From positions 1 to 57,572 of the forward strand of contig JARLGU010000049.1 in the NCBI GenBank assembly GCA_031292625.1: 57,572 nt of DNA, written 5' to 3'. How positions within the stretch are numbered: position 1 is the stretch's first letter; each line of letters begins with the position of its first letter. Positions 1-57,572 of this stretch are shown in pieces. Made by a program: the position numbers and the translations under genes. The DNA comes from Capsulimonadaceae bacterium. Its GTDB lineage: Bacteria; Armatimonadota; Armatimonadia; Armatimonadales; Capsulimonadaceae. The notes under the pieces are model-generated. The model was not told the DNA's origin. It saw only the letters and a list, made by a program, of their open reading frames with translations, and searched no databases.

Positions 1-6
1 AACCGG

Positions 7-867
7 TTAGTTCTGGTTGACCAACCAATAGCCGCACGGAGTTTGCAGCGAACACGTGTAAGTCGTGCCATCCAAGTACGTTCCCGTTCCCGAGCCGATG
101 GTTGTTTCCGGACGCATCCATTTGACGTGTCCATCGGCGAAAAGGTAGTTCCAGCCGCCGCTATGCACCGGCGTCTGCGTCCCTGTGCAATAGTACGTCG
201 TCGAGGACGTCGTGGTGCTGCAGTCCTGAGAACTCACATCGCCAGCCGGCGACGCGACTGAGCCGGTGTCATCGACACGTCCGCAATAGGATCGAGTAGC
301 CCCTAAGACGTTATACGGGTTCGGAGACTCCACAAGCATAAATGTCTTCGCCGGCGAAGGGACCTTCGCGAGCGGATAGGCGAGGTCAATCGAGTTGCCG
401 CTTGCCATGGTTGCGTCCCATGCCCAAAGGTATATGTTGTATTTCGAGGCACTTGCTTCATAAACAGGATACGCATAGCTTTGCGGCGAGTTTGCGCTTC
501 CGGAAATCGTTCGCGTGGTGACGTCGGACGGACAGCGCCAGACTGAGCACTCACCGGCATTCGCGCCGCCAGAGGGGTCGACTTTGGTCAAATAGGAGCT
601 GAGCAACACGCTAAAACTGTTCACTACACAAGCAGAATAGCACCTTCCATATGGCAAGTTCTCGTCGTAGTCCTGCGCATACCCAAGAAACGCAATGCCG
701 ATCTGCTTCTCGTTGGACTCGCACGTCGCCTGCCGCGCCTTCTCACGCGCAGTTGCGAACACAGGAAAGAGAATCGCAGCTAATATTGCAATAATTGCGA
801 TAACGACCAAAAGCTCAATTAAGGTAAATCCGGATTTGGGAGATTTCGTGATCAGTTGTATCGACAT
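7..867 (-). CDS. Type IV-pilin-like secreted protein (prepilin N-terminal methylation domain, H-X9-DG type)
   Basis: 286 residues. Residues 10-35 hold a class III prepilin leader: a short basic N-terminus, then [17 protein letters not shown], with cleavage expected before the F and Glu at mature position 5. The C-terminal third has [16 protein letters not shown], the H-X9-DG signature of the DUF1559 pilin-like proteins that are expanded in Planctomycetes and Armatimonadota. The ATG at 867 is preceded by AAGGGAG, 10 bases upstream. The stop lies 6 bases from the window edge, so the gene is complete. Eight or more cysteines in the mature part suggest a disulphide-stabilised extracellular domain. 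Such proteins are probably exported and assembled by the type II/IV pilus machinery; the specific role is unknown. The LacI-type gene immediately upstream on the same strand may regulate it (inference). Confidence 0.9.
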
Positions 868-909
868 TTTCTACACCGCTCCCTTCAAATGATCTAGAGG
901 TCGTCCTTC

Positions 910-921
910 ATCTCGCGAGAT
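910..921. promoter_or_regulatory. Perfect palindrome, possible LacI-family operator
   Basis: ATCTCGCGAGAT is a perfect 12-bp palindrome with a central CG step. It lies in the 66-bp gap between the LacI-type regulator gene and the pilin-like gene, 43 bases before the latter's ATG. LacI-family operators are palindromes with a central CG, so this is a plausible site for the adjacent regulator. No second copy was seen at the regulator's own promoter. Confidence 0.35.
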
Positions 922-933
922 TGCCGCAACCGC

Positions 934-1956
934 CTAGCGCCGGCTTCCCGGCGGCACGGGACCGCACGTGAGTCCGGGCCGGTAGGAATGCGGCAGGACT
1001 CTTGGCTCGAAAATCCGCGATGGATTCTGGATTTTATCGACGAGCATCTCGACGCCGACTTCACCTAGTTCCTTGGCGGGAACAAACATGGTGTCGATGC
1101 GAATACTGCCTATCTGCAACTGCCCGCTGTGAAACGTCATCAGGGACAGGTCCTCGGGCATGTTCAGTCCCGCGCGCAGCGCAGCGCAGTAAGTGGTCAG
1201 AGCGCGGTCTTGCTCGTATGCCAAAACAGCCGTCGGACGATTTGGGTTTGACAAGACGCCAGTGAGAAAATTTAGCCAATCCGCAACGGTGATCCCATTA
1301 GCGCCGAGAACGCTCTCCGGTAAGCCAGCCTCGCGCATGACCGCACGGTAGCCCGCCAAACGGTCCAGCGCGCTGTAATGATGGGGAGCGAGCATGTCCA
1401 CGTACGCGATCTTGCGGTGCCCGAGATCGAGCAAGCGCCGCGTGGCCTCCCTACCGGCCGCAAAGTCGTCGGGATGGACGCAGTCCTTGGCGAATTTCAT
1501 GTTGATCCAGATTGCCGGGATCTGGTACCGCTCGATTTCTCGCATGAAGTAGGGAGGCATTTTGCCGTAACAGTTGATCAATAGACCATCGGCCGACAAC
1601 TCGCGTAAGACCATTGGAAGATCCGTGTCGCTTCCGGGATCCTCGTGCGGCATATCTCCCATGACGAGATGGTAGGCGCGCTCGCGAAGTGACGAGCGCA
1701 CCGCCTCTAGCGTTCCGTAGAAGAGGTGGCCGGGAGCGCCTGCTTCGAGCACCAGGGCAATGTTGTTGAACCGGCCCGTAGCCGTCGCCCGCGCGGCTGC
1801 GTTGGGGCGATAATTGTGGCTTGCCGCAATCCGGCGGATCTCATCCGCGCGCTGCTTGGCGGACGGCCACGATTCCTTGTTGCGTCCGTTAAGCACGTTA
1901 CGCACCGTCACCGTGGAAACGCCCACCTCTTTTGCGATGTCATCCAAGATAGCCAC
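934..1956 (-). CDS. LacI-family transcriptional regulator
   Basis: 340 residues from the GTG at 1956, which gives the canonical LacI N-terminus M-AILDDIAKEVGVSTVTVRN and has GGAAGGG about 9 bases upstream. A TTG at 2004 would add 16 poorly conserved residues and is disfavoured. Residues 1-50 form the helix-turn-helix (IAKEVGVSTVTVRNVLNG) and hinge (NYRPNAAARATATGR). The rest is the periplasmic-binding-protein-like effector domain, with LLDLGHRKIAYVDM and the DLSLMTFHS segment typical of the family. It should bind a small sugar-like effector and repress transport or enzyme genes. The nearest candidate target is the pilin-like gene downstream; no sugar transporter lies beside it. Confidence 0.88.
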   Translation of the reverse strand: MAILDDIAKEVGVSTVTVRNVLNGRNKESWPSAKQRADEIRRIAASHNYRPNAAARATATGRFNNIALVLEAGAPGHLFYGTLEAVRSSLRERAYHLVMGDMPHEDPGSDTDLPMVLRELSADGLLINCYGKMPPYFMREIERYQIPAIWINMKFAKDCVHPDDFAAGREATRRLLDLGHRKIAYVDMLAPHHYSALDRLAGYRAVMREAGLPESVLGANGITVADWLNFLTGVLSNPNRPTAVLAYEQDRALTTYCAALRAGLNMPEDLSLMTFHSGQLQIGSIRIDTMFVPAKELGEVGVEMLVDKIQNPSRIFEPRVLPHSYRPGLTCGPVPPGSRR

Positions 1957-2510
1957 GGAGAAAACACCCTTCCGTCCGCCGGATCCGCCAATCCGCCTCG
2001 TCAAATCTTTAGCGGTACAAATTCTGTAGCGCTCTCATATTAGCATGCCAAAGCATCGCTGTCAAGTGGATATGCGAAAATTGGCCCTGGGTACGCACTT
2101 GTAATATTCGTCAAAGCGATTGACATTCGTAATGAACCTGAGGCCGGCAAAAAAGGAACTATCGCGCTCAGCCGCGAACGTATGTCCAACAAATCTGCGT
2201 GGATGGCCACGTCCGGCGACTGTAACGACGAAAATCTCTATTTTTCACGTATTCCTTACAGCTTGAGGCGCCGTTTTCATAAGCTCCTCATCGACGAATA
2301 ACGTTACGACGTATTATCGCCTACTTATCGAATGTAAACAACAAAAATACGTGAAATGTGATTTTTTAAAATCACGGCCGCTGCCTCAAGCACGTATTCC
2401 CGGTATACTGATAGCGTTCACGCGAATGTGTTTCGGACCATCGAGAGCGCCAACATTGCGCCAGCCCGCCCCAGTTCCACGCCACAAACCGCCACCTGGA
2501 GGTAAACACT
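1957..2510. other. 554-bp gap between divergent genes, AT-rich with inverted repeats
   Basis: It separates the LacI-type gene (minus) from the ankyrin gene (plus), so both promoters should lie here. TTTCACGTATT (2243-2253) is repeated inverted as AATACGTGAAA (2346-2356). CTTGAGGC (2262-2269) has the inverted partner GCCTCAAG (2383-2390). CACGTATTCC occurs directly at 2246-2255 and 2391-2400. A 7+2+7 palindrome (TGATTTT-TT-AAAATCA) sits at 2359-2374. No coding pattern was seen. Confidence 0.5.
2243..2356. repeat. Inverted repeat pair, possible paired operators upstream of the ankyrin gene
   Basis: Two 11-bp arms, TTTCACGTATT at 2243-2253 and AATACGTGAAA at 2346-2356, lie 92 bp apart in inverted orientation in an unusually AT-rich stretch. 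A regulator binding both arms could loop the DNA. The alternative is chance in an AT-rich spacer, but nested complementary 8-mers just inside and outside the arms make chance less likely. Confidence 0.4.
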
Positions 2511-4601
2511 ATGCCATTCCCAGCCATCCGCCGACTTGCCGCCGCCGTGCTCGCGTTCGCCTCCTGCGCCATTGTCCTTGCCGATCCCGCGACCGAGTCG
2601 ACACCGCGGCCATCTACGAGCACCGAAGCCAACGTTCAACTTATGAGCGAGATAGAAGCAGGCAATATTGATCACGTCAAGGCGCTTCTCGCAGGCGGCG
2701 CGGACGCAAACGCAAAGGACGCAGAAGGGCAGACAGCGCTCTTCAAAGCCGTGATTAGCGGCCATGCCGACATCGTCAACGTCCTGGTAGCAGCGGGGGC
2801 AGATGTCAATGCGCCGTGCGACCACGGTCCGACTCCTCTGAATGCGTCTACTGTCGCCAGCAATACGGAATGCCTCAAGGCCCTGATCGTTGCGCACGCC
2901 GATGTGAACAAGCGATCGCCGCACGGGATGTACCCGCTCGCGATGGCGGTGCTCAATGGCAAGAACGAAAGCGCGAAGCTGCTTGTCGCCGCAGGGGCTG
3001 ACGTGAGTCCCGAAAGGAACAACGGGTGGACGCCGCTTATGACGGCAGCCGCGCTCGGCGACGCCGCGACGGTCAAGAGGCTGCTCGCATCCGGCGCTGA
3101 CGTTAACGCCACCAATAACGCCAACTGGACCGCGCCGTCATTTGTCGCGAACCTCGCGTGCCTCACGCCGATGATTGCCGCGAAAGCGAACGTGAACGCG
3201 AAGGACATGTACGGCGTCACGCCGCTCATTCGCCTTTCGCGCCAACACAAGCCCGACTGTGTCGAAGCACTTGTCGCGGCGGGCGCGGACGTAAGCGCCA
3301 GGACGAGCGAGGACGTTACCGCCCTCATGGCTGCGGCACAGTCCGACGACGCAGAGACAATTCGTGTACTCGTCGCGGGTAAGGCCGACCTCAATACCGC
3401 CAACAGAGAAGGCAACACCGCGCTCATGCTTGCCGCACGCGGGGGCCATAACGACGCCGTCCGTGCGCTCATCGAAGTTGGAGCGGACGTGAATGCGAAG
3501 AACAACGCGGGCAAGACTGCGATCGAATTGGTGGGCCACGGCGTCAACCAAAACATTGTCTACGCTCTTGCAGCCGCGGGCGCGATCGTCCCATCCGGCC
3601 AGTCTGCCGCAGTGAGCACGGTCGGCAACGACGGTCTCATGCCGCTTGCTAGTGCGATCCTGTTCGGCGATGTCGAGCGGACCAAGTACCTAATTGCCTT
3701 GGGCGCCGACATAAACGCCAAGGATGCGAAAGGCAATTCGCCCCTGCAAAACGCTGCGTGGTTTGGCAGAACAAGCATCGTCGCACTCTTGATCGCCGCG
3801 CATGCGGACTTAAACGCCCCAAACAACGAAGGGCGGACACCGCTTATCGCTGCGGCCGCGACAGGCGACACGGAGTGTGTAAAACTCCTTCTCGAAGCGC
3901 ACGCGAACGTTAACTCTAAGAAGCTCGACGGCTCGACCGCGCTCTCCAAGGCCGTTTTTGCCGGCCACACAAAATGTATCAAGTTGTTGATCGCCGCAGG
4001 AGCCGACATCAGTCCGGCCGCGAACTACGGATGGACGCCGCTAATGGAGGCGACGGCGGAGGACGATCCGGTCCGCGTAAAGTCGCTGATCGCGTCGGGC
4101 GCTAATGTCGGCGCGAAGGACAACAACGGCGTAACCGCGATCTTCTTGTCCGCAAGCGCGGCGTGCGCGAAGTTGCTTATCGATGCGAAGGCGGACGTCA
4201 ACGCAAAGGAGAACTGCTTCGGTCAGACTCCTCTCATTAGAATTTCGGGCCAACACAAGCCGGACTGTGTCGAGGCTCTCATCGCGGCAGGCGCGGATGC
4301 AAATGCCAAGACAAACGAAGGATTCACTGCGCTTATGGCTGCGGCGCTATCCAACGACGAGACGACAATCCACACACTGATCTCTGGCAAGGCCGACCTG
4401 AACGCCGCCAACCGCGACGGCAACACAGCTCTGATGCTCGCAGCGCGCAATGGCGACGCCGGATCCGTTCAAGCACTGATTGCTGCCGGAGCCGACGTCA
4501 ATGCAAAAAACAAGGTAGGAAAGTCGGCAATCGAACTAGTGCGCCACGACGTCAACCAAGACATCGTGAGTGCGCTCAAAGCGGCCGGCGCGACCGAATA
4601 G
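2511..4601 (+). CDS. Secreted ankyrin-repeat protein with a duplicated 336-residue module
   Basis: 696 residues. The ATG follows GGAGGT at a good distance. Residues 1-25 are a Sec signal peptide (basic RR, hydrophobic LAAAVLAFASCAIVLA, cleavage after ADP or nearby). From about residue 48 to the end there are some 19-20 ankyrin repeats with the pattern G-TPLM-AA-G---V--L---GADVNA. The array consists of two copies of a 336-residue module: RLSRQHKPDCVEAL in the first half matches RISGQHKPDCVEAL exactly 1,008 bases later, and the flanking repeats stay in register. Ankyrin arrays bind proteins; the target is unknown. The signal peptide suggests a periplasmic or extracellular role. A second, shorter ankyrin gene lies at 31648. 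A terminator hairpin follows at 4751. Confidence 0.9.
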   Translation: MPFPAIRRLAAAVLAFASCAIVLADPATESTPRPSTSTEANVQLMSEIEAGNIDHVKALLAGGADANAKDAEGQTALFKAVISGHADIVNVLVAAGADVNAPCDHGPTPLNASTVASNTECLKALIVAHADVNKRSPHGMYPLAMAVLNGKNESAKLLVAAGADVSPERNNGWTPLMTAAALGDAATVKRLLASGADVNATNNANWTAPSFVANLACLTPMIAAKANVNAKDMYGVTPLIRLSRQHKPDCVEALVAAGADVSARTSEDVTALMAAAQSDDAETIRVLVAGKADLNTANREGNTALMLAARGGHNDAVRALIEVGADVNAKNNAGKTAIELVGHGVNQNIVYALAAAGAIVPSGQSAAVSTVGNDGLMPLASAILFGDVERTKYLIALGADINAKDAKGNSPLQNAAWFGRTSIVALLIAAHADLNAPNNEGRTPLIAAAATGDTECVKLLLEAHANVNSKKLDGSTALSKAVFAGHTKCIKLLIAAGADISPAANYGWTPLMEATAEDDPVRVKSLIASGANVGAKDNNGVTAIFLSASAACAKLLIDAKADVNAKENCFGQTPLIRISGQHKPDCVEALIAAGADANAKTNEGFTALMAAALSNDETTIHTLISGKADLNAANRDGNTALMLAARNGDAGSVQALIAAGADVNAKNKVGKSAIELVRHDVNQDIVSALKAAGATE

Positions 4602-4750
4602 GCGCCATTGAGCGTCCCGTTTGGACCGTGGTCGCGCATCGGGTAGGAGGCGCGGCCCCAATGTACCTGACCTCGTTCATCGAACAGCTCCTCTTCGGCT
4701 CCAATTCTTCCAATCGCGAAAATTGCAAAAGGACGAATCGTAGAAATTCA

Positions 4751-4781
4751 GCCCTCTCCGCATAGGCGAAGAGGGCGTTTT
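4751..4781 (+). terminator. Rho-independent terminator after the ankyrin gene
   Basis: An 11-bp stem with one mismatch (GCCCTCTCCGC / GCGAAGAGGGC) and an ATAG loop, followed by GTTTT. It also lies just past the stop of the convergent oxidoreductase gene. Confidence 0.7.
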
Positions 4782-4805
4782 CGGCATTGATCGAGTGAGA
4801 TGCGC

Positions 4806-5915
4806 TCACTCGCCATCGGGCGGAGCGAACGTCGTCGTCAGAATCTGAGTCTTGCCGGTTTCCGATGCAGCGAGTCCCGCCTCGATGATCTCGATGACGT
4901 GTCGCGCGTGTTCCGGGGTCGCAACAGTCGGGATGTCCTCGCGAATCAGGTCCACGAATTGCATCATGTCCTCGAAGACATGCTCTTCGCCGATCCGGTG
5001 CGCGGCCGTGATGTGCGGTCCAAGCGGGTGGATGTCCGGGTTATCCTTGCCGGGATAGTCGAACGGTTGGTCATTGAGCGACTGTCCACGGATCACGCCT
5101 TTCGAGCCGAAGAACGTCACATCGCCGAGCCCTCCGGCGAACGTCCCGTAAACGAAAGCGAACAGGGTGCTGCCGAAATCGAGCACCATCAGAGTGTTGT
5201 CTTCGGCATCGCACGGGTAAACCGTCCCCGCGAACTCGCGCTCCTTAACCGCAACCCCGGACATCGCCGTGACGCGCTTGGCCGGTCCGAGAATGCCGGT
5301 CAGCGAGTGCAATCCGTAGACCGTCATATCGTAAAGCGGTCCGCCGCCCGGTTTGCGCCAGTACCATGCGGGATTGATATTGCTCAGCACATCGTTTCCC
5401 GCGCGCACGCTCTCGCGCTCGTGATAGCTGCCGAATGCCGCGCCGGTATGCGCCCAGGCAAGCTGTCCAATCGCGCCGTCCAGGATCAGTCTCCTAATGC
5501 GGCGATTATAGGCTTTGATCATCTGGCCCGGCGATGCAACCAGCTTGACGCCGGCTTTTGCCGCCGCGTCGATCAAAGCCGTCGCCTCGGCGGTCGTAAC
5601 GGTCATCGTCTTGTTGAAGTGGACATGCTTGCCGGCCGCGATCGCCGCCATGCCCTGATCGAAATGGAGCGAGATCGGCGAACAGAGCGTTACCGCATCC
5701 ACCGCCGGGTCGGCGAGCAGTTCCTCGTAACTTTCGTAACCGTGCGCGACGCCATACTTTGCCGCAGCTGCCACGGCGCGCCCCGGAAACGGATCGCAAA
5801 CGGCGGTGAGTCGCACTCGATCCTGTACATCCGGCAAAGAGAGGTGGGCGAGAGGCGCCCGAATTCCGATACTGCCGGCGCCAACGACGCCCAATCCCAC
5901 GGGACTATTGGCCAT
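4806..5915 (-). CDS. Gfo/Idh/MocA-family NAD(P)-dependent oxidoreductase with altered EKP motif
   Basis: 369 residues; the ATG has AAGGGAG upstream. The N-terminal Rossmann fold starts GLGVVGAGSIG (residues 7-17), and DAVTLCSPISLH follows the nucleotide-binding strands. The C-terminal GFO_IDH_MocA_C-type domain includes GGGPLYDMTVYGLHSLTGILG. These enzymes oxidise or reduce sugars, inositols and related polyols at a hydroxyl carbon. At the position where the family normally has EKP (lysine contacting nicotinamide and substrate), this protein has FNKTM: the lysine is kept, but the Glu and Pro are replaced. It is transcribed after the SGNH hydrolase gene on the same strand (237-bp gap), so the two may act on the same glycan-derived substrate (inference). 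Confidence 0.88.
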   Translation of the reverse strand: MANSPVGLGVVGAGSIGIRAPLAHLSLPDVQDRVRLTAVCDPFPGRAVAAAAKYGVAHGYESYEELLADPAVDAVTLCSPISLHFDQGMAAIAAGKHVHFNKTMTVTTAEATALIDAAAKAGVKLVASPGQMIKAYNRRIRRLILDGAIGQLAWAHTGAAFGSYHERESVRAGNDVLSNINPAWYWRKPGGGPLYDMTVYGLHSLTGILGPAKRVTAMSGVAVKEREFAGTVYPCDAEDNTLMVLDFGSTLFAFVYGTFAGGLGDVTFFGSKGVIRGQSLNDQPFDYPGKDNPDIHPLGPHITAAHRIGEEHVFEDMMQFVDLIREDIPTVATPEHARHVIEIIEAGLAASETGKTQILTTTFAPPDGE

Positions 5916-6152
5916 AATGATGTCTCCCTTCAGGCTGAGACTCTTGTCTCGATACCTGCCGAGTGACGACTACGCGAGGCAGGGCGCCAATCCCTGCCCG
6001 ATTTTAAATATAGTGATTTTAAGAGGGGGAAGCGGCGCGCAAGGAAAAATCCCCCCGGCCACTTTATGAGGTAAGGAGCATTCACATCCAAGAGCGGCGC
6101 TACTCGGCTTGTCCTTTTTACGAAAGGGACTTGTCAGAGACAGGAAGCGCGA

Positions 6153-7445
6153 TCACTCGGCCTTGCCGATCACCAAAATCTGACCAGCGTAGTAGCTGAT
6201 GCCGGGAGGCAGAGTTTTGATCCGCAGGACGGCCGTATGCTCTCCGGCAGGCTGCTCCGGCAAGTAGAAGAATCGCGCATACCTGTGAGCCTGTTCGGTC
6301 TGCGGGCGATCGATCGTAAATGGCGCGGCTGCGTCGATGGCCACTTCAACCTGCGTTCCAGCGCCCTGCGGGATGTCGCTGAAGCCAAGCGTCGTGCCGT
6401 TCCAGTGCACGGTGATCGTTTCACCGGCATTGTCGCATTTCTCGGCGCCTCGCAGCATGGCATTGGTGCGCCCATAATCGTCGCGGTATACGGCATCGGT
6501 TTTTGGATCGACGGGGGCCCAGCCAGGGCTGAGCGCGACATTGCCGATTGGCGCGAGCGACGCCGTTTCCCAGCAGTTCGAGGCAAGCGGCGGTCTCAGG
6601 ATATGCTCGCGCGGACTTCCCACGGGGGCTATCGTGAGCATCGATCGGGCGATAATATCGCGATAGATCTCGTGCCCTTCATTGCCGGGATGCACTCCAT
6701 CATGCGAGAAAACCAGCTTGCCTTCGACAGGTTCGATCGATCTAAAAATCAGCGATCCGGCTTTCGCGCGAGCGGCGATCTCCGGTCCGAGGTCGATGGA
6801 CGGTATACCGTAGGCGTTTGCAATGTTCTCCATAACGGCGCCGAATCCCGGCTCAATGCCCGCCTCGATATTGCTCAGCATCCCCTCGGAAATCGTATAC
6901 ACCAGGCAGATATCGATGCGCGGGTCTCGCTTCCAAATCTGCCGGACGATGCCTTCCACGGACTTGGCTTCGTAGCCGCCGCCGCCGTTAACCCGGTGCT
7001 CCATGAACACCAAATCCGGATGCTGATCCAGCACGTCGCCAGCGACGCGCACTGCGCCGTAATCGGAGCCGGTTCCCGATATTGCCGCATTGATCTCGGT
7101 GATCTGAACGTCGGGAAACTGAGCGCGGAACCACGCCAAGGTTTTGGGGCGCCAGCCGTTCGCCGCTGTAATGCTGCCCCCGAGGTACGCGATCCGAACG
7201 GGCTTGCCGGCCCTCAACTTCGCGAAGAAGTTAGGCAGGCCGTCCCGCACCCGCAGTTCCTCGCAATGAGCCGGATCGTACACGCCCGACGCGCCGCCGG
7301 TGATAAGTCCATGCGGAACAGATTGAGCGTTATCGCTTTTCGCGGTTGCAGTCATAAGCATCAGAAGCAGCGAGAAGAAGAAGGTGAGCGGGTAAATTCT
7401 CAAAGAAGGAACTCCCTCGTTTTGAGCGGCAACGGTGACGGTCAT
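6153..7445 (-). CDS. Secreted SGNH/GDSL-type hydrolase with C-terminal beta domain
   Basis: 430 residues. The ATG has GGGAGG just upstream. Residues 1-38 are a signal sequence with a strong hydrophobic run (LTFFFSLLLMLMTATA). The SGNH fold follows: block I RIAYLGGSITAANGW (catalytic Ser in GGSIT), block III-like FMEHRVNGGGG (oxyanion Asn), and block V FSHDGVHPGNEGH (catalytic Asp and His). The last 125 residues look like a separate beta-rich domain, as seen in some carbohydrate esterases. The block III VN-G replaces the more usual VND. A likely role is deacetylating or de-esterifying plant or microbial polysaccharide outside the cytoplasm. It lies upstream of, and on the same strand as, a Gfo/Idh enzyme. 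Confidence 0.85.
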   Translation of the reverse strand: MTVTVAAQNEGVPSLRIYPLTFFFSLLLMLMTATAKSDNAQSVPHGLITGGASGVYDPAHCEELRVRDGLPNFFAKLRAGKPVRIAYLGGSITAANGWRPKTLAWFRAQFPDVQITEINAAISGTGSDYGAVRVAGDVLDQHPDLVFMEHRVNGGGGYEAKSVEGIVRQIWKRDPRIDICLVYTISEGMLSNIEAGIEPGFGAVMENIANAYGIPSIDLGPEIAARAKAGSLIFRSIEPVEGKLVFSHDGVHPGNEGHEIYRDIIARSMLTIAPVGSPREHILRPPLASNCWETASLAPIGNVALSPGWAPVDPKTDAVYRDDYGRTNAMLRGAEKCDNAGETITVHWNGTTLGFSDIPQGAGTQVEVAIDAAAPFTIDRPQTEQAHRYARFFYLPEQPAGEHTAVLRIKTLPPGISYYAGQILVIGKAE

Positions 7446-7786
7446 CGCGCCTCCCTGGCTCCATTATACTCCAGACGAAACCATCTTATGCCCGCCCACC
7501 GTGCCAAAGAGAAGCGTGTTTCACGGTCTGGTGCCGGGATCCCTAATCTGCTGTTGAAGCCGCGCCCGTAACGGCGTCTCCAACCTGAAGATGAACATAG
7601 CATGGCGGAGCGCATATTCCTTATCTGAGGAAATTTGGCGAATTGGGGACGCCGTTTCCGTTCTTCACGCAAGCTTCACTCAGCCTTGCTATTCTGAGTA
7701 ACGATTGAACGCGAGAGAAATTCTTCGCCCCCCGGCGGCCAGGGAGCATGGCGATGGAAAGTCTCAGAAGATTCAAGGAGCACAAC
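7446..7786. other. 341-bp gap between divergent genes
   Basis: This holds the promoters of the SGNH hydrolase gene (minus) and the secreted protein gene at 7787 (plus). Apart from the SD AAGGAG at 7775-7780 and a weak CTCAG-N10-CTGAG inverted repeat, no convincing promoter, RNA structure or coding pattern was recognised. Confidence 0.4.
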
Positions 7787-8791
7787 ATGAACACCCAAAC
7801 AGGCGCGACGATTGCGCGCCATTTTCGCAATATCATGCTGGCCGTCGCCGCGGGAAGCCTACTCGGCCTCAGCGGATCGGTCCGCGCTGATTTGAAAGTG
7901 GTCGAACAGCTGACTCTGCCATCTCGCGAAGGGGGAACGACCCAGACGATTACCGCCTACTTTCATGGCGACAACCTTCGATTGGAAAACGACAAGGGAG
8001 CAGTAACCCTTATCGATCCCGCAGCCGGTAAGATTTACAATCTCGACAGCGCGAACAAAGTTTACAATGAGCGCCGACTGCCGCCTAAACGCGCCGCCGC
8101 ATCCGCCGATGCGTCTGCGTCTGATCTCAAGTTTGCAGCCGCCAGCGACGCGATAACCGTTGCCGGCGCATCGGCGACAAAGTACAGCGTGTCCGGGACG
8201 ACTACGATCGCAGCGCCTCCAGGCCGGGGAGGCCAAGGCGCAAGCGCGGGGCCAGACGGACAAGATGCGGGCGGGCCGGCCGGCAACCAGCAGAACGGTC
8301 AGCAAGGCGGACCGCCGCAAGGTGGGCCGCCGCAGGGAGGACCGGACAGCGCAGGCGGGCCGCCGCAAGGAGGACCGGACGGTCAGAGTCAATCCCGGGG
8401 AACGCAATCTGTCACGGTCTCGGGCGAATATTGGCTGTCGGCCGATCTCGGCAAAGCGCTGACATCGACCAGTACGCTTCGCCCTTACCTGGACGTGATT
8501 GCGGGCCCGATCGGTCGCACCGGGGCTGATGCGCTTCTCGCGCAGCTTACGACCGGCAACCTGTTCCCGGTCGCCGCGAACCTAACCGCAACGGGGTCCA
8601 CGCCGGACGGCCAAGCGCGCACCATGAAATTCGCGGTGCAGGTCCAATCGGTTTCCACGGATGCGCTTGACGCGTCTCTCTTCGCGCTGCCATCCGATTA
8701 TACGAAGGTAAGGACGCGCATCAAGGGCGTCGACGGACGCCCTGAGCGGACCGAGCGCCCGGCCGCGCCGCCTACGCAAGGCCAGGATTGA
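7787..8791 (+). CDS. Secreted protein of unknown role, DUF4412-like, with Gly/Pro/Gln tract
   Basis: 334 residues from the ATG at 7787, which has AAGGAG 6 bases upstream and gives a clean signal peptide (HFRNIMLAVAAGSLLGLSGSVRA). An in-frame ATG at 7748 would add 13 residues and has a weaker context. The mature N-terminus ADLKVVEQLTLP, the DNLRLENDKGAVTLIDPAAGKIY strands and the C-terminal SVSTDALDASLFALPSDY resemble proteins that fold as a periplasmic beta sheet (DUF4412 style). A second gene with the same ADxKVVE start and VSTDA-x-ASxFA-P end lies at 52930-53709, so the two are distant paralogues. Residues 155-215 are low complexity with repeated GGPPQGGP units, probably disordered. Function unknown. 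Confidence 0.8.
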   Translation: MNTQTGATIARHFRNIMLAVAAGSLLGLSGSVRADLKVVEQLTLPSREGGTTQTITAYFHGDNLRLENDKGAVTLIDPAAGKIYNLDSANKVYNERRLPPKRAAASADASASDLKFAAASDAITVAGASATKYSVSGTTTIAAPPGRGGQGASAGPDGQDAGGPAGNQQNGQQGGPPQGGPPQGGPDSAGGPPQGGPDGQSQSRGTQSVTVSGEYWLSADLGKALTSTSTLRPYLDVIAGPIGRTGADALLAQLTTGNLFPVAANLTATGSTPDGQARTMKFAVQVQSVSTDALDASLFALPSDYTKVRTRIKGVDGRPERTERPAAPPTQGQD

Positions 8792-8810
8792 CGACCGTCT
8801 CGCAAGCCAC

Positions 8811-8853
8811 GGCGCTGCCCCCTCTCACACGGGAGGACCGGCAGCGCCATTTT
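8811..8853. terminator. Hairpin between convergent genes, probably a bidirectional terminator
   Basis: A 9-bp perfect stem GGCGCTGCC (8811-8819) / GGCAGCGCC (8840-8848), with further CCCTC/GGGAG pairing inside, followed on the plus strand by ATTTT. It sits 19 bases after the secreted-protein stop and in front of the convergent gene ending at 8905. Confidence 0.7.
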
Positions 8854-8904
8854 GCCTCTATCGCCCAGCGACCACGCGAGAGTGCGTCTCCGGTCGCGCG
8901 ATTT

Positions 8905-11115
8905 CTATTGCACTACGAACGCCTTTGAATCGAACATCGCCGGATCCCACCCCGTTGGAAAGCTCTTGTGGAGAGGCACGACGAGCGTAAAAGGACGTTT
9001 CTCCGATATCCGTCGCCGTACGAGCACCAATGTCAGCGGCGCCGGTCGCGCTTGTGGGAGCGAAGGAGACGCACTCTCCTCGCCATGCCGCATCGTAACG
9101 AACGGAAAAGCCGTCAGTGCACGCGTCGACGGCGAAGAATGCACGCGGACCACGGGGGGCATCTCCGGTTGCGCGTAAGTAATCGGCATGACGCGAAGTG
9201 CGTAGATTTCATAGTGATCCCGCATCAGCGGCAGCGTCGGAAGCGGCGTGTGATGGCCAATCTGACCGGGTACTCGCGGAATGCGCGGCGCGCCGGGCAG
9301 CCAGACATCGCCCCATCCGGCGTTGACAGGCGCGGGGTCGCGTTCGAGAGGCTTAACCACGTCCACGAACGTGAAGTTCGACGCGGACGAGCCTGACGCA
9401 TAGTCAGTCATCGCCGGCGTTTCCCGTGGCATCTTGATTGCGAGGTAGGCGATGACATATTGCCGGGCCGCGACCGGAACCTCGGGCGAAGTGATGTGTC
9501 CGGTTGAGTCGACCGAGTTCACGGGGTTGAGAGGAACAATCATGACGCCGCTTTTCGTGACAATTGTTTTCGGGCTCTTCCAGGCGAAGCACTGTCCGGC
9601 CTTGGGGTCCGCCACGACCGTGCCGCCCGTGGGAGTGAACAGATCGCGCGCAGTGGAGTGTCCAACGGCCGTTCCGCTTATCAATACGGTCTTCGGTTCC
9701 TGATCCGGATTTCCGCCAGCGATCTCGTCGTCAACTCCTACCCACGGATGGTCGTCCTGAGCATAGCGTAGGGCGAGCGGAAAGGACGACATGCCCGCGC
9801 GATGCATCGGATTCTCGCTCCCGCGAATTCGCACTGGAAGCGCAATCGATTGGATATCGATGGACCAATCCCCGTTCGGGACAGACGGACGTTTTGCGCG
9901 AACAATCGTCCGAACGGAGGGCGCGCCCGAGTACGCATGCCCATCGAAATTGGTTGGCGGCTCGATTTCCCATTGTCCATCGCGCGGCCGCTTTAGCTGA
10001 TCTCCAAAAGGCCTTTGGCCGGAACGATCAATTGGATCCAGGGCCGCCGTAGCCTCAACTTCGATCGGTCCAACCTTTGCGGACGGCGAAATTGGCAGAC
10101 TGGCTTGCGGAAGTTGCTCCATGCGCGGCACATCCTTGATGATCCATACGCCCTCGGGCTGGTCAGTTTTAAGCAGTCGCGCGCTTAAACGAATCTTTGC
10201 GGTTCGGACGCCGTACAAACATGGCAAACTCGCGAATGCGTGGGCGGTCCCCACAATGCTCGCTTGAAGGTTCATCGGAGAACCGCATGGCGCGCCCCCA
10301 CGGTCGAGCGGCGTTGCTTTAACCTTGAGCTGCCCGGTGAGCGACTTAGGTATGACGACGAGCGCATCGGAGCTACTATTGCGAGGGGGCTGACCAGACG
10401 CCAATGTTGGCGCCGCTTCAACTCTATAGGACGGTTGATAATCCTGGATGGGGCGACTGCTCTCCCAATATCGGACCGTCTCCAGATTGGGTGAACCTCC
10501 ATACCAATGCTCCTCTCCAGGTCGGTCCTCATTGCGGCTGCCGATGTACGACATCTGGCCATTGGGACCATGACCGTAGATCTTCATAGGCTTTCGTTCG
10601 ATAACAAACGTTTCGTCGCCGAACTTAAACCGGTAGGTTCCAGCCGCTCGCGGCACATTGATTCTCGTTGTCCCAAAACCAGCATCGGTATCAAAGACAA
10701 AGGATACGCTATCTCGTTGGAACTGGTTTTGGTAAGCCAACGCCGTGTCGAACTTCGTACCAGACAAAGAAATCGGCTTGGCCCCGCTCTGAATGGCAAC
10801 GAGCGTAAGGGAACCCTGCTTGGGCGCGCCATGGTCGAGCATTTCGAGCATGGAAACTGGGGCAGCATTCGACGTGAGCGGAGAAACAGACGGATCGTTA
10901 CGGGCGACAGGAGCACTTCCGTGCATCGAACCAACCGGAGACGCGATCGCTCTGGCTAGTTGCGCAACTTGTTCCACGCCTCCCTGAACCGCATCTGATT
11001 GCGACGGTGTTCTCGCAGAAGCCTGCCGGAGGTAGTTGGATGCAAAGAAAAGGCATCCTAACAGCGCGCCAATCATAAAGATGGTCAGCGACGCTTGAAT
11101 ATGATCGCGGTTCAT
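8905..11115 (-). CDS. Large membrane-anchored protein of unknown function
   Basis: 736 residues; the ATG has GGAGGA 5 bases upstream. Residues 9-30 (SLTIFMIGALLGCLFFASNYL) form one membrane segment or uncleaved signal, with the rest expected outside the cytoplasm. The remainder is rich in beta-forming and Pro/Gly stretches, with no motif that I recognise and no catalytic signature. Only a few cysteines are present. Segments such as TYRFKFGDETFVIERKPMK and GDWSIDIQSIALPVRIRGS read like beta-sandwich domains. It has its own promoter (11290-11318) and a leader of roughly 170 bases. The gene upstream on the same strand encodes a GntR/LacI-type regulator, but the gap and promoter argue for separate transcription. 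Function not assigned. Confidence 0.75.
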   Translation of the reverse strand: MNRDHIQASLTIFMIGALLGCLFFASNYLRQASARTPSQSDAVQGGVEQVAQLARAIASPVGSMHGSAPVARNDPSVSPLTSNAAPVSMLEMLDHGAPKQGSLTLVAIQSGAKPISLSGTKFDTALAYQNQFQRDSVSFVFDTDAGFGTTRINVPRAAGTYRFKFGDETFVIERKPMKIYGHGPNGQMSYIGSRNEDRPGEEHWYGGSPNLETVRYWESSRPIQDYQPSYRVEAAPTLASGQPPRNSSSDALVVIPKSLTGQLKVKATPLDRGGAPCGSPMNLQASIVGTAHAFASLPCLYGVRTAKIRLSARLLKTDQPEGVWIIKDVPRMEQLPQASLPISPSAKVGPIEVEATAALDPIDRSGQRPFGDQLKRPRDGQWEIEPPTNFDGHAYSGAPSVRTIVRAKRPSVPNGDWSIDIQSIALPVRIRGSENPMHRAGMSSFPLALRYAQDDHPWVGVDDEIAGGNPDQEPKTVLISGTAVGHSTARDLFTPTGGTVVADPKAGQCFAWKSPKTIVTKSGVMIVPLNPVNSVDSTGHITSPEVPVAARQYVIAYLAIKMPRETPAMTDYASGSSASNFTFVDVVKPLERDPAPVNAGWGDVWLPGAPRIPRVPGQIGHHTPLPTLPLMRDHYEIYALRVMPITYAQPEMPPVVRVHSSPSTRALTAFPFVTMRHGEESASPSLPQARPAPLTLVLVRRRISEKRPFTLVVPLHKSFPTGWDPAMFDSKAFVVQ

Positions 11116-11289
11116 GGTTGTCCTCCGTCGTTAGCACAGCTGACAAGAAAAGAAGGCTCATCGGGCCGCAAGGACCTGCGCGAAGGTGCGTCAGGCCATC
11201 GGACAATCGTTAGAAACGCCGTTCTTACAGAAATATTCCGGCAGCAACGCATATTATCCTTCGCGATTGCGTGCGATTGAAATACCTCA

Positions 11290-11318
11290 ATTATACGAAG
11301 AAGCGAGCTTGCGTTCAA
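11290..11318 (-). promoter_or_regulatory. Sigma-70-type promoter for the 736-residue protein gene
   Basis: On the minus strand: TTGAAC (-35, 11313-11318), a 17-base spacer, then a perfect TATAAT (-10, 11290-11295). Transcription would start near 11283, leaving a leader of about 170 bases. Confidence 0.6.
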
Positions 11319-11344
11319 GCGCGCCTTTGGGCTGCAAAGGATGC

Positions 11345-12526
11345 TCATCCTGCGGAAACGGGGCCGGTCGTCTCGCGCACAATAAGCGTCGGGGGAATCT
11401 GCTCGAAGCGCGGGGGCTCGGCGCTGCAAAGGATATCGATCGCACATGCGGCGATCTCCTGGATGGGGTGCGCGATTGTCGAGAGCGACGGATGCATGAA
11501 CTTGCTCGACGGCGCGTCTTCAAAGCCCAGGACGGAAACTTGCTGCGGCACGCCGATCGATTGCTGCGCGAGCCACTTCGCAACCGCCCATGCGCCAGGA
11601 TCGGAAACCGTCATTATCGCCGTGGGGCGCTTTGCGGCGACTTCATCCCACACGGCCGGCATGATGTCGTAGGCGGCGGAGTACGAATTGCCGAACGGCG
11701 GAGGGACGATGACGGCGCGAAACGTATCGGCAAACCCCTTGCGGCGTCCAAGCTCCTCAAAGGCCTCGACCTTATCGAGAACATTCTGAGTAACGATCGG
11801 TTCGTTGACGACGAGCGTAATCCTTTCGTGTCCTAGACTGGTAAGGTGCTCGACTCCAATCTCCATTGCGGCAACCGGATCCGTCTGAACCGCCGCGCCG
11901 GGATAGCCGCGAGGGACCATATCGATTGCCACGGTCTTGTAGCCGCGGCCGGAGAGCGCATCGTTAAGCAACACCGTTTCTTGCTCGGAGCGGAATAAAA
12001 TGACGGCTTCTTCGCTGGGAGGAAGCGCAATCCGGCCATACGACTCCGCGGCGGAACGATCGATCAGAATATTCGCCTTAAATCCGCGACCATCGATGGC
12101 ATCCCGCAACGCCTCGGTCATCGCTAGAACGGCCTCAGAATCGACGCTGTTTGAGATCACGCTGATCGTATGAATGCCGACGCCCCTGTAGAGCGACATC
12201 GGGCGCAACGGCCGCGCGGTTCTCGATAACAGACGCTGACCTTTTGACGCAATGCGAGCGCGCTCAGCCGCGACCGTGGACGCGACAACACTGCCGGCCC
12301 CGGCCCTCCGGCTCACAAAACCATCCCTTGTCAGCTCCGCGAGAGCGCGTCTGACGGTGATCTGCGACACCGGCAAATGCTCCATCAAGGAGCTGTCCGA
12401 ATAAAACGGATCTCCGGGCTCGAATTTAGAAAGAATGAGGTCGCGCAAAGCATCGCGCAACTGCGCGTAGAGCGGCAGATCGCCTTCACGATCAATGTGA
12501 ATTTCGCTCAGATAGCTGATGTCCAT
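11345..12526 (-). CDS. GntR/LacI-hybrid transcriptional regulator
   Basis: 393 residues from an ATG. Residues 11-80 are a GntR-type winged helix (LPLYAQLRDALRDLIL, then PVSQITVRRALAELTRDGFV and RRAGAGSVVA). Residues 115-390 are a LacI-type periplasmic-binding domain (YRGVGIHTISVISNS, EHLTSLGHERITLVVNE, QVSVLGFEDAPSSKFMHPSL). This is the AraR-like combination used for sugar-responsive control, in which the ligand-bound effector domain releases DNA. It is divergent from dprA, with 187 bp between. No obvious sugar operon adjoins; the target genes are unknown. Confidence 0.88.
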   Translation of the reverse strand: MDISYLSEIHIDREGDLPLYAQLRDALRDLILSKFEPGDPFYSDSSLMEHLPVSQITVRRALAELTRDGFVSRRAGAGSVVASTVAAERARIASKGQRLLSRTARPLRPMSLYRGVGIHTISVISNSVDSEAVLAMTEALRDAIDGRGFKANILIDRSAAESYGRIALPPSEEAVILFRSEQETVLLNDALSGRGYKTVAIDMVPRGYPGAAVQTDPVAAMEIGVEHLTSLGHERITLVVNEPIVTQNVLDKVEAFEELGRRKGFADTFRAVIVPPPFGNSYSAAYDIMPAVWDEVAAKRPTAIMTVSDPGAWAVAKWLAQQSIGVPQQVSVLGFEDAPSSKFMHPSLSTIAHPIQEIAACAIDILCSAEPPRFEQIPPTLIVRETTGPVSAG

Positions 12527-12713
12527 GGCAAGCGGCGCGGGAAGAACTGGATGCCGGGCACATTTGCCGCGACAGTTTCTTGGAACAGAATAATTGGGTA
12601 TGAACCGTGGGTTCTTTCAACAGTTTACCCTCGATCCCCTGCAATAAGTCGATAGAGCGAAAGCGGGCGGTCGTATTCGCGATGACCTTTCCGGATTTGA
12701 AGCGGCGGGTTGA

Positions 12714-13868
12714 GTGTCCTTCTCGATGAACACACAACCTACGCTCGCGCAAGAATCTACCATCGCCGACTGGATCCGAATTGCTCGTGCCGAGATCGCC
12801 CCTCGGAAGCTCCGGCCGCTCCTCGAAGCTTACGAGTTCTCCGCCGCGGCGCTCCTCAAAGCGACGTCGGGGCAGTGGTCGTCCCACGCACCGCGCATGA
12901 TAGAAACCGAAAAGCTTCGGCTTTCACAAAGCGCCCGAGATTCCGTTGACGATGCCATGCGCATCATCGAAAAGCAAGGAGTATCGGCGGTCCCAATCAA
13001 CCACCCCGACTACCCGGCCAATCTGCGCGAAATCGATGACGCGTCCCCGGTGCTGTTCGTACGCGGCACGCTGAAGGCGGACGACCGGTTTTCGATTGCG
13101 GTCGTCGGTTCGCGCAGAGCAACCGCCTACGGACTGTCCATTGCCGAGCGCTTCTCCCGGGATCTGGCGGCGCGTGGGCTCTGTATCGTTTCCGGCGGCG
13201 CACGCGGGATCGACACATTCTCGCATCGCGGCGCGCTCAAAGGCGGCGGGCGCACCGTCGTCTTCCTCGGCTGCGGCATCGGAACGAGCTATCCGCCGGA
13301 AAACCGGCATCTCTTCGATGAAGTCGTCTCGTCCGGCCAGGGAGCCATCGTATCCGAATACGTGCCCGGAGTCGAGCCAAGCCCTTGGCGATTTCCCGCA
13401 CGCAACCGCCTCATATCCGGGATGACGATGGGGACGTTCGTCATTGAAAGCCCAATCGACTCCGGCGCAATGATCACGGCAAGCGACGCCGCGAGCCAGG
13501 GACGAGATGTCTTTGCCGTGCCGGGGCCAATCGAGACGGGACGCAGCGCGGGCTGCCATCGGCTGATACAAGAAGGCGCCAAGCTGGTCGAGACGCCTGA
13601 CGATATTCTCAAGGAACTGGGTTTCTTCCAAATGGGCGAATCGCTTGCCAGGCAACCGTCGCTTCCGGGATTCAACGCGCCGCCCGAGGATCTCGATACC
13701 GATCAGCGGCTCATCCTCGACCGGCTCACGCTTCAGCCCCAATCCGTGGACGCTCTCCTTGCCGGGATCGATCTGAGCGCGGCCCAGGTCAGCGCGGTGC
13801 TCACAATCCTCGAGATGCGCGGGCTAACGCGCCGCCTGCCGGGCAATGCGTTTGTCCGCGTGCTGTGA
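12714..13868 (+). CDS. dprA: DNA-processing protein DprA
   Basis: 384 residues from the GTG at 12714; an in-frame ATG at 12726 (MNTQPTLAQ) is an equally plausible start, and neither has a strong SD. DprA loads RecA on incoming single-stranded DNA during natural transformation. The extended Rossmann fold is clear: VVGSRRATAYGLSIAERFS, then LCIVSGGARGIDTFSHRGAL, FLGCGIGTSYPPENRHLF, FPARNRLISGMTMGTFVIES and SGAMITASDAASQGRDVFAVPG. The C-terminal 65 residues form the DML1-like winged helix found in many DprA proteins. topA follows 279 bp downstream, and dprA-topA is a widely conserved gene order. Confidence 0.95.
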   Translation: MSFSMNTQPTLAQESTIADWIRIARAEIAPRKLRPLLEAYEFSAAALLKATSGQWSSHAPRMIETEKLRLSQSARDSVDDAMRIIEKQGVSAVPINHPDYPANLREIDDASPVLFVRGTLKADDRFSIAVVGSRRATAYGLSIAERFSRDLAARGLCIVSGGARGIDTFSHRGALKGGGRTVVFLGCGIGTSYPPENRHLFDEVVSSGQGAIVSEYVPGVEPSPWRFPARNRLISGMTMGTFVIESPIDSGAMITASDAASQGRDVFAVPGPIETGRSAGCHRLIQEGAKLVETPDDILKELGFFQMGESLARQPSLPGFNAPPEDLDTDQRLILDRLTLQPQSVDALLAGIDLSAAQVSAVLTILEMRGLTRRLPGNAFVRVL

Positions 13869-14031
13869 TATGCCCCGCTAAATCGCGATGCGTTTCGGCG
13901 GAGCCATGCACGGATCGGCGTCATGTCAGGATCGCGCGCCCCCCAAATTCTCAACCCTCGCTTGCTTGCACTTGAGCTCGCCAGCCTGCAATCCGTCATT
14001 CTTCCTAGAACGCAATCGCGGCAGAAGGTGT

Positions 14032-14037
14032 TATAAT
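14032..14037 (+). promoter_or_regulatory. -10 element of a probable topA promoter
   Basis: A perfect TATAAT 110 bases before the topA start. No good -35 match is seen at 16-18 bases upstream, so the promoter may be weak or activator-dependent. Confidence 0.4.
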
Positions 14038-14147
14038 ACAAGGTCATCGCCCCAGAGGCGCTTGGCGTGGTCAGCCCGTTACGGACTTGGCGGACGCTGA
14101 GATTGCGGACCGGCAAGGAAGCCGGAAATGGGAGCGCTAGGAAAGTA

Positions 14148-16310
14148 ATGGCAAAATCGCTTATCATTGTTGAGTCTCCCGCGAAGACCAAGACGCTCAA
14201 AGGATTTCTGGGCAGCGAATACCAGATCGAAGCGTCCATGGGACATATTCGCGACCTCCCCGAGCGCAAGCTCGCGGTCGAGGTCGAGAACGACTTCGCA
14301 CCATCGTACGTCATCATCCCGGAGCGCAAGGAAGTTCTCGCCAAGCTCAAGGCCGCCCTGGCCGGCGTCAGCGACGTCTTCCTTGCTTCTGACCCTGACC
14401 GTGAAGGAGAAGCGATCTCGTGGCACCTTGCTCAGGCGCTCAAGATCGAACATCCCAAGCGCATCCAGTTTAACGAGATCACGCGTGACGCCGTCCGTCA
14501 AGCGCTTGATTCGCCGCGCGAGATCGATATGAACCGCGTGAACGCTCAGCAGGCGCGACGCGTGCTCGACCGGCTGGTCGGCTATGAGATCAGTCCGTTG
14601 CTGTGGCGAAAGGTCAAGAAGGGCCTGAGCGCGGGCCGAGTACAATCGGTCGCAGTTCGCCTCATCACCGATCGCGAGCGCGAGATCGAGGCCTTTAAGG
14701 CTGTCGAATATTGGAGCCTGACCGCATCGCTAACTCCAGACGCGCCAAAGAACAAGTTTGACTCCGCGCTGGTTGAGCATCTGGGCAAGAAAATCGAGCT
14801 GACCAACGAGGAACAGACGAACAAGGTTTTGCGCGATCTAGAAGGCGTCGCGTACAATGTCCTTAAGGTTAAGCGAACAGAAAAGCGCCGCAGCCCCGCG
14901 CCGCCGTTTATCACGTCCACGCTGCAGCAGGAAGCCTCGCGCAAACTCGGTTTCAACGCACGCCGAACAATGCGCGTCGCCCAACAACTTTACGAGGGCG
15001 TCGAAATCCCCGGAGAGGGCAGCGTCGGTTTAATCACCTACATGAGGACCGACTCCAACCGGATCGCCGCGGAAGCTCAGCAGGCCGCGCGCGCGTATAT
15101 CGTCGAGCATTACGGCCGCGAGTTCGTACCCGATGCCGCCAAGCAGTATAAGAAGGGCAAGGACGCACAGGATGCCCATGAGGCCATCCGTCCGACCCAT
15201 GTGGACTGGCATCCTGATCGGGTCACCGCGCACATGACGCCCGAGCAGGCCAACCTGTACCGGCTGATCTGGCAGCGATTCGTCGCCTCTCAGATGATGC
15301 AAGCAGTGTATGACGTCGTTACCGTCACGATTTCCGCCGGAGATTACGGCTTCCGCGCGACGGGTTCGACGATCAAGTTTGAAGGCTTTTTGCGAGTTTA
15401 CAGCGAAGGAAAGGACGAGGTCAAGGTCGAAGACGAAGACCGGCCGCCGCTTCCGCCGTTGACCGATGGGCAGTTGCTGAAATTGCTCGAACTGACGCCG
15501 AAACAGCACTTTACGGAGCCGCCGCCCCGCTTTACGGAAGCGACCTTGGTAAAGGCTCTCGAAGAAAAAGGCATCGGCCGCCCAAGCACGTACGCCACGA
15601 TTATCTCGACGATCCAGGATCGCGGATATGTCGAACTCAAGGAGAAGCGATTCTTCCCGACGGAGCTCGGCTTGGTGGTGACGGACTTGCTCGTCAAGCA
15701 TTTTCCGGAAGTGCTGGATATTACGTTCACCGCCGAGATGGAGTTGCGCCTCGACCATGTCGAGGAGGGCGACGAAGACTGGGTTAAGGTGATGCGCGAG
15801 TTCTACGGTCCATTTCACGCCATCGTCGAGAAGGCTGCCGACGAGATGGAACGCGTTAAGATCGAGCCCAAGGACGCCGGACAAACCTGCCCGAACTGCG
15901 GGCGCCCAATGGTTGTCCGATCGTCGCGCTTCGGCGAATTCGTCGGCTGTTCGGGCTACCCGGAGTGCAAGACGATCATCCGCCCGGAAGCCGCCAAGGT
16001 CGAAGTGCCTTGCCCTAAATGCGGCGGCGAAGTGACACAGAAGAGGTCGCGCAAAGGAACGATTTTTTACGGCTGCGCCAACTACCCGAAATGCGATTTC
16101 GTGGCGTGGGGAAAGCCAATCGGCCGCGATTGCCCGGAGTGCGGGCAACCGCTGATTGAGAATACCTTCCGTGGGCGTCCCAGCGGGATTCGCTGCAGCA
16201 ATAAAGAGTGCACGCACAAGGAATCGAACCGCGCGAAGAAGAGCGGCGACGATGACGCGGCTCCTCCGAACGATGCGGATGCGCCATCGGAAGAACTGGC
16301 AACCGTTTAG
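14148..16310 (+). CDS. topA: DNA topoisomerase I (type IA)
   Basis: 720 residues from the ATG at 14148, which gives the canonical MAKSLIIVESPAKTKTL; an upstream in-frame start at 14067 would add 27 unconserved residues. It relaxes negative supercoils through a 5'-phosphotyrosine intermediate. The Toprim domain has FLASDPDREGEAISWHLA. The catalytic Tyr is residue 298 in GLITYMRTDSNR. The C-terminus has three zinc ribbons of the four-cysteine type: CPNCGRP...CSGYPEC, CPKCGGE...CANYPKC and CPECGQP...CSNKEC. It follows dprA. The 3' end abuts a dispersed repeat that carries a terminator-like hairpin. Confidence 0.97.
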   Translation: MAKSLIIVESPAKTKTLKGFLGSEYQIEASMGHIRDLPERKLAVEVENDFAPSYVIIPERKEVLAKLKAALAGVSDVFLASDPDREGEAISWHLAQALKIEHPKRIQFNEITRDAVRQALDSPREIDMNRVNAQQARRVLDRLVGYEISPLLWRKVKKGLSAGRVQSVAVRLITDREREIEAFKAVEYWSLTASLTPDAPKNKFDSALVEHLGKKIELTNEEQTNKVLRDLEGVAYNVLKVKRTEKRRSPAPPFITSTLQQEASRKLGFNARRTMRVAQQLYEGVEIPGEGSVGLITYMRTDSNRIAAEAQQAARAYIVEHYGREFVPDAAKQYKKGKDAQDAHEAIRPTHVDWHPDRVTAHMTPEQANLYRLIWQRFVASQMMQAVYDVVTVTISAGDYGFRATGSTIKFEGFLRVYSEGKDEVKVEDEDRPPLPPLTDGQLLKLLELTPKQHFTEPPPRFTEATLVKALEEKGIGRPSTYATIISTIQDRGYVELKEKRFFPTELGLVVTDLLVKHFPEVLDITFTAEMELRLDHVEEGDEDWVKVMREFYGPFHAIVEKAADEMERVKIEPKDAGQTCPNCGRPMVVRSSRFGEFVGCSGYPECKTIIRPEAAKVEVPCPKCGGEVTQKRSRKGTIFYGCANYPKCDFVAWGKPIGRDCPECGQPLIENTFRGRPSGIRCSNKECTHKESNRAKKSGDDDAAPPNDADAPSEELATV

Positions 16311-16354
16311 AGCGCGTGTAGAAAATCGAAAGGTCTTGTAAGACGGCTTCTCTG

Positions 16355-16374
16355 CGGCCGCCGTGGCCGTTTTT
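16355..16374 (+). terminator. Terminator-like hairpin in the left arm of repeat copy A
   Basis: CGGCC-GCCGT-GGCCG followed by TTTTT, 45 bases after the topA stop. The related sequence at 23987-24005 (TGGCC-GCGC-GGCCA, then TTTTT) keeps the same form, so the repeat may supply terminators to genes it lands behind. Confidence 0.55.
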
Positions 16375-16424
16375 GAAAAAGGGCCGTCACAGCGGTTTCA
16401 CTGCTTGACTATGTGCGCTGGAAT

Positions 16425-16610
16425 CGGACGATGGCGGCAATAGGCCGTACGCGTGTTGACGAAGCATCGTAAATCACCGCAGTGAACGAGGCGCGGGCAA
16501 GACCGGTCCGTGACCGGCGGACGATGGCGGCAAAGGGCCGTGCGCGTGTTGACGACGCATCGTAAATCACCGCAGTGAACGAGGCGCGGGCAAGACCGGT
16601 CCGTGACCGG
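16425..16610. repeat. 93-bp tandem duplication inside repeat copy A
   Basis: Units 16425-16517 and 16518-16610 are 93 bp each and differ at only about four positions. The other two family copies have a single unit, so this is a recent local duplication. Confidence 0.9.
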
Positions 16611-16709
16611 CGGCACGAGCCGTCCTGAATCTTTCTCGCAATGCGCCAGTTTATTAAGCGCACTCTTAGACGCTCGCCTCCCTCGTCTTAACGGGCGAGG
16701 GACTCAGTT

Positions 16710-18416
16710 ATGCAATCCAGACGCGAATTCCTGAGATCGCTTTCGCTCGCAGTCGTCGCTGCGAGCACCGCGCCCATTTCGGCGCTCGGTGACGCGCGAA
16801 GGCGACTGTCCGCCGATCTCGTCGTATACGGCGCAACATCCGCGGGAGTTGCGGCGGCGGTTCAAGCCGCCCGCCTTGGCCGCTCGGTCGTGCTCCTTGA
16901 GCCATCCCGGCTGATCGGCGGCATGACGGCCTCGGGCATCGGCGCAACCGATATTCAGTCCGAGCAATACTGCAGCGGTTTCGCGCGCGAGTTTTACCAG
17001 CGCGTCTACAAACATTACGGCGACGCGTCCTTCTGGCACTACTGCACCCGCGCCGAGTTTGTCTCGCATAGTCCCGTTCTGCGAGCGTCCCCTGACAAGA
17101 TCCCGATCTGGCACAAGTTCGAACCACACGTCGCTTCCCGCATCTTTGTGGATATGCTTCGCGAAGCGGGCGTCCGCATCGTGATGGGCGAGCGTCTGGA
17201 CCTTCGACAGGGTGTCGTCAAGCATGGCGCGAAGATCGTCAGCCTCACGATGGAGTCTGGCATGATCGTGTCCGGAGGCGTATTTGTCGACGCTACATAC
17301 GAGGGGGATCTTCTTGCCAAGGCTGGCGTGCATTACACGATCGGCCGCGAGTCGAATGAGGTCTACGGAGAAGCGTACAATGGCGTCCGTCCCGGCTCGC
17401 CGCTACGCATTGATCCGTTCGTGAGGCCAGGCGATCCGAGCACGGGGCTCTTGCCCGGAGTTGCGGCAGCATCCCCAGGCGCGGCGGGACAGGCCGATAC
17501 CCGCGTTCAGGCGTACAATTTCCGCCTCTGCCTCACCGACGTCCCCGAGAACCGCGTACCAATCGTCAAACCAGACGGCTACGATCCGCGCCTCTACGAA
17601 AGCATGGCTCGAACCCTTTCGCGCTTGTTCAAGCCAATGCCGCCGGCGGTCTACTCCACGGATCCCAACCACGGCCGGATCCTCATGATGACTCCGCTGC
17701 CAAACTGCAAGGTCGATCTCAATACGAATGCGGGAACGGTTTCAGCGGACCTTGTCGGCGCTAGCTACGCATGGCCCGATGGCGACTACGCCCTTCGCGA
17801 CCGGCTCTGGCAGCAGCACGCAAGCTACACGAAGGGATTGCTCTGGTTTGCCGCAAACGACCCCCGGATGACTCCGGCGTCGCGTCGCGAGGTTACGCGG
17901 TGGGGATTGGCGGGCGATGAGTTTGCGGACACGAACTTCTGGCCGCCGCATCTCTATGTACGGGAAGCTCGGCGGATGGTGTCGGACTACGTCATGACCG
18001 AGCATCACTCGCGCAGGAGCGCGTCCGCGGACGACGGCGTAGCGGTGGCATCGTATCCGATCGACTGCCATTGTGTTTCCTATTATGTCGGGGAAGCGGG
18101 ACAGACGATGAGCGAAGGCAATCTGTTCGCTCCCAACCATCCGTTCGCGATCTCCTTCCGGTCAATTCGTCCTCGATCAAGAGAATGCGAAAACCTGCTG
18201 GTTACATGCGCGGTCTCCGCAACGCATGTTGCGTTCAGCGCGATCCGGATGGAACCCGTCTTCATGATGCTCGGACAGGCTGCCGGCACGGCCGCAAGCA
18301 TCGCGCTCACGGACCGGATCACCGTCCAGGATGTCCCCTATGATCGCCTGCGCGCGCAACTTCGCCGCGACGGCATGGTGCTTTCGCCGCTGCCGGATGC
18401 CGTACACAAGGCGTAA
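16710..18416 (+). CDS. Tat-exported FAD-dependent oxidoreductase
   Basis: 568 residues; an ATG with GAGGG upstream. Residues 3-10 (SRREFLRS) are a twin-arginine motif followed by a hydrophobic stretch, so the folded flavoprotein is probably exported by Tat. The FAD-binding Rossmann fold begins DLVVYGATSAGVAAAVQAA, with an acidic end to strand 2 (VVLLEPSRLIGGMTASG). This is the FAD_oxidored family, common in polysaccharide-degrading and Planctomycete-like genomes, whose substrates are mostly unknown. The C-terminal part (LLVTCAVSATHVAFSAIRMEP, then MLGQAAGTAASIAL) closes the FAD site. The gene stands alone between repeat copy A and a convergent kinase-like gene. Confidence 0.88.
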   Translation: MQSRREFLRSLSLAVVAASTAPISALGDARRRLSADLVVYGATSAGVAAAVQAARLGRSVVLLEPSRLIGGMTASGIGATDIQSEQYCSGFAREFYQRVYKHYGDASFWHYCTRAEFVSHSPVLRASPDKIPIWHKFEPHVASRIFVDMLREAGVRIVMGERLDLRQGVVKHGAKIVSLTMESGMIVSGGVFVDATYEGDLLAKAGVHYTIGRESNEVYGEAYNGVRPGSPLRIDPFVRPGDPSTGLLPGVAAASPGAAGQADTRVQAYNFRLCLTDVPENRVPIVKPDGYDPRLYESMARTLSRLFKPMPPAVYSTDPNHGRILMMTPLPNCKVDLNTNAGTVSADLVGASYAWPDGDYALRDRLWQQHASYTKGLLWFAANDPRMTPASRREVTRWGLAGDEFADTNFWPPHLYVREARRMVSDYVMTEHHSRRSASADDGVAVASYPIDCHCVSYYVGEAGQTMSEGNLFAPNHPFAISFRSIRPRSRECENLLVTCAVSATHVAFSAIRMEPVFMMLGQAAGTAASIALTDRITVQDVPYDRLRAQLRRDGMVLSPLPDAVHKA

Positions 18417-18441
18417 CCGCCGCCTCGAGCCGCTTGTCGGC

Positions 18442-19080
18442 CTAACCGACGTCAGGGAACCGGGCATGCACGTATTGCATGATTAAGTCTTGTGCGCAGT
18501 CCAGGCCAATCACGCTCGTGTCCAGCGCAAGGTTGTACTGCGTGGCGTCATGCATCTCAAGCCCCGAAAGCGACTTATTGTACCGCTCGCGCTCGACGTC
18601 GGTCTTTTCCACTAATTTGACGGCCTCCTGATGAGACATCTCGTAAACCTCCTGTATCCGGCGCACGCGCGCTTGCTTGTTGGCGTACAAGAAGATGCTG
18701 ATATGTCTAGGATGAGACCGGAGCAAATACGAACCGCCGCGTCCGACCACTACCACGGATTTCTCGGCCGCAATCTTGACGATCGTCTCCGTGGTCAACT
18801 GACTTACCTGAAGAGCCTGTGAGCGAACCGGGGGGGGATTGTACAGCCATGGATTCGACCAACTGAGCGACTCGATAATCGACTCCCAGATGGAAAGCAC
18901 GCGCTCGTCGTGCTCCTCGACAAAGGTGACCGGAGCATCCAGCTTATTCGCAATTTCCGCTACGAGGTTGCTGTCAAGATACATGATGCCAAGCGCCTGC
19001 GCGAGCTTCTGCCCCAAGTATGCGCCGCCGCAACCCTTCTGCCGACTGATCGATATAACAAATGGCGTTTGATGCTCCAT
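18442..19080 (-). CDS. Cytidylate kinase-like family protein
   Basis: 212 residues; an ATG with GAGAGG upstream. The N-terminus (FVISISRQKGCGGAYLGQKLAQALG) has the phosphate-binding layout of the cytidylate-kinase-like family, with GCGG in place of the usual GSGG. It lacks the full CMP-binding features of true Cmk. RGGSYLLRSHP, FLYANKQARVRRI and TDVERERYNKSLSG match the LID and base regions of that family. The substrate of this family is not established. It is convergent with the FAD oxidoreductase gene (25 bases between stops). Confidence 0.8.
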   Translation of the reverse strand: MEHQTPFVISISRQKGCGGAYLGQKLAQALGIMYLDSNLVAEIANKLDAPVTFVEEHDERVLSIWESIIESLSWSNPWLYNPPPVRSQALQVSQLTTETIVKIAAEKSVVVVGRGGSYLLRSHPRHISIFLYANKQARVRRIQEVYEMSHQEAVKLVEKTDVERERYNKSLSGLEMHDATQYNLALDTSVIGLDCAQDLIMQYVHARFPDVG

Positions 19081-19234
19081 TGGTTCGTGCCTCTCTCCCC
19101 GTTGAATGTGATTAGTTGCCTTATTACCTACCGGACTACAGTGAAAAGCTCCCTCGCTTACTATTATCTATATACCTGTAATCCAGCGTTGGCAACCACG
19201 CCGCTTTCGCATTCAACGAGATTTTCTGAGTGGC

Positions 19235-20482
19235 CTAATCGAGTTCAAGCAGCGCATCCGTCTGCGCGGGAACCCCTCGTTTCACGACGGCGACGCGCGG
19301 CGCCCAGAACACGAGCGCGATGGCGACCGCGGCGACCTGCACTCCGACGATCAGCGCCGCGCAAGCCGGCCAGCCGCCGATCGCCCAGAGCGCCGCCGGA
19401 ACCGCGGCGCCCGCAGTCCCGCCAAGGTAATACCACATCACATATAGCCCGGATGCCGCTGATCGCCCGTGATCGGTCGAAACGCCGACGTGGCTGCTGC
19501 CCGCAACCTGCGACACGAACACGCCGGACGCCGCAATTGCCAGGGCCACGATTTCCAGGCCAAGCACATGGCTCAACGCCATGAGCACCCCAATACAAGA
19601 GGTCGCTACGCCCGCAATAAGTACGTTCCGATGGCCGAAGCGATCGATCGCCCGGCCGCTCATTGGCGTAATGGCGACCCCTAGCAGGTACACGAAGAAA
19701 AGGATCCCGAGCGCGCTCGTACCGAGATTGAACGGGGGTTCGGCGAGATAGAACGAGATGTACGTAAACGTGGCAACCTGAGCGAACAGGACGCTAAAGC
19801 CAACCGCATACGTGGCAACGAGCTTGCCGTTCGTCATGTGATCGCGCACGCTCCGGACAGCATCGCGCCAATCGTCGACCGCAACAAAATTGCGTGAGCC
19901 CGGAAGAAGCCGCCAGATCGCGATGGCGCCGGCAAGGTTCACCAGGGCTAACACGAGAAATGGCGATCGCCAGCCGAAATGATCGGCGAGCAGCCCCGAA
20001 ATAAAGCGTCCCATGAACCCGCCCAGCACGTTGCCGGTGATATAGAACGCCATCGCCTTTCCCGCGCCGCCAGCCTGATATTCCTCGTTAACGTAGGCCA
20101 TGCTGACGCAGAAAATGCCAGGAAGAAAGACGCCCTGCACGAGCCGCCAGAATACGAGAGCGTTGAGAGATGGCGACGTTGCCGCCAGAATGGTCGGGAT
20201 CACCAGCAGGAACACCGATGTCACGATCACCTTCTTGCGCCCGATGCGGTCGGACAGCATGCCCGCGAACGGCGCGCTCAGCGCTACCGTCAATGTCGCG
20301 GCGCTCACCGTCAGGCTCACCGCGCCTTCGCCGGCGTGAAAAATGTGGCGAAACGCCGGCAGCAGCGGCTGTGTCATATACAGGTCGAGAAACGTACAAA
20401 AACCCGCGAGCATTACGCCCACGAGTGGAGCGTCGAGACGCCTGCCGCCTGCAGGCGTTCGCGCGGAATCTACACTTTCCAT
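19235..20482 (-). CDS. MFS transporter (12-TM, multidrug-efflux-like)
   Basis: 415 residues from the ATG at 20482, with AAGAGGT upstream; a TTG at 20488 is less likely. Twelve hydrophobic segments are visible. The loop 2-3 signature GMLSDRIGRKKVIVTS is characteristic of the major facilitator superfamily, and a related GRAIDRFGHRNVLIAG follows in the second half. It is divergent from a LysR regulator with a palindromic LysR box between the two, so the LysR protein probably controls it. The cargo is unknown; the size and the arrangement with a LysR regulator resemble aromatic, drug or arabinose efflux permeases. Confidence 0.9.
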   Translation of the reverse strand: MESVDSARTPAGGRRLDAPLVGVMLAGFCTFLDLYMTQPLLPAFRHIFHAGEGAVSLTVSAATLTVALSAPFAGMLSDRIGRKKVIVTSVFLLVIPTILAATSPSLNALVFWRLVQGVFLPGIFCVSMAYVNEEYQAGGAGKAMAFYITGNVLGGFMGRFISGLLADHFGWRSPFLVLALVNLAGAIAIWRLLPGSRNFVAVDDWRDAVRSVRDHMTNGKLVATYAVGFSVLFAQVATFTYISFYLAEPPFNLGTSALGILFFVYLLGVAITPMSGRAIDRFGHRNVLIAGVATSCIGVLMALSHVLGLEIVALAIAASGVFVSQVAGSSHVGVSTDHGRSAASGLYVMWYYLGGTAGAAVPAALWAIGGWPACAALIVGVQVAAVAIALVFWAPRVAVVKRGVPAQTDALLELD

Positions 20483-20564
20483 GAACAAACTTACCTCTTA
20501 ATCCTTACAACTATAGTGTGGCCGTTTCAGTTCTATTTGTCCAATACAATTATGGGCATCGACT

Positions 20565-20581
20565 AATACCTTCAGGGTATT
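20565..20581. promoter_or_regulatory. LysR-type operator (T-N11-A) between divergent genes
   Basis: AATACC-TTCAG-GGTATT is a perfect 6-bp inverted repeat with a 5-bp spacer. It contains T-N11-A (TACC...GGTA), the LysR recognition pattern. It lies 40 bp before the LysR start and 83 bp before the divergent transporter start. Confidence 0.65.
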
Positions 20582-20620
20582 ATATTGACGATCACTGCTC
20601 GAACGGGGGGCGTTAACGCC

Positions 20621-21499
20621 ATGGAACTTCGTCACCTTCGATACTTCGTCGCGGTCGCCGAGGAATTGCATTTCGGACGCGCCGCAGCGCGGCTGCACCT
20701 CGCACAGCCGCCGCTGACGCGCCAGATCCAGCAGCTCGAAATGGAGCTCAAAGCGGAATTGTTCCAGCGGACGAAACGACGCGTTGCGCTGACCGAGGCA
20801 GGGCGCGTGTTGCTCGTGGAAGCGCGCGCACTGCTCGAGCAGGCGGATGGCGCGATCGTCGCGGTCCGGCGCGCCGCGCTTGGGGAGACGGGCTGGCTCG
20901 GCATTGGCTTCGTCGGCACCGCGGCCTACGAGATCTTGCCGGATATCCTGCGGGCGTATCGCCAAAGCTATCCGGATGTAGAACTGGTGCTGCGGGAAAT
21001 GAACACGGCCGCCCAGCTTGAGGCGATCCATGAACGTCGCATTCATGTGGGGCTCGTACGTCCCTCGCTGCGAGACACGGCGCTCGCGCACGAGACCATC
21101 CAGCAGGAGCCGCTTGTCATCGTCCTGTGGGAGGGACATCCGCTTGCTAAGCGCGCGGAGCTATCCATCGCGGATCTGCGGGAGCAGAAGTTTGTCCTCT
21201 ATCCGCGCACGCCCCACCCTAACTTCTCGGATCAGACGATCAACCTGTGCATCAGCGCCGGCTTCGTACCGGATGTCGTTCAGGAGGCGCAGGAAATTCA
21301 GACAGCGATCAGCCTGGTGTCCGCGGGAATGGGCGTGACGCTCGCGCCGGGGTCCATCCAGCGCCTTGGCTGGCCCGGAATTGTCTACAAGCCAATCGCT
21401 CCGCCGACGCCAACCAGCGACCTGATCGCCGCCTACCGTCCGGACGACACGTCTCCTGTCCTACGAGGCTTCTTGGAGGTGGCGCGGAGAACGGCGTGA
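20621..21499 (+). CDS. LysR-family transcriptional regulator
   Basis: 292 residues from the ATG at 20621, which gives the standard MELRHLRYFVAVAEELHFG; an upstream in-frame start at 20585 would add 12 residues. The N-terminal helix-turn-helix (AAARLHLAQPPLTRQIQQLE) is followed by the two-lobe substrate-binding domain (LGIGFVGTAAYEILPDILRAY, LVSAGMGVTLAPGS). LysR proteins of this subgroup respond to aromatic acids or drugs and usually activate a divergent gene, here the MFS transporter. The T-N11-A box in the intergenic region supports that pairing. Confidence 0.92.
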   Translation: MELRHLRYFVAVAEELHFGRAAARLHLAQPPLTRQIQQLEMELKAELFQRTKRRVALTEAGRVLLVEARALLEQADGAIVAVRRAALGETGWLGIGFVGTAAYEILPDILRAYRQSYPDVELVLREMNTAAQLEAIHERRIHVGLVRPSLRDTALAHETIQQEPLVIVLWEGHPLAKRAELSIADLREQKFVLYPRTPHPNFSDQTINLCISAGFVPDVVQEAQEIQTAISLVSAGMGVTLAPGSIQRLGWPGIVYKPIAPPTPTSDLIAAYRPDDTSPVLRGFLEVARRTA

Positions 21500-21967
21500 A
21501 GCCCTTCTCTACCTCCCTCGCCAGGCCGAAGGTCCTGAGCCTGCCGACGGGCGCGGGAGAGGGGTTGGGGTGAGGGTTCCTTTCCGCCTGCCCCGAAACG
21601 CCTGTGTCTCTCGGCGCGCTCGTGTCGCCCGCTGCACGCGGCATTTTCTGTCGCCGCAATCGATCATGTTCAGTTTACAGCCCTGCCCTCCGGTCCTGTT
21701 TGCAGAGTCTCCGGGATCGCCTTGAAAAGTGCTCGCGGACTCGCAAACGGGCGCCCCGTCGCGAAGATGCAAATAGGCCCTCCGGCCAGGCGCCGGGTCT
21801 GTGACGGACTCAGGCGAGAGGTCTGGGGTAGGCGAACGTCCTGAGCCTGCGGAATTGACAACTTCGAGCAACCTTGCGGCAATCCCCTCCCGCCACAAAC
21901 AATCCAGCCCCGCTCCCCCGCCCTGTATCGGGCAAGAGATCGGGGCTGGCAACCGATGGACGCGATC
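21500..21967. other. 468-bp gap between convergent genes, with a short dispersed motif
   Basis: GTCCTGAGCCTGC occurs twice, at 21531-21543 and 21838-21850, in similar flanks (GGCCGAAG before the first copy, GGCGAAC before the second). Similar short GTCCTGAGC-type repeats are common in several bacterial phyla. A purine-rich GGGAGAGGGGTTGGGGTGAGGG-like stretch follows the first copy (21555-21576). No gene is recognisable. Confidence 0.5.
21904..21949 (-). terminator. Terminator-like hairpin after transketolase
   Basis: On the minus strand, CCAGCCCCG pairs with CGGGGCTGG (outer arms 21941-21949 and 21904-21912), with a nested GCCC/GGGC stem. ATTGTTTG follows the stem. It starts 19 bases after the transketolase stop. 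Confidence 0.55.
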
Positions 21968-23818
21968 TTAGGCGATCGCCTTCTTCACGGCCGCGACGAT
22001 GTGGGCAGCGTCGATACCGGCGCCGGCCAGCATCTCGGCAGGCTTGCCGGAGCTGGGGATCTCGCGAACCGCGAGTTTGACGACCTTGGGCAGAGTGCCG
22101 CCGGCTTCGCCAACGAACGCATCGAGAACGGCGTCGCCCAAGCCGCCTTCGGCCCAGTGATCTTCGACAACGATCAGCGCGCCGGTTTCCTTGGCTGCCG
22201 TCTTCAGCGTCGCCGCATCGACCGGCTTCACCGAGTACAGGTCGATCACCCGAACGTCGATTCCGCTGGCTTTGAGCGTGTCGTACGCCTTCAACGCTTC
22301 GTGGAGCGTAATGCCGGCTCCGATGACCGTCGCCTTATCGGCCGCGCTCGATCGCAGGACCTTGCTGCCGCCGGGAGCGAACTTCTCGTCCGGGCCGTAG
22401 AGGATCGGCGTCTTTTCGCGGGTCGTACGCATGTAGACGATGCCCTGGAGGCTGCTCGCCATTTGCTCGACCAGGGCGGCGGTTTGGTTCGCGTCGCTCG
22501 GATACAGCACGGTGCTGCCGTGAACGGCGCGCATCATCGCGATGTCTTCGAGCGCCATCTGCGATGCGCCATCCTCGCCAATCGAGACACCCGCGTGGGA
22601 CCCCGCCATGCTGAAGTTGGCGCGGGAGATCGCGGCCATTCGGATGAAGTCGTACGCACGGGTAAAGAACGCGGCGAACGTCGATGCGAACGCCTTCTTG
22701 CCCCGAACGCCGAATCCGACCGCAGCGGCAACGAGTTGCTGCTCGGCGATCCACATCTCAAAGAAGCGCTCCGGATGCCCTTTCTTGAACTCCTCGGCGT
22801 AAGTCGAGTTGCTCACTTCGGCATCGAGAACGACCACGTCGGGATTGCCATAGCCGATCGCCTTGAGCGCGTCGCCATAGGCCTTGCGGGTCGCTTCCTT
22901 CGTGCCAAACGCATACTTGGGAAGTTCGATATTGCTGTAGGCAACCGTGACCGGCTCTACCGGTTCGGGCTTGGCAACCTCAAAGATCTGGCTAATCGGT
23001 CCGCCAAGTTCGGCAATGGCTTCCGCCGCCATATCGGCGGGTAGGCCTTTGCCATGCCAGTTCGGCTGGTCGGCAACCTTGGAGTAGCCTGCGCCCTTGA
23101 TCGTCTTCGCGAGAATGACCGGCGGGCGGCCATCGCTGGAGCTGAGCGCATCCTTGAACGCGGCCTCAACCTGAGCCAAATCGTGGCCGTCGATCTTAAT
23201 CGGGCGGCAGCCAAACGCTTCCACGCGGGCCGCATAGGCATCGAGGTTCCAGCCGAGCTCGGTTTCGCCGCGCTGGCCGAGGCGATTGACATCGACAATC
23301 GTAATCAGGTTGTCAAGCTTGTAATGGCCTGCTTTGTCGAAGCCTTCCCATATCGATCCCTCGGCGAGCTCGCTGTCGCCGCAGAGGATCCAAACCTTGT
23401 ACGGAAGCTTATCCAGGTACTTGCCGCAAAGGGCGACGCCGACGCCAATCGGCAGGCCCTGTCCAAGCGAACCCGTTGCGACATCGACATACGGCAGGAT
23501 GGGCGTCGGGTGCCCTTCGATGCGGCTGCCGTATTCGCGCAGGGTCATCATTTCGTCGTCGGTAATCCATCCCGCCGCCTTGTACATGGCGAACAGCAAC
23601 GGGGCGGCATGGCCCTTCGAGAAAATCAGGTGATCGTTGTATGGGGCTTTCGGCTTGCTGGGATCGTACTTGAGGTGGTCAAGCATGAGAACGGCCATCA
23701 AGTCAGCGGCGGACATGGACGAGGTAGGGTGCCCGGACCCGGCTTTGGTGGTGCAGCGAATGCTATCGATTCGCAGTTGACGGGCCAAATCCTTCCGCGT
23801 CTGTTCGTTACTGGGCAT
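21968..23818 (-). CDS. tkt: Transketolase
   Basis: 616 residues from the ATG at 23818 (MPSNEQTRKDLARQLRID), which has AAGGAG 8 bases upstream. An open frame continues 61 codons further but looks non-coding. It transfers two-carbon ketol units between sugar phosphates, using thiamine diphosphate (pentose phosphate pathway). Visible motifs: KAGSGHPTSSMSAADLMAVL, the TPP motif GDSELAEGSIWEG...VDVNRLGQRG, and the pyrimidine-domain IGEDGASQMALEDIAMMR. At 616 residues it belongs to the shorter (animal/archaeal-like) class rather than the approximately 660-residue E. coli type. It stands alone, divergent from htpX. Confidence 0.95.
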   Translation of the reverse strand: MPSNEQTRKDLARQLRIDSIRCTTKAGSGHPTSSMSAADLMAVLMLDHLKYDPSKPKAPYNDHLIFSKGHAAPLLFAMYKAAGWITDDEMMTLREYGSRIEGHPTPILPYVDVATGSLGQGLPIGVGVALCGKYLDKLPYKVWILCGDSELAEGSIWEGFDKAGHYKLDNLITIVDVNRLGQRGETELGWNLDAYAARVEAFGCRPIKIDGHDLAQVEAAFKDALSSSDGRPPVILAKTIKGAGYSKVADQPNWHGKGLPADMAAEAIAELGGPISQIFEVAKPEPVEPVTVAYSNIELPKYAFGTKEATRKAYGDALKAIGYGNPDVVVLDAEVSNSTYAEEFKKGHPERFFEMWIAEQQLVAAAVGFGVRGKKAFASTFAAFFTRAYDFIRMAAISRANFSMAGSHAGVSIGEDGASQMALEDIAMMRAVHGSTVLYPSDANQTAALVEQMASSLQGIVYMRTTREKTPILYGPDEKFAPGGSKVLRSSAADKATVIGAGITLHEALKAYDTLKASGIDVRVIDLYSVKPVDAATLKTAAKETGALIVVEDHWAEGGLGDAVLDAFVGEAGGTLPKVVKLAVREIPSSGKPAEMLAGAGIDAAHIVAAVKKAIA

Positions 23819-23977
23819 AAAGAGTCTCCTTGGAAAATTGGCAACGCCGTAAGTATACCCTTCTGACGATCCGGGCGCTCCTATCGGAGACGCTGTAAAG
23901 ACAGCTTCTTGCAGGATTGCCATCAGGAACCTCGCTAACCTGGAGGACGTAGTATCATTAAGAGGTAAGAATTCGGA

Positions 23978-24017
23978 GCGCTTCTCTGGCCGCGCGGCCA
24001 TTTTTGGTAAAGGGTCG
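23978..24017. repeat. Partial copy of dispersed repeat family 1 (left arm only)
   Basis: About 40 bp resembles the left arm of copies A and C: GGCCGCGCGGCCATTTTTGG, then TAAAGGGTCG. It contains the palindrome TGGCCGCGCGGCCA followed by five T (24001-24005). It lies upstream of htpX. The match is short, so common ancestry is likely but not proven. Confidence 0.5.
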
Positions 24018-24091
24018 GCGAGGGTTGGCTCAGTCTTGCATTGCGCCGCATTTTCGGGCGGCGTATGCCTGTAGGGAAGGATCGATTGCCG

Positions 24092-24952
24092 GTGAACGTC
24101 TTAAAGACAACATTTTGGATGGCAATGCTTTTCGTGCTGCTAATGGCGGCCGGGCAAGCATTTGGCGGCCAGTCGGGATTGATGATCGGCTTTGTGTTCG
24201 CGCTCGGAACCAACGCAGCGGCGTATTGGTTCAGCGACCGCATCGCCCTCGCGATGAGCGGAGCAATCGAGGTCAGCGAAGCGGAAGCGCCGGAAATGCA
24301 CCAAATGGTCGCGCGACTCGCCGCGCAGGCCGGCCTCCCGACGCCGCGCGTGTATCGCATTCCGGCTGGCCAGCCGAACGCGTTCGCGACCGGACGCGAC
24401 CCCGCGCATGCCGCGGTGGCGATAACGGACGGCATCTGGAACATCCTTTCCCGCGACGAGCTGGAAGGGGTCATCGCCCACGAGCTCGCGCACGTCAAGC
24501 ACCGGGATACGCTGATCTGCACGGTCGCCGCGACCATGGTCGGCGTGATTAGCTACCTTTCTCAGATCGCGCAGTGGACGGCGATGCTCGGCGGCTTGAG
24601 GGACGACGACGACGAAGGAGGCGGCGGGATCGCGGGCGCGCTCATAATGATGATCGTCGGCCCAATCGCCGCGCTGCTGATCCAGCTCGCAATCTCGCGT
24701 TCACGGGAATTCGATGCTGACCTGGGCGGCGCGAAGATCACCGGCAAGCCCCTCGCGCTGGCAAGCGCTCTGCAGAAAATCGAGCGCGTCGCCGAAGGGG
24801 CGCCGCTGGATGTCAACCCATCCTACGCCCACATGTATATCGTCAACCCCCTCGGCGGCGATAACCTGCGTGCAATCGCGACGCTATTCCGCACGCATCC
24901 GCTGACCAAGGAGCGCGTTGCGCGCCTGGAGGCCCTGGCGGCGCGCATGTAA
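24092..24952 (+). CDS. htpX: HtpX-like membrane zinc metalloprotease (M48)
   Basis: 286 residues from the GTG at 24092, with GGGAAGG 11 bases upstream. This gives M-NVLKTTFWMAMLFVLLMAAG, the typical HtpX start; an ATG at 24065 is the alternative. It degrades misfolded membrane proteins. Two N-terminal membrane helices are followed by the zinc site VIAHELAHVKHRD, two further hydrophobic segments (ATMVGVISYL and ALIMMIVGPIAALLIQLAI) and the third ligand Glu in SREFDADLGGAKITG. RTHPLTKERVARLE near the end is conserved in the family. An acidic/Gly loop (DDDDEGGGG) separates the last two helices. Confidence 0.93.
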   Translation: MNVLKTTFWMAMLFVLLMAAGQAFGGQSGLMIGFVFALGTNAAAYWFSDRIALAMSGAIEVSEAEAPEMHQMVARLAAQAGLPTPRVYRIPAGQPNAFATGRDPAHAAVAITDGIWNILSRDELEGVIAHELAHVKHRDTLICTVAATMVGVISYLSQIAQWTAMLGGLRDDDDEGGGGIAGALIMMIVGPIAALLIQLAISRSREFDADLGGAKITGKPLALASALQKIERVAEGAPLDVNPSYAHMYIVNPLGGDNLRAIATLFRTHPLTKERVARLEALAARM

Positions 24953-25120
24953 TTGCGCCGCCGGCCGCCCGGTCCGTCAGCCGCTGATTCCGTAAACCGC
25001 CGCGTAATAATCCCACTCCGGATCAAGCGCCATGCGAATGAAACTTTGAATCCTCTTGCAATCCCTATAGTCAGAACGCTATTCCAATTAGAGTAGTCGC
25101 ATTTCGACGCATCGTCCTCT

Positions 25121-25699
25121 CTATCGAGCGAACTCCAACAGCGCGGCCGCGAAGCGCTCGGCAATCGGGCGGTTCCCTGGCGGATCCGGATGAACGCCGT
25201 CGTGCGTCATGCTTGACTCCGGAACGACGCCATACATTGACACGTAATCGAGGCGGCTCTGGCGGCAAAAGTCCGCATACGCCTCGTCGAGCGCAACGAG
25301 ATTTCGTACGCGATGAGCGCGGGACGCCTCGTTGGCGTTCCAGCACCCTGCATTCATATTGTATGGCCCCACGATGACAATGCACGAATAACCGGCGGTT
25401 CGCGCGATTTGGACCATCTCGCCGATATTCTTCGTTGCAGTCGCAGCGCATGCGCCGGTGAAATCCCTGGAATCGTTCGCGCCAAGAGCTATCGCGAGAA
25501 TGTCCGCTGTTCCAGTGCTTGCAAGCGCTTCACGAAACTCGTCGATCGAATCAGTTGGCCGGCCGCCACGGCTCTTATTGACGATATCCAACGGCCATTT
25601 CACGAACTCAGGAACGATATATGGCCAGGCGTAGCTCGCCGTCCCAGCAGGGATGTCCGACCCGGCGCAGATTGAATCGCCAAAGAAAAGGATGCGCAT
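25121..25699 (-). CDS. SGNH/GDSL-type esterase, cytoplasmic
   Basis: 192 residues from the ATG at 25699 (MRILFFGDSICAGSD); a TTG at 25711 is the alternative. Block I is FFGDSICAG (catalytic Ser), block II has the Gly in KSRGGRPT, block III is LGANDSRDF (oxyanion Asn) and block V is THDGVHPDPPGN (Asp and His). There is no signal peptide, unlike the larger SGNH hydrolase at 6153. It resembles acyl-CoA thioesterase I/lipase families. It follows the large TPR gene on the same strand (54-bp gap), so the two are probably co-transcribed. Confidence 0.87.
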   Translation of the reverse strand: MRILFFGDSICAGSDIPAGTASYAWPYIVPEFVKWPLDIVNKSRGGRPTDSIDEFREALASTGTADILAIALGANDSRDFTGACAATATKNIGEMVQIARTAGYSCIVIVGPYNMNAGCWNANEASRAHRVRNLVALDEAYADFCRQSRLDYVSMYGVVPESSMTHDGVHPDPPGNRPIAERFAAALLEFAR

Positions 25700-25753
25700 A
25701 CCGTTATCCAATCTATCGTGCCGCCTTTAAGGCGTCCGTGCGAAACGGACATG

Positions 25754-27772
25754 CTAAGCGAGATCGCGGCTCGACCGCCGTCTGCCTTTTCTTGTGCTAA
25801 CGGCTTCGTCCATTAACTTCAAATCATAAAGATCCAGATAGTAATCGAGCCGAGCGTAATCAGGCGCCGCCTTCTCTACCATGTTCAACCACATTTCCAT
25901 ATCGCTGGCATGCGCCTCGGGATCGCGGCTAATAATATCCATTTGGGCGGTCGCCACTGCCAGAAATTCAGTAATATGAAGTTTACCTTGCAGCTTAATG
26001 GGAAGGAGAAGCGCCTTCGCTTCGTCGAGGCGTCCTTGCGCGGCAAAGCGCACGGACAGCGCCGTGCGACCGAACAAGTAGTCGGGAAAGCGCTCGTGCA
26101 CCTGCTCCAAGATTTCCATGGCCTCGTCGCGTTTCCCCTGAGCTTCCAAAGACGCTGCAAGGTTGTTCCAGAGGGATGGGTACTCGGGAAACCGCGCGAC
26201 CGCCGCCCTCAACGCTTTCTCCGCTCTTACATACTTCTTCGCCATAAGCAAGTCAAAGGCCGGAGAGGCGAGTTCGTCAACATCAGGAGGAAACTGAACC
26301 ATTTTTTCGTAATTGATCTCGCATCCCATGAGCGACACCTCATGTTGCTTCCCTTTCACCCAAACCTTAACCGTCGCGTCGAAAGGATATCCGATGTCCG
26401 AGAGTGTAGCCTGAATTGTAAAGCGAAGCTTGTCCGAGCCGCGCTTACCCAAAACGAACTGGCAAGCATAGTCCCGAATCCTAGGATCTTCAGTGCCTCG
26501 CAGCAACTCGCTAAACAAGCTAATCGTCGAAGAATCGCACAGATCTAGGATCGCGGGCAAGACGGTCGACATGATAGGCTGCGCGTCTATGACGCTCTTG
26601 ATATACGCCGCGGTGCTATGAGGAGCCTTCTCGTCCTTAGTGTCGTGCTTGTTCGCCAGGCGAGCTAATTCATCGATGACGGACGACGGTAAGAGGCTTG
26701 TAATTTCAAACGCAACAGCGCCGTGCCGCTCTCCTTCGGGCTTCTTCAGATCCTCGAGGTTCTCCTTGAAAAGCCGATTGCCAGGATCGTAACGGTGCGC
26801 ATCCCTCCAAAGTCTCGCCGCCCGGTCACGGTCTCCAAGATTTGCGTATGCAACGGCGGCATAATGCCATACGACGGCACGAGTATCGTCGTCAAGTTCC
26901 CTGACGTTCATCTGCTGGAATATATCGATCGCCCCCTGACTATCCCCAGCAAAGGTGAGGCCCTCCATGACCTTATATTGTTTTCGTTCCGCGTTCTGGC
27001 CGCTGCTTATCAACCGCGCTGCAAGATCCTTAACCACATCCGCGCTCTCGAAGGCCAATCGTGCGAGACGGATTGCGAGATGAAGGGCGTGCACGTTGTC
27101 CGGTTCCGCCTCTAACGCAAGCCGGTTGATACGCCGCGCTTCGGCGTAGTCCGCCGTCATGATCGCGATTTCCGCCAGGTTGTTGCGAGCGGGCATGAAG
27201 GTTGGATAGAGGTCGATCGTTTCCAGTGCAACCCGCCTCGCCTCTACGCAGTCGCCTTGCGCCATCAGGATTTGAGTTTCCTCATTTTGGTAGACGACCT
27301 CAAAAAAATCTTGCTCGCTAAAGCTCGACATGCGCCGGTTAGAATCGAAATCGGCGTTGACAGCGTCATAGAGCCCCTTGATATCGCCCAGTTTCTTCTC
27401 TGTTGGCCATCGATCCAGAAGTGTTTTGATATGTTGCATCGCATGCATCGCGTGGCTCTGAGCTATGTAGATCTTGACAAGGGAAAACCGGCAATCCGGG
27501 TCGTCTGGTTCCAGAAGGACGAGCCTTTCGCCCGCGCCAAGCGCAGTCGACCAATCGCCAAGATCCATCGCGCTCGAAAACAGACGACGTAGAATATCGG
27601 CACTGTCGGGCTCAATTTCATCCAATTTACGCAGTTTATCGACTGCCTCGTCGTAACGTCCGGCTGCGATGAGTTTGTCGATCTGGCGAAACTTCTCGGG
27701 AGGCGTAGGAAGGACCTCAGGCGCCTTGCCTGCCGCAGCTTTGTTGCCTTTGAATCTTCGTCGGGGTTGCAT
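25754..27772 (-). CDS. Large TPR-repeat protein
   Basis: 672 residues, ATG start. The N-terminus is basic (MQPRRRFKGNKAAAGKA) and lacks a signal peptide, so it is cytoplasmic. TPR units are seen near residues 27-100, 160-230, 290-330 and 505-600 (for example FPEYPSLWNNLAASLEAQGKRDEAMEIL). The central 330-500 region is not TPR-like and is unassigned; it includes SLLPSSVIDELARLANKHD and the strand pattern RFTIQATLSDIGYPFDATVKVW. TPR proteins act as scaffolds. The downstream SGNH esterase gene on the same strand is the only linked partner. Specific role unknown. Confidence 0.82.
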   Translation of the reverse strand: MQPRRRFKGNKAAAGKAPEVLPTPPEKFRQIDKLIAAGRYDEAVDKLRKLDEIEPDSADILRRLFSSAMDLGDWSTALGAGERLVLLEPDDPDCRFSLVKIYIAQSHAMHAMQHIKTLLDRWPTEKKLGDIKGLYDAVNADFDSNRRMSSFSEQDFFEVVYQNEETQILMAQGDCVEARRVALETIDLYPTFMPARNNLAEIAIMTADYAEARRINRLALEAEPDNVHALHLAIRLARLAFESADVVKDLAARLISSGQNAERKQYKVMEGLTFAGDSQGAIDIFQQMNVRELDDDTRAVVWHYAAVAYANLGDRDRAARLWRDAHRYDPGNRLFKENLEDLKKPEGERHGAVAFEITSLLPSSVIDELARLANKHDTKDEKAPHSTAAYIKSVIDAQPIMSTVLPAILDLCDSSTISLFSELLRGTEDPRIRDYACQFVLGKRGSDKLRFTIQATLSDIGYPFDATVKVWVKGKQHEVSLMGCEINYEKMVQFPPDVDELASPAFDLLMAKKYVRAEKALRAAVARFPEYPSLWNNLAASLEAQGKRDEAMEILEQVHERFPDYLFGRTALSVRFAAQGRLDEAKALLLPIKLQGKLHITEFLAVATAQMDIISRDPEAHASDMEMWLNMVEKAAPDYARLDYYLDLYDLKLMDEAVSTRKGRRRSSRDLA

Positions 27773-28303
27773 GGAAAGGACTCGCTTTACAATATTGATA
27801 TTTCGCAGGTTACCCCAGCGCGCCCGTAATCTGGATACTTCGACGGGAAACTACGTGAGAAAACGCTGTCCGGAGCCCCGTGCTGTCAATGAACCCGGAG
27901 GCGCTATTTTGCGTCATTCCCTTGACAGGGAAATCGAACTTATAACGGCCGTTGGCTGTTGTGGACAGTCGTCGTCGAACGGCCATGAATGACCGTTCTG
28001 AGCCGAAGAGCCCTGTGAACCGGGCTGCCGGACGAGCAACCTGCTATTCAGCGGCATTTATGCTGCGTGACCATTCAGAACGGTCGTTGACGACCGTCGC
28101 GTCGAAGCGTATTATGGAGTAAGCAGTCCAGTCGGGAGGCAGGATCTGCCAGGTTCTAGATCCGATCGCCCTGATTCCTTTGACGACACGCTTGACGTTC
28201 CGCGTAATTTGCGTCATGCTCTTCGTATTGGATGATGCAAAGGTCTCGCAGCCTTGATTTGCGTCGTTCCCTTCACACTTACCGTTGCCAGGAGATCCCG
28301 TAT
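27773..28303. other. 531-bp gap between divergent genes, holding a palindromic repeat
   Basis: It separates the TPR gene (minus) from the GH3 gene (plus) and carries repeat family 2 at 27981-28085. A possible plus-strand -35 TTGACG lies near 28176-28181. A 57-codon minus-strand frame at 28044-28217 was considered and not accepted. Confidence 0.4.
27981..28085. repeat. Palindromic repeat family 2, copy 1
   Basis: GACCGTTCTGA (27991-28001) pairs with TCAGAACGGTC (28075-28085), enclosing about 73 bp. GGCCATGAATGACCG (27981-27995) resembles GGCCGTGAACGACCG at 40629-40643, and the enclosed regions share GGGCYGCCGGA-like sequence. Confidence 0.55.
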
Positions 28304-31300
28304 ATGACTTCCTCCGCCATGTCACGCTTACCGCGACTGTTCGCGGCGATCTGCGTCGCCATCGCTTGCGCGTGCCCTTCGCCGTCACAAAGTGCGCCAG
28401 CGCCGCTCTACAAGAATCCCAAGGCGCCCCTCGAAGCGCGGGTCAACGACCTTTTCAAGCGCCTCACGCAGGAAGAAAAGCTGAGCCTCCTCACGGGGAC
28501 CGGCTTCTCAACCACGCCGATTCTCCGGCTTGACGTCCCGGCCCTGCAGATGGCGGACGCCGGCCAGGGCGTACGCGGAGGCGGTCCCGGCACGACGGGA
28601 CCGGCGACGTTGTTTCCGGCGGGGATCACGATGGCGTCGACGTGGGAACCGGAGATGGTCGGCGAGATTGGCAAGTCGATTGGAGAAGAGGCGCTCAACA
28701 AAGGCCCCGGCATCCAGTTGATGCTCGGTCCCGCGATGAATATCCACCGCTCGCCGCTGTGCGGACGGAATGGCGAATACTTCAGCGAGGATCCGTTCCT
28801 GGCATCCCGATTGGCGGTCGGCTACATCGAAGGAATGCAGGCCACGGGGTGCGCCGCGTGCGCAAAGCACTACGCCGTGAATAACGAGGAGGTCGACCGG
28901 GGCTTCGTAAACGTCTCCGTCTCCGAGCGTGCACTGCGGGAGATCTACCTGCCGGCGTTCGAAGCGAGCACGCGTGAAGCTCACGTCGTATCCGTGATGG
29001 CGGCCTACAACAAGATTTACGGCAACCATCTCACCGCCAGCCGGTATCTGCTCACCGACATCCTAAAAGGCGACTGGGGATGGGACGGCATGGTCATGTC
29101 CGACTGGGGCGCCGTACACGAAACAGCCGGCGTCGTGAACGCGGGCAACGATCTCGAAATGCCGGGCAAGGGCTTTTTGCTTCCCGAGAAGGTCGCGGCC
29201 GCAATCGCGGACGGAAAAATCACCCAGGCGCAGGTCGACGAAAATGTCCATCGCGTCCTTCGCGCCATCCTTCGCGCCCGTCTGCTCGATGGCCCGCCGC
29301 ACGTTCCTGACCATACCGTCATCAACTCCCAGGCCCACCGGAATGTTGCCTTCAAGGCAGCTTGTCGCGGCATCGTCCTGCTGAAAAACGAAGGAAACCT
29401 CCTGCCGCTGGACAGCTCAAAGATTCACTCAATTGCCGTGATCGGACCGGCCGCGACGAACATGCAATTCGGCGCCGCGGGAAGCCCGGGGCTCACGCCG
29501 GTAAGCAGCGTCGAGCCGCTGGACGGCATCACCGCGCGAGCCGGAGCGAACGTTACGATCAACGCAGTGGAGGGACGACAGGGAACCAAAACCATCCCGG
29601 CATCGGCCTTCACAACTCCCGACGGCTTGCCTGGTCTCAAGGCGCAATATTTCGCAAATGAGGAATTGAACGGTACCCCAGTCGTCACGCGCATCGATCC
29701 CAATATCGACTTCGATTGGGGAAACTCGGCCGTACCGGCGCCGGGCGTCAAACATGATCATTTCAGTGTCCGATGGACGGGAAAGTTCGCGGTCCCGACC
29801 ACAGGCGTCTACGAAATTGCGATGAGCGCGGACGACGGGTGCCGCGTGTTTCTTGACGGCCACTCGATCATTCATCATTGGGAGCATGGCGCTGCGTTCC
29901 CCCACGCGAAAACGATCATGCTCACGAAAGGCCGGACGTACAACCTGCGCGTCGACTACTTCCAGGGAACGGGTCTCGCGAGTGCAAACCTTGGATGGGT
30001 GCAGCCCGGCGAAGCGTCCTTTACGGACGCCGCAGCCGCCGCCGCGAAATCCGATGTGGCCATTGTTATCGTCAGCACGCTTGGCACCGAAGGCGAAGGA
30101 ACAGACCGGCCATCAATGGATCTCCCAAACGGCGAAGATCAGCTTATCGCGGCAGTCTCGGCGGCCAATAAGCGAACGATCGTCGTGCTGAACAACGGAA
30201 CCCCAATTACGCTCCTGCCGTGGCTCAAGAACATCCCTGCGCTACTTGAATCCTGGTTCCCCGGCGAGGAAGGCGGACACGCCCTTGCGGCCATCCTGTT
30301 CGGCGACGTCAACCCGTCCGGCAAGCTGCCCGACACGTTGGCAGCCGCTCGCGAAGACTATCCCGACAACGACAACTTCCCCGGGGTGCACGGTCAGGTG
30401 CACTACGAAGAGGGAATTTATGTCGGCTACCGGCATTTTGACAAGAAAAACATCGAACCGGTCTTTCCATTTGGCTACGGCCTTTCGTATACCACGTTCC
30501 AGTATGCCAACCTGCGCCTCTCGTCGCCGTCGCTGTCTCCGAATGGCAAGGTTAACGCGCTCGTCGATATTACGAATACGGGAAGCAAGGCGGGCGCGGA
30601 GGTCGTCGAGCTCTACATTCACGATCCCGCGCCAAAGATCGACAAACCGGTGCGCGAGCTAAAGGGATTTGAAAAGATCGATCTCGAACCCGGACAGACG
30701 AAGACCGTCTCGATTCCGCTTGCAGGCCGTTCGTTCGCGTATTGTGACGTACCCGGTAAGCAGTGGAAGGCCGATAAGGGCACGTATGATGTCGAAGTCG
30801 GCGCTTCGTCGCGGGATATCCGCCTCACGGCACGCCTGACGCTCGACAAGGATTTCACCGAGCCTGTGCCCCACATGACCGACACCCCGCTTGTGCCGGT
30901 CGTCGCGCGCGATCCCAACAGAATCGACCTCGCGAAGGGACACCCTGCCGCGGCTTCGTCCGAGCAAGAGGCTGATACTCCGGCATCCTCGGCGTTCGAC
31001 GGCGATGATACGAGTCGCTGGAGCTCGCTGTTCAGCGATCCCCAGTGGCTGCGGGTCGATCTGGAGAAGCCGACGGAGATTAGCAGCGCCCGGCTGTATT
31101 GGGAAACCGCCTACGCGTCCAGCTATCGCATCCAGACGAGCCTTGACGGCAACGCGTGGACCGATGTCTACGCGACAACCAAAGGGGCTGGCGACGAAGA
31201 GATCGTGCATTTCGCGCCGGTAACCACGCGATACGTCCGCCTCTTCTGCGAGAAGCGAGGCACCCAGTACGGCTACTCGGTGTACTCGTTCGAGCTGTAC

Positions 31301-31309
31301 GCAAAGTAG
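28304..31309 (+). CDS. Secreted GH3 beta-glucosidase with inserted PA14 and C-terminal F5/8-type C domain
   Basis: 1,001 residues from the ATG at 28304 (AGGAG 9 bases upstream), followed by a signal peptide (LPRLFAAICVAIACACPSPS). Earlier in-frame starts lack an SD. It should release terminal beta-linked glucose or xylose from oligosaccharides. GH3 N-domain: GPAMNIHRSPLCGRNGEYFSEDP, AKHYAVNNEE and MVMSDWGAVHE, with nucleophile Asp267. The GH3 C-domain begins at CRGIVLLKNEGNLLPLD and is interrupted by a PA14 domain at about residues 440-565 (LKAQYFANEELNG to GLASANLGWVQPGE). It then continues to FPFGYGLSYTTF. An FnIII-like domain (about 735-815) and a discoidin-like domain (about 875-1001, SAFDGDDTSRWSS to VYSFELYAK) follow. 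Confidence 0.95.
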   Translation: MTSSAMSRLPRLFAAICVAIACACPSPSQSAPAPLYKNPKAPLEARVNDLFKRLTQEEKLSLLTGTGFSTTPILRLDVPALQMADAGQGVRGGGPGTTGPATLFPAGITMASTWEPEMVGEIGKSIGEEALNKGPGIQLMLGPAMNIHRSPLCGRNGEYFSEDPFLASRLAVGYIEGMQATGCAACAKHYAVNNEEVDRGFVNVSVSERALREIYLPAFEASTREAHVVSVMAAYNKIYGNHLTASRYLLTDILKGDWGWDGMVMSDWGAVHETAGVVNAGNDLEMPGKGFLLPEKVAAAIADGKITQAQVDENVHRVLRAILRARLLDGPPHVPDHTVINSQAHRNVAFKAACRGIVLLKNEGNLLPLDSSKIHSIAVIGPAATNMQFGAAGSPGLTPVSSVEPLDGITARAGANVTINAVEGRQGTKTIPASAFTTPDGLPGLKAQYFANEELNGTPVVTRIDPNIDFDWGNSAVPAPGVKHDHFSVRWTGKFAVPTTGVYEIAMSADDGCRVFLDGHSIIHHWEHGAAFPHAKTIMLTKGRTYNLRVDYFQGTGLASANLGWVQPGEASFTDAAAAAAKSDVAIVIVSTLGTEGEGTDRPSMDLPNGEDQLIAAVSAANKRTIVVLNNGTPITLLPWLKNIPALLESWFPGEEGGHALAAILFGDVNPSGKLPDTLAAAREDYPDNDNFPGVHGQVHYEEGIYVGYRHFDKKNIEPVFPFGYGLSYTTFQYANLRLSSPSLSPNGKVNALVDITNTGSKAGAEVVELYIHDPAPKIDKPVRELKGFEKIDLEPGQTKTVSIPLAGRSFAYCDVPGKQWKADKGTYDVEVGASSRDIRLTARLTLDKDFTEPVPHMTDTPLVPVVARDPNRIDLAKGHPAAASSEQEADTPASSAFDGDDTSRWSSLFSDPQWLRVDLEKPTEISSARLYWETAYASSYRIQTSLDGNAWTDVYATTKGAGDEEIVHFAPVTTRYVRLFCEKRGTQYGYSVYSFELYAK

Positions 31310-31338
31310 GCTAAGACGGCCAGACCGCGCCATTCTCC

Positions 31339-31374
31339 CGCCCTCGCCCGCATTTTCGGGCGGGGGCGTTTTTG
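31339..31374 (+). terminator. Rho-independent terminator after the GH3 gene
   Basis: A 12-bp GC-rich stem (CGCCCTCGCCCG / CGGGCGGGGGCG, one G-T pair) with a CATTTT-type loop, followed by TTTTT. It starts 30 bases after the GH3 stop. Confidence 0.85.
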
Positions 31375-31545
31375 GCGCCCAAGGCCAACGTAATCCGCTC
31401 TCCCCGGCCAGGAAGCCGGAAACCGGCAGCTCCCCTGCTGAGAGTTCCAGAGGCCCTCGGCCAGCGAGATGTTATCGCCAACCTCGACAGACTCTTCCAA
31501 CGCGCACGCTCCATTGTTCATTCGTCCATGAAGGATTTCCGCGTT

Positions 31546-31562
31546 ATTTGCGGAATGCTGAC
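31546..31562 (+). repeat. Left 17-bp direct repeat flanking the ankyrin gene
   Basis: ATTTGCGGAATGCTGAC; the copy at 32675-32691 differs at one base. Similarity extends leftward through AGGATxTTC with small gaps, so the full repeat is about 31 bp. The pair brackets the 31648-32601 gene. Confidence 0.55.
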
Positions 31563-31647
31563 GATGTAGAGAGCGTCGTTTGCGACACGCGCAACCGTAT
31601 CGATCGATAGGACGATATGACCGACGCCGGCAAGGTGGAACACAATC

Positions 31648-32601
31648 ATGCGGATTAACAAGAAGTTCATACTCCGCATCATATTGGTAATGGTCGTCGT
31701 GACAGGTTTCTCAATCGCACTTCAGTGTAAGACGGGCGGCGTGATTTGGCGCTGGAACCACGCGAGGGCAAACGCGGCGCTTTTGGGGCTTTGGCCGAGC
31801 TTGGCAGATTACGCGGCACCGAAAGAAATCGCGACGATTGCGCAGGTGCGAGCGATGCTGGATCGCGGAGCCGATGTGAATGCCAGGGATCGATACGGAG
31901 CAACTCCGCTTATTGAAGCTTCGCGAGCAGGCGACATTGCATCCGTTAAGTATCTCGTATCCAAAGGCGCGGATGTGAACGCCAAAGACGCTATGGGGGG
32001 AACGCCCGCCATCCTGCATGCAGCTTTAGGTGCTCGTCAATTATCGAACAGCAGCACGGCTTCGTACGGCAACTTAGATTGTGTCCGGTTCCTCGTCGCA
32101 AAAGGCGCGGATGTAAACGCTCACGACGTCTCAGGAGTGACGGGGCTGATGTACGCCGCCTCTGCGGGCAATCCGGATTGCGTGATGTACTTCGTCTCAA
32201 AAGGTGCCGACGTGAACGCGATACGCGGCGGTTCTACGCCGCTCATGTGCGCATCTCGTAGGGGCAGCCTCGCATGCATCCAGTTTTTGACCGGCAGAGG
32301 AGCAAACGTCAACACAAGGGGCGGATCTGGCGTAACGGCTCTGATGTGTGCTGCAGCTTCCGGCAACATTGGTTCCTGTAAATACCTAATCTCTAAGGGC
32401 GCGAATCTTAATGCCAAGGCACGAAATGGGACGACGGCGCTCGCGATTGCAGCGGGACATGACAATGTCAATCTGGTCAAGCTCCTGCTCTCCGATGGGG
32501 CGGACGTGAACCCCAGGCACAACAAAGCCAACATCGCGCTGATCCAGGCTCAAAGCCACCCCGCCATCGTCGCGCTCCTGAAGGCGGCGGGGGCGAAGTA
32601 G
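31648..32601 (+). CDS. Ankyrin-repeat protein with N-terminal membrane anchor
   Basis: 317 residues; the ATG has AAGGTGG upstream. Residues 7-25 (FILRIILVMVVVTGFSIAL) are a signal anchor or signal peptide. About seven ankyrin repeats run from residue 60 to the end (VRAMLDRGADVNARDRYGATPLIEASRAG and similar). Each unit follows LVSKGADVNA--G-TPLM-AA-G. The repeats are closest in style to those at 2511-4601, but this protein lacks the duplicated module. Role unknown, probably protein binding. The gene is bracketed by imperfect direct repeats. The membrane pair NfeD-like/flotillin follows in the same direction after 167 bp. Confidence 0.88.
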   Translation: MRINKKFILRIILVMVVVTGFSIALQCKTGGVIWRWNHARANAALLGLWPSLADYAAPKEIATIAQVRAMLDRGADVNARDRYGATPLIEASRAGDIASVKYLVSKGADVNAKDAMGGTPAILHAALGARQLSNSSTASYGNLDCVRFLVAKGADVNAHDVSGVTGLMYAASAGNPDCVMYFVSKGADVNAIRGGSTPLMCASRRGSLACIQFLTGRGANVNTRGGSGVTALMCAAASGNIGSCKYLISKGANLNAKARNGTTALAIAAGHDNVNLVKLLLSDGADVNPRHNKANIALIQAQSHPAIVALLKAAGAK

Positions 32602-32674
32602 GCGGCGCGGCGTCTGGGGCATTCGATCAAGTGTCTCCTTCGATTTGCTCTCAAGGCTGCAGGATATTCTCTGC

Positions 32675-32691
32675 ATTTGCGGAATGTTGAC
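32675..32691 (+). repeat. Right 17-bp direct repeat flanking the ankyrin gene
   Basis: ATTTGCGGAATGTTGAC, 16 of 17 bases identical to 31546-31562, with AGGATATTC just upstream as in the left copy. Confidence 0.55.
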
Positions 32692-32768
32692 TGCGGGAAC
32701 AATGCCGCTTCCTGGCATGCAACTATTTTCGCCGACCATGGTCTACCCCGCCAGGTGAGGATAATCTC

Positions 32769-33416
32769 GTGATCTACGTCATCTGCACTTATCTCTTGGT
32801 CATCGGGCTCGCCGGACTCGTCGCGCAATTTCTTTTGGGCGCCGGGCATGTGGGGCACACTGGCAGCCACGGACATGCGGCCGGACACGCGCACGACGCC
32901 CATAGCGCACAAGCCGGCCATGAAGCGGCGCACACCGGCGAACACTCCGCCCCCACAGCGTCCAGCAGTCGCGCAGCCGGCGCGTTCAGCATGCTGATGA
33001 CGCTGCTCTCGCCGCTCATGATCTTCAGCGTAAGCCTTGGCGCGGGCGCAGGCGGGCTGCTGCTCAAACCGCTGCACCTGGCACTGGCGGAGGTCGCGGC
33101 CGCGGCCGCGTTTTCCGGCATCGGCCTCTATGCAATCGTCGTGCGCCCGATTTGGCGCCTGCTCTTCCGGTTCGCATCGGAACCCAGCGAAGGCCTGGAG
33201 GGCACGATCGGTCACGACGCGACCGTGATCCATAGCTTCGATAGCTCCGGTCGCGGCCTGGTCAAGCTTACGATTGACGGTCAAATCGCAAACAACGTCC
33301 TGGCGTTTCTCGACGAGTCGGATAAAGACCATGCCGCGGACATTCATCCCGGCGATATCTTGACAGTCACGAGTGTAGACACTCACAACAACACCTGCCG
33401 CGTGGCGAGATTGTAA
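32769..33416 (+). CDS. NfeD-like (YqiJ-type) membrane protein with a His-rich loop
   Basis: 215 residues from a GTG, with AGGTGAGGA upstream. Three hydrophobic segments are seen (residues 2-24, about 75-95, and 100-125), followed by a C-terminal OB-fold-like domain (GLEGTIGHDATVIHSF to GDILTVTSVD). NfeD-like proteins partner with flotillins; the flotillin gene follows 19 bases downstream, matching the known yqiJ-yqiK layout. Between the first and second membrane segments lies a loop (residues about 27-62) with ten His residues in a GHxGH / AGHAHDAH pattern, followed by a Ser/Ala linker. Such a stretch could bind Zn, Ni or Cu outside the membrane; this is inference from composition only. Confidence 0.82.
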   Translation: MIYVICTYLLVIGLAGLVAQFLLGAGHVGHTGSHGHAAGHAHDAHSAQAGHEAAHTGEHSAPTASSSRAAGAFSMLMTLLSPLMIFSVSLGAGAGGLLLKPLHLALAEVAAAAAFSGIGLYAIVVRPIWRLLFRFASEPSEGLEGTIGHDATVIHSFDSSGRGLVKLTIDGQIANNVLAFLDESDKDHAADIHPGDILTVTSVDTHNNTCRVARL

Positions 33417-33435
33417 CAATAGAAGGAACACCCTA

Positions 33436-34821
33436 ATGGACCCAACACCGATCGTAATCATCATACTTGTCGTCTTCGCCGTGATTTTGATCCCGCTGAT
33501 CATTAGCCGGTTCTTAACCACGGTCGACGCCGGGACAATCCGGCTTGTCTCCCGCTTTGGCGGCGCGACTGCCATCTACAAAGGCCCGGGCAAAGCAATC
33601 GAGGTGCCGTTGCTTACCACGAGCACATCGATCCCGTCGAAGGCGATCAACATCGATCTCGACATTGCCGACCAAACCGCGGATGTCGACCGCGCCGGGG
33701 TGCCGAAGCCGATCAAAGTGCGCGTGCTTGCATCGGCCATCGTCTCCGTCGGCGACTCTAATGAGATGATCACCACGGCGGCGAATAAGTTCTTCTCAAA
33801 ACCAGTTCCCGAACAGACGGCCACGCTATCGGACCTGCTTACGTCGACTGGGCGGCGCGCGGTCAACTTGCTCAACCACGACGAGCTTTTTTCATCGAAG
33901 GCGCAGAAGGACATGACCGGCGGATCGGATGTGGTTCGCGCGGCGGCTGCCGTGCCGGTGGAAGAGGACGACCGCCTCGCCCTGATCATCAAGGGGGCCT
34001 GTTCTCGCGAACTGCAAGATCTTGGCCTTGTATTCAACTCGCTCAATATCCGCGAGGTGCAGAGCGAGGTCGCGGAGGCCAGGCGACGGCAGTCGGCAGT
34101 GGAGGCCAAGGCCAACGCCGATATCGTCGCCGCGGACCAGGAGCGGCGCGCACGGGAAGCGCAACTCGCGGCCGAACAGGCAATCAACGACAAACAGAGA
34201 GACCTCGAGCAGCGCAAGGCGGAAAACGCAGCAACGGTCGCCGAAGCGGAAGCCAAGAAGCAGACAGCTCTCGCCGTGCAACGCGAGGCCGAATTGAAGG
34301 CGACGCAAATTGCGCAGGCCAGCGCCGACGCATCCCGAATTCGCATCCAGGCAGAGGCAGCGGCCGAAGCGGAGGCGGTGAAGGTGCGTACGATGGGCGC
34401 CGCGCAGGCCGACGCGATCCGGGCGGTCAACGAGGCAATCAGCCAGGGCGGAGATGCGTATCTGGCGCTCAAACAGATCGAGCTTTTGCCCCTGATCACC
34501 CCGGCCATTGCCGGCGCTCTTGCAAGCGCGCGGCTCGTGAACATCAGCGGCGGCGGCGATAGCCGAGGCGCGGCGGGCGCGGCCACGGATCAGATTACGG
34601 GCGTTATCCAAACACTGCTCGCCACACAACTCGTCTCCGGGCAATTGCGCATCGACAACTCGCCTCCTGCCGCGCCGAATAGCGTCGCCGAGGCCCCAGC
34701 GACCGATCCCGGCAAGCCCGCCGCAATTTCGCCAAGCTGGTCGGGCACAAGTGCGCCGCAAGCCCCTGGCGTCCAGCGTCCGCAACAGCGCCCGCCGCAA
34801 GCGAACCGGGACAGCTCTTAG
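33436..34821 (+). CDS. Flotillin-family (SPFH) protein, YqiK type
   Basis: 461 residues; the ATG has GAAGGA upstream. An N-terminal membrane helix (residues 5-27, IVIIILVVFAVILIPLIIS) precedes the SPFH/band-7 domain (about 28-215). A long Ala/Glu-rich coiled coil follows (about 215-345, EAKANADIVAADQERRAREA and similar), typical of flotillins. The last 60 residues are Pro/Ala/Gln-rich and probably disordered. Flotillins form oligomeric rings on membrane microdomains and affect fluidity and protein assembly. The upstream NfeD-like gene is its usual partner, and the two are almost certainly co-transcribed. Dispersed repeat copy B begins 23 bases after the stop. Confidence 0.93.
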   Translation: MDPTPIVIIILVVFAVILIPLIISRFLTTVDAGTIRLVSRFGGATAIYKGPGKAIEVPLLTTSTSIPSKAINIDLDIADQTADVDRAGVPKPIKVRVLASAIVSVGDSNEMITTAANKFFSKPVPEQTATLSDLLTSTGRRAVNLLNHDELFSSKAQKDMTGGSDVVRAAAAVPVEEDDRLALIIKGACSRELQDLGLVFNSLNIREVQSEVAEARRRQSAVEAKANADIVAADQERRAREAQLAAEQAINDKQRDLEQRKAENAATVAEAEAKKQTALAVQREAELKATQIAQASADASRIRIQAEAAAEAEAVKVRTMGAAQADAIRAVNEAISQGGDAYLALKQIELLPLITPAIAGALASARLVNISGGGDSRGAAGAATDQITGVIQTLLATQLVSGQLRIDNSPPAAPNSVAEAPATDPGKPAAISPSWSGTSAPQAPGVQRPQQRPPQANRDSS

Positions 34822-34844
34822 AGCTGTGTGTAATAAACTGGCGT

Positions 34845-35060
34845 GTTGCGAGAAAGATTCAGGACGGCTCGTGCCGCCGGGGCAATTTTTCGCCCGCGCC
34901 TCGTTCACTGCGGTGTTTTACGTTGCCTCGTCAACACGCGTACGGCCTTTTGCCGCCATCGTTCGACCAGCGCACATCGTGAGCCGTGAAAGCGCTGTGA
35001 CGGCCCATTTTCAAAAACGTCCACGGCGGCGGGGGAGCCGTCCTGAATCTTTCTCGCAAC
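34845..35060. repeat. Dispersed repeat family 1, copy B: 216-bp MITE-like element
   Basis: It is bounded by perfect 25-bp terminal inverted repeats, 34845-34869 and 35036-35060 (left arm begins GTTGCGAGAAAGATTCAGG). The interior is homologous, in inverted orientation, to copies A and C. It has no transposase. It occupies most of the gap between the flotillin gene and a convergent gene at 35134. No flanking target-site duplication was clear. Confidence 0.85.
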
Positions 35061-35133
35061 GCCTAACGCATTCGATCTACGCAACCGCCTGCCAAGGCGA
35101 GCGAACGAATTCCCCACTCACCCGGCCGCGATT

Positions 35134-35679
35134 CTAGAATATACTGAATTGAGCGCCATATTTGACGCACGGGTTGTCGCCTTCCCCGTCGGAATAGTCG
35201 AGCGTGATATAGTCCGCGCCGCTGCGAAAAGGGCCATGGATCGTAAGGTTCTGAGTGGACGGGATGATATCCGTTCCGGGCGCGCCGCTTCCCGTTTGCG
35301 TCGCACATTGCGCATATCCGGATACCGAATAGCCGCCCGGCGAGTCGCTTGTCGCCACGATTACGCCGCCGGAACATGACGTGATCGTCCAACTGCAAAA
35401 CGAGACGGCCGGTGAGCTAATGAAGGACTGACTGCTTGCGACAACCGTTAAGCCTACGTTAGCAATCTTAGTCCCGTGCTCGTACGACCAGCACAATATA
35501 GGCGGTTGAACGACGGGATCGCGGCGAATTGAAGACGCCGTCTGGAGAGGTGTCGTCCCCGCGACCGTGGAGACCGATTGGGGCGAGAATGCAAACGCGC
35601 CAACGGTTATGAGCGCTGAGGCAACGAGAGCGGCGTTTAAGGTAGGGGATTTTCCCGAGTGCCTGTTATATGGCTCCAT
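35134..35679 (-). CDS. Small secreted protein of unknown function
   Basis: 181 residues from an ATG with no strong SD. The N-terminus has a basic region and a hydrophobic run (LNAALVASALITVGAFAF), a likely Sec signal. The mature protein is rich in Ser, Thr, Gly and Val, with six cysteines (as in CSWTITSC), suggesting a disulphide-bonded beta-fold. No family was recognised. It is divergent from recJ. Coding potential is supported by a plausible signal peptide and composition but not by motif, so the confidence is moderate. Confidence 0.6.
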   Translation of the reverse strand: MEPYNRHSGKSPTLNAALVASALITVGAFAFSPQSVSTVAGTTPLQTASSIRRDPVVQPPILCWSYEHGTKIANVGLTVVASSQSFISSPAVSFCSWTITSCSGGVIVATSDSPGGYSVSGYAQCATQTGSGAPGTDIIPSTQNLTIHGPFRSGADYITLDYSDGEGDNPCVKYGAQFSIF

Positions 35680-35878
35680 GCTGAAATTCTAGCATTTGGG
35701 GAGCGCGATGTCAATATTAATGTCGTTTATAAGCGATAATCTCAATTTAGTGAAATCAAACGTTGCTGCACAAAACGCGTACAGAGGATCCCCCTTATTC
35801 GACCGGCGACTCTCCTGTGCGTGATGAACCCTTCAACAATGCGTCTGACAGACTGTATCGAGTACGTGAGAAATCGCG

Positions 35879-35884
35879 TATAAT
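35879..35884 (+). promoter_or_regulatory. -10 element upstream of recJ
   Basis: A perfect TATAAT 67 bases before the recJ ATG. No good -35 is seen at the expected distance. Confidence 0.4.
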
Positions 35885-35950
35885 TGTGTCACTGTGCGGC
35901 ATCCAGACATTCCCCCTCTTGTCGCGCACAACCCGGCTGGTACGAATACT

Positions 35951-37681
35951 ATGGAAATTAAATGGACGGAAGCCAAGCGGACGATTGAGGCAGAGTCGCT
36001 GTTGATCCGGGAGCTTGGCGTACGGCCGTTGACCGCCCGCCTACTGGCAAATCGAGGACTGACCACGGCCGTCATGGCCGAAGAGTTTCTGCGCCCTGAT
36101 CTGTCCCGTCTACACGATCCCTTCCTGCTCCCGGACATGGACAAGGCCGCGCACCGGATCGCCGACGCCATTCGCGCCCAGGAGCGGATTTTCATCCATG
36201 GCGACTACGACGTGGACGGAGTGACGTCGACGGCGCTTTATGTCCGCACGCTGAGCAAGCTCGGCGCCGATTTGATTTACCGCGTCCCTCACCGGCATGT
36301 CGACGGCTACGATCTCAAGACGAAGAGTATCTCCTGGGCTCTTGAGCAAGGCGCGAGCGTCGTTATCACCACGGACTGCGGCATCCAGGCGCGCGAGGCG
36401 GTGACGTTCGCCAATGAACAGGGCATGACCGTGATTATTACCGACCATCACGAGCCCGGCGACACGCTCCCCGACGCCTTCGCCGTCATCAACCCGCATC
36501 GCCGCGATTCCACGTACCCTTGGCCGCACCTGGCAGGTGTCGGCGTCGCCTTCAAAACAATGCAAGCGGTCGTTCGCCTCTTTAAGCCGGAGGCCGAGAA
36601 TTCCTTCCTGCACAGTTACCTCGATCTGGTGGCGTGCGGCACGGTCGCGGACGTCATGCCCCTGCTCGATGAAAACCGGATATTCGCCTACTTCGGTCTC
36701 GAAGCGCTGCGGCGCACGAAGAAGACCGGTCTTCGCGCGCTGGTCGAGGGGTCGGCGGTCGACATCACTCAGCGCCTTACCGCCGAAGCAGTTGCATTCG
36801 GAATCGCGCCGCGCATCAACGCCATTGGCCGTTTGGACGATGCGGCGGTCGCGCTCGATCTGATGCTCACAAGCGATGAGCAGGAAGCTAGACGGCTCGT
36901 CGAGCGGCTTAACGAGGCCAATTTCGAGCGCCAACAGACCCAAAAGCGCGTCACGGCCGAAGCCACGCTTCAGGTCGTCACAAAGGGCCTCAACAAGAAA
37001 CCCGTCATGATCGTCGCGTCGCCCAATTGGAACACGGGCGTCGTCGGCATCGTGGCGGGCAAGCTCGTCGATCAGTTCCATCGCCCGGCGATCGTGATCG
37101 GCATCAATGAGGATGGAACCTGGGGCAAGGGAAGCGCACGCTCGATTCCCGCCTTCGACATGTTCAAAGGCGTCAGCGCCTGCCGCGATCTCCTGGAAAC
37201 CTGCGGCGGCCACGCATATGCGGCCGGACTGTCACTCACGATGGACCAGTACGACCAATTTGTGGAGCGCCTGTGGGACTACGCCGGCGGAGTGCTGACC
37301 GAGGCCGATTTCCTGCCGCAGATGCGTCTTGACGCAATCGTCGGCGACGATCAGATCGATCTCGCTCTGCTAGAAGAATGGGAGCAGATGGAGCCGTACG
37401 GCGAAGCGAACCCCCACCCGTGCCTGGGATCTCTGTCGGCAGTTTGCCGGGGTTTCCGGCGGATCGGTAAAGATCAATCGCACTGTAAAATGGTAATCGA
37501 GTTTGGAGGCGCGCCGGCCAGCTGGAAGGCCGACGGGGTCGCGTGGGGCAAGGCGGACGAATGGGAACCGATGTTGCAATCCGGCGGCCCAGTCGAGCTC
37601 GCGTACAGCCCGTCGATCAACGTCTACAACGGCCGCCGCTCGGTGCAACTCACGGTCAAGGATTTACGGCCGGCTTCGTGA
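35951..37681 (+). CDS. recJ: Single-stranded-DNA 5'-3' exonuclease RecJ
   Basis: 576 residues from the ATG at 35951 (MEIKWTEAKRTIEAES); a GTG at 35894 would add 19 residues. RecJ degrades single-stranded DNA in mismatch repair, base-excision repair and recombination. DHH-family motifs are in place: GDYDVDGVTSTA (metal-binding Asp pair), VITTDCGIQ, IITDHHEPG (the DHH), and the DHHA1 domain with APRINAIGRLDDA, NWNTGVVGIVAGKL and CGGHAYAAGLS. The C-terminal OB-like domain includes EWEQMEPYGEANPHPCL. Length is normal for the family. A perfect 11-bp hairpin follows the stop. Confidence 0.96.
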   Translation: MEIKWTEAKRTIEAESLLIRELGVRPLTARLLANRGLTTAVMAEEFLRPDLSRLHDPFLLPDMDKAAHRIADAIRAQERIFIHGDYDVDGVTSTALYVRTLSKLGADLIYRVPHRHVDGYDLKTKSISWALEQGASVVITTDCGIQAREAVTFANEQGMTVIITDHHEPGDTLPDAFAVINPHRRDSTYPWPHLAGVGVAFKTMQAVVRLFKPEAENSFLHSYLDLVACGTVADVMPLLDENRIFAYFGLEALRRTKKTGLRALVEGSAVDITQRLTAEAVAFGIAPRINAIGRLDDAAVALDLMLTSDEQEARRLVERLNEANFERQQTQKRVTAEATLQVVTKGLNKKPVMIVASPNWNTGVVGIVAGKLVDQFHRPAIVIGINEDGTWGKGSARSIPAFDMFKGVSACRDLLETCGGHAYAAGLSLTMDQYDQFVERLWDYAGGVLTEADFLPQMRLDAIVGDDQIDLALLEEWEQMEPYGEANPHPCLGSLSAVCRGFRRIGKDQSHCKMVIEFGGAPASWKADGVAWGKADEWEPMLQSGGPVELAYSPSINVYNGRRSVQLTVKDLRPAS

Positions 37682-37697
37682 GGCGCTCTCATGGGAT

Positions 37698-37728
37698 CGC
37701 CGGACGCGACTGCTAGCCGCGTCCGGCG
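37698..37728 (+). terminator. Hairpin after recJ
   Basis: A perfect 11-bp stem CGCCGGACGCG / CGCGTCCGGCG with a 9-base loop, 16 bases after the recJ stop. No T tract follows, so if it terminates it does so weakly or needs a factor. Confidence 0.5.
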
Positions 37729-37960
37729 CGCATGGCGCGGCTCAACTCCTCGTCGCGCCCCACTCGCGTTGTCTCCCTCTCGATATTTCTTGGATTTGGC
37801 AGCAAAGCAATAAGTTCAAGCGGAGTCCGCCAAATGGAGGATGCAATGTTATTTAAATGGGGGCATGATTACATAGGAAACATTCTTACATGGCAACGTA
37901 GCAATCTACTATGCAAGATGCGTTCCGAGTAAAACCGACCTGGATGAGGAATCGCTAGCC

Positions 37961-38434
37961 GTGGAAAACAAAGAATTAAGCCCGGTGTTGGACAAAGAAG
38001 ATCGCACGCAAGGACGCGTGGAAGAGATGCGCCACAAACTTGCGGAAAGCGGTCACCGGATCACGCCGCAGCGGCTTTGCATCCTGCAGGCGTTGACGGA
38101 TTCTCCCAGCCACCCAAGCGCTGAGGAAATCTTCTCGGAGGTTCATCGCGCCTGTCCGACGACATCGTTGGCGACGATCTACAAGACGTTGCAAACGCTC
38201 AAGGACATGGGCGAGGTAATCGAGCTGGAATTCAGCGATGGCAGCAATCGGTACGATGGATTGCGCCCGAAGAGCCACCCGCATTGCGTCTGCACGAAAT
38301 GCGGCGTGATCGTCGACGTTGAAGTCGAAGGTCTCGAGGATCTTGACCGCCGCGCAAGCGACCTGTCCGGATTTGCCATCGACCACTATCGTATCGATTT
38401 TTATGGCCTTTGCCGGAAATGCCAGGAACAATAA
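37961..38434 (+). CDS. Fur-family regulator, probably PerR
   Basis: 157 residues from a GTG. The winged helix spans residues 25-95 (HRITPQRLCILQALTD, SLATIYKTLQTLKDMGEV). The C-terminal dimerisation domain has the structural zinc site CxxC twice (CTKCG and CRKCQ) and the His-rich HPHCVC. Gene order identifies the role: a peroxiredoxin and a thioredoxin-like gene follow, as in PerR peroxide-stress regulons, where Fe- or Mn-loaded PerR represses them until H2O2 oxidises its histidines. Fur proper cannot be excluded by sequence alone. The 279-bp gap upstream holds the recJ hairpin and an AT-rich stretch but no clear Fur/PerR box. Confidence 0.85.
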   Translation: MENKELSPVLDKEDRTQGRVEEMRHKLAESGHRITPQRLCILQALTDSPSHPSAEEIFSEVHRACPTTSLATIYKTLQTLKDMGEVIELEFSDGSNRYDGLRPKSHPHCVCTKCGVIVDVEVEGLEDLDRRASDLSGFAIDHYRIDFYGLCRKCQEQ

Positions 38435-38603
38435 CAGGCTACCTCGCTGTTATTGTGCTGGACATTGACCGAGGCCTGCAAAGCTTGTTGTAACGACCCT
38501 CTGGGCGCGAAGCGACCGAAAGCGACGCGCCCGGATGCTGGAATTGGGTGCGCCGTGCACGAACAGTGCATCGGTTGCGCGCTGTTTCCGGCCGCTGGTT
38601 TCC

Positions 38604-38632
38604 TTGTCTCACGTCAATCCCATTGATAATCT
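38604..38632 (+). promoter_or_regulatory. Promoter of the peroxiredoxin gene with a possible half Fur/PerR box
   Basis: TTGTCT (38604-38609), a 17-base spacer, then TAATCT (38627-38632). TTGATAATC (38623-38631) overlaps the -10 and resembles one half of a Fur/PerR box; the other half is poorly conserved. GGGCGCG/CGCGCCC (38503-38532) upstream could terminate perR transcripts. Confidence 0.45.
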
Positions 38633-38688
38633 ACCGCGTACAAAACGTACGTGGGTCACAATGACACGCAAGGAGAACGCTACACTTT

Positions 38689-39237
38689 ATGTCACTCGCC
38701 AAAGTTGGACTTCCGGCGCCCGATTTCACGGCCCCGGTCTTCGATCCCGCGGACGCTTCTAAGTTCGGCCACAAAATCAGCCTTTCCGATTACAAGGGCA
38801 AATGGTTGATCTTCTTCTGGTACCCGCTCGACTTCACGTTCGTATGCCCGACGGAGATTACGGCGTTGGCCGATCGAGCGGAGGAGTTCGAGGCGGTCGG
38901 CGCTGCAATCCTGGGGGCATCGACGGACTCCGTCCATAGCCACAAGGCATGGGCGAACACGCCGCGCGAGAAGAACGGCATTGCGGGCGTCTCTTATCCG
39001 ATCATATCGGACATGACACACTCTATTGCGGCGGAGTATGGCGTGCTCGTCGAGTCCGAGGGGATCGCGTTGCGCGGCTTGTTTATCATCGATCCGAACG
39101 GCGTCCTTCAATACGCGACGATCAACAATCTCAACATCGGCCGCAGCGTCGATGAAACCCTGCGCGTCCTACAGGCCCTCCAGACCGGCGGACTCTGCCC
39201 GTCCGACTGGAAACCGGGTCAGAAGACGCTGGGCTAA
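38689..39237 (+). CDS. Typical 2-Cys peroxiredoxin (AhpC/TSA family)
   Basis: 182 residues; the ATG follows AAGGAG at a longer than usual distance. It reduces H2O2 and organic peroxides. The peroxidatic Cys53 is in [13 protein letters not shown] and the resolving Cys170 is in [10 protein letters not shown], the typical 2-Cys arrangement in which each bridges to the partner subunit. [11 protein letters not shown]-type and [21 protein letters not shown] motifs are standard. It follows a Fur/PerR-type regulator gene and precedes a thioredoxin-like gene by 15 bases, so the latter may be its reductant. Regulation by the upstream Fur-family protein is likely but not shown. Confidence 0.93.
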
Positions 39238-39252
39238 CGAAGGAGACAGAAT

Positions 39253-39720
39253 ATGCCTCTGCGCATAGGTTCGGAAATGCCCGCATTCGACGGGGCGACG
39301 GAGTGGTTCAATGGCGTGGTCGATCCCGCTTCGCTGATAGGCCAACCAACTGTCGTCTACTTCTGGGCGAACTCTTGCCACATCTGCAAAGACAACATGC
39401 CAACTCTGGCGATATGGAAGAAGCGGTACGCCGGTAAAATCCGGATCGTCTCCGTCCATCGGCCGCGTCAGGAATCGGACATGGATATTGCAGGAGTCAA
39501 GCAGGCGATGCAAAAGTACAACATCGATGAACCCACTGCGATCGACAATACTCATGAAGTCGGCGATAGATTCGAGACAGGAACTTACTGGCCGTATTAC
39601 TTCCTGTTCGATGGCGAAGGTAAAATGAAGAGCAGAGCGGCAGGCGATGTCGGACTCGCTCAGATAGAGAAGGCCCTTGAACGTCTTCTTAACGAACAAC
39701 CTGCCGAAGCATCCCGATGA
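39253..39720 (+). CDS. Thioredoxin-like disulphide oxidoreductase
   Basis: 155 residues; the ATG has AAGGAGAC upstream. The thioredoxin fold is complete: TVVYFWANSCHICKDNMPTL with active-site CHIC, and the cis-Pro in YWPYYFLFDGEG. The insert between (SVHRPRQESDMDIAGVKQAMQKYNIDEP) is that of TlpA/ResA-like proteins. There is no signal peptide, so it is cytoplasmic, unlike TlpA/ResA. Its position after the peroxiredoxin gene suggests it recycles that enzyme or a similar client. Its stop overlaps the start of the DUF3592 gene (ATGA), so they are translationally coupled. Confidence 0.9.
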   Translation: MPLRIGSEMPAFDGATEWFNGVVDPASLIGQPTVVYFWANSCHICKDNMPTLAIWKKRYAGKIRIVSVHRPRQESDMDIAGVKQAMQKYNIDEPTAIDNTHEVGDRFETGTYWPYYFLFDGEGKMKSRAAGDVGLAQIEKALERLLNEQPAEASR

Positions 39721-40541
39721 TCGAACTGTCGGAACAAATCGTCGAGTCTGAACTCAGACACCCCGCCCCAAGGCGTGTCCGCATGTGCGGACACGCCTTG
39801 CTGATCCTCGTCGCATCACTGCTGCTGTTGACGGCCTTCGGCGCTTGCGGTATCGCCGCTCTCAGCGAAGCGGGACGTCTCGCGGTCATGCACTGCCGCG
39901 GACACCGGGCAATCGCCGTCGTCACGGAGATTGATCTAGCCGGCGGCATTCCTCCCGTTGTCAAGGCATCGAAATGGAACCCCGCCTATGCCCCCGCGGT
40001 GAACTCCCTCGCCTATCGCTTTCCCGTGGGCAACGGCCGTTATGCGACGTCGCGCATCCCGATATCAGCCACTCACTACGATGCCAATGGCCGGGAGACG
40101 GCTTCCACGCCGCTACTTCCAGGAACGACATTCCCCATCCTCTACACCGGCGCTGGCGCTCAGATGGTCAGTCGCCCCTATGACAGCGCATCGCCTGCTA
40201 AGACAGCCATCCTTGCCATCGTCGGCCTTGCCGCAATGGCGATCGGCGTCGGCCTCTGCTGGCGATGCATCGATTGGGTGCTCAAGGCGCGAAACCTGAT
40301 CCAAACCGGCGATGTTGCAATTGGAACGGTATTGGGGAAAGAATCCACTGTTGAAGACGCATCGCGCTTTTACGTCTCGTTCAGCTATGCTACGCCTGAC
40401 GATGCAATTCGCTTCCGGCGGATCGCGTGCAGTTCGTCGCAGTACCAACGCATCGAGACAGGGCAAACGCTGACGGTGATTTATCCGCCGTCCCGGCCCG
40501 GCGAGGCGATCCCGTACGCGCTGCTTCCATTCGGTCGCTGA
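39717..40541 (+). CDS. DUF3592-like membrane protein
   Basis: 274 residues; the start overlaps the previous stop by 4 bases. Two membrane segments: residues about 24-48 (GHALLILVASLLLLTAFGACGIAAL) and about 160-180 (TAILAIVGLAAMAIGVGLCW). The extra-membrane part between them and the C-terminus have the pattern typical of DUF3592: GTTFPILYTGAGAQMVSRPYD and GQTLTVIYPPSRPGEAIPY. Function of the family is unknown. Co-transcription with peroxiredoxin and thioredoxin-like genes suggests a link to redox stress. A perfect 32-bp palindrome lies in codons 18-28. Confidence 0.8.
   Translation: MIELSEQIVESELRHPAPRRVRMCGHALLILVASLLLLTAFGACGIAALSEAGRLAVMHCRGHRAIAVVTEIDLAGGIPPVVKASKWNPAYAPAVNSLAYRFPVGNGRYATSRIPISATHYDANGRETASTPLLPGTTFPILYTGAGAQMVSRPYDSASPAKTAILAIVGLAAMAIGVGLCWRCIDWVLKARNLIQTGDVAIGTVLGKESTVEDASRFYVSFSYATPDDAIRFRRIACSSSQYQRIETGQTLTVIYPPSRPGEAIPYALLPFGR
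39769..39800. repeat. Perfect 32-bp palindrome inside the DUF3592 gene
   Basis: The left arm CAAGGCGTGTCCGCA (39769-39783) and right arm TGCGGACACGCCTTG (39786-39800) are perfectly complementary, with only TG between. The mRNA would form a very stable hairpin 50 bases into the reading frame. No T tract follows. Confidence 0.85.
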
Positions 40542-40628
40542 ATGCAGCGAATTCGGCATGTCTCCGCGTATGGTTACAGGGGGATCGGTCTAATATCAAC
40601 AATTGTCACCGATAATGGCGCGGTTTCC

Positions 40629-40744
40629 GGCCGTGAACGACCGTCCTGAGATGTCAAGCTCCATCAATGGGGCCGCCGGATCACGAAAATGCTGGCCGTC
40701 TACAGATTAGGCCCGTTCACGGGCTTTCTCAACACAGGACGGCC
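40629..40744. repeat. Palindromic repeat family 2, copy 2
   Basis: GGCCGTGAACGACCGTCCTGAG (40629-40650) matches 27981-28002 at about 18 of 22 bases. Inverted complements CCCGTTCACGGGC (40711-40723) and CAGGACGGCC (40735-40744) lie downstream, so the element can fold as a long hairpin similar to copy 1. Confidence 0.55.
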
Positions 40745-40816
40745 CTTTCAGGACCGGACTCGCGCCGCTGTTAACAGGTATTGATGCGATCGCTCTGTGT
40801 ATGGTTGCTTCTCTTC

Positions 40817-40846
40817 TTGACAAACAATGCCTCTTGGCGCTATTAT
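40817..40846 (+). promoter_or_regulatory. Sigma-70-type promoter for the TPR-tgt operon
   Basis: TTGACA (40817-40822), an 18-base spacer and TATTAT (40841-40846), 83 bases before the TPR gene start. It is the best -35/-10 pair in the window. Confidence 0.7.
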
Positions 40847-40928
40847 CCAATAAGCGCTAAGGTTGGCTGCCGGCATTCCCCGGATCACCGCGATCGGCGC
40901 GCTGGCTTTTGCGTGAAGGAGTACTCCT

Positions 40929-42970
<2,042 letters not shown>

Positions 42971-43064
42971 GGTAAAATATGCGTGACCAGTCCATGCACA
43001 CGGGTACCGGAACACTAGAGGCGGGCCGGAACGGTGAAAGTGGAGACCAAGGAGGGGCTAGCTT

Positions 43065-43316
43065 GTGCTGGTTCTGTCGCGTCGCGTAAACCAAAGCATA
43101 AAAATCGGCGACGACATCGAGATCATGATCATCGAGGTTCGAGGAGATCAGGTGAGAGTCGGAGTCAGCGCTCCACGCGATGTCGCCGTCCACCGTAAAG
43201 AAGTCTATCTTCAGATCCAACAAGAGAACGTCAAAGCTGCTGAAGCGTTTGTATCCGGCGACGATTTATCCGCCGCCCTTGATGGCCTTCTCCCTCAAGA
43301 TCCAGATATTTCGTAG
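43065..43316 (+). CDS. csrA: Carbon storage regulator CsrA
   Basis: 83 residues from a GTG with AAGGAGGGG upstream. Residues 1-60 match CsrA ([41 protein letters not shown]). CsrA binds GGA-containing loops in mRNA leaders and blocks or exposes ribosome binding. The protein is 20 residues longer than the E. coli form. Its own leader contains GGAGG, so self-control is possible (inference). It lies after tgt, not beside fliW or flagellar genes as is common in other phyla. Confidence 0.95.
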
Positions 43317-43326
43317 ATCGTCCCTT

Positions 43327-43360
43327 GCCCGAGGCTCGCAGGCGCTCGGGCTTCCCCTTT
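43327..43360 (+). terminator. Terminator after csrA
   Basis: GCCCGAG (43327-43333) / CTCGGGC (43345-43351), followed by TTCCCCTTT. It lies between convergent genes and may serve csrA only. Confidence 0.6.
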
Positions 43361-43400
43361 GTCCGCCTCCTCCGCTTCATTCTGTTGCTCGCGACCGGCC

Positions 43401-45014
43401 CTATGCTTCCACAGCCGCATGCTGCGAAGGGATCGGAGCGTGTTTTGGCTGGTGCAGCACGAAGATCAGCGGCAGACAAATCGTAAACAACACCCCAATG
43501 CAGATAAACACGTATTCATAGGCCAGCATGAATGTCTGGCGCACCAACAGCAGGTTCAGAAGCCTGAGCGCCGCATCATGAGCGGCTTGCACTCCGTAAC
43601 CGTTGTGGACAAACAATCCCTGGATCCCGCGCAGACGCACCAGAAAGGCGGGATTGCTCGCCTGCAGATCGGGGACAAGACTTGATCTGGCGACATCGTT
43701 CTGGCGCGTGAGAATCGTGACCACGATCGTCGTGCCAAACGAACCGCCGAGCTGGCGGATCAAGTTGTTCAGCCCCGTTGCGCTCGTCATTCGCGCGGGC
43801 GCGATATTCGCCAACGCGACCGTCGAAAGCGCAACAAAGACAAACCCAAACCCGATACCCTGCAAGATTTGCGGCCACAGGATGTCCTGCGCCCCCGTCT
43901 CCAGCGTAAACTGAGCCATCTGGTATTGCGAATAGATTGTGAGCAGCAATCCCGCTCCAATCATCACTTTCGGACCTAGTCTATTGTAAAGTGCGCCAGC
44001 GACCGGCATGGCGAGCATCATCACCAGCGAACGCGGCATCAACGACAGGCCGGACTGTGTCGCCGTAAATCCAAGCAGCGTCTGCATATACTGCGGAAGC
44101 AGAAAGAGGCTTGCAAACAAGCCAAGCCCAAGGATGCCGCCGATGATGGTTCCCGAAAAGAACGTCGGGTCCTTCAAAACCCTCAAATCCACCGCGGGAT
44201 CGTCGATACGCATCTCCCACCACAGGAACGCGATCAGCGTGACAATTGAAACCACCGTCCCCGCAATGATTGCATTCGAGTTGAACCAGTCCTCCGTCTG
44301 CCCCTGTTCGAGAACGGTCTGCATCGACGCCAGGCCGATCGCGAGCAAGCCGATGCCGACGGCATCGACCTTGCGCCGCTGCCCGCCCTTCATGTACGGC
44401 GGATCATAGAGGTAGCGCGCCGCAACAAGGAAGCCGATGACGCCAATCGGGAGGTTGATGAAGAAGATCCAGGGCCAACTGTAGTTGTCCGTAATATATC
44501 CGCCCAGCGTCGGGCCGATCGCCGGGCCGAACAAAACCACGAAGCCAAAAATCCCCATCGCAACGCCCTGCTCCTCCGGCGGAAAAGCTTCGCGAAAAAT
44601 GGCCTGCGCAAGCGGCTGAAGCGTTCCCGCTCCAAAGCCCTGAATGACGCGCCAGAAAATCAATTCCGAAAGAGTGTGGGACATGCCGCACATCAAAGAC
44701 GAAAACACGAAGACCGCCAGGCTAGTCAGGTAGACATTCTTTCGTCCAAAACGTACGGAAAGCCAGTTGGTCAGCGGCATCAGGATCACCACCGAGATCA
44801 TGTATCCCGTCGAAATCCATGTCACCTCTTGCTGCGTTGCGCCAACGTTTCCCTGGATCTGCGGCAACGCGACATTGACGACCGACGTATCGATCGCGCT
44901 CATTAAAACGCCAAAAATAACCGCCATCGAAACAACGTACTTATTGGGATGTTCTTCGTCGTGCACAGGCGTTGCCGTGGACACCGGCCGGCTCACGGTT
45001 GCTACGGTCGTCAT
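43401..45014 (-). CDS. DHA2-family multidrug MFS exporter (EmrB/QacA type)
   Basis: 537 residues; the ATG is 2 bases after the TetR stop, with GGAAGAAAG upstream. Fourteen hydrophobic segments are visible. Signatures: SAIDTSVVNVALPQIQGNVGA (helix 1, DTSVVNVALP), WLSVRFGRKNVYLTSLAVFVFSSLMCG (loop 2-3) and GVAMGIFGFVVLFGPAIGPTLGGYI (motif C of antiporters). These are proton-driven exporters of drugs, dyes or toxic organics. It is co-transcribed with the TetR gene upstream, so it is probably induced by a substrate that binds the TetR protein. No membrane-fusion partner (EmrA) is adjacent. Confidence 0.93.
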   Translation of the reverse strand: MTTVATVSRPVSTATPVHDEEHPNKYVVSMAVIFGVLMSAIDTSVVNVALPQIQGNVGATQQEVTWISTGYMISVVILMPLTNWLSVRFGRKNVYLTSLAVFVFSSLMCGMSHTLSELIFWRVIQGFGAGTLQPLAQAIFREAFPPEEQGVAMGIFGFVVLFGPAIGPTLGGYITDNYSWPWIFFINLPIGVIGFLVAARYLYDPPYMKGGQRRKVDAVGIGLLAIGLASMQTVLEQGQTEDWFNSNAIIAGTVVSIVTLIAFLWWEMRIDDPAVDLRVLKDPTFFSGTIIGGILGLGLFASLFLLPQYMQTLLGFTATQSGLSLMPRSLVMMLAMPVAGALYNRLGPKVMIGAGLLLTIYSQYQMAQFTLETGAQDILWPQILQGIGFGFVFVALSTVALANIAPARMTSATGLNNLIRQLGGSFGTTIVVTILTRQNDVARSSLVPDLQASNPAFLVRLRGIQGLFVHNGYGVQAAHDAALRLLNLLLVRQTFMLAYEYVFICIGVLFTICLPLIFVLHQPKHAPIPSQHAAVEA

Positions 45015-45016
45015 AT

Positions 45017-45628
45017 TTACTTGCTTTCTTCCCTATCATCCTTCTCGATACCCAACCACGAAAGAACGGCGTTCTGATACTCTTGCACGGGAAACCCATC
45101 GGGGTTCGCAACCCACTGCAGCATCATGCCGTCAAATAGGCTCATTAACATGGATGCCGCAAGCTCATCGCTGACATCCGGAAAACCGGTCACCGTGCCG
45201 TCCGCGCGGCCTTGCGCAATCGTGCTTGCAAGCCGCTCCCGCAGCTCTGAAAGATGCTGCCGCATAATTCGCCGCACTACGTCGCTGGTCCACGCGCCTT
45301 CCGCAAACGCGCGCCAGGCGCGTACGCTCGCCGGACGCGTGCTGAGAAAATGAAAGCGGAGATCCGCGTGCGCACGCAATATCGCCGACGCGCCGTCGAC
45401 GCCAGCCAAACACCGCTCCCTGTCCTGGCGCACCTCGCGGAGAATATACCCATAGAGCTCTTGCAGGAGCGCGTCCTTGTTCTCGAAGCAATAGTGCAGC
45501 GTCGCAATATTCACGCCCGCGCGCTCCGCAATATCGCGCGTGCGTAATCCGCTCACTCCCACCTCGCCGACGAGGTCATACGCCGCCTCTAACAGATTTT
45601 CGCGCTGGTCTTCCCTCTTAACGTGCAT
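45017..45628 (-). CDS. TetR-family transcriptional regulator
   Basis: 203 residues from the ATG at 45628 (AGGA 7 bases upstream), giving MHVKREDQRENLLEAAYDLV; an upstream frame adds 27 non-conserved residues. The N-terminal helix-turn-helix is EVGVSGLRTRDIAERAGVNIATLHYCFENKDALLQ. The C-terminal ligand domain is variable. It is the first gene of an operon with a DHA2 exporter and should repress that operon. A palindrome overlaps its promoter at 45645-45655. Confidence 0.93.
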   Translation of the reverse strand: MHVKREDQRENLLEAAYDLVGEVGVSGLRTRDIAERAGVNIATLHYCFENKDALLQELYGYILREVRQDRERCLAGVDGASAILRAHADLRFHFLSTRPASVRAWRAFAEGAWTSDVVRRIMRQHLSELRERLASTIAQGRADGTVTGFPDVSDELAASMLMSLFDGMMLQWVANPDGFPVQEYQNAVLSWLGIEKDDREESK

Positions 45629-45644
45629 ACAGATTCCTAGCATT

Positions 45645-45665
45645 CGATTTAATCGTTTGATTATA
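45645..45665 (-). promoter_or_regulatory. TetR operon promoter with palindromic operator
   Basis: On the minus strand TATAAT (-10) lies at 45660-45665. CGATT-T-AATCG (45645-45655) is a perfect palindrome just downstream, 17 bases before the ATG, and AATC-GTTT-GATT adjoins it. A good -35 is not seen. Confidence 0.5.
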
Positions 45666-45769
45666 TTCCACAAACCGGATTGTACCCGCGCAAGTTCCAG
45701 GTTGTACACAGATATTTATGGCCCTTTCACGTTAGATCGCGATCCGATGCCGATTGGCTTGCATGGCGG

Positions 45770-45798
45770 TTGACAAAGTGATCGTGCGCTTCCACAAT
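45770..45798 (+). promoter_or_regulatory. Sigma-70-type promoter for the GH110-like gene
   Basis: A perfect TTGACA (45770-45775), 17 bases, then CACAAT (45793-45798, 4 of 6 matches to TATAAT), 46 bases before the ATG. Confidence 0.5.
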
Positions 45799-45844
45799 AA
45801 CCAGTGTCAATTCGTATGGGCATATCAGAGGAGAGAGCCATTTG

Positions 45845-47554
45845 ATGAAACCTTCACGAAATTCGATCGACGTCAGCGCATTCGGAGTCACGCCGTCAGC
45901 AAGCGGCGACGCTGCTCCCGGCGTCCGCAAAGCGCTCGCCAGGGCCATATCGGAAGGGGCTAGCAGACTCGTATTTCCAAAAGGAACCTATCATTTCCAT
46001 CCGGATCGGGCCGCCGAAGAACACCTGTACATCTCGAACAACGACGAAGGACTGCACTCGATCGCAATGCTCATTCGAGGCGCAGCCGGGTTAACAATCG
46101 ACGGACAGGGCTCGCGCTTCGTATTTCACAAAGACATCGTCCCCATCGCCGTGCGCGCCAGCGACGACATTACGATCGCCGGAATCGAGATCGATTGGGC
46201 GCAAACGTTTACTGGAGAAGCGTTGATCGTCGGCGCGGGTGACGGCTACGCGGACATAGAGATCCCGCAGCGCCTCAACTATCGTGTCGAATACGGCCAT
46301 CTTCTGTTTCTCGACGAAGCAGGGGCGCCCTTCAAGACCGGTTACTCCCTCGAATTCGATGCAACCGCGCGCCAACCCGCGTCAGGCGTCTGCGACAATT
46401 TCCACATGCGAACCTACGTCCACGCGCAGGAAATCGGGCCTCGGCAAGTGCGCCTGACCGCCAAATACGATGCAGTTCCCGGGATCGGCAACATTTTAAT
46501 CCTGCAAAACGAGAAGAGGACAAGTCCCGCCATCACAATCGGCGACAGCCGCAACGTCGAAGTGAGCAATGTTACCGTCCGGCACGCGAACGGGATGGCC
46601 TTGATCGCGCAAAGGACGCACGACATCCGCGTTCACAACTTCACCGTCTCGCCGTCCGGCGGACGGATGATCTCTAGCGGCGGCGATGCAACCCACTTCG
46701 TAAACTGCAAAGGGCTCATCGAGATAGACGGATGCCTCGCCGAGAACATGATGGACGACTTCACGAATGTCCATGGGATCTACGCGAGCATCGTCCAGGC
46801 GACCGGCGACCGGCAAGTCGATCTGCGGCTGATGCATCGGCAACAGCTCGGGATCGACATCACGCAGTTCGGCGACGCCGTCGAGTTCGTCCGCCGCGAC
46901 ACGATGGCGCGCTATCACGTCGCGCTGGTCACGGCTGCCGAACGAATCAACAAGTCGTTCACGCGACTGACCCTCTCCGAAGCGCTCCCCAAAGATATCC
47001 AGGCTGGCGACGGGCTACAAAGCCTCGGCTGGCAACCGGACCTCACGATCCGCAACTGCGTGTTACGCAAGTACCGCGGCCGGGGATGCCTGATCACAAC
47101 CGCCGGCAAAGCGCTCGTGGAGAACAATCTCTTCCAGACAGCTGGCGCCGCAATTTCGATAGAGGGAGACGTTCGCAACTGGTACGAGTCCGGCGCGGTT
47201 CGAGACGTTCTCATTCGGAAGAACCGCTTCGAGAACTGCAACTATCTCGGTTGGGGACAGCCGACGATCCAAGTCAACCCGAGGATCGATCCCGAGCATC
47301 GTGCAGGCACGCTTTACCACAAAGAAATTCGCGTGGAGGACAACCGCTTCGAGACGTTTCACAACAGCCTTGTACGCGCCCACTGTGTCGATGGCTTCAC
47401 GTTCAGCGGCAACGAAGTCCACGCCACCAGCGCCTATCCGCCGCGGGCGGACCAGGCGAAGGTCTTCGAGATAGAGCACAGCGCGAACGTCAAGATCGAA
47501 GGCAATCGCTTCGACGACGCGTTCCGAGCGCGGTGGGGCAGATCCTGCCCTTGA
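45845..47554 (+). CDS. Right-handed beta-helix glycoside hydrolase, GH110-like
   Basis: 569 residues from the ATG at 45845; AGAGGAGAGAG lies upstream, and a TTG 3 bases earlier is less likely. A right-handed beta-helix is seen as repeated short strand-turn units (for example LTIRNCVLRKYRGRGCLI and RVEDNRFETFHNSLVRAHC). The segment SGGDATHFVNCKG with CLAENMMDDFTNVHGIY strongly resembles alpha-1,3-galactosidases of family GH110 (two conserved Asp and NVHG). There is no obvious signal peptide, so it may act in the cytoplasm on imported glycans. Tetrapyrrole genes follow 23 bp downstream on the same strand, an unusual coupling. Confidence 0.8.
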   Translation: MKPSRNSIDVSAFGVTPSASGDAAPGVRKALARAISEGASRLVFPKGTYHFHPDRAAEEHLYISNNDEGLHSIAMLIRGAAGLTIDGQGSRFVFHKDIVPIAVRASDDITIAGIEIDWAQTFTGEALIVGAGDGYADIEIPQRLNYRVEYGHLLFLDEAGAPFKTGYSLEFDATARQPASGVCDNFHMRTYVHAQEIGPRQVRLTAKYDAVPGIGNILILQNEKRTSPAITIGDSRNVEVSNVTVRHANGMALIAQRTHDIRVHNFTVSPSGGRMISSGGDATHFVNCKGLIEIDGCLAENMMDDFTNVHGIYASIVQATGDRQVDLRLMHRQQLGIDITQFGDAVEFVRRDTMARYHVALVTAAERINKSFTRLTLSEALPKDIQAGDGLQSLGWQPDLTIRNCVLRKYRGRGCLITTAGKALVENNLFQTAGAAISIEGDVRNWYESGAVRDVLIRKNRFENCNYLGWGQPTIQVNPRIDPEHRAGTLYHKEIRVEDNRFETFHNSLVRAHCVDGFTFSGNEVHATSAYPPRADQAKVFEIEHSANVKIEGNRFDDAFRARWGRSCP

Positions 47555-47577
47555 CTTTGCGACGCCTCTGCCGCATA

Positions 47578-48228
47578 ATGACCGTATCGCGAATGGGATA
47601 TCCCGTCGTTCTGAATTTAACCGGTAAGAACGTTCTTATCGTTGGCGCGGGGCGAGTGGCGGAACGACGCCTCACCGGACTCGCAGGAGAAGGAGCGTCG
47701 ATCGTCATTGTCGCGCCTCAAGTTGCCAACCGCGTACGAGATCTTGCGGCAAAGCTTCAAGCGGAGATACGCGAGCGAGGATTTTTGCCTAGCGATGTCG
47801 ACGGAGCGTTTCTCGTCCACGTCGCGACATCCGACCCTGCGGTAAACGACGCCGCATCGGCTGAGGCTGCAAATCGCGGCGCGCTCGTCTGCCGCGCGGA
47901 TCGTGCCGGCGGAGGAGATGTTATGACGCCGTCAGCGTTCCGGCGCGGAGATCTTCTGGTCGCCGTAACGACCGGAGGCCAAAGCCCGACCTTCGCTGCC
48001 GTTTTGCAAGACCACATCGAGCAGGCGATAGGCCCCGAATACGAAACCTGGACCGCGCTGTTTGGACGGCTCAGGACGGTGATCAAAACGAACAGCAAAG
48101 AGGCGACGCGAAAGGCGGTCGTTCGCGCGATACTCAGCGACGAAGAAACTGGCCGGCTTGTTCGCGCGGGAGACTTGGACGGGGCCACGGAAGCGGTCAT
48201 TCGCTTCTTAAGCGCGGGGTTTGATTGA
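47578..48228 (+). CDS. Precorrin-2 dehydrogenase / sirohydrochlorin ferrochelatase-like protein
   Basis: 216 residues from the ATG at 47578; an in-frame ATG at 47593 (MGYPVVLNLTGK) is an alternative, and neither has a strong SD. An open frame continues upstream through the GH110 gene but is not coding. The NAD-binding Rossmann fold is GKNVLIVGAGRVAERRLTGLAGEGA. The rest matches the N-terminal module of CysG (Met8 type), which oxidises precorrin-2 and inserts iron to make siroheme; FAAVLQDHIEQAIGPEYE is typical of the second domain. It precedes hemA, the first enzyme of the C5 pathway to uroporphyrinogen. Confidence 0.9.
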   Translation: MTVSRMGYPVVLNLTGKNVLIVGAGRVAERRLTGLAGEGASIVIVAPQVANRVRDLAAKLQAEIRERGFLPSDVDGAFLVHVATSDPAVNDAASAEAANRGALVCRADRAGGGDVMTPSAFRRGDLLVAVTTGGQSPTFAAVLQDHIEQAIGPEYETWTALFGRLRTVIKTNSKEATRKAVVRAILSDEETGRLVRAGDLDGATEAVIRFLSAGFD

Positions 48229-48286
48229 TCATCTCATGGGATCGACTATCCAAACATCGCCGGAGAGTCACGGAGGCGCGCCGGCG

Positions 48287-49621
48287 ATGAGTGCAAACAG
48301 GTCGCAGGTGCTTGTAGCTCTGGGCATTAGCCACAATAGCGCTCCGGTTGAGCTTCGCGAAGCAGTCAATGTTTCCGAGCGGGAACTTCCCAGCGCTCTT
48401 GAAAAGCTTGCCGCCGTGCAAGGTATCCAGGAAGCCGTCCTTCTTTCGACGTGCAACCGGACGGAGCTCTATTGCGCCGTTGAAGCGTCCCATGCAAACG
48501 ATGATATCGACGCCCAGCTGACCAGTTACCTCGTGGCTCTGCACGGAATCCCAATTTCAAGTCTTGCCGGTCACCTTTACTGCTATCACGATGGCGCCGC
48601 CGCCGCACATTTGATGAACGTAACCTCCGGTCTAGACTCGCTCGTCCTCGGCGAATACCAGATTCTCGCACAGGTAAAGACGGCCTATGCGGCGGCGAAA
48701 GCCGCGAGCACGACGGGAGCGCTACTCAACACCCTTTTCCAGAACGCGCTCGCGACAGCCAAGCGCGTGCGCACCGAAACGGAAATCGGCAGGGGATCGT
48801 TTAGCATCGGCTCGGCGGCCGTTGAGCTCGCGCGCCAGATTTTCGGCGAGACGCTCGAGGGCCGCAATGTCTTGATCCTCGGCGCTGGCAAAATGAGCGA
48901 CCTAACCGCTCGTCACCTGCAGGCCCAGGGCGCAGCCACAATCTTCGTGGCGAACAGGACCTATCAGCGCGCGGTGGAATTAGCCGGTCACCTCGGATCC
49001 GTTGCATCGGCGCGGCATTTCGAGGACCTCCCGGCCTTGCTGACATCATCGGATATCGTCATCTGCTCAACGGCCGCGCCTCATCCCGTCGTCACGCGTA
49101 GCTTGCTAGAGGCGTCGCTGAAAGCCCGCCGCAACCGGCCGCTTTTCTTGATCGACATCGCCGTCCCCCGCGACGTCGAGCCATCCGCGGCCGAATTGGA
49201 CAACGTTTACCTGTTCAACATCGATGACCTTAAGCAAGTCGTCGAGAAGTCCCGGGCGGAACGGGCGAAGGAAGTGGACAAAGCGAAGATCATCATCGAC
49301 CGCGCAATCGACGATTTCTTGATCTGGTGGCGATCCCTGGAAGTCGCGCCGCTCATCGTTGCCGTACGCCGCCGCATTCAGGCGCTCGGGGCGGAAGAAG
49401 CCGCGAAACTGCGCGCCAAGCTGCCGAATATCGGGGACCGCGAGGCCGGCGCGGTAACGGCGGCAATGGAGGCGCTCTCGAATCGCATCGCGCACTCGGC
49501 GACCATGGCAATCAAAGAGTGCGCCGGCATAAGCTCCGAGGAGGCCGCCCAAAGGCTGGACGCGATTCGGACGGCCTTTGGCGTCGAGCCGGATGAAATC
49601 GACCAAGAGGGCGGCAAATGA
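48287..49621 (+). CDS. hemA: Glutamyl-tRNA reductase
   Basis: 444 residues from the ATG at 48287 (GGAGG 10 bases upstream). It reduces glutamyl-tRNA to glutamate-1-semialdehyde, the first step of the C5 tetrapyrrole pathway. Signatures: LGISHNSAPVELREAV, LLSTCNRTELY (catalytic Cys56), GLDSLVLGEYQILAQVKTAY, GRNVLILGAGKMSDLTARHL (NADPH site), and the FLIDIAVPRDVEPSAAELDNVYLFNIDDL strand. Length is standard. Earlier in-frame starts (48221, 48236) lack a good SD. The stop overlaps the start of the HemX-like gene by 4 bases (ATGA). Confidence 0.97.
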   Translation: MSANRSQVLVALGISHNSAPVELREAVNVSERELPSALEKLAAVQGIQEAVLLSTCNRTELYCAVEASHANDDIDAQLTSYLVALHGIPISSLAGHLYCYHDGAAAAHLMNVTSGLDSLVLGEYQILAQVKTAYAAAKAASTTGALLNTLFQNALATAKRVRTETEIGRGSFSIGSAAVELARQIFGETLEGRNVLILGAGKMSDLTARHLQAQGAATIFVANRTYQRAVELAGHLGSVASARHFEDLPALLTSSDIVICSTAAPHPVVTRSLLEASLKARRNRPLFLIDIAVPRDVEPSAAELDNVYLFNIDDLKQVVEKSRAERAKEVDKAKIIIDRAIDDFLIWWRSLEVAPLIVAVRRRIQALGAEEAAKLRAKLPNIGDREAGAVTAAMEALSNRIAHSATMAIKECAGISSEEAAQRLDAIRTAFGVEPDEIDQEGGK

Positions 49622-50451
49622 ACCACGGCTCCCAGCTCATCGCGGCATCCATTGCGTACTTAACATCTGCGGTGCTTTACGCCAGCCTCGTCCTTGGCGC
49701 ACATCCTGAACGCACTCGCCTGCGGCTTTCGATCGCTCGATTCGCTGGTCTTGCCGGCATCTTCCTGCACACGGCGTCCATCGGCACGCGCTGCCTTGTT
49801 ACTCACCATACGCCGGTCAGTACCCCGCCCGACCTGATGTCGGCCATTGGATGGTCGGTCGCAATTGCCTATCTGATCCTCGATACGCTGCGACGCGAGC
49901 GAAGCCTTGCGGCGCTAGGTGCATTGGCGTTCTCGGTAAGCTTTCTCTGTGTGTTCTGCAGTTCCGTGCTGCGCCTTGCGCTGCCGTCGCCGGGGCCGTC
50001 GGTTGCGGAGCTTGACAGCTCAGTGGTCAGTCTGCACGTTATCGCGGTGATGCTTGCGTTCGCATTTCTGATCCTGGCGGTCGCGTCGGCATCGATCTAC
50101 CTTTTCGAGCACTCGCTGCTCAAACGCAAGAAGATTGTTGGAGGTCTATTTAGCCGCCTGCCGCCTCTGGCGACCCTTGATGCGCTCTCGCTAACGATGA
50201 TATCGCACGCGTTTCCGTTGCTGACGATCGGCTGCATCGCGGGAACGATACGCGCCGTGGCGTCGCACTTGCCGCTCGCGGATTCGCATACGCTGTTATC
50301 CGTGGCGACGTGGGCGATCCTTGGAATCTATCTGATGATGCGCATGTATTCGATCGGCACTAGCGTCCGCGCGAACTATCTGCTCATTGCCGCTCTCTTG
50401 GCGGCGATGCTCACCTATCTAGCGCCAAACCAAATCCACCATTTTTCCTAG
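49618..50451 (+). CDS. HemX/CcsA-like membrane protein
   Basis: 277 residues; the start overlaps the hemA stop. About eight membrane helices are visible (for example VVSLHVIAVMLAFAFLILAVASASIYLF and LLIAALLAAMLTYLAP). It belongs to the cytochrome c assembly (CcsA/HemX) family. The tryptophan-rich WWD motif of true CcsA is absent. In Bacillus, hemX follows hemA and lowers HemA level. Here too it is directly after hemA, so a HemA-regulating or heme-handling role is likely. hemC does not follow: the next gene is a Gfo/Idh enzyme after 79 bp. Confidence 0.88.
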   Translation: MNHGSQLIAASIAYLTSAVLYASLVLGAHPERTRLRLSIARFAGLAGIFLHTASIGTRCLVTHHTPVSTPPDLMSAIGWSVAIAYLILDTLRRERSLAALGALAFSVSFLCVFCSSVLRLALPSPGPSVAELDSSVVSLHVIAVMLAFAFLILAVASASIYLFEHSLLKRKKIVGGLFSRLPPLATLDALSLTMISHAFPLLTIGCIAGTIRAVASHLPLADSHTLLSVATWAILGIYLMMRMYSIGTSVRANYLLIAALLAAMLTYLAPNQIHHFS

Positions 50452-50530
50452 AACTCCGGATGACGTCCGGGCAAATGTCGCAATCGACAATCTCTCACCC
50501 TAACGAAACACTTACGAAGGAGCATTTAGT

Positions 50531-51538
50531 ATGTCTCAACAAATTCGCGGCGCCGTCATTGGTTACGGCGGCGCATTCAACATGGGAAAAGGCCACCTCA
50601 ACTGGATGAAGGACGCTGGGATGGTCCCAACGGCCGCCTGTGACCTCGACGCCAAACGGATGGAAGCCGCCGCTGCCGACTTTCCAGGGATCCGCACATA
50701 CACGACGGTCGAAGCTCTCCTCGCGGACAAGGACGTCGATCTCGTTACGATTATCACCCCGCACAACACCCACTCCGCGCTTGCGGTGCAGGTCGCGAGC
50801 GCCGGAAAGCACGTCGTCGTCGAGAAGCCCATGGCGATTTCGGTCGAACAGTGCACCGCGATGATCGACGCTGCCAAGAAGGCGGGCACGACGCTTTCCG
50901 TCTTCCACAACCGCCGCTATGACGGCGACTATCTCGCGCTCAAGGAGGCCATCGAGAAGGGCCTCATCGGCGAGGTCTACGAGATCCACGCCTGCTCTGG
51001 CGGATACCACAAGCCTGGTACGTGGTGGCGCTCATACAAAGCGGTCAGCGGCGGCCTGATGTATGACTGGGGCGCACACTTTATCGATTGGATCCTCAAC
51101 CTGCAATCGGGGCGCAAAATCACGCAAGTGACAGGCTTCCTGCACAAGCGGGTCTGGCACGAAGTCACGAACGAAGATCATGGACAGATTATTATCCGCT
51201 TCGACAACGGATCGACCGCGCAGTTGACACAGTCCACGATCGACAGCGCCCCCGGCCCCCGCTGGCGCATCCTGGGCACGACCGGCGCACTGATCGCCGA
51301 TCCATCGGTAAAGGACGGCTTCAAGCTGATCCGCCAGATCGACGGCCTCGCGCTGTCCGGCGAGATCCACAATAAGCCCACCGAATGGAATACGTACTAC
51401 AAAGACCTGAACGCCCACCTCATCGGCGAAGCGCCCCTCGCGGTCACCCCCGAATCCGCGCGCCGCGTTATCTCGGTGATCGAAGCCGCGGAAAAGAGCT
51501 CGAAGGCGGGTAAATCGGTCGAAGCTGCATTCGAATAA
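50531..51538 (+). CDS. Gfo/Idh/MocA-family NAD(P)-dependent oxidoreductase
   Basis: 335 residues; the ATG has AAGGAG 9 bases upstream. The Rossmann start is AVIGYGGAFNMGKGHLNW. The conserved EKP is intact (KHVVVEKPMAISVEQCTAM), unlike in the paralogue at 4806. C-terminal domain features include GGLMYDWGAHFIDWILNL. Substrate unknown; the family oxidises sugars or inositols. It stands alone between the heme genes and repeat copy C. A hairpin follows. Confidence 0.92.
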   Translation: MSQQIRGAVIGYGGAFNMGKGHLNWMKDAGMVPTAACDLDAKRMEAAAADFPGIRTYTTVEALLADKDVDLVTIITPHNTHSALAVQVASAGKHVVVEKPMAISVEQCTAMIDAAKKAGTTLSVFHNRRYDGDYLALKEAIEKGLIGEVYEIHACSGGYHKPGTWWRSYKAVSGGLMYDWGAHFIDWILNLQSGRKITQVTGFLHKRVWHEVTNEDHGQIIIRFDNGSTAQLTQSTIDSAPGPRWRILGTTGALIADPSVKDGFKLIRQIDGLALSGEIHNKPTEWNTYYKDLNAHLIGEAPLAVTPESARRVISVIEAAEKSSKAGKSVEAAFE

Positions 51539-51564
51539 GCTTCGATTACGATCGCAAGCAATGG

Positions 51565-51600
51565 CCCGGAGCAAGCATGACGCTACGCTTAAGCTCCGGG
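51565..51600 (+). terminator. Hairpin after the Gfo/Idh gene
   Basis: CCCGGAGC (51565-51572) / GCTCCGGG (51593-51600) with further AAGC/GCTT pairing inside. No T tract follows. Confidence 0.5.
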
Positions 51601-51620
51601 TCAAGTGCTTTCCGCGAGCA

Positions 51621-51838
51621 TGTGTAAAAGACGAAAGGCCATGTACGACGGCTTGGCGGCCGCCGTGACCGTTTTTGGCAAAGGGTCGTCCCAGCTTACG
51701 ACGTGAGCTGGGATCGGACGCTGGCGGCAAAAGGCCGTACGCGCGTCGACGCCGCCTCGCCGATCGACGCCGTGAACGAAACGCAGGCGAAAAAATACCC
51801 CGGCGGCACGGGCCGTCCTGAATCTTTCTCGCAACGCC
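51621..51838. repeat. Dispersed repeat family 1, copy C
   Basis: About 218 bp, same orientation as copy A. It keeps GGCCGCCGTGACCGTTTTTGG (51658-51678), GGCGGCAAAAGGCCGTACGCG and the right end CCGTCCTGAATCTTTCTCGC (51813-51832). The interior between these is more diverged than in A and B. It lies in the gap between the Gfo/Idh and GspF-like genes. Confidence 0.8.
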
Positions 51839-51932
51839 GATTTGTGACACACCGCCTGCGAGGCTCCGAACCTTTTGATAGGTCGTTACGTCCTTCTCAG
51901 GCAACCGAACCGACTTATATGGAGCCAAATGA

Positions 51933-52658
51933 ATGCCAAGTTCAACCCATACGCCACAACCGCTTGCGCTCGTGATCTTCACAAACCGGCTCACTGCGCT
52001 TATCGAGCAAGGTTTTTCCCTGGTAAAGACATTCACACTTCTCGAAGACTCGCCAGAACCGTACGGAAGCGACGCAATTCGTCTGCGGGAAGCCGTTCAG
52101 GCCGCGTCGACTCTCTCAGAGGCTATGTCGACTCGCCCCGACCTCTACTCGCCTTACTACGTGTTCATGGTGCGCGCGGGCGAAATCGGCGGCATACTGG
52201 AGGTGACGCTCAGGCGAGCGGCAGACATTATCTCCAAGGAGTGGCATCTGATGAGCCGTTGGAAACAACACGAGACGGAGATCTTTCTGGCAGCGCCGTC
52301 TTCGCGACGGCTGCCGGAAAGCTGGGATGCACTCAGTCCGTACCAGCGAACCGCGATCCAGCTGCTTTTCTGTGATACCTGGGGGGCGATTCTTGGGGCA
52401 GGAGTGCCGATCCTCCGGTCGATGGAGGTGGTACGGTGGCTGCTCCCGAGCGAGCAAGCGCTCCTGCTCGATGAGGCGCGGGAAGCCGTCGCCAACGGTC
52501 AACGGATGAGTCCCGCGCGGCTGGGCATGCTGCCAGCCTTTGTCTCGGCGATGATCGATAACGGGGAAGAGACGGGGACGCTGAACTCAGCGCTCGTCAA
52601 GGTTGCGAAAACGCTGGAGGCGGAGCTCGATACGTGGGCGACGATTGAGGAGCGGTAG
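51933..52658 (+). CDS. GspF-like domain protein without membrane segments
   Basis: 241 residues; the ATG has GGAG 8 bases upstream. Residues 12-100 (FTNRLTALIEQGFSLVKTFTLLED, then YVFMVRAGEIGGILEVTLRRAADII) and 142-240 (FCDTWGAILGAGVPILRSMEV, then FVSAMIDNGEETGTLNSALVKVA) match the paired T2SSF cytoplasmic domains of GspF/PilC, including the GE-xGxL signature twice. Normal GspF proteins have a membrane helix after each domain and about 400 residues; here both helices are missing, and the linker is polar (SRWKQHETEIF). It may be a soluble regulator of pilus or type II secretion assembly, or a decaying gene. No gsp/pil genes adjoin. Confidence 0.8.
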   Translation: MPSSTHTPQPLALVIFTNRLTALIEQGFSLVKTFTLLEDSPEPYGSDAIRLREAVQAASTLSEAMSTRPDLYSPYYVFMVRAGEIGGILEVTLRRAADIISKEWHLMSRWKQHETEIFLAAPSSRRLPESWDALSPYQRTAIQLLFCDTWGAILGAGVPILRSMEVVRWLLPSEQALLLDEAREAVANGQRMSPARLGMLPAFVSAMIDNGEETGTLNSALVKVAKTLEAELDTWATIEER

Positions 52659-52770
52659 AGCAAAATTGAAAAAATTTCGATCGGCATCCAGCATAACGGC
52701 CTGCAAATGTGGGTACCTATGGAGCAGTGCCGTTCGAATAACTCTTAGGATAAAAGAGCGGCAGGGAAAA

Positions 52771-52825
52771 CGTCCAGCGTCGGCGCGTCATATCATAATC
52801 CCATGACAGGAGCCGGCGCTGGACG
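52771..52825. repeat. Extended hairpin between convergent genes
   Basis: CGTCCAGCGTCGGC (52771-52784) pairs with GCCGGCGCTGGACG (52812-52825), with one mismatch. GTCAT (52787-52791) / ATGAC (52803-52807) pairs inside. It lies in a 271-bp gap that otherwise shows no gene. Confidence 0.6.
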
Positions 52826-52929
52826 CGGTGGTTGTAGCCATCGCCTCAGCCGCATCTCCAAGCTTCTAATGAGATCGAACCCCGTGGCAATTTCGTGCGG
52901 AGCGGGAGATCTTGCGAAACTCCCAGTCA

Positions 52930-53709
52930 CTACGACTTTGCAGAGCTCGGCGTGGTCTGCGGCAATGTGGAAAGGCCGGGATCGAGCGCGCCCGGAGCCG
53001 GTGCGTCTGTTTTAACGTAGCCGTCCGGTATGGCGAAGACGCTCGCGGGGATCGCGTCCGTCGATACCGAAGTCACCGTGTAGTTGAGGCCGAGCGCCCC
53101 GAACACAGACGGCATATCGATCCGCGCGTTCATCTCAAGCGGAAAGCCGCTGACCTTCGATTTGATGAAGCCCATCGCGGGATTTGTCCCATCCAGCGCT
53201 ACGGGAGGCAGATCCGGGAGATCGGTCGCCATCCACGCTGAGCCGTTAAACGTCAGCATACTATTGGAGACCGTAAACAGGTAGAGATGCGTCGTGTGAC
53301 CAAGGACCGTCTTCGTCTGCTTGCCATCCGTAACCGTGGAAGCGGCGCCAGCCGTCAAATCGCCGATCTTGCTCGTCGGGATATCCGATTCCATGTACTG
53401 GCGAGTCTTGGGGAGAAGCAGGATCTCCTTCTTGGCCTTAAAATCCACGATCGTGCTGCCCCCAGGCGCATCACAGCGCATTTTGTCGCCGGATTCCTGG
53501 ATCGTAATGTCCATGCCGTTCGCGCCGCCGAGCAACGGGGACTGCTTGATTAAATCAAGCTGATCGGATGTCACCGGCATGCCCATTAATGTCATTTGCG
53601 AGAAGTCGAACGCGGTGCGCTCAACCACTTTAAAGTCCGCAAACGCAGGAGTTGCTGCGAGAAGCAGGGCGACGGCGGCAATTAGCCGATGTGAATTACA
53701 AGTGGCCAT
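52930..53709 (-). CDS. Secreted protein of unknown role, paralogue of the gene at 7787
   Basis: 259 residues from the ATG at 53709, with AAGGAG 7 bases upstream and a signal peptide (HRLIAAVALLLAATPAFA). An upstream frame of 35 codons is unlikely to be used. The mature start ADFKVVERTAFDFSQ and C-terminal SVSTDAIPASVFAIPDGY mirror the 7787-8791 protein. The central sheet includes DKMRCDAPGGSTIVDFKAKKEILLL, and the later part has ATDLPDLPPV. It resembles DUF4412-type proteins. It is transcribed 31 bases after the lipoprotein gene, so both probably belong to one operon. Confidence 0.82.
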   Translation of the reverse strand: MATCNSHRLIAAVALLLAATPAFADFKVVERTAFDFSQMTLMGMPVTSDQLDLIKQSPLLGGANGMDITIQESGDKMRCDAPGGSTIVDFKAKKEILLLPKTRQYMESDIPTSKIGDLTAGAASTVTDGKQTKTVLGHTTHLYLFTVSNSMLTFNGSAWMATDLPDLPPVALDGTNPAMGFIKSKVSGFPLEMNARIDMPSVFGALGLNYTVTSVSTDAIPASVFAIPDGYVKTDAPAPGALDPGLSTLPQTTPSSAKS

Positions 53710-53740
53710 GGCGATCTCCTTGGCTCCAGAATCGATCCGC

Positions 53741-54313
53741 TCACGTCGATGAAGTAGAGGATGTCGAAGACGTGGAAGATGTAGACGAAATGGACGATGT
53801 TCCGAACAATGCAAACGTGCCGAGCGTCGACGTCTGGAATGTCACCTGGCTGTTCGCGGAATCTTCCGTCGATCCGCTGATCTTCGTCCAGGTCCCCGAA
53901 CTCAACCTGTAGGCAGCAACGGTCCCGGACGTGAATGTGGCGCTCGTCGCTGAATTGATGTAGAGCACGATAGTCGGACTGGTCGAAAACGTCATGTCGG
54001 AGGGCGTCACGGAGATCGTAACCGCCGAGCCAGACACGTATGTCGTACCCGTCGGAGCCGTTGGCGTCGACGAGTACGAACTGATAGCGATACTGCCGTC
54101 CGATCCCATGGAGTAGGCAGGAATCTCGACGGCGGCGATGCCGCTTAAAGTTACCGTGCCGCCCATGGACGTGTACACAAACGCGCTTGTGCCCGATGAC
54201 GTTGATGAGCTCGATGAACTGGTCGATGAACTACATCCGCCGAGAGCCATCGTGGTCAAGGCGGCCGCAACCAGCACACACACCCTCATGGAAATGCGAG
54301 AAGTTCCCAACAT
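53741..54313 (-). CDS. Lipoprotein with Ser/Thr-rich low-complexity ends
   Basis: 190 residues from the ATG at 54313 (AGGAGG 6 bases upstream). The signal peptide ends in a lipobox (MALGGC), so the N-terminus should be lipidated at the Cys. After it comes a Ser/Thr run (SSSTSSSSSSTSSG) and a beta-rich middle of about 120 residues. The last 20 residues are repeats of SST. Middle pieces (YRLSSGTWTKISGSTED, QVTFQTSTLGTFALFG) read like small sandwich-fold surface domains. Function unknown. Co-transcription with the downstream secreted protein is likely. Confidence 0.8.
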   Translation of the reverse strand: MLGTSRISMRVCVLVAAALTTMALGGCSSSTSSSSSSTSSGTSAFVYTSMGGTVTLSGIAAVEIPAYSMGSDGSIAISSYSSTPTAPTGTTYVSGSAVTISVTPSDMTFSTSPTIVLYINSATSATFTSGTVAAYRLSSGTWTKISGSTEDSANSQVTFQTSTLGTFALFGTSSISSTSSTSSTSSTSST

Positions 54314-54407
54314 AGCCAACCTCCTGTTGCGCTATTTATTGGCAGAAAAACGGCACATGGCGAACCGCGCACGCGCTATACGAGGCAACGAAGCGTCGCC
54401 GAGCAGC

Positions 54408-54701
54408 TTATGGCTCCTCGACAACCTCAACTTCTTCAATGACGACATCTGCGTCCACGACATCGACATCGACATCGTCATCGGCGGCATCTTCATCCGC
54501 AACGGCAAGAACATCCGGATCTTCGACTAATTCCTCGTCGCGTGCACGCGCGCCGCCGACGGTTTCGTAACCTGCGAGCGCCTTCGGATGCTTCTGGCGG
54601 CACGTCTCACACGTAAAACGCACCTTCACATCGCTCAGCCAGGCTGGGATCGATTTGATTGGCTTGCTGCAATCACTGCAGTATGCGACTTCGTATACCA
54701 A
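54408..54701 (-). CDS. Zinc-ribbon protein with long acidic tail
   Basis: 97 residues, if started at the TTG at 54701 (AAAGG 7 bases upstream); no ATG is available, and a TTG at 54770 is the alternative. Residues 8-35 hold two CxxC pairs, CSDC and CETC, that should bind one zinc. The last 40 residues are almost all Asp, Glu, Val and Ala (EELVEDPDVLAVADEDAADD and onwards), giving a very acidic tail. No family was recognised. The start codon is uncertain. It lies upstream of the lipoprotein gene, 94 bases away, on the same strand. Confidence 0.6.
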   Translation of the reverse strand: MVYEVAYCSDCSKPIKSIPAWLSDVKVRFTCETCRQKHPKALAGYETVGGARARDEELVEDPDVLAVADEDAADDDVDVDVVDADVVIEEVEVVEEP

Positions 54702-54779
54702 GCTAATACCTTTCTTACCACCTCGACGATGGCGATCGACGCGGGTCAGTCTCGCCTGAGGCTGCCGCAAATCTTATAG

Positions 54780-55037
54780 TTAGGAGCCGACGGAATGTGT
54801 TGGCTGTGTCTCGGATGGCCGTGACTTTGCGGCCGCTTCTTCAACCGATGCCGTAGGATGGATCACACCGTTAACGACCATTACGACGCCGATCGCAAGA
54901 TAGAACAACGCCTCGTGCGGCTCAGGCGGAACGCCGGGATCGAACATAAAGCCAGGCCCCTTAAATAAGGCGTAAGCCCCAATCCCCAACAGCACGAGAC
55001 CAATCCAAAAGAAACTGCTTACACGCGGCCATTTCAT
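54780..55037 (-). CDS. Small two-helix membrane protein
   Basis: 85 residues from the ATG at 55037 (AAGGA about 8 bases upstream). Two hydrophobic segments: FFWIGLVLLGIGAYALF and ALFYLAIGVVMVVNGVI, joined by a Pro/Gly loop (GPGFMFDPGVPPEPHE). The C-terminal 25 residues are polar. No family was recognised. A -10 element (55073-55078) lies 36 bases upstream. Confidence 0.65.
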   Translation of the reverse strand: MKWPRVSSFFWIGLVLLGIGAYALFKGPGFMFDPGVPPEPHEALFYLAIGVVMVVNGVIHPTASVEEAAAKSRPSETQPTHSVGS

Positions 55038-55072
55038 CGATTGTTTCCTTAACAAACACCGGCGCAACCGAT

Positions 55073-55078
55073 ATTATA
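55073..55078 (-). promoter_or_regulatory. -10 element for the small membrane protein gene
   Basis: TATAAT on the minus strand. A clear -35 is lacking. Confidence 0.35.
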
Positions 55079-55134
55079 CCTTGTCGCCGGTAACGACCGT
55101 CTCTCGGAAGTAAGCGTTCCCAAAACGGGGAGTG

Positions 55135-55893
55135 CTAAATCGCTCCGTCGTCCGGCCAAATTGCCACGGTCTCGCCGCCGGCGACCTCGATCAGCCCCGC
55201 GCCATCTTCAGCGCGAACCCGGCGCAAGGTTCCAGTCGCCAGGACGCCATCCTTCGTTCTGCCGGACTGCGTGATGCCGGTAAGCATCGCGCCGCCCCAT
55301 TCGTCCATTAGCGACGCCCAACCAGCCCACGTATCCAACAGCGCCATCGTTGCCGACAATTCGCTCGCGACGCGAGCAATTACCGTTTCAGGCGGTATGT
55401 TACGCCCTCCCGTCGCCTGGTAGAGCGACGCCGGGGGCCACACAAAGTTACCGCAGTCAGCGAACTCGCGCTGTCCGACGTTGATCCCGATCCCGATCAA
55501 GGGTGTCGCGCCTGCGTCGCCTATCGGAACCATCTCGACTAAAACGCCCGTGATCTTCCGATCGCCTGCCAAAACATCGTTAGGCCACTTCGTGCGAGCA
55601 TCCTCGACGCCGAACGCCGAAACGGTGCGCCACGCCGCCAGCGATGCGGCGAACGGAACGCGCCAAGCGCTCTCGATTGCGGTCCCCGGCGCGCCGATAA
55701 AAGTCATGATCGCCGACTGCCCAGGTTCGTCGATCCAGCCGTGTCCTCGACGGCCGCGGCCCCGTGTTTGGCTGCCCGCCGTAACAAGCGCGCCAGCGCC
55801 GATGCCGCGCTGCGCCCACACACGCGCGAGATCATTCGTCGATGTTACTACGTCGAATTGCAGTCGAGGCGTTCCGTAAACGAGGGCGTTCAT
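55135..55893 (-). CDS. birA: Biotin--[acetyl-CoA-carboxylase] ligase (monofunctional BirA)
   Basis: 252 residues; the ATG overlaps the nadC stop by 4 bases. It attaches biotin to the carboxyl carrier protein of acetyl-CoA carboxylase. Motifs: VVTSTNDLARVW, the biotinyl-AMP loop GRGRRGHGW, RTKWPNDVLAGDRKITGVLVEM, and IGIGINVGQ. There is no N-terminal helix-turn-helix, so it does not act as a repressor. nadC and birA are adjacent in many bacteria. Confidence 0.94.
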   Translation of the reverse strand: MNALVYGTPRLQFDVVTSTNDLARVWAQRGIGAGALVTAGSQTRGRGRRGHGWIDEPGQSAIMTFIGAPGTAIESAWRVPFAASLAAWRTVSAFGVEDARTKWPNDVLAGDRKITGVLVEMVPIGDAGATPLIGIGINVGQREFADCGNFVWPPASLYQATGGRNIPPETVIARVASELSATMALLDTWAGWASLMDEWGGAMLTGITQSGRTKDGVLATGTLRRVRAEDGAGLIEVAGGETVAIWPDDGAI

Positions 55894-56765
55894 GAAAACA
55901 CAAAGTCAAGGCTAATATCAAGCGCCGGCGCGGAATGCGTTAGCGCTCCAACGCTGATAAGGTCGACGCCGGTTGACGCAATCTCTCCAATCGTTGCCAG
56001 GTTCACGCCGCCGGACGCCTCCGTTAGCGCACGGCCTGCAACCACGGCGACTGCCTCGCGAAGCTGAGCCATGGTCATGTTGTCGAGCATAATGACGTCG
56101 GCCCCGGCATCAAGCGCCTGCTTAACTTGATCCAGTTCCTTGGCTTCCACTTCAATTTTAAGTAAATGATGCGCCTGCTTGCGGGCCAGAGCCACGGCCT
56201 GGGCAATACCGCCAGCGGCAATTATGTGGTTATCCTTGATAAGGACGCCGTCGGATAAGCCCTGCCGATGGTTTCCGCCCCCGCCGACACGCACGGCATA
56301 CTTCTCCAAATTACGCAACCCCGGCGTCGTCTTCCGCGTGTCCACGAGACGCACATTGGGATTTCCGGCCGCCTCAACGAACCGTGCGGTGATGCTGGAG
56401 ACGCCGGAAAGACGCTGGAGAAAATTCAGCGCGACTCGTTCGCCGGTCAAAATACCCGCGGCAGGGCCGTCAAGCGTCGCGATCACCTCGCGCGTCCCCG
56501 CGACGACCGCGCCGTCGACGACGCGCGGCTCGAAGACAATCCGCGAATCGACCTGACGAAACGCCTCTCGCGCAACATCGAGACCGCAAATGATTCCCGG
56601 CGCCTTCGCGAGCAGCTGAGCCTGCGCTGTCCGAGACGGATCGACGACCGCCAGAGTCGTGACATCGCCGCTGCCAACATCTTCGCGAAGGGCGGCGGCG
56701 ACAATGGCTTCGATTTCAGGGGATACGGCTTGCAAAAGCGAAAAATGGGGCGCCAGTATGGACAC
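55890..56765 (-). CDS. nadC: Nicotinate-nucleotide pyrophosphorylase (carboxylating)
   Basis: 291 residues from the GTG at 56765 (AAGGG 4 bases upstream). An upstream GTG at 56831 falls inside the tRNA-Trp gene and is rejected. It converts quinolinate and PRPP to nicotinate mononucleotide in NAD synthesis. Motifs: LREDVGSGDVTTLAV near the N-terminus, LLAKAPGIICGLDVA, VALNFLQRLSGVSSIT, and the catalytic region DTRKTTPGLRNLEKYAVRVGG with SDGVLIKDNHI. It is translationally coupled to birA. It follows the tRNA-Trp gene directly. Confidence 0.95.
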   Translation of the reverse strand: MSILAPHFSLLQAVSPEIEAIVAAALREDVGSGDVTTLAVVDPSRTAQAQLLAKAPGIICGLDVAREAFRQVDSRIVFEPRVVDGAVVAGTREVIATLDGPAAGILTGERVALNFLQRLSGVSSITARFVEAAGNPNVRLVDTRKTTPGLRNLEKYAVRVGGGGNHRQGLSDGVLIKDNHIIAAGGIAQAVALARKQAHHLLKIEVEAKELDQVKQALDAGADVIMLDNMTMAQLREAVAVVAGRALTEASGGVNLATIGEIASTGVDLISVGALTHSAPALDISLDFVFS

Positions 56766-56819
56766 CCCACCCTTTCTGAGTTCCGGCTCCAGGCCAGAAT
56801 AGCCTACAAACGATAAAAA

Positions 56820-56895
<76 letters not shown>

Positions 56896-56924
56896 GTATC
56901 CGCACAATCAGGCCTTGCGCGGTA

Positions 56925-56954
56925 AGTATACCTCTTGCCTCATTGCGCCGTCAA
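56925..56954 (-). promoter_or_regulatory. Promoter of the tRNA-Trp gene
   Basis: On the minus strand TTGACG (56949-56954), an 18-base spacer, then TATACT (56925-56930), 30 bases before the tRNA 5' end. Confidence 0.6.
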
Positions 56955-57106
56955 CAACATCGCAACAAGCGAGGCGCGACGAATTCCGACACTGAAGCTG
57001 CCCCGCCAGCACCGCACGCGAGGCGCGCGAAGCTGCAGCGGGGACAACCCATGGACATCCGAACGAGCCGCCCTCAAGCCGCAACAGCTAAGGGCAGGCA
57101 GGACAA

Positions 57107-57271
57107 TTATTTGGCTTCGCGATGAAGCTTGTGGGTGCGGCAGTTGGGGCAATACTTGTTTAGTTCAAGTCGCTCCTGATGCTTTCGCTTGTTCTTCGTT
57201 GTTGAGTAGGTGCGCTCTTTGCATTCCGTGCAGGCGAGGCTGACGATCACGCGCGCTTCTGTTTTTGCCAT
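57107..57271 (-). CDS. rpmG: 50S ribosomal protein L33
   Basis: 54 residues from the ATG at 57271 (AAGGA upstream); an upstream frame adds 16 non-conserved residues. The zinc-binding form is present: [15 protein letters not shown] and [14 protein letters not shown]. It lies between tuf and tRNA-Trp on the same strand. Confidence 0.95.
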
Positions 57272-57304
57272 TGTTCCATCCTTGTGCGCGACCGCTCGCG
57301 CTGA

Positions 57305-57335
57305 GAAAGGGACCCGCAATTGACGGGTCCCTTTC
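57305..57335 (-). terminator. Strong hairpin between tuf and rpmG
   Basis: A perfect 12-bp stem GAAAGGGACCCG / CGGGTCCCTTTC with a 7-base loop, 26 bases after the tuf stop. No T tract follows in the minus direction; it could be a processing site or factor-dependent terminator. Confidence 0.55.
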
Positions 57336-57361
57336 GAAGACTGGCGATTAACCAGTTCTCA

Positions 57362-57572
57362 CTATTCGACTATCTTGCTTACAACGCCTGACCCGACGGT
57401 GTGACCACCCTCGCGGATCGCGAAGCGGAGACCTTCCTCCATCGCGATCGGGTGGATCAGCTCGGAAACGATCTTCACGTTGTCGCCAGGCATCACCATC
57501 TCGACGCCTTCAGGAAGCTTCAGGTCGCCAGTGATGTCCGTCGTACGGAAGTAGAACTGAGGACGGTAACCC
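57362..57572 (-). CDS. tuf: Elongation factor Tu, C-terminal fragment (runs off the window)
   Basis: 69 residues plus a partial codon, read from the window edge. The sequence [19 protein letters not shown], with [20 protein letters not shown] and [16 protein letters not shown] at the end, is the domain 3 C-terminus of EF-Tu. EF-Tu carries aminoacyl-tRNA to the ribosome. The 5' part lies beyond position 57572. Confidence 0.97.

Follow-up and report, generated by a model that had tools for sequence, protein, structure and literature searches.

Within the IS5 family, members of the IS1031 group use TNA as target and leave a 3-bp repeat (PMC12016507). BrickBuilt, an element of Porphyromonas gingivalis, has GAG ends, an internal minisatellite and terminal inverted repeats (TIRs) that match those of IS5-family elements (PMC4596501); it is a direct precedent for a minisatellite within a MITE. 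We here describe an element from an Armatimonadota MAG, an assembly of 5.77 Mb in 65 contigs. It is a new family of this known kind, a MITE with a variable internal array, and it appears to be previously undescribed: for this phylum, which has received little study, a search of the literature that combined MITEs with Armatimonadota yielded nothing.

The locus in question lies at positions 34845-35060 of the window, i.e., of the whole stretch of 57,572 nucleotides that was analysed. A sequence-only reading had presented it as a MITE-like unit of 216 bp with perfect TIRs of 25 bp. Very probably the locus represents a single, rearranged member of a MITE family that is specific to its lineage and inserted at CTNAG-like sites with duplication of TNA. 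Several features support the assignment to the MITEs: the copy number is high, defined short ends are common to many copies, TNA is duplicated, and nested insertions have related empty sites. The perfect TIRs did not stand; alignment and arm matching identified them as a private rearrangement of this copy. The arms as such are real and even slightly longer than had been noticed: 34845-34870 and 35035-35060 are complementary at 100% over 26 bp, with 164 nt between them. Folded as a single strand, this DNA reaches -67.9 kcal/mol, against -46.5 ± 4.0 for shuffled sequences (z = -5.4). That the stretch lacks a transposase gene was correctly seen, as was the recurrence of its interior at two more places, which the window has on its minus strand (16309-16667 and 51616-51852).

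The limits of 216 bp were misplaced. Homology to the family runs from 34820/34821 to about 35042, and the real element, when it has a single unit, measures about 255 bp, with no transposase inside. Complete copies are built as L-(U)n-T-R, U being repeated one to six times. In the window copy, all parts on the plus strand unless stated otherwise, the left edge is marked by the TTA of a CTTAG at 34818-34820, the target trinucleotide according to the family's duplication statistics. The L arm (34821-34890), delimited by blastn against family parts and by the family alignment, begins with the true left terminus GAGCTGTGTGTAAT and continues with the inner arm GGACGGCTC. A single U unit follows (34892-34959), the 68-bp core of a 93-bp unit that other copies have in tandem, then the T segment (34967-35001) and a truncated R arm (35002-35042), from which the usual end ...CAAGACCTTTCGATTTTTTACACACGCTC is absent. 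An inverted L-arm fragment, GGCGTTGCGAGAAAGATTCAGGACGGCTC, occupies 35035-35063 on the minus strand; it is this fragment that makes the "perfect TIR". Upstream, a 461-aa gene (33436-34821, plus strand) ends in a TAG stop right at the element's left edge; it has no Pfam match, and its relatives in the genome collection are found only among Armatimonadota MAGs, which is the ground for assigning the host to this phylum. The second copy (16310-16665, minus strand) contains two U units, L-U-U-T-R, and has TTA duplicated on its two sides (16307-16309 and 16666-16668). The third (51616-51852, minus strand) has one U unit and degenerate ends. The window also holds a tRNA gene at 56823-56895 on the minus strand (Rfam RF00005).

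How the perfect arms arose can be read from the comparison with other copies. Most of these end on the right in GAGCCGTCTTACAAGACCTTTCGATTTTTTACACACGCTC; the window copy switches after GAGCCGTCCT to a reverse-complemented L arm. The replaced stretch matches the L arms of a sister subfamily at 29 of 29 nucleotides, the copy's own L arm at only 26. Because of this better match to foreign L arms, the perfect arms are best read, from sequence comparison, as the product of recombination with another copy. Further palindromic or flipped copies exist: the locus L211 has two L arms, and in L223 the interior is inverted relative to the arms (loci, labelled L plus number, are stretches cut around matches in which the copies were examined). 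In the L223 copy (772-1002) the U-T core runs opposite to the arms, which suggests flipping via recombination between inverted arms. A hybrid is seen in L128 (654-968), which starts as another repeat, the repeat B described below, passes into the element and then, at a GGCCA hairpin common to both, reverts to repeat B.

The family is large and, within the range searched, confined to its host. A blastn search against the own genome gave at least 75 matches with 40 of 243 candidates scored. Pattern counts allowing up to 3 mismatches found the core 223 times and the right arm 151 times, while reversed controls gave 0; copies outside the window thus abound, and the MAG carries at least 150 of them. 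As a rough estimate, the family makes up about 1% of the host genome. It had no match in 40 other Armatimonadota genomes, none in 291 genomes of the phylum in a shallower search that scored two candidates per genome, and none in the plasmids, phages and viral contigs searched. The element explains some of the contig ends of the MAG: several contigs, at the loci L197, L198, L199, L200, L201 and L203, end in or beside arrays of the 93-bp unit. Array length and copy number are therefore lower bounds, and arrays longer than those seen may have been lost in assembly.

The true ends of the family are GAGYGTGTGTAA...TTACACRCGCTC. The left one lies, in the window copy, 24 bp outside the arm that had first been noticed; the right one is missing there. 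In an alignment of 47 copies with their flanks, similarity extends to GAGTGTGTGTAAT on the left and to TTACACACGCTC on the right, and it breaks off at CTNAG|GAG and CTC|TNAG, respectively. The inverted ends that the copies have in common comprise about 12 bp, and 78.5% of their pair cells are complementary. Both are bordered by TNA, with C as the preferred outer base on the left and G on the right, which together read CTNAG. The flanking triplets are identical in 24 of 63 complete copies, whereas 1000 shuffles gave a mean of 6.7 and a maximum of 15. Nearly all of the identical triplets are TNA. The preference for TNA is already covered in this excess, because left and right flanks were dealt among the same copies. 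Identity is, however, reached in only about 38% of the copies, and two thirds are within one mismatch. The count of copies, the ends and the target duplications, which the sequence-only reading had proposed to determine, thus turned out in favour of a mobile element.

Nested insertions add to the picture. A second dispersed family of about 205 bp, here called repeat B, has 12-bp ends, GGACTTTCGCTT/AAGCGAAAGTCC, and is found, e.g., in L022 (744-940, minus strand), L030 (1277-1479), L118 (1030-1227), L121 (578-777) and L156 (581-766). It looks like another MITE that serves as host to insertions of the first family. Repeat B carries the sequence CATCTTCTC-TTA-CAAAGCG, in short CTC-TTA-CAAAGCG. 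This is uninterrupted in L022, L128, L198 and L194; in L011, L126, L156, L200 and L209 the element interrupts it or starts at it, and in L011, L126 and L156 the remainder of repeat B, beginning with TTA or TAA, follows on its far side. The uninterrupted copies are related empty sites, paralogous ones as opposed to one locus compared between sister strains. The series of insertions at one position of repeat B could in part be due to amplification of the composite. A variant L arm, ATAGCTCTGCATGGTGTGAAGAGATTTC, is combined with the terminal sequence of the family in L214 (1727-1971), L211 (1650-1720), L009 and L015; in L214 and L211 the interior (CTTGGTCGCTTCGCTCCAGG...) is unrelated and constitutes a third type with common ends.

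The internal array has a period of 93 bp, composed of the 68-bp U core and a 25-bp linker with the hairpin CCGGTC-ACG-GACCGG. Among 141 two-armed copies, 99 have one U, 24 two, 8 three, 8 four, a single one six and a single one none; two or more units are thus present in 41 of the 141. Units are more alike within arrays than between them (identity 0.890 vs 0.862, a difference reached in 0 of 1000 permutations), and therefore the arrays grew at least partly by local duplication. One may go further and see in the hairpin-linked units a selected module of variable copy number that the MITE spreads behind genes, be it as a tunable terminator, a binding array or a translated 31-residue repeat. We consider this improbable.

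The 93-bp unit might be taken as a coding repeat of 31 codons, ARASFTAVIYDASSTRVRPFAAIVRRSRTGL, so that the element would spread a peptide-coding cassette. The unit length is indeed a multiple of three, the frame is open in nearly all units, with a stop in just 2 of 62 array units, and synonymous changes are in excess (0.437 vs 0.300 expected) when copies are treated as independent. The excess shrinks under site-level permutation to a p of about 0.02-0.06 with six frames examined; once each site is counted once, the synonymous signal is without support. Units with stops number 7 against 12 expected and are not clearly depleted, the log-odds of codon usage are negative and thus not gene-like, U belongs to no Pfam family, and the end of the frame differs between copies. 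Coding by U was rejected, U is treated as non-coding here, and we give this explanation next to no credence.

A structured RNA, already named as an alternative by the sequence-only reading, would mean a non-coding RNA family or a transcription terminator dispersed downstream of genes. The very stable fold would suit it, and so would an inner hairpin, CGGCC/GGCCG, of which 4-5 of 47 copies show the form TTGCC/GGCAA, with both sides changed. Yet the covariation term contributes just -0.24 of the -34.98 kcal/mol of the consensus fold, and pairs with double changes are not more numerous than in shuffles, 107 of 500 of which reach their number. By both measures compensatory change is not in evidence, there is no Rfam match, a terminator scan stayed at chance level, and the copies are seen with neighbouring genes in every orientation. 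Nor would it account for the target duplications and the nested insertions; a structured RNA is accordingly very unlikely. The other alternative of that reading, a protein-binding palindromic repeat of the REP/BIME or RIME type that recombination or a REP-associated tyrosine transposase would have spread, would account for the high copy number, the intergenic position, the palindromic arms and the mosaic copies. REPs, however, are single hairpins of 20-40 nt, and the element here is about 255 bp long, its GAG...CTC ends are fixed, and it goes with a TNA duplication of 3 bp. By these features of the sequence, a repeat of this type is very unlikely.

The position of the MITE copies relative to genes is in line with simple tolerance. 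The complete copies that were fetched all lie outside predicted genes. Of 174 ends, 12 have their triplet exactly on the stop of such a gene, and every other distance occurs at two ends at most. In the window, the right end of the second copy falls on the stop codon of topA (16308-16310); at the window copy, TTA (34818-34820) and the G of the terminal GAG yield the TAG stop (34819-34821) of the 461-aa gene. Every TNA triplet is a stop on one strand or makes TAG with the terminal G, and therefore an insertion there keeps the protein unchanged. The TNA duplication thus offers a simple illustration of transposon insertion at a stop codon with no change to the protein. Targeting of stop codons as such was rejected: about 12 such ends among about 100 elements are a small excess, and 4 of 51 non-coding CTNAG sites of the window lie on stops, a number that may include sites used by the element. 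It is enough that selection tolerates such insertions; no special targeting has to be assumed.

The TNA duplication and the terminal GAG fit mobilisation in trans by an enzyme of the IS5/IS1031 type. The mover would be a DDE transposase of the IS5 family (IS1031 type), since lost or missing from the assembly. PF13340 and PF13586 had no match in the host genome; its transposase matches, six to PF01609 and three weak ones to NF033580, are all devoid of the element's ends, and strict matches to the end pattern are copies or relatives of the element and no IS. A full-length transposon or autonomous relative with the same TIRs beside a transposase, which the sequence-only reading had suggested to look for, was not found in the 65-contig MAG, where absence is not final. 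After insertion, the inner units would grow and shrink by local tandem duplication, via slippage or unequal recombination, and recombination between copies would reshuffle arms and interiors, as may have given the palindromic window copy. The insertions that survive would be those in intergenic DNA or on stop codons, the latter because the duplication of TNA leaves the stop codon intact.

How, then, does the family compare with its closest known relatives in kind? Like members of the IS1031 group, e.g., ISLrh, it shows a 3-bp TNA duplication and short TIRs starting with GA; the IS1031 group, however, carries a transposase, and here none was found with the element's ends (PMC12016507). With MITE464/PgRS of P. 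gingivalis it has in common that a MITE with GAG ends contains internal tandem direct repeats, but these measure 41 bp there, and unit sequence, host phylum and copy number also differ (PMC4596501). The likeness to BrickBuilt is manifold: a leader and a tail enclose an internal tandem repeat, the ends start with GAG and resemble IS5-family TIRs, the copies are intergenic and restricted in host range, and no remnant of a transposase is left. BrickBuilt differs in that its repeat has 23 bp and no spacer, in contrast to the 93-bp unit with its 25-bp hairpin linker; its 19 copies have irregular target duplications, whereas the more than 150 copies here go with a TNA duplication; and its candidate parent IS is known (ISPg1/ISPg9), whereas here no parent IS was found (PMC4596501). 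Taken together with BrickBuilt, the family suggests that MITEs holding internal minisatellites arose more than once.
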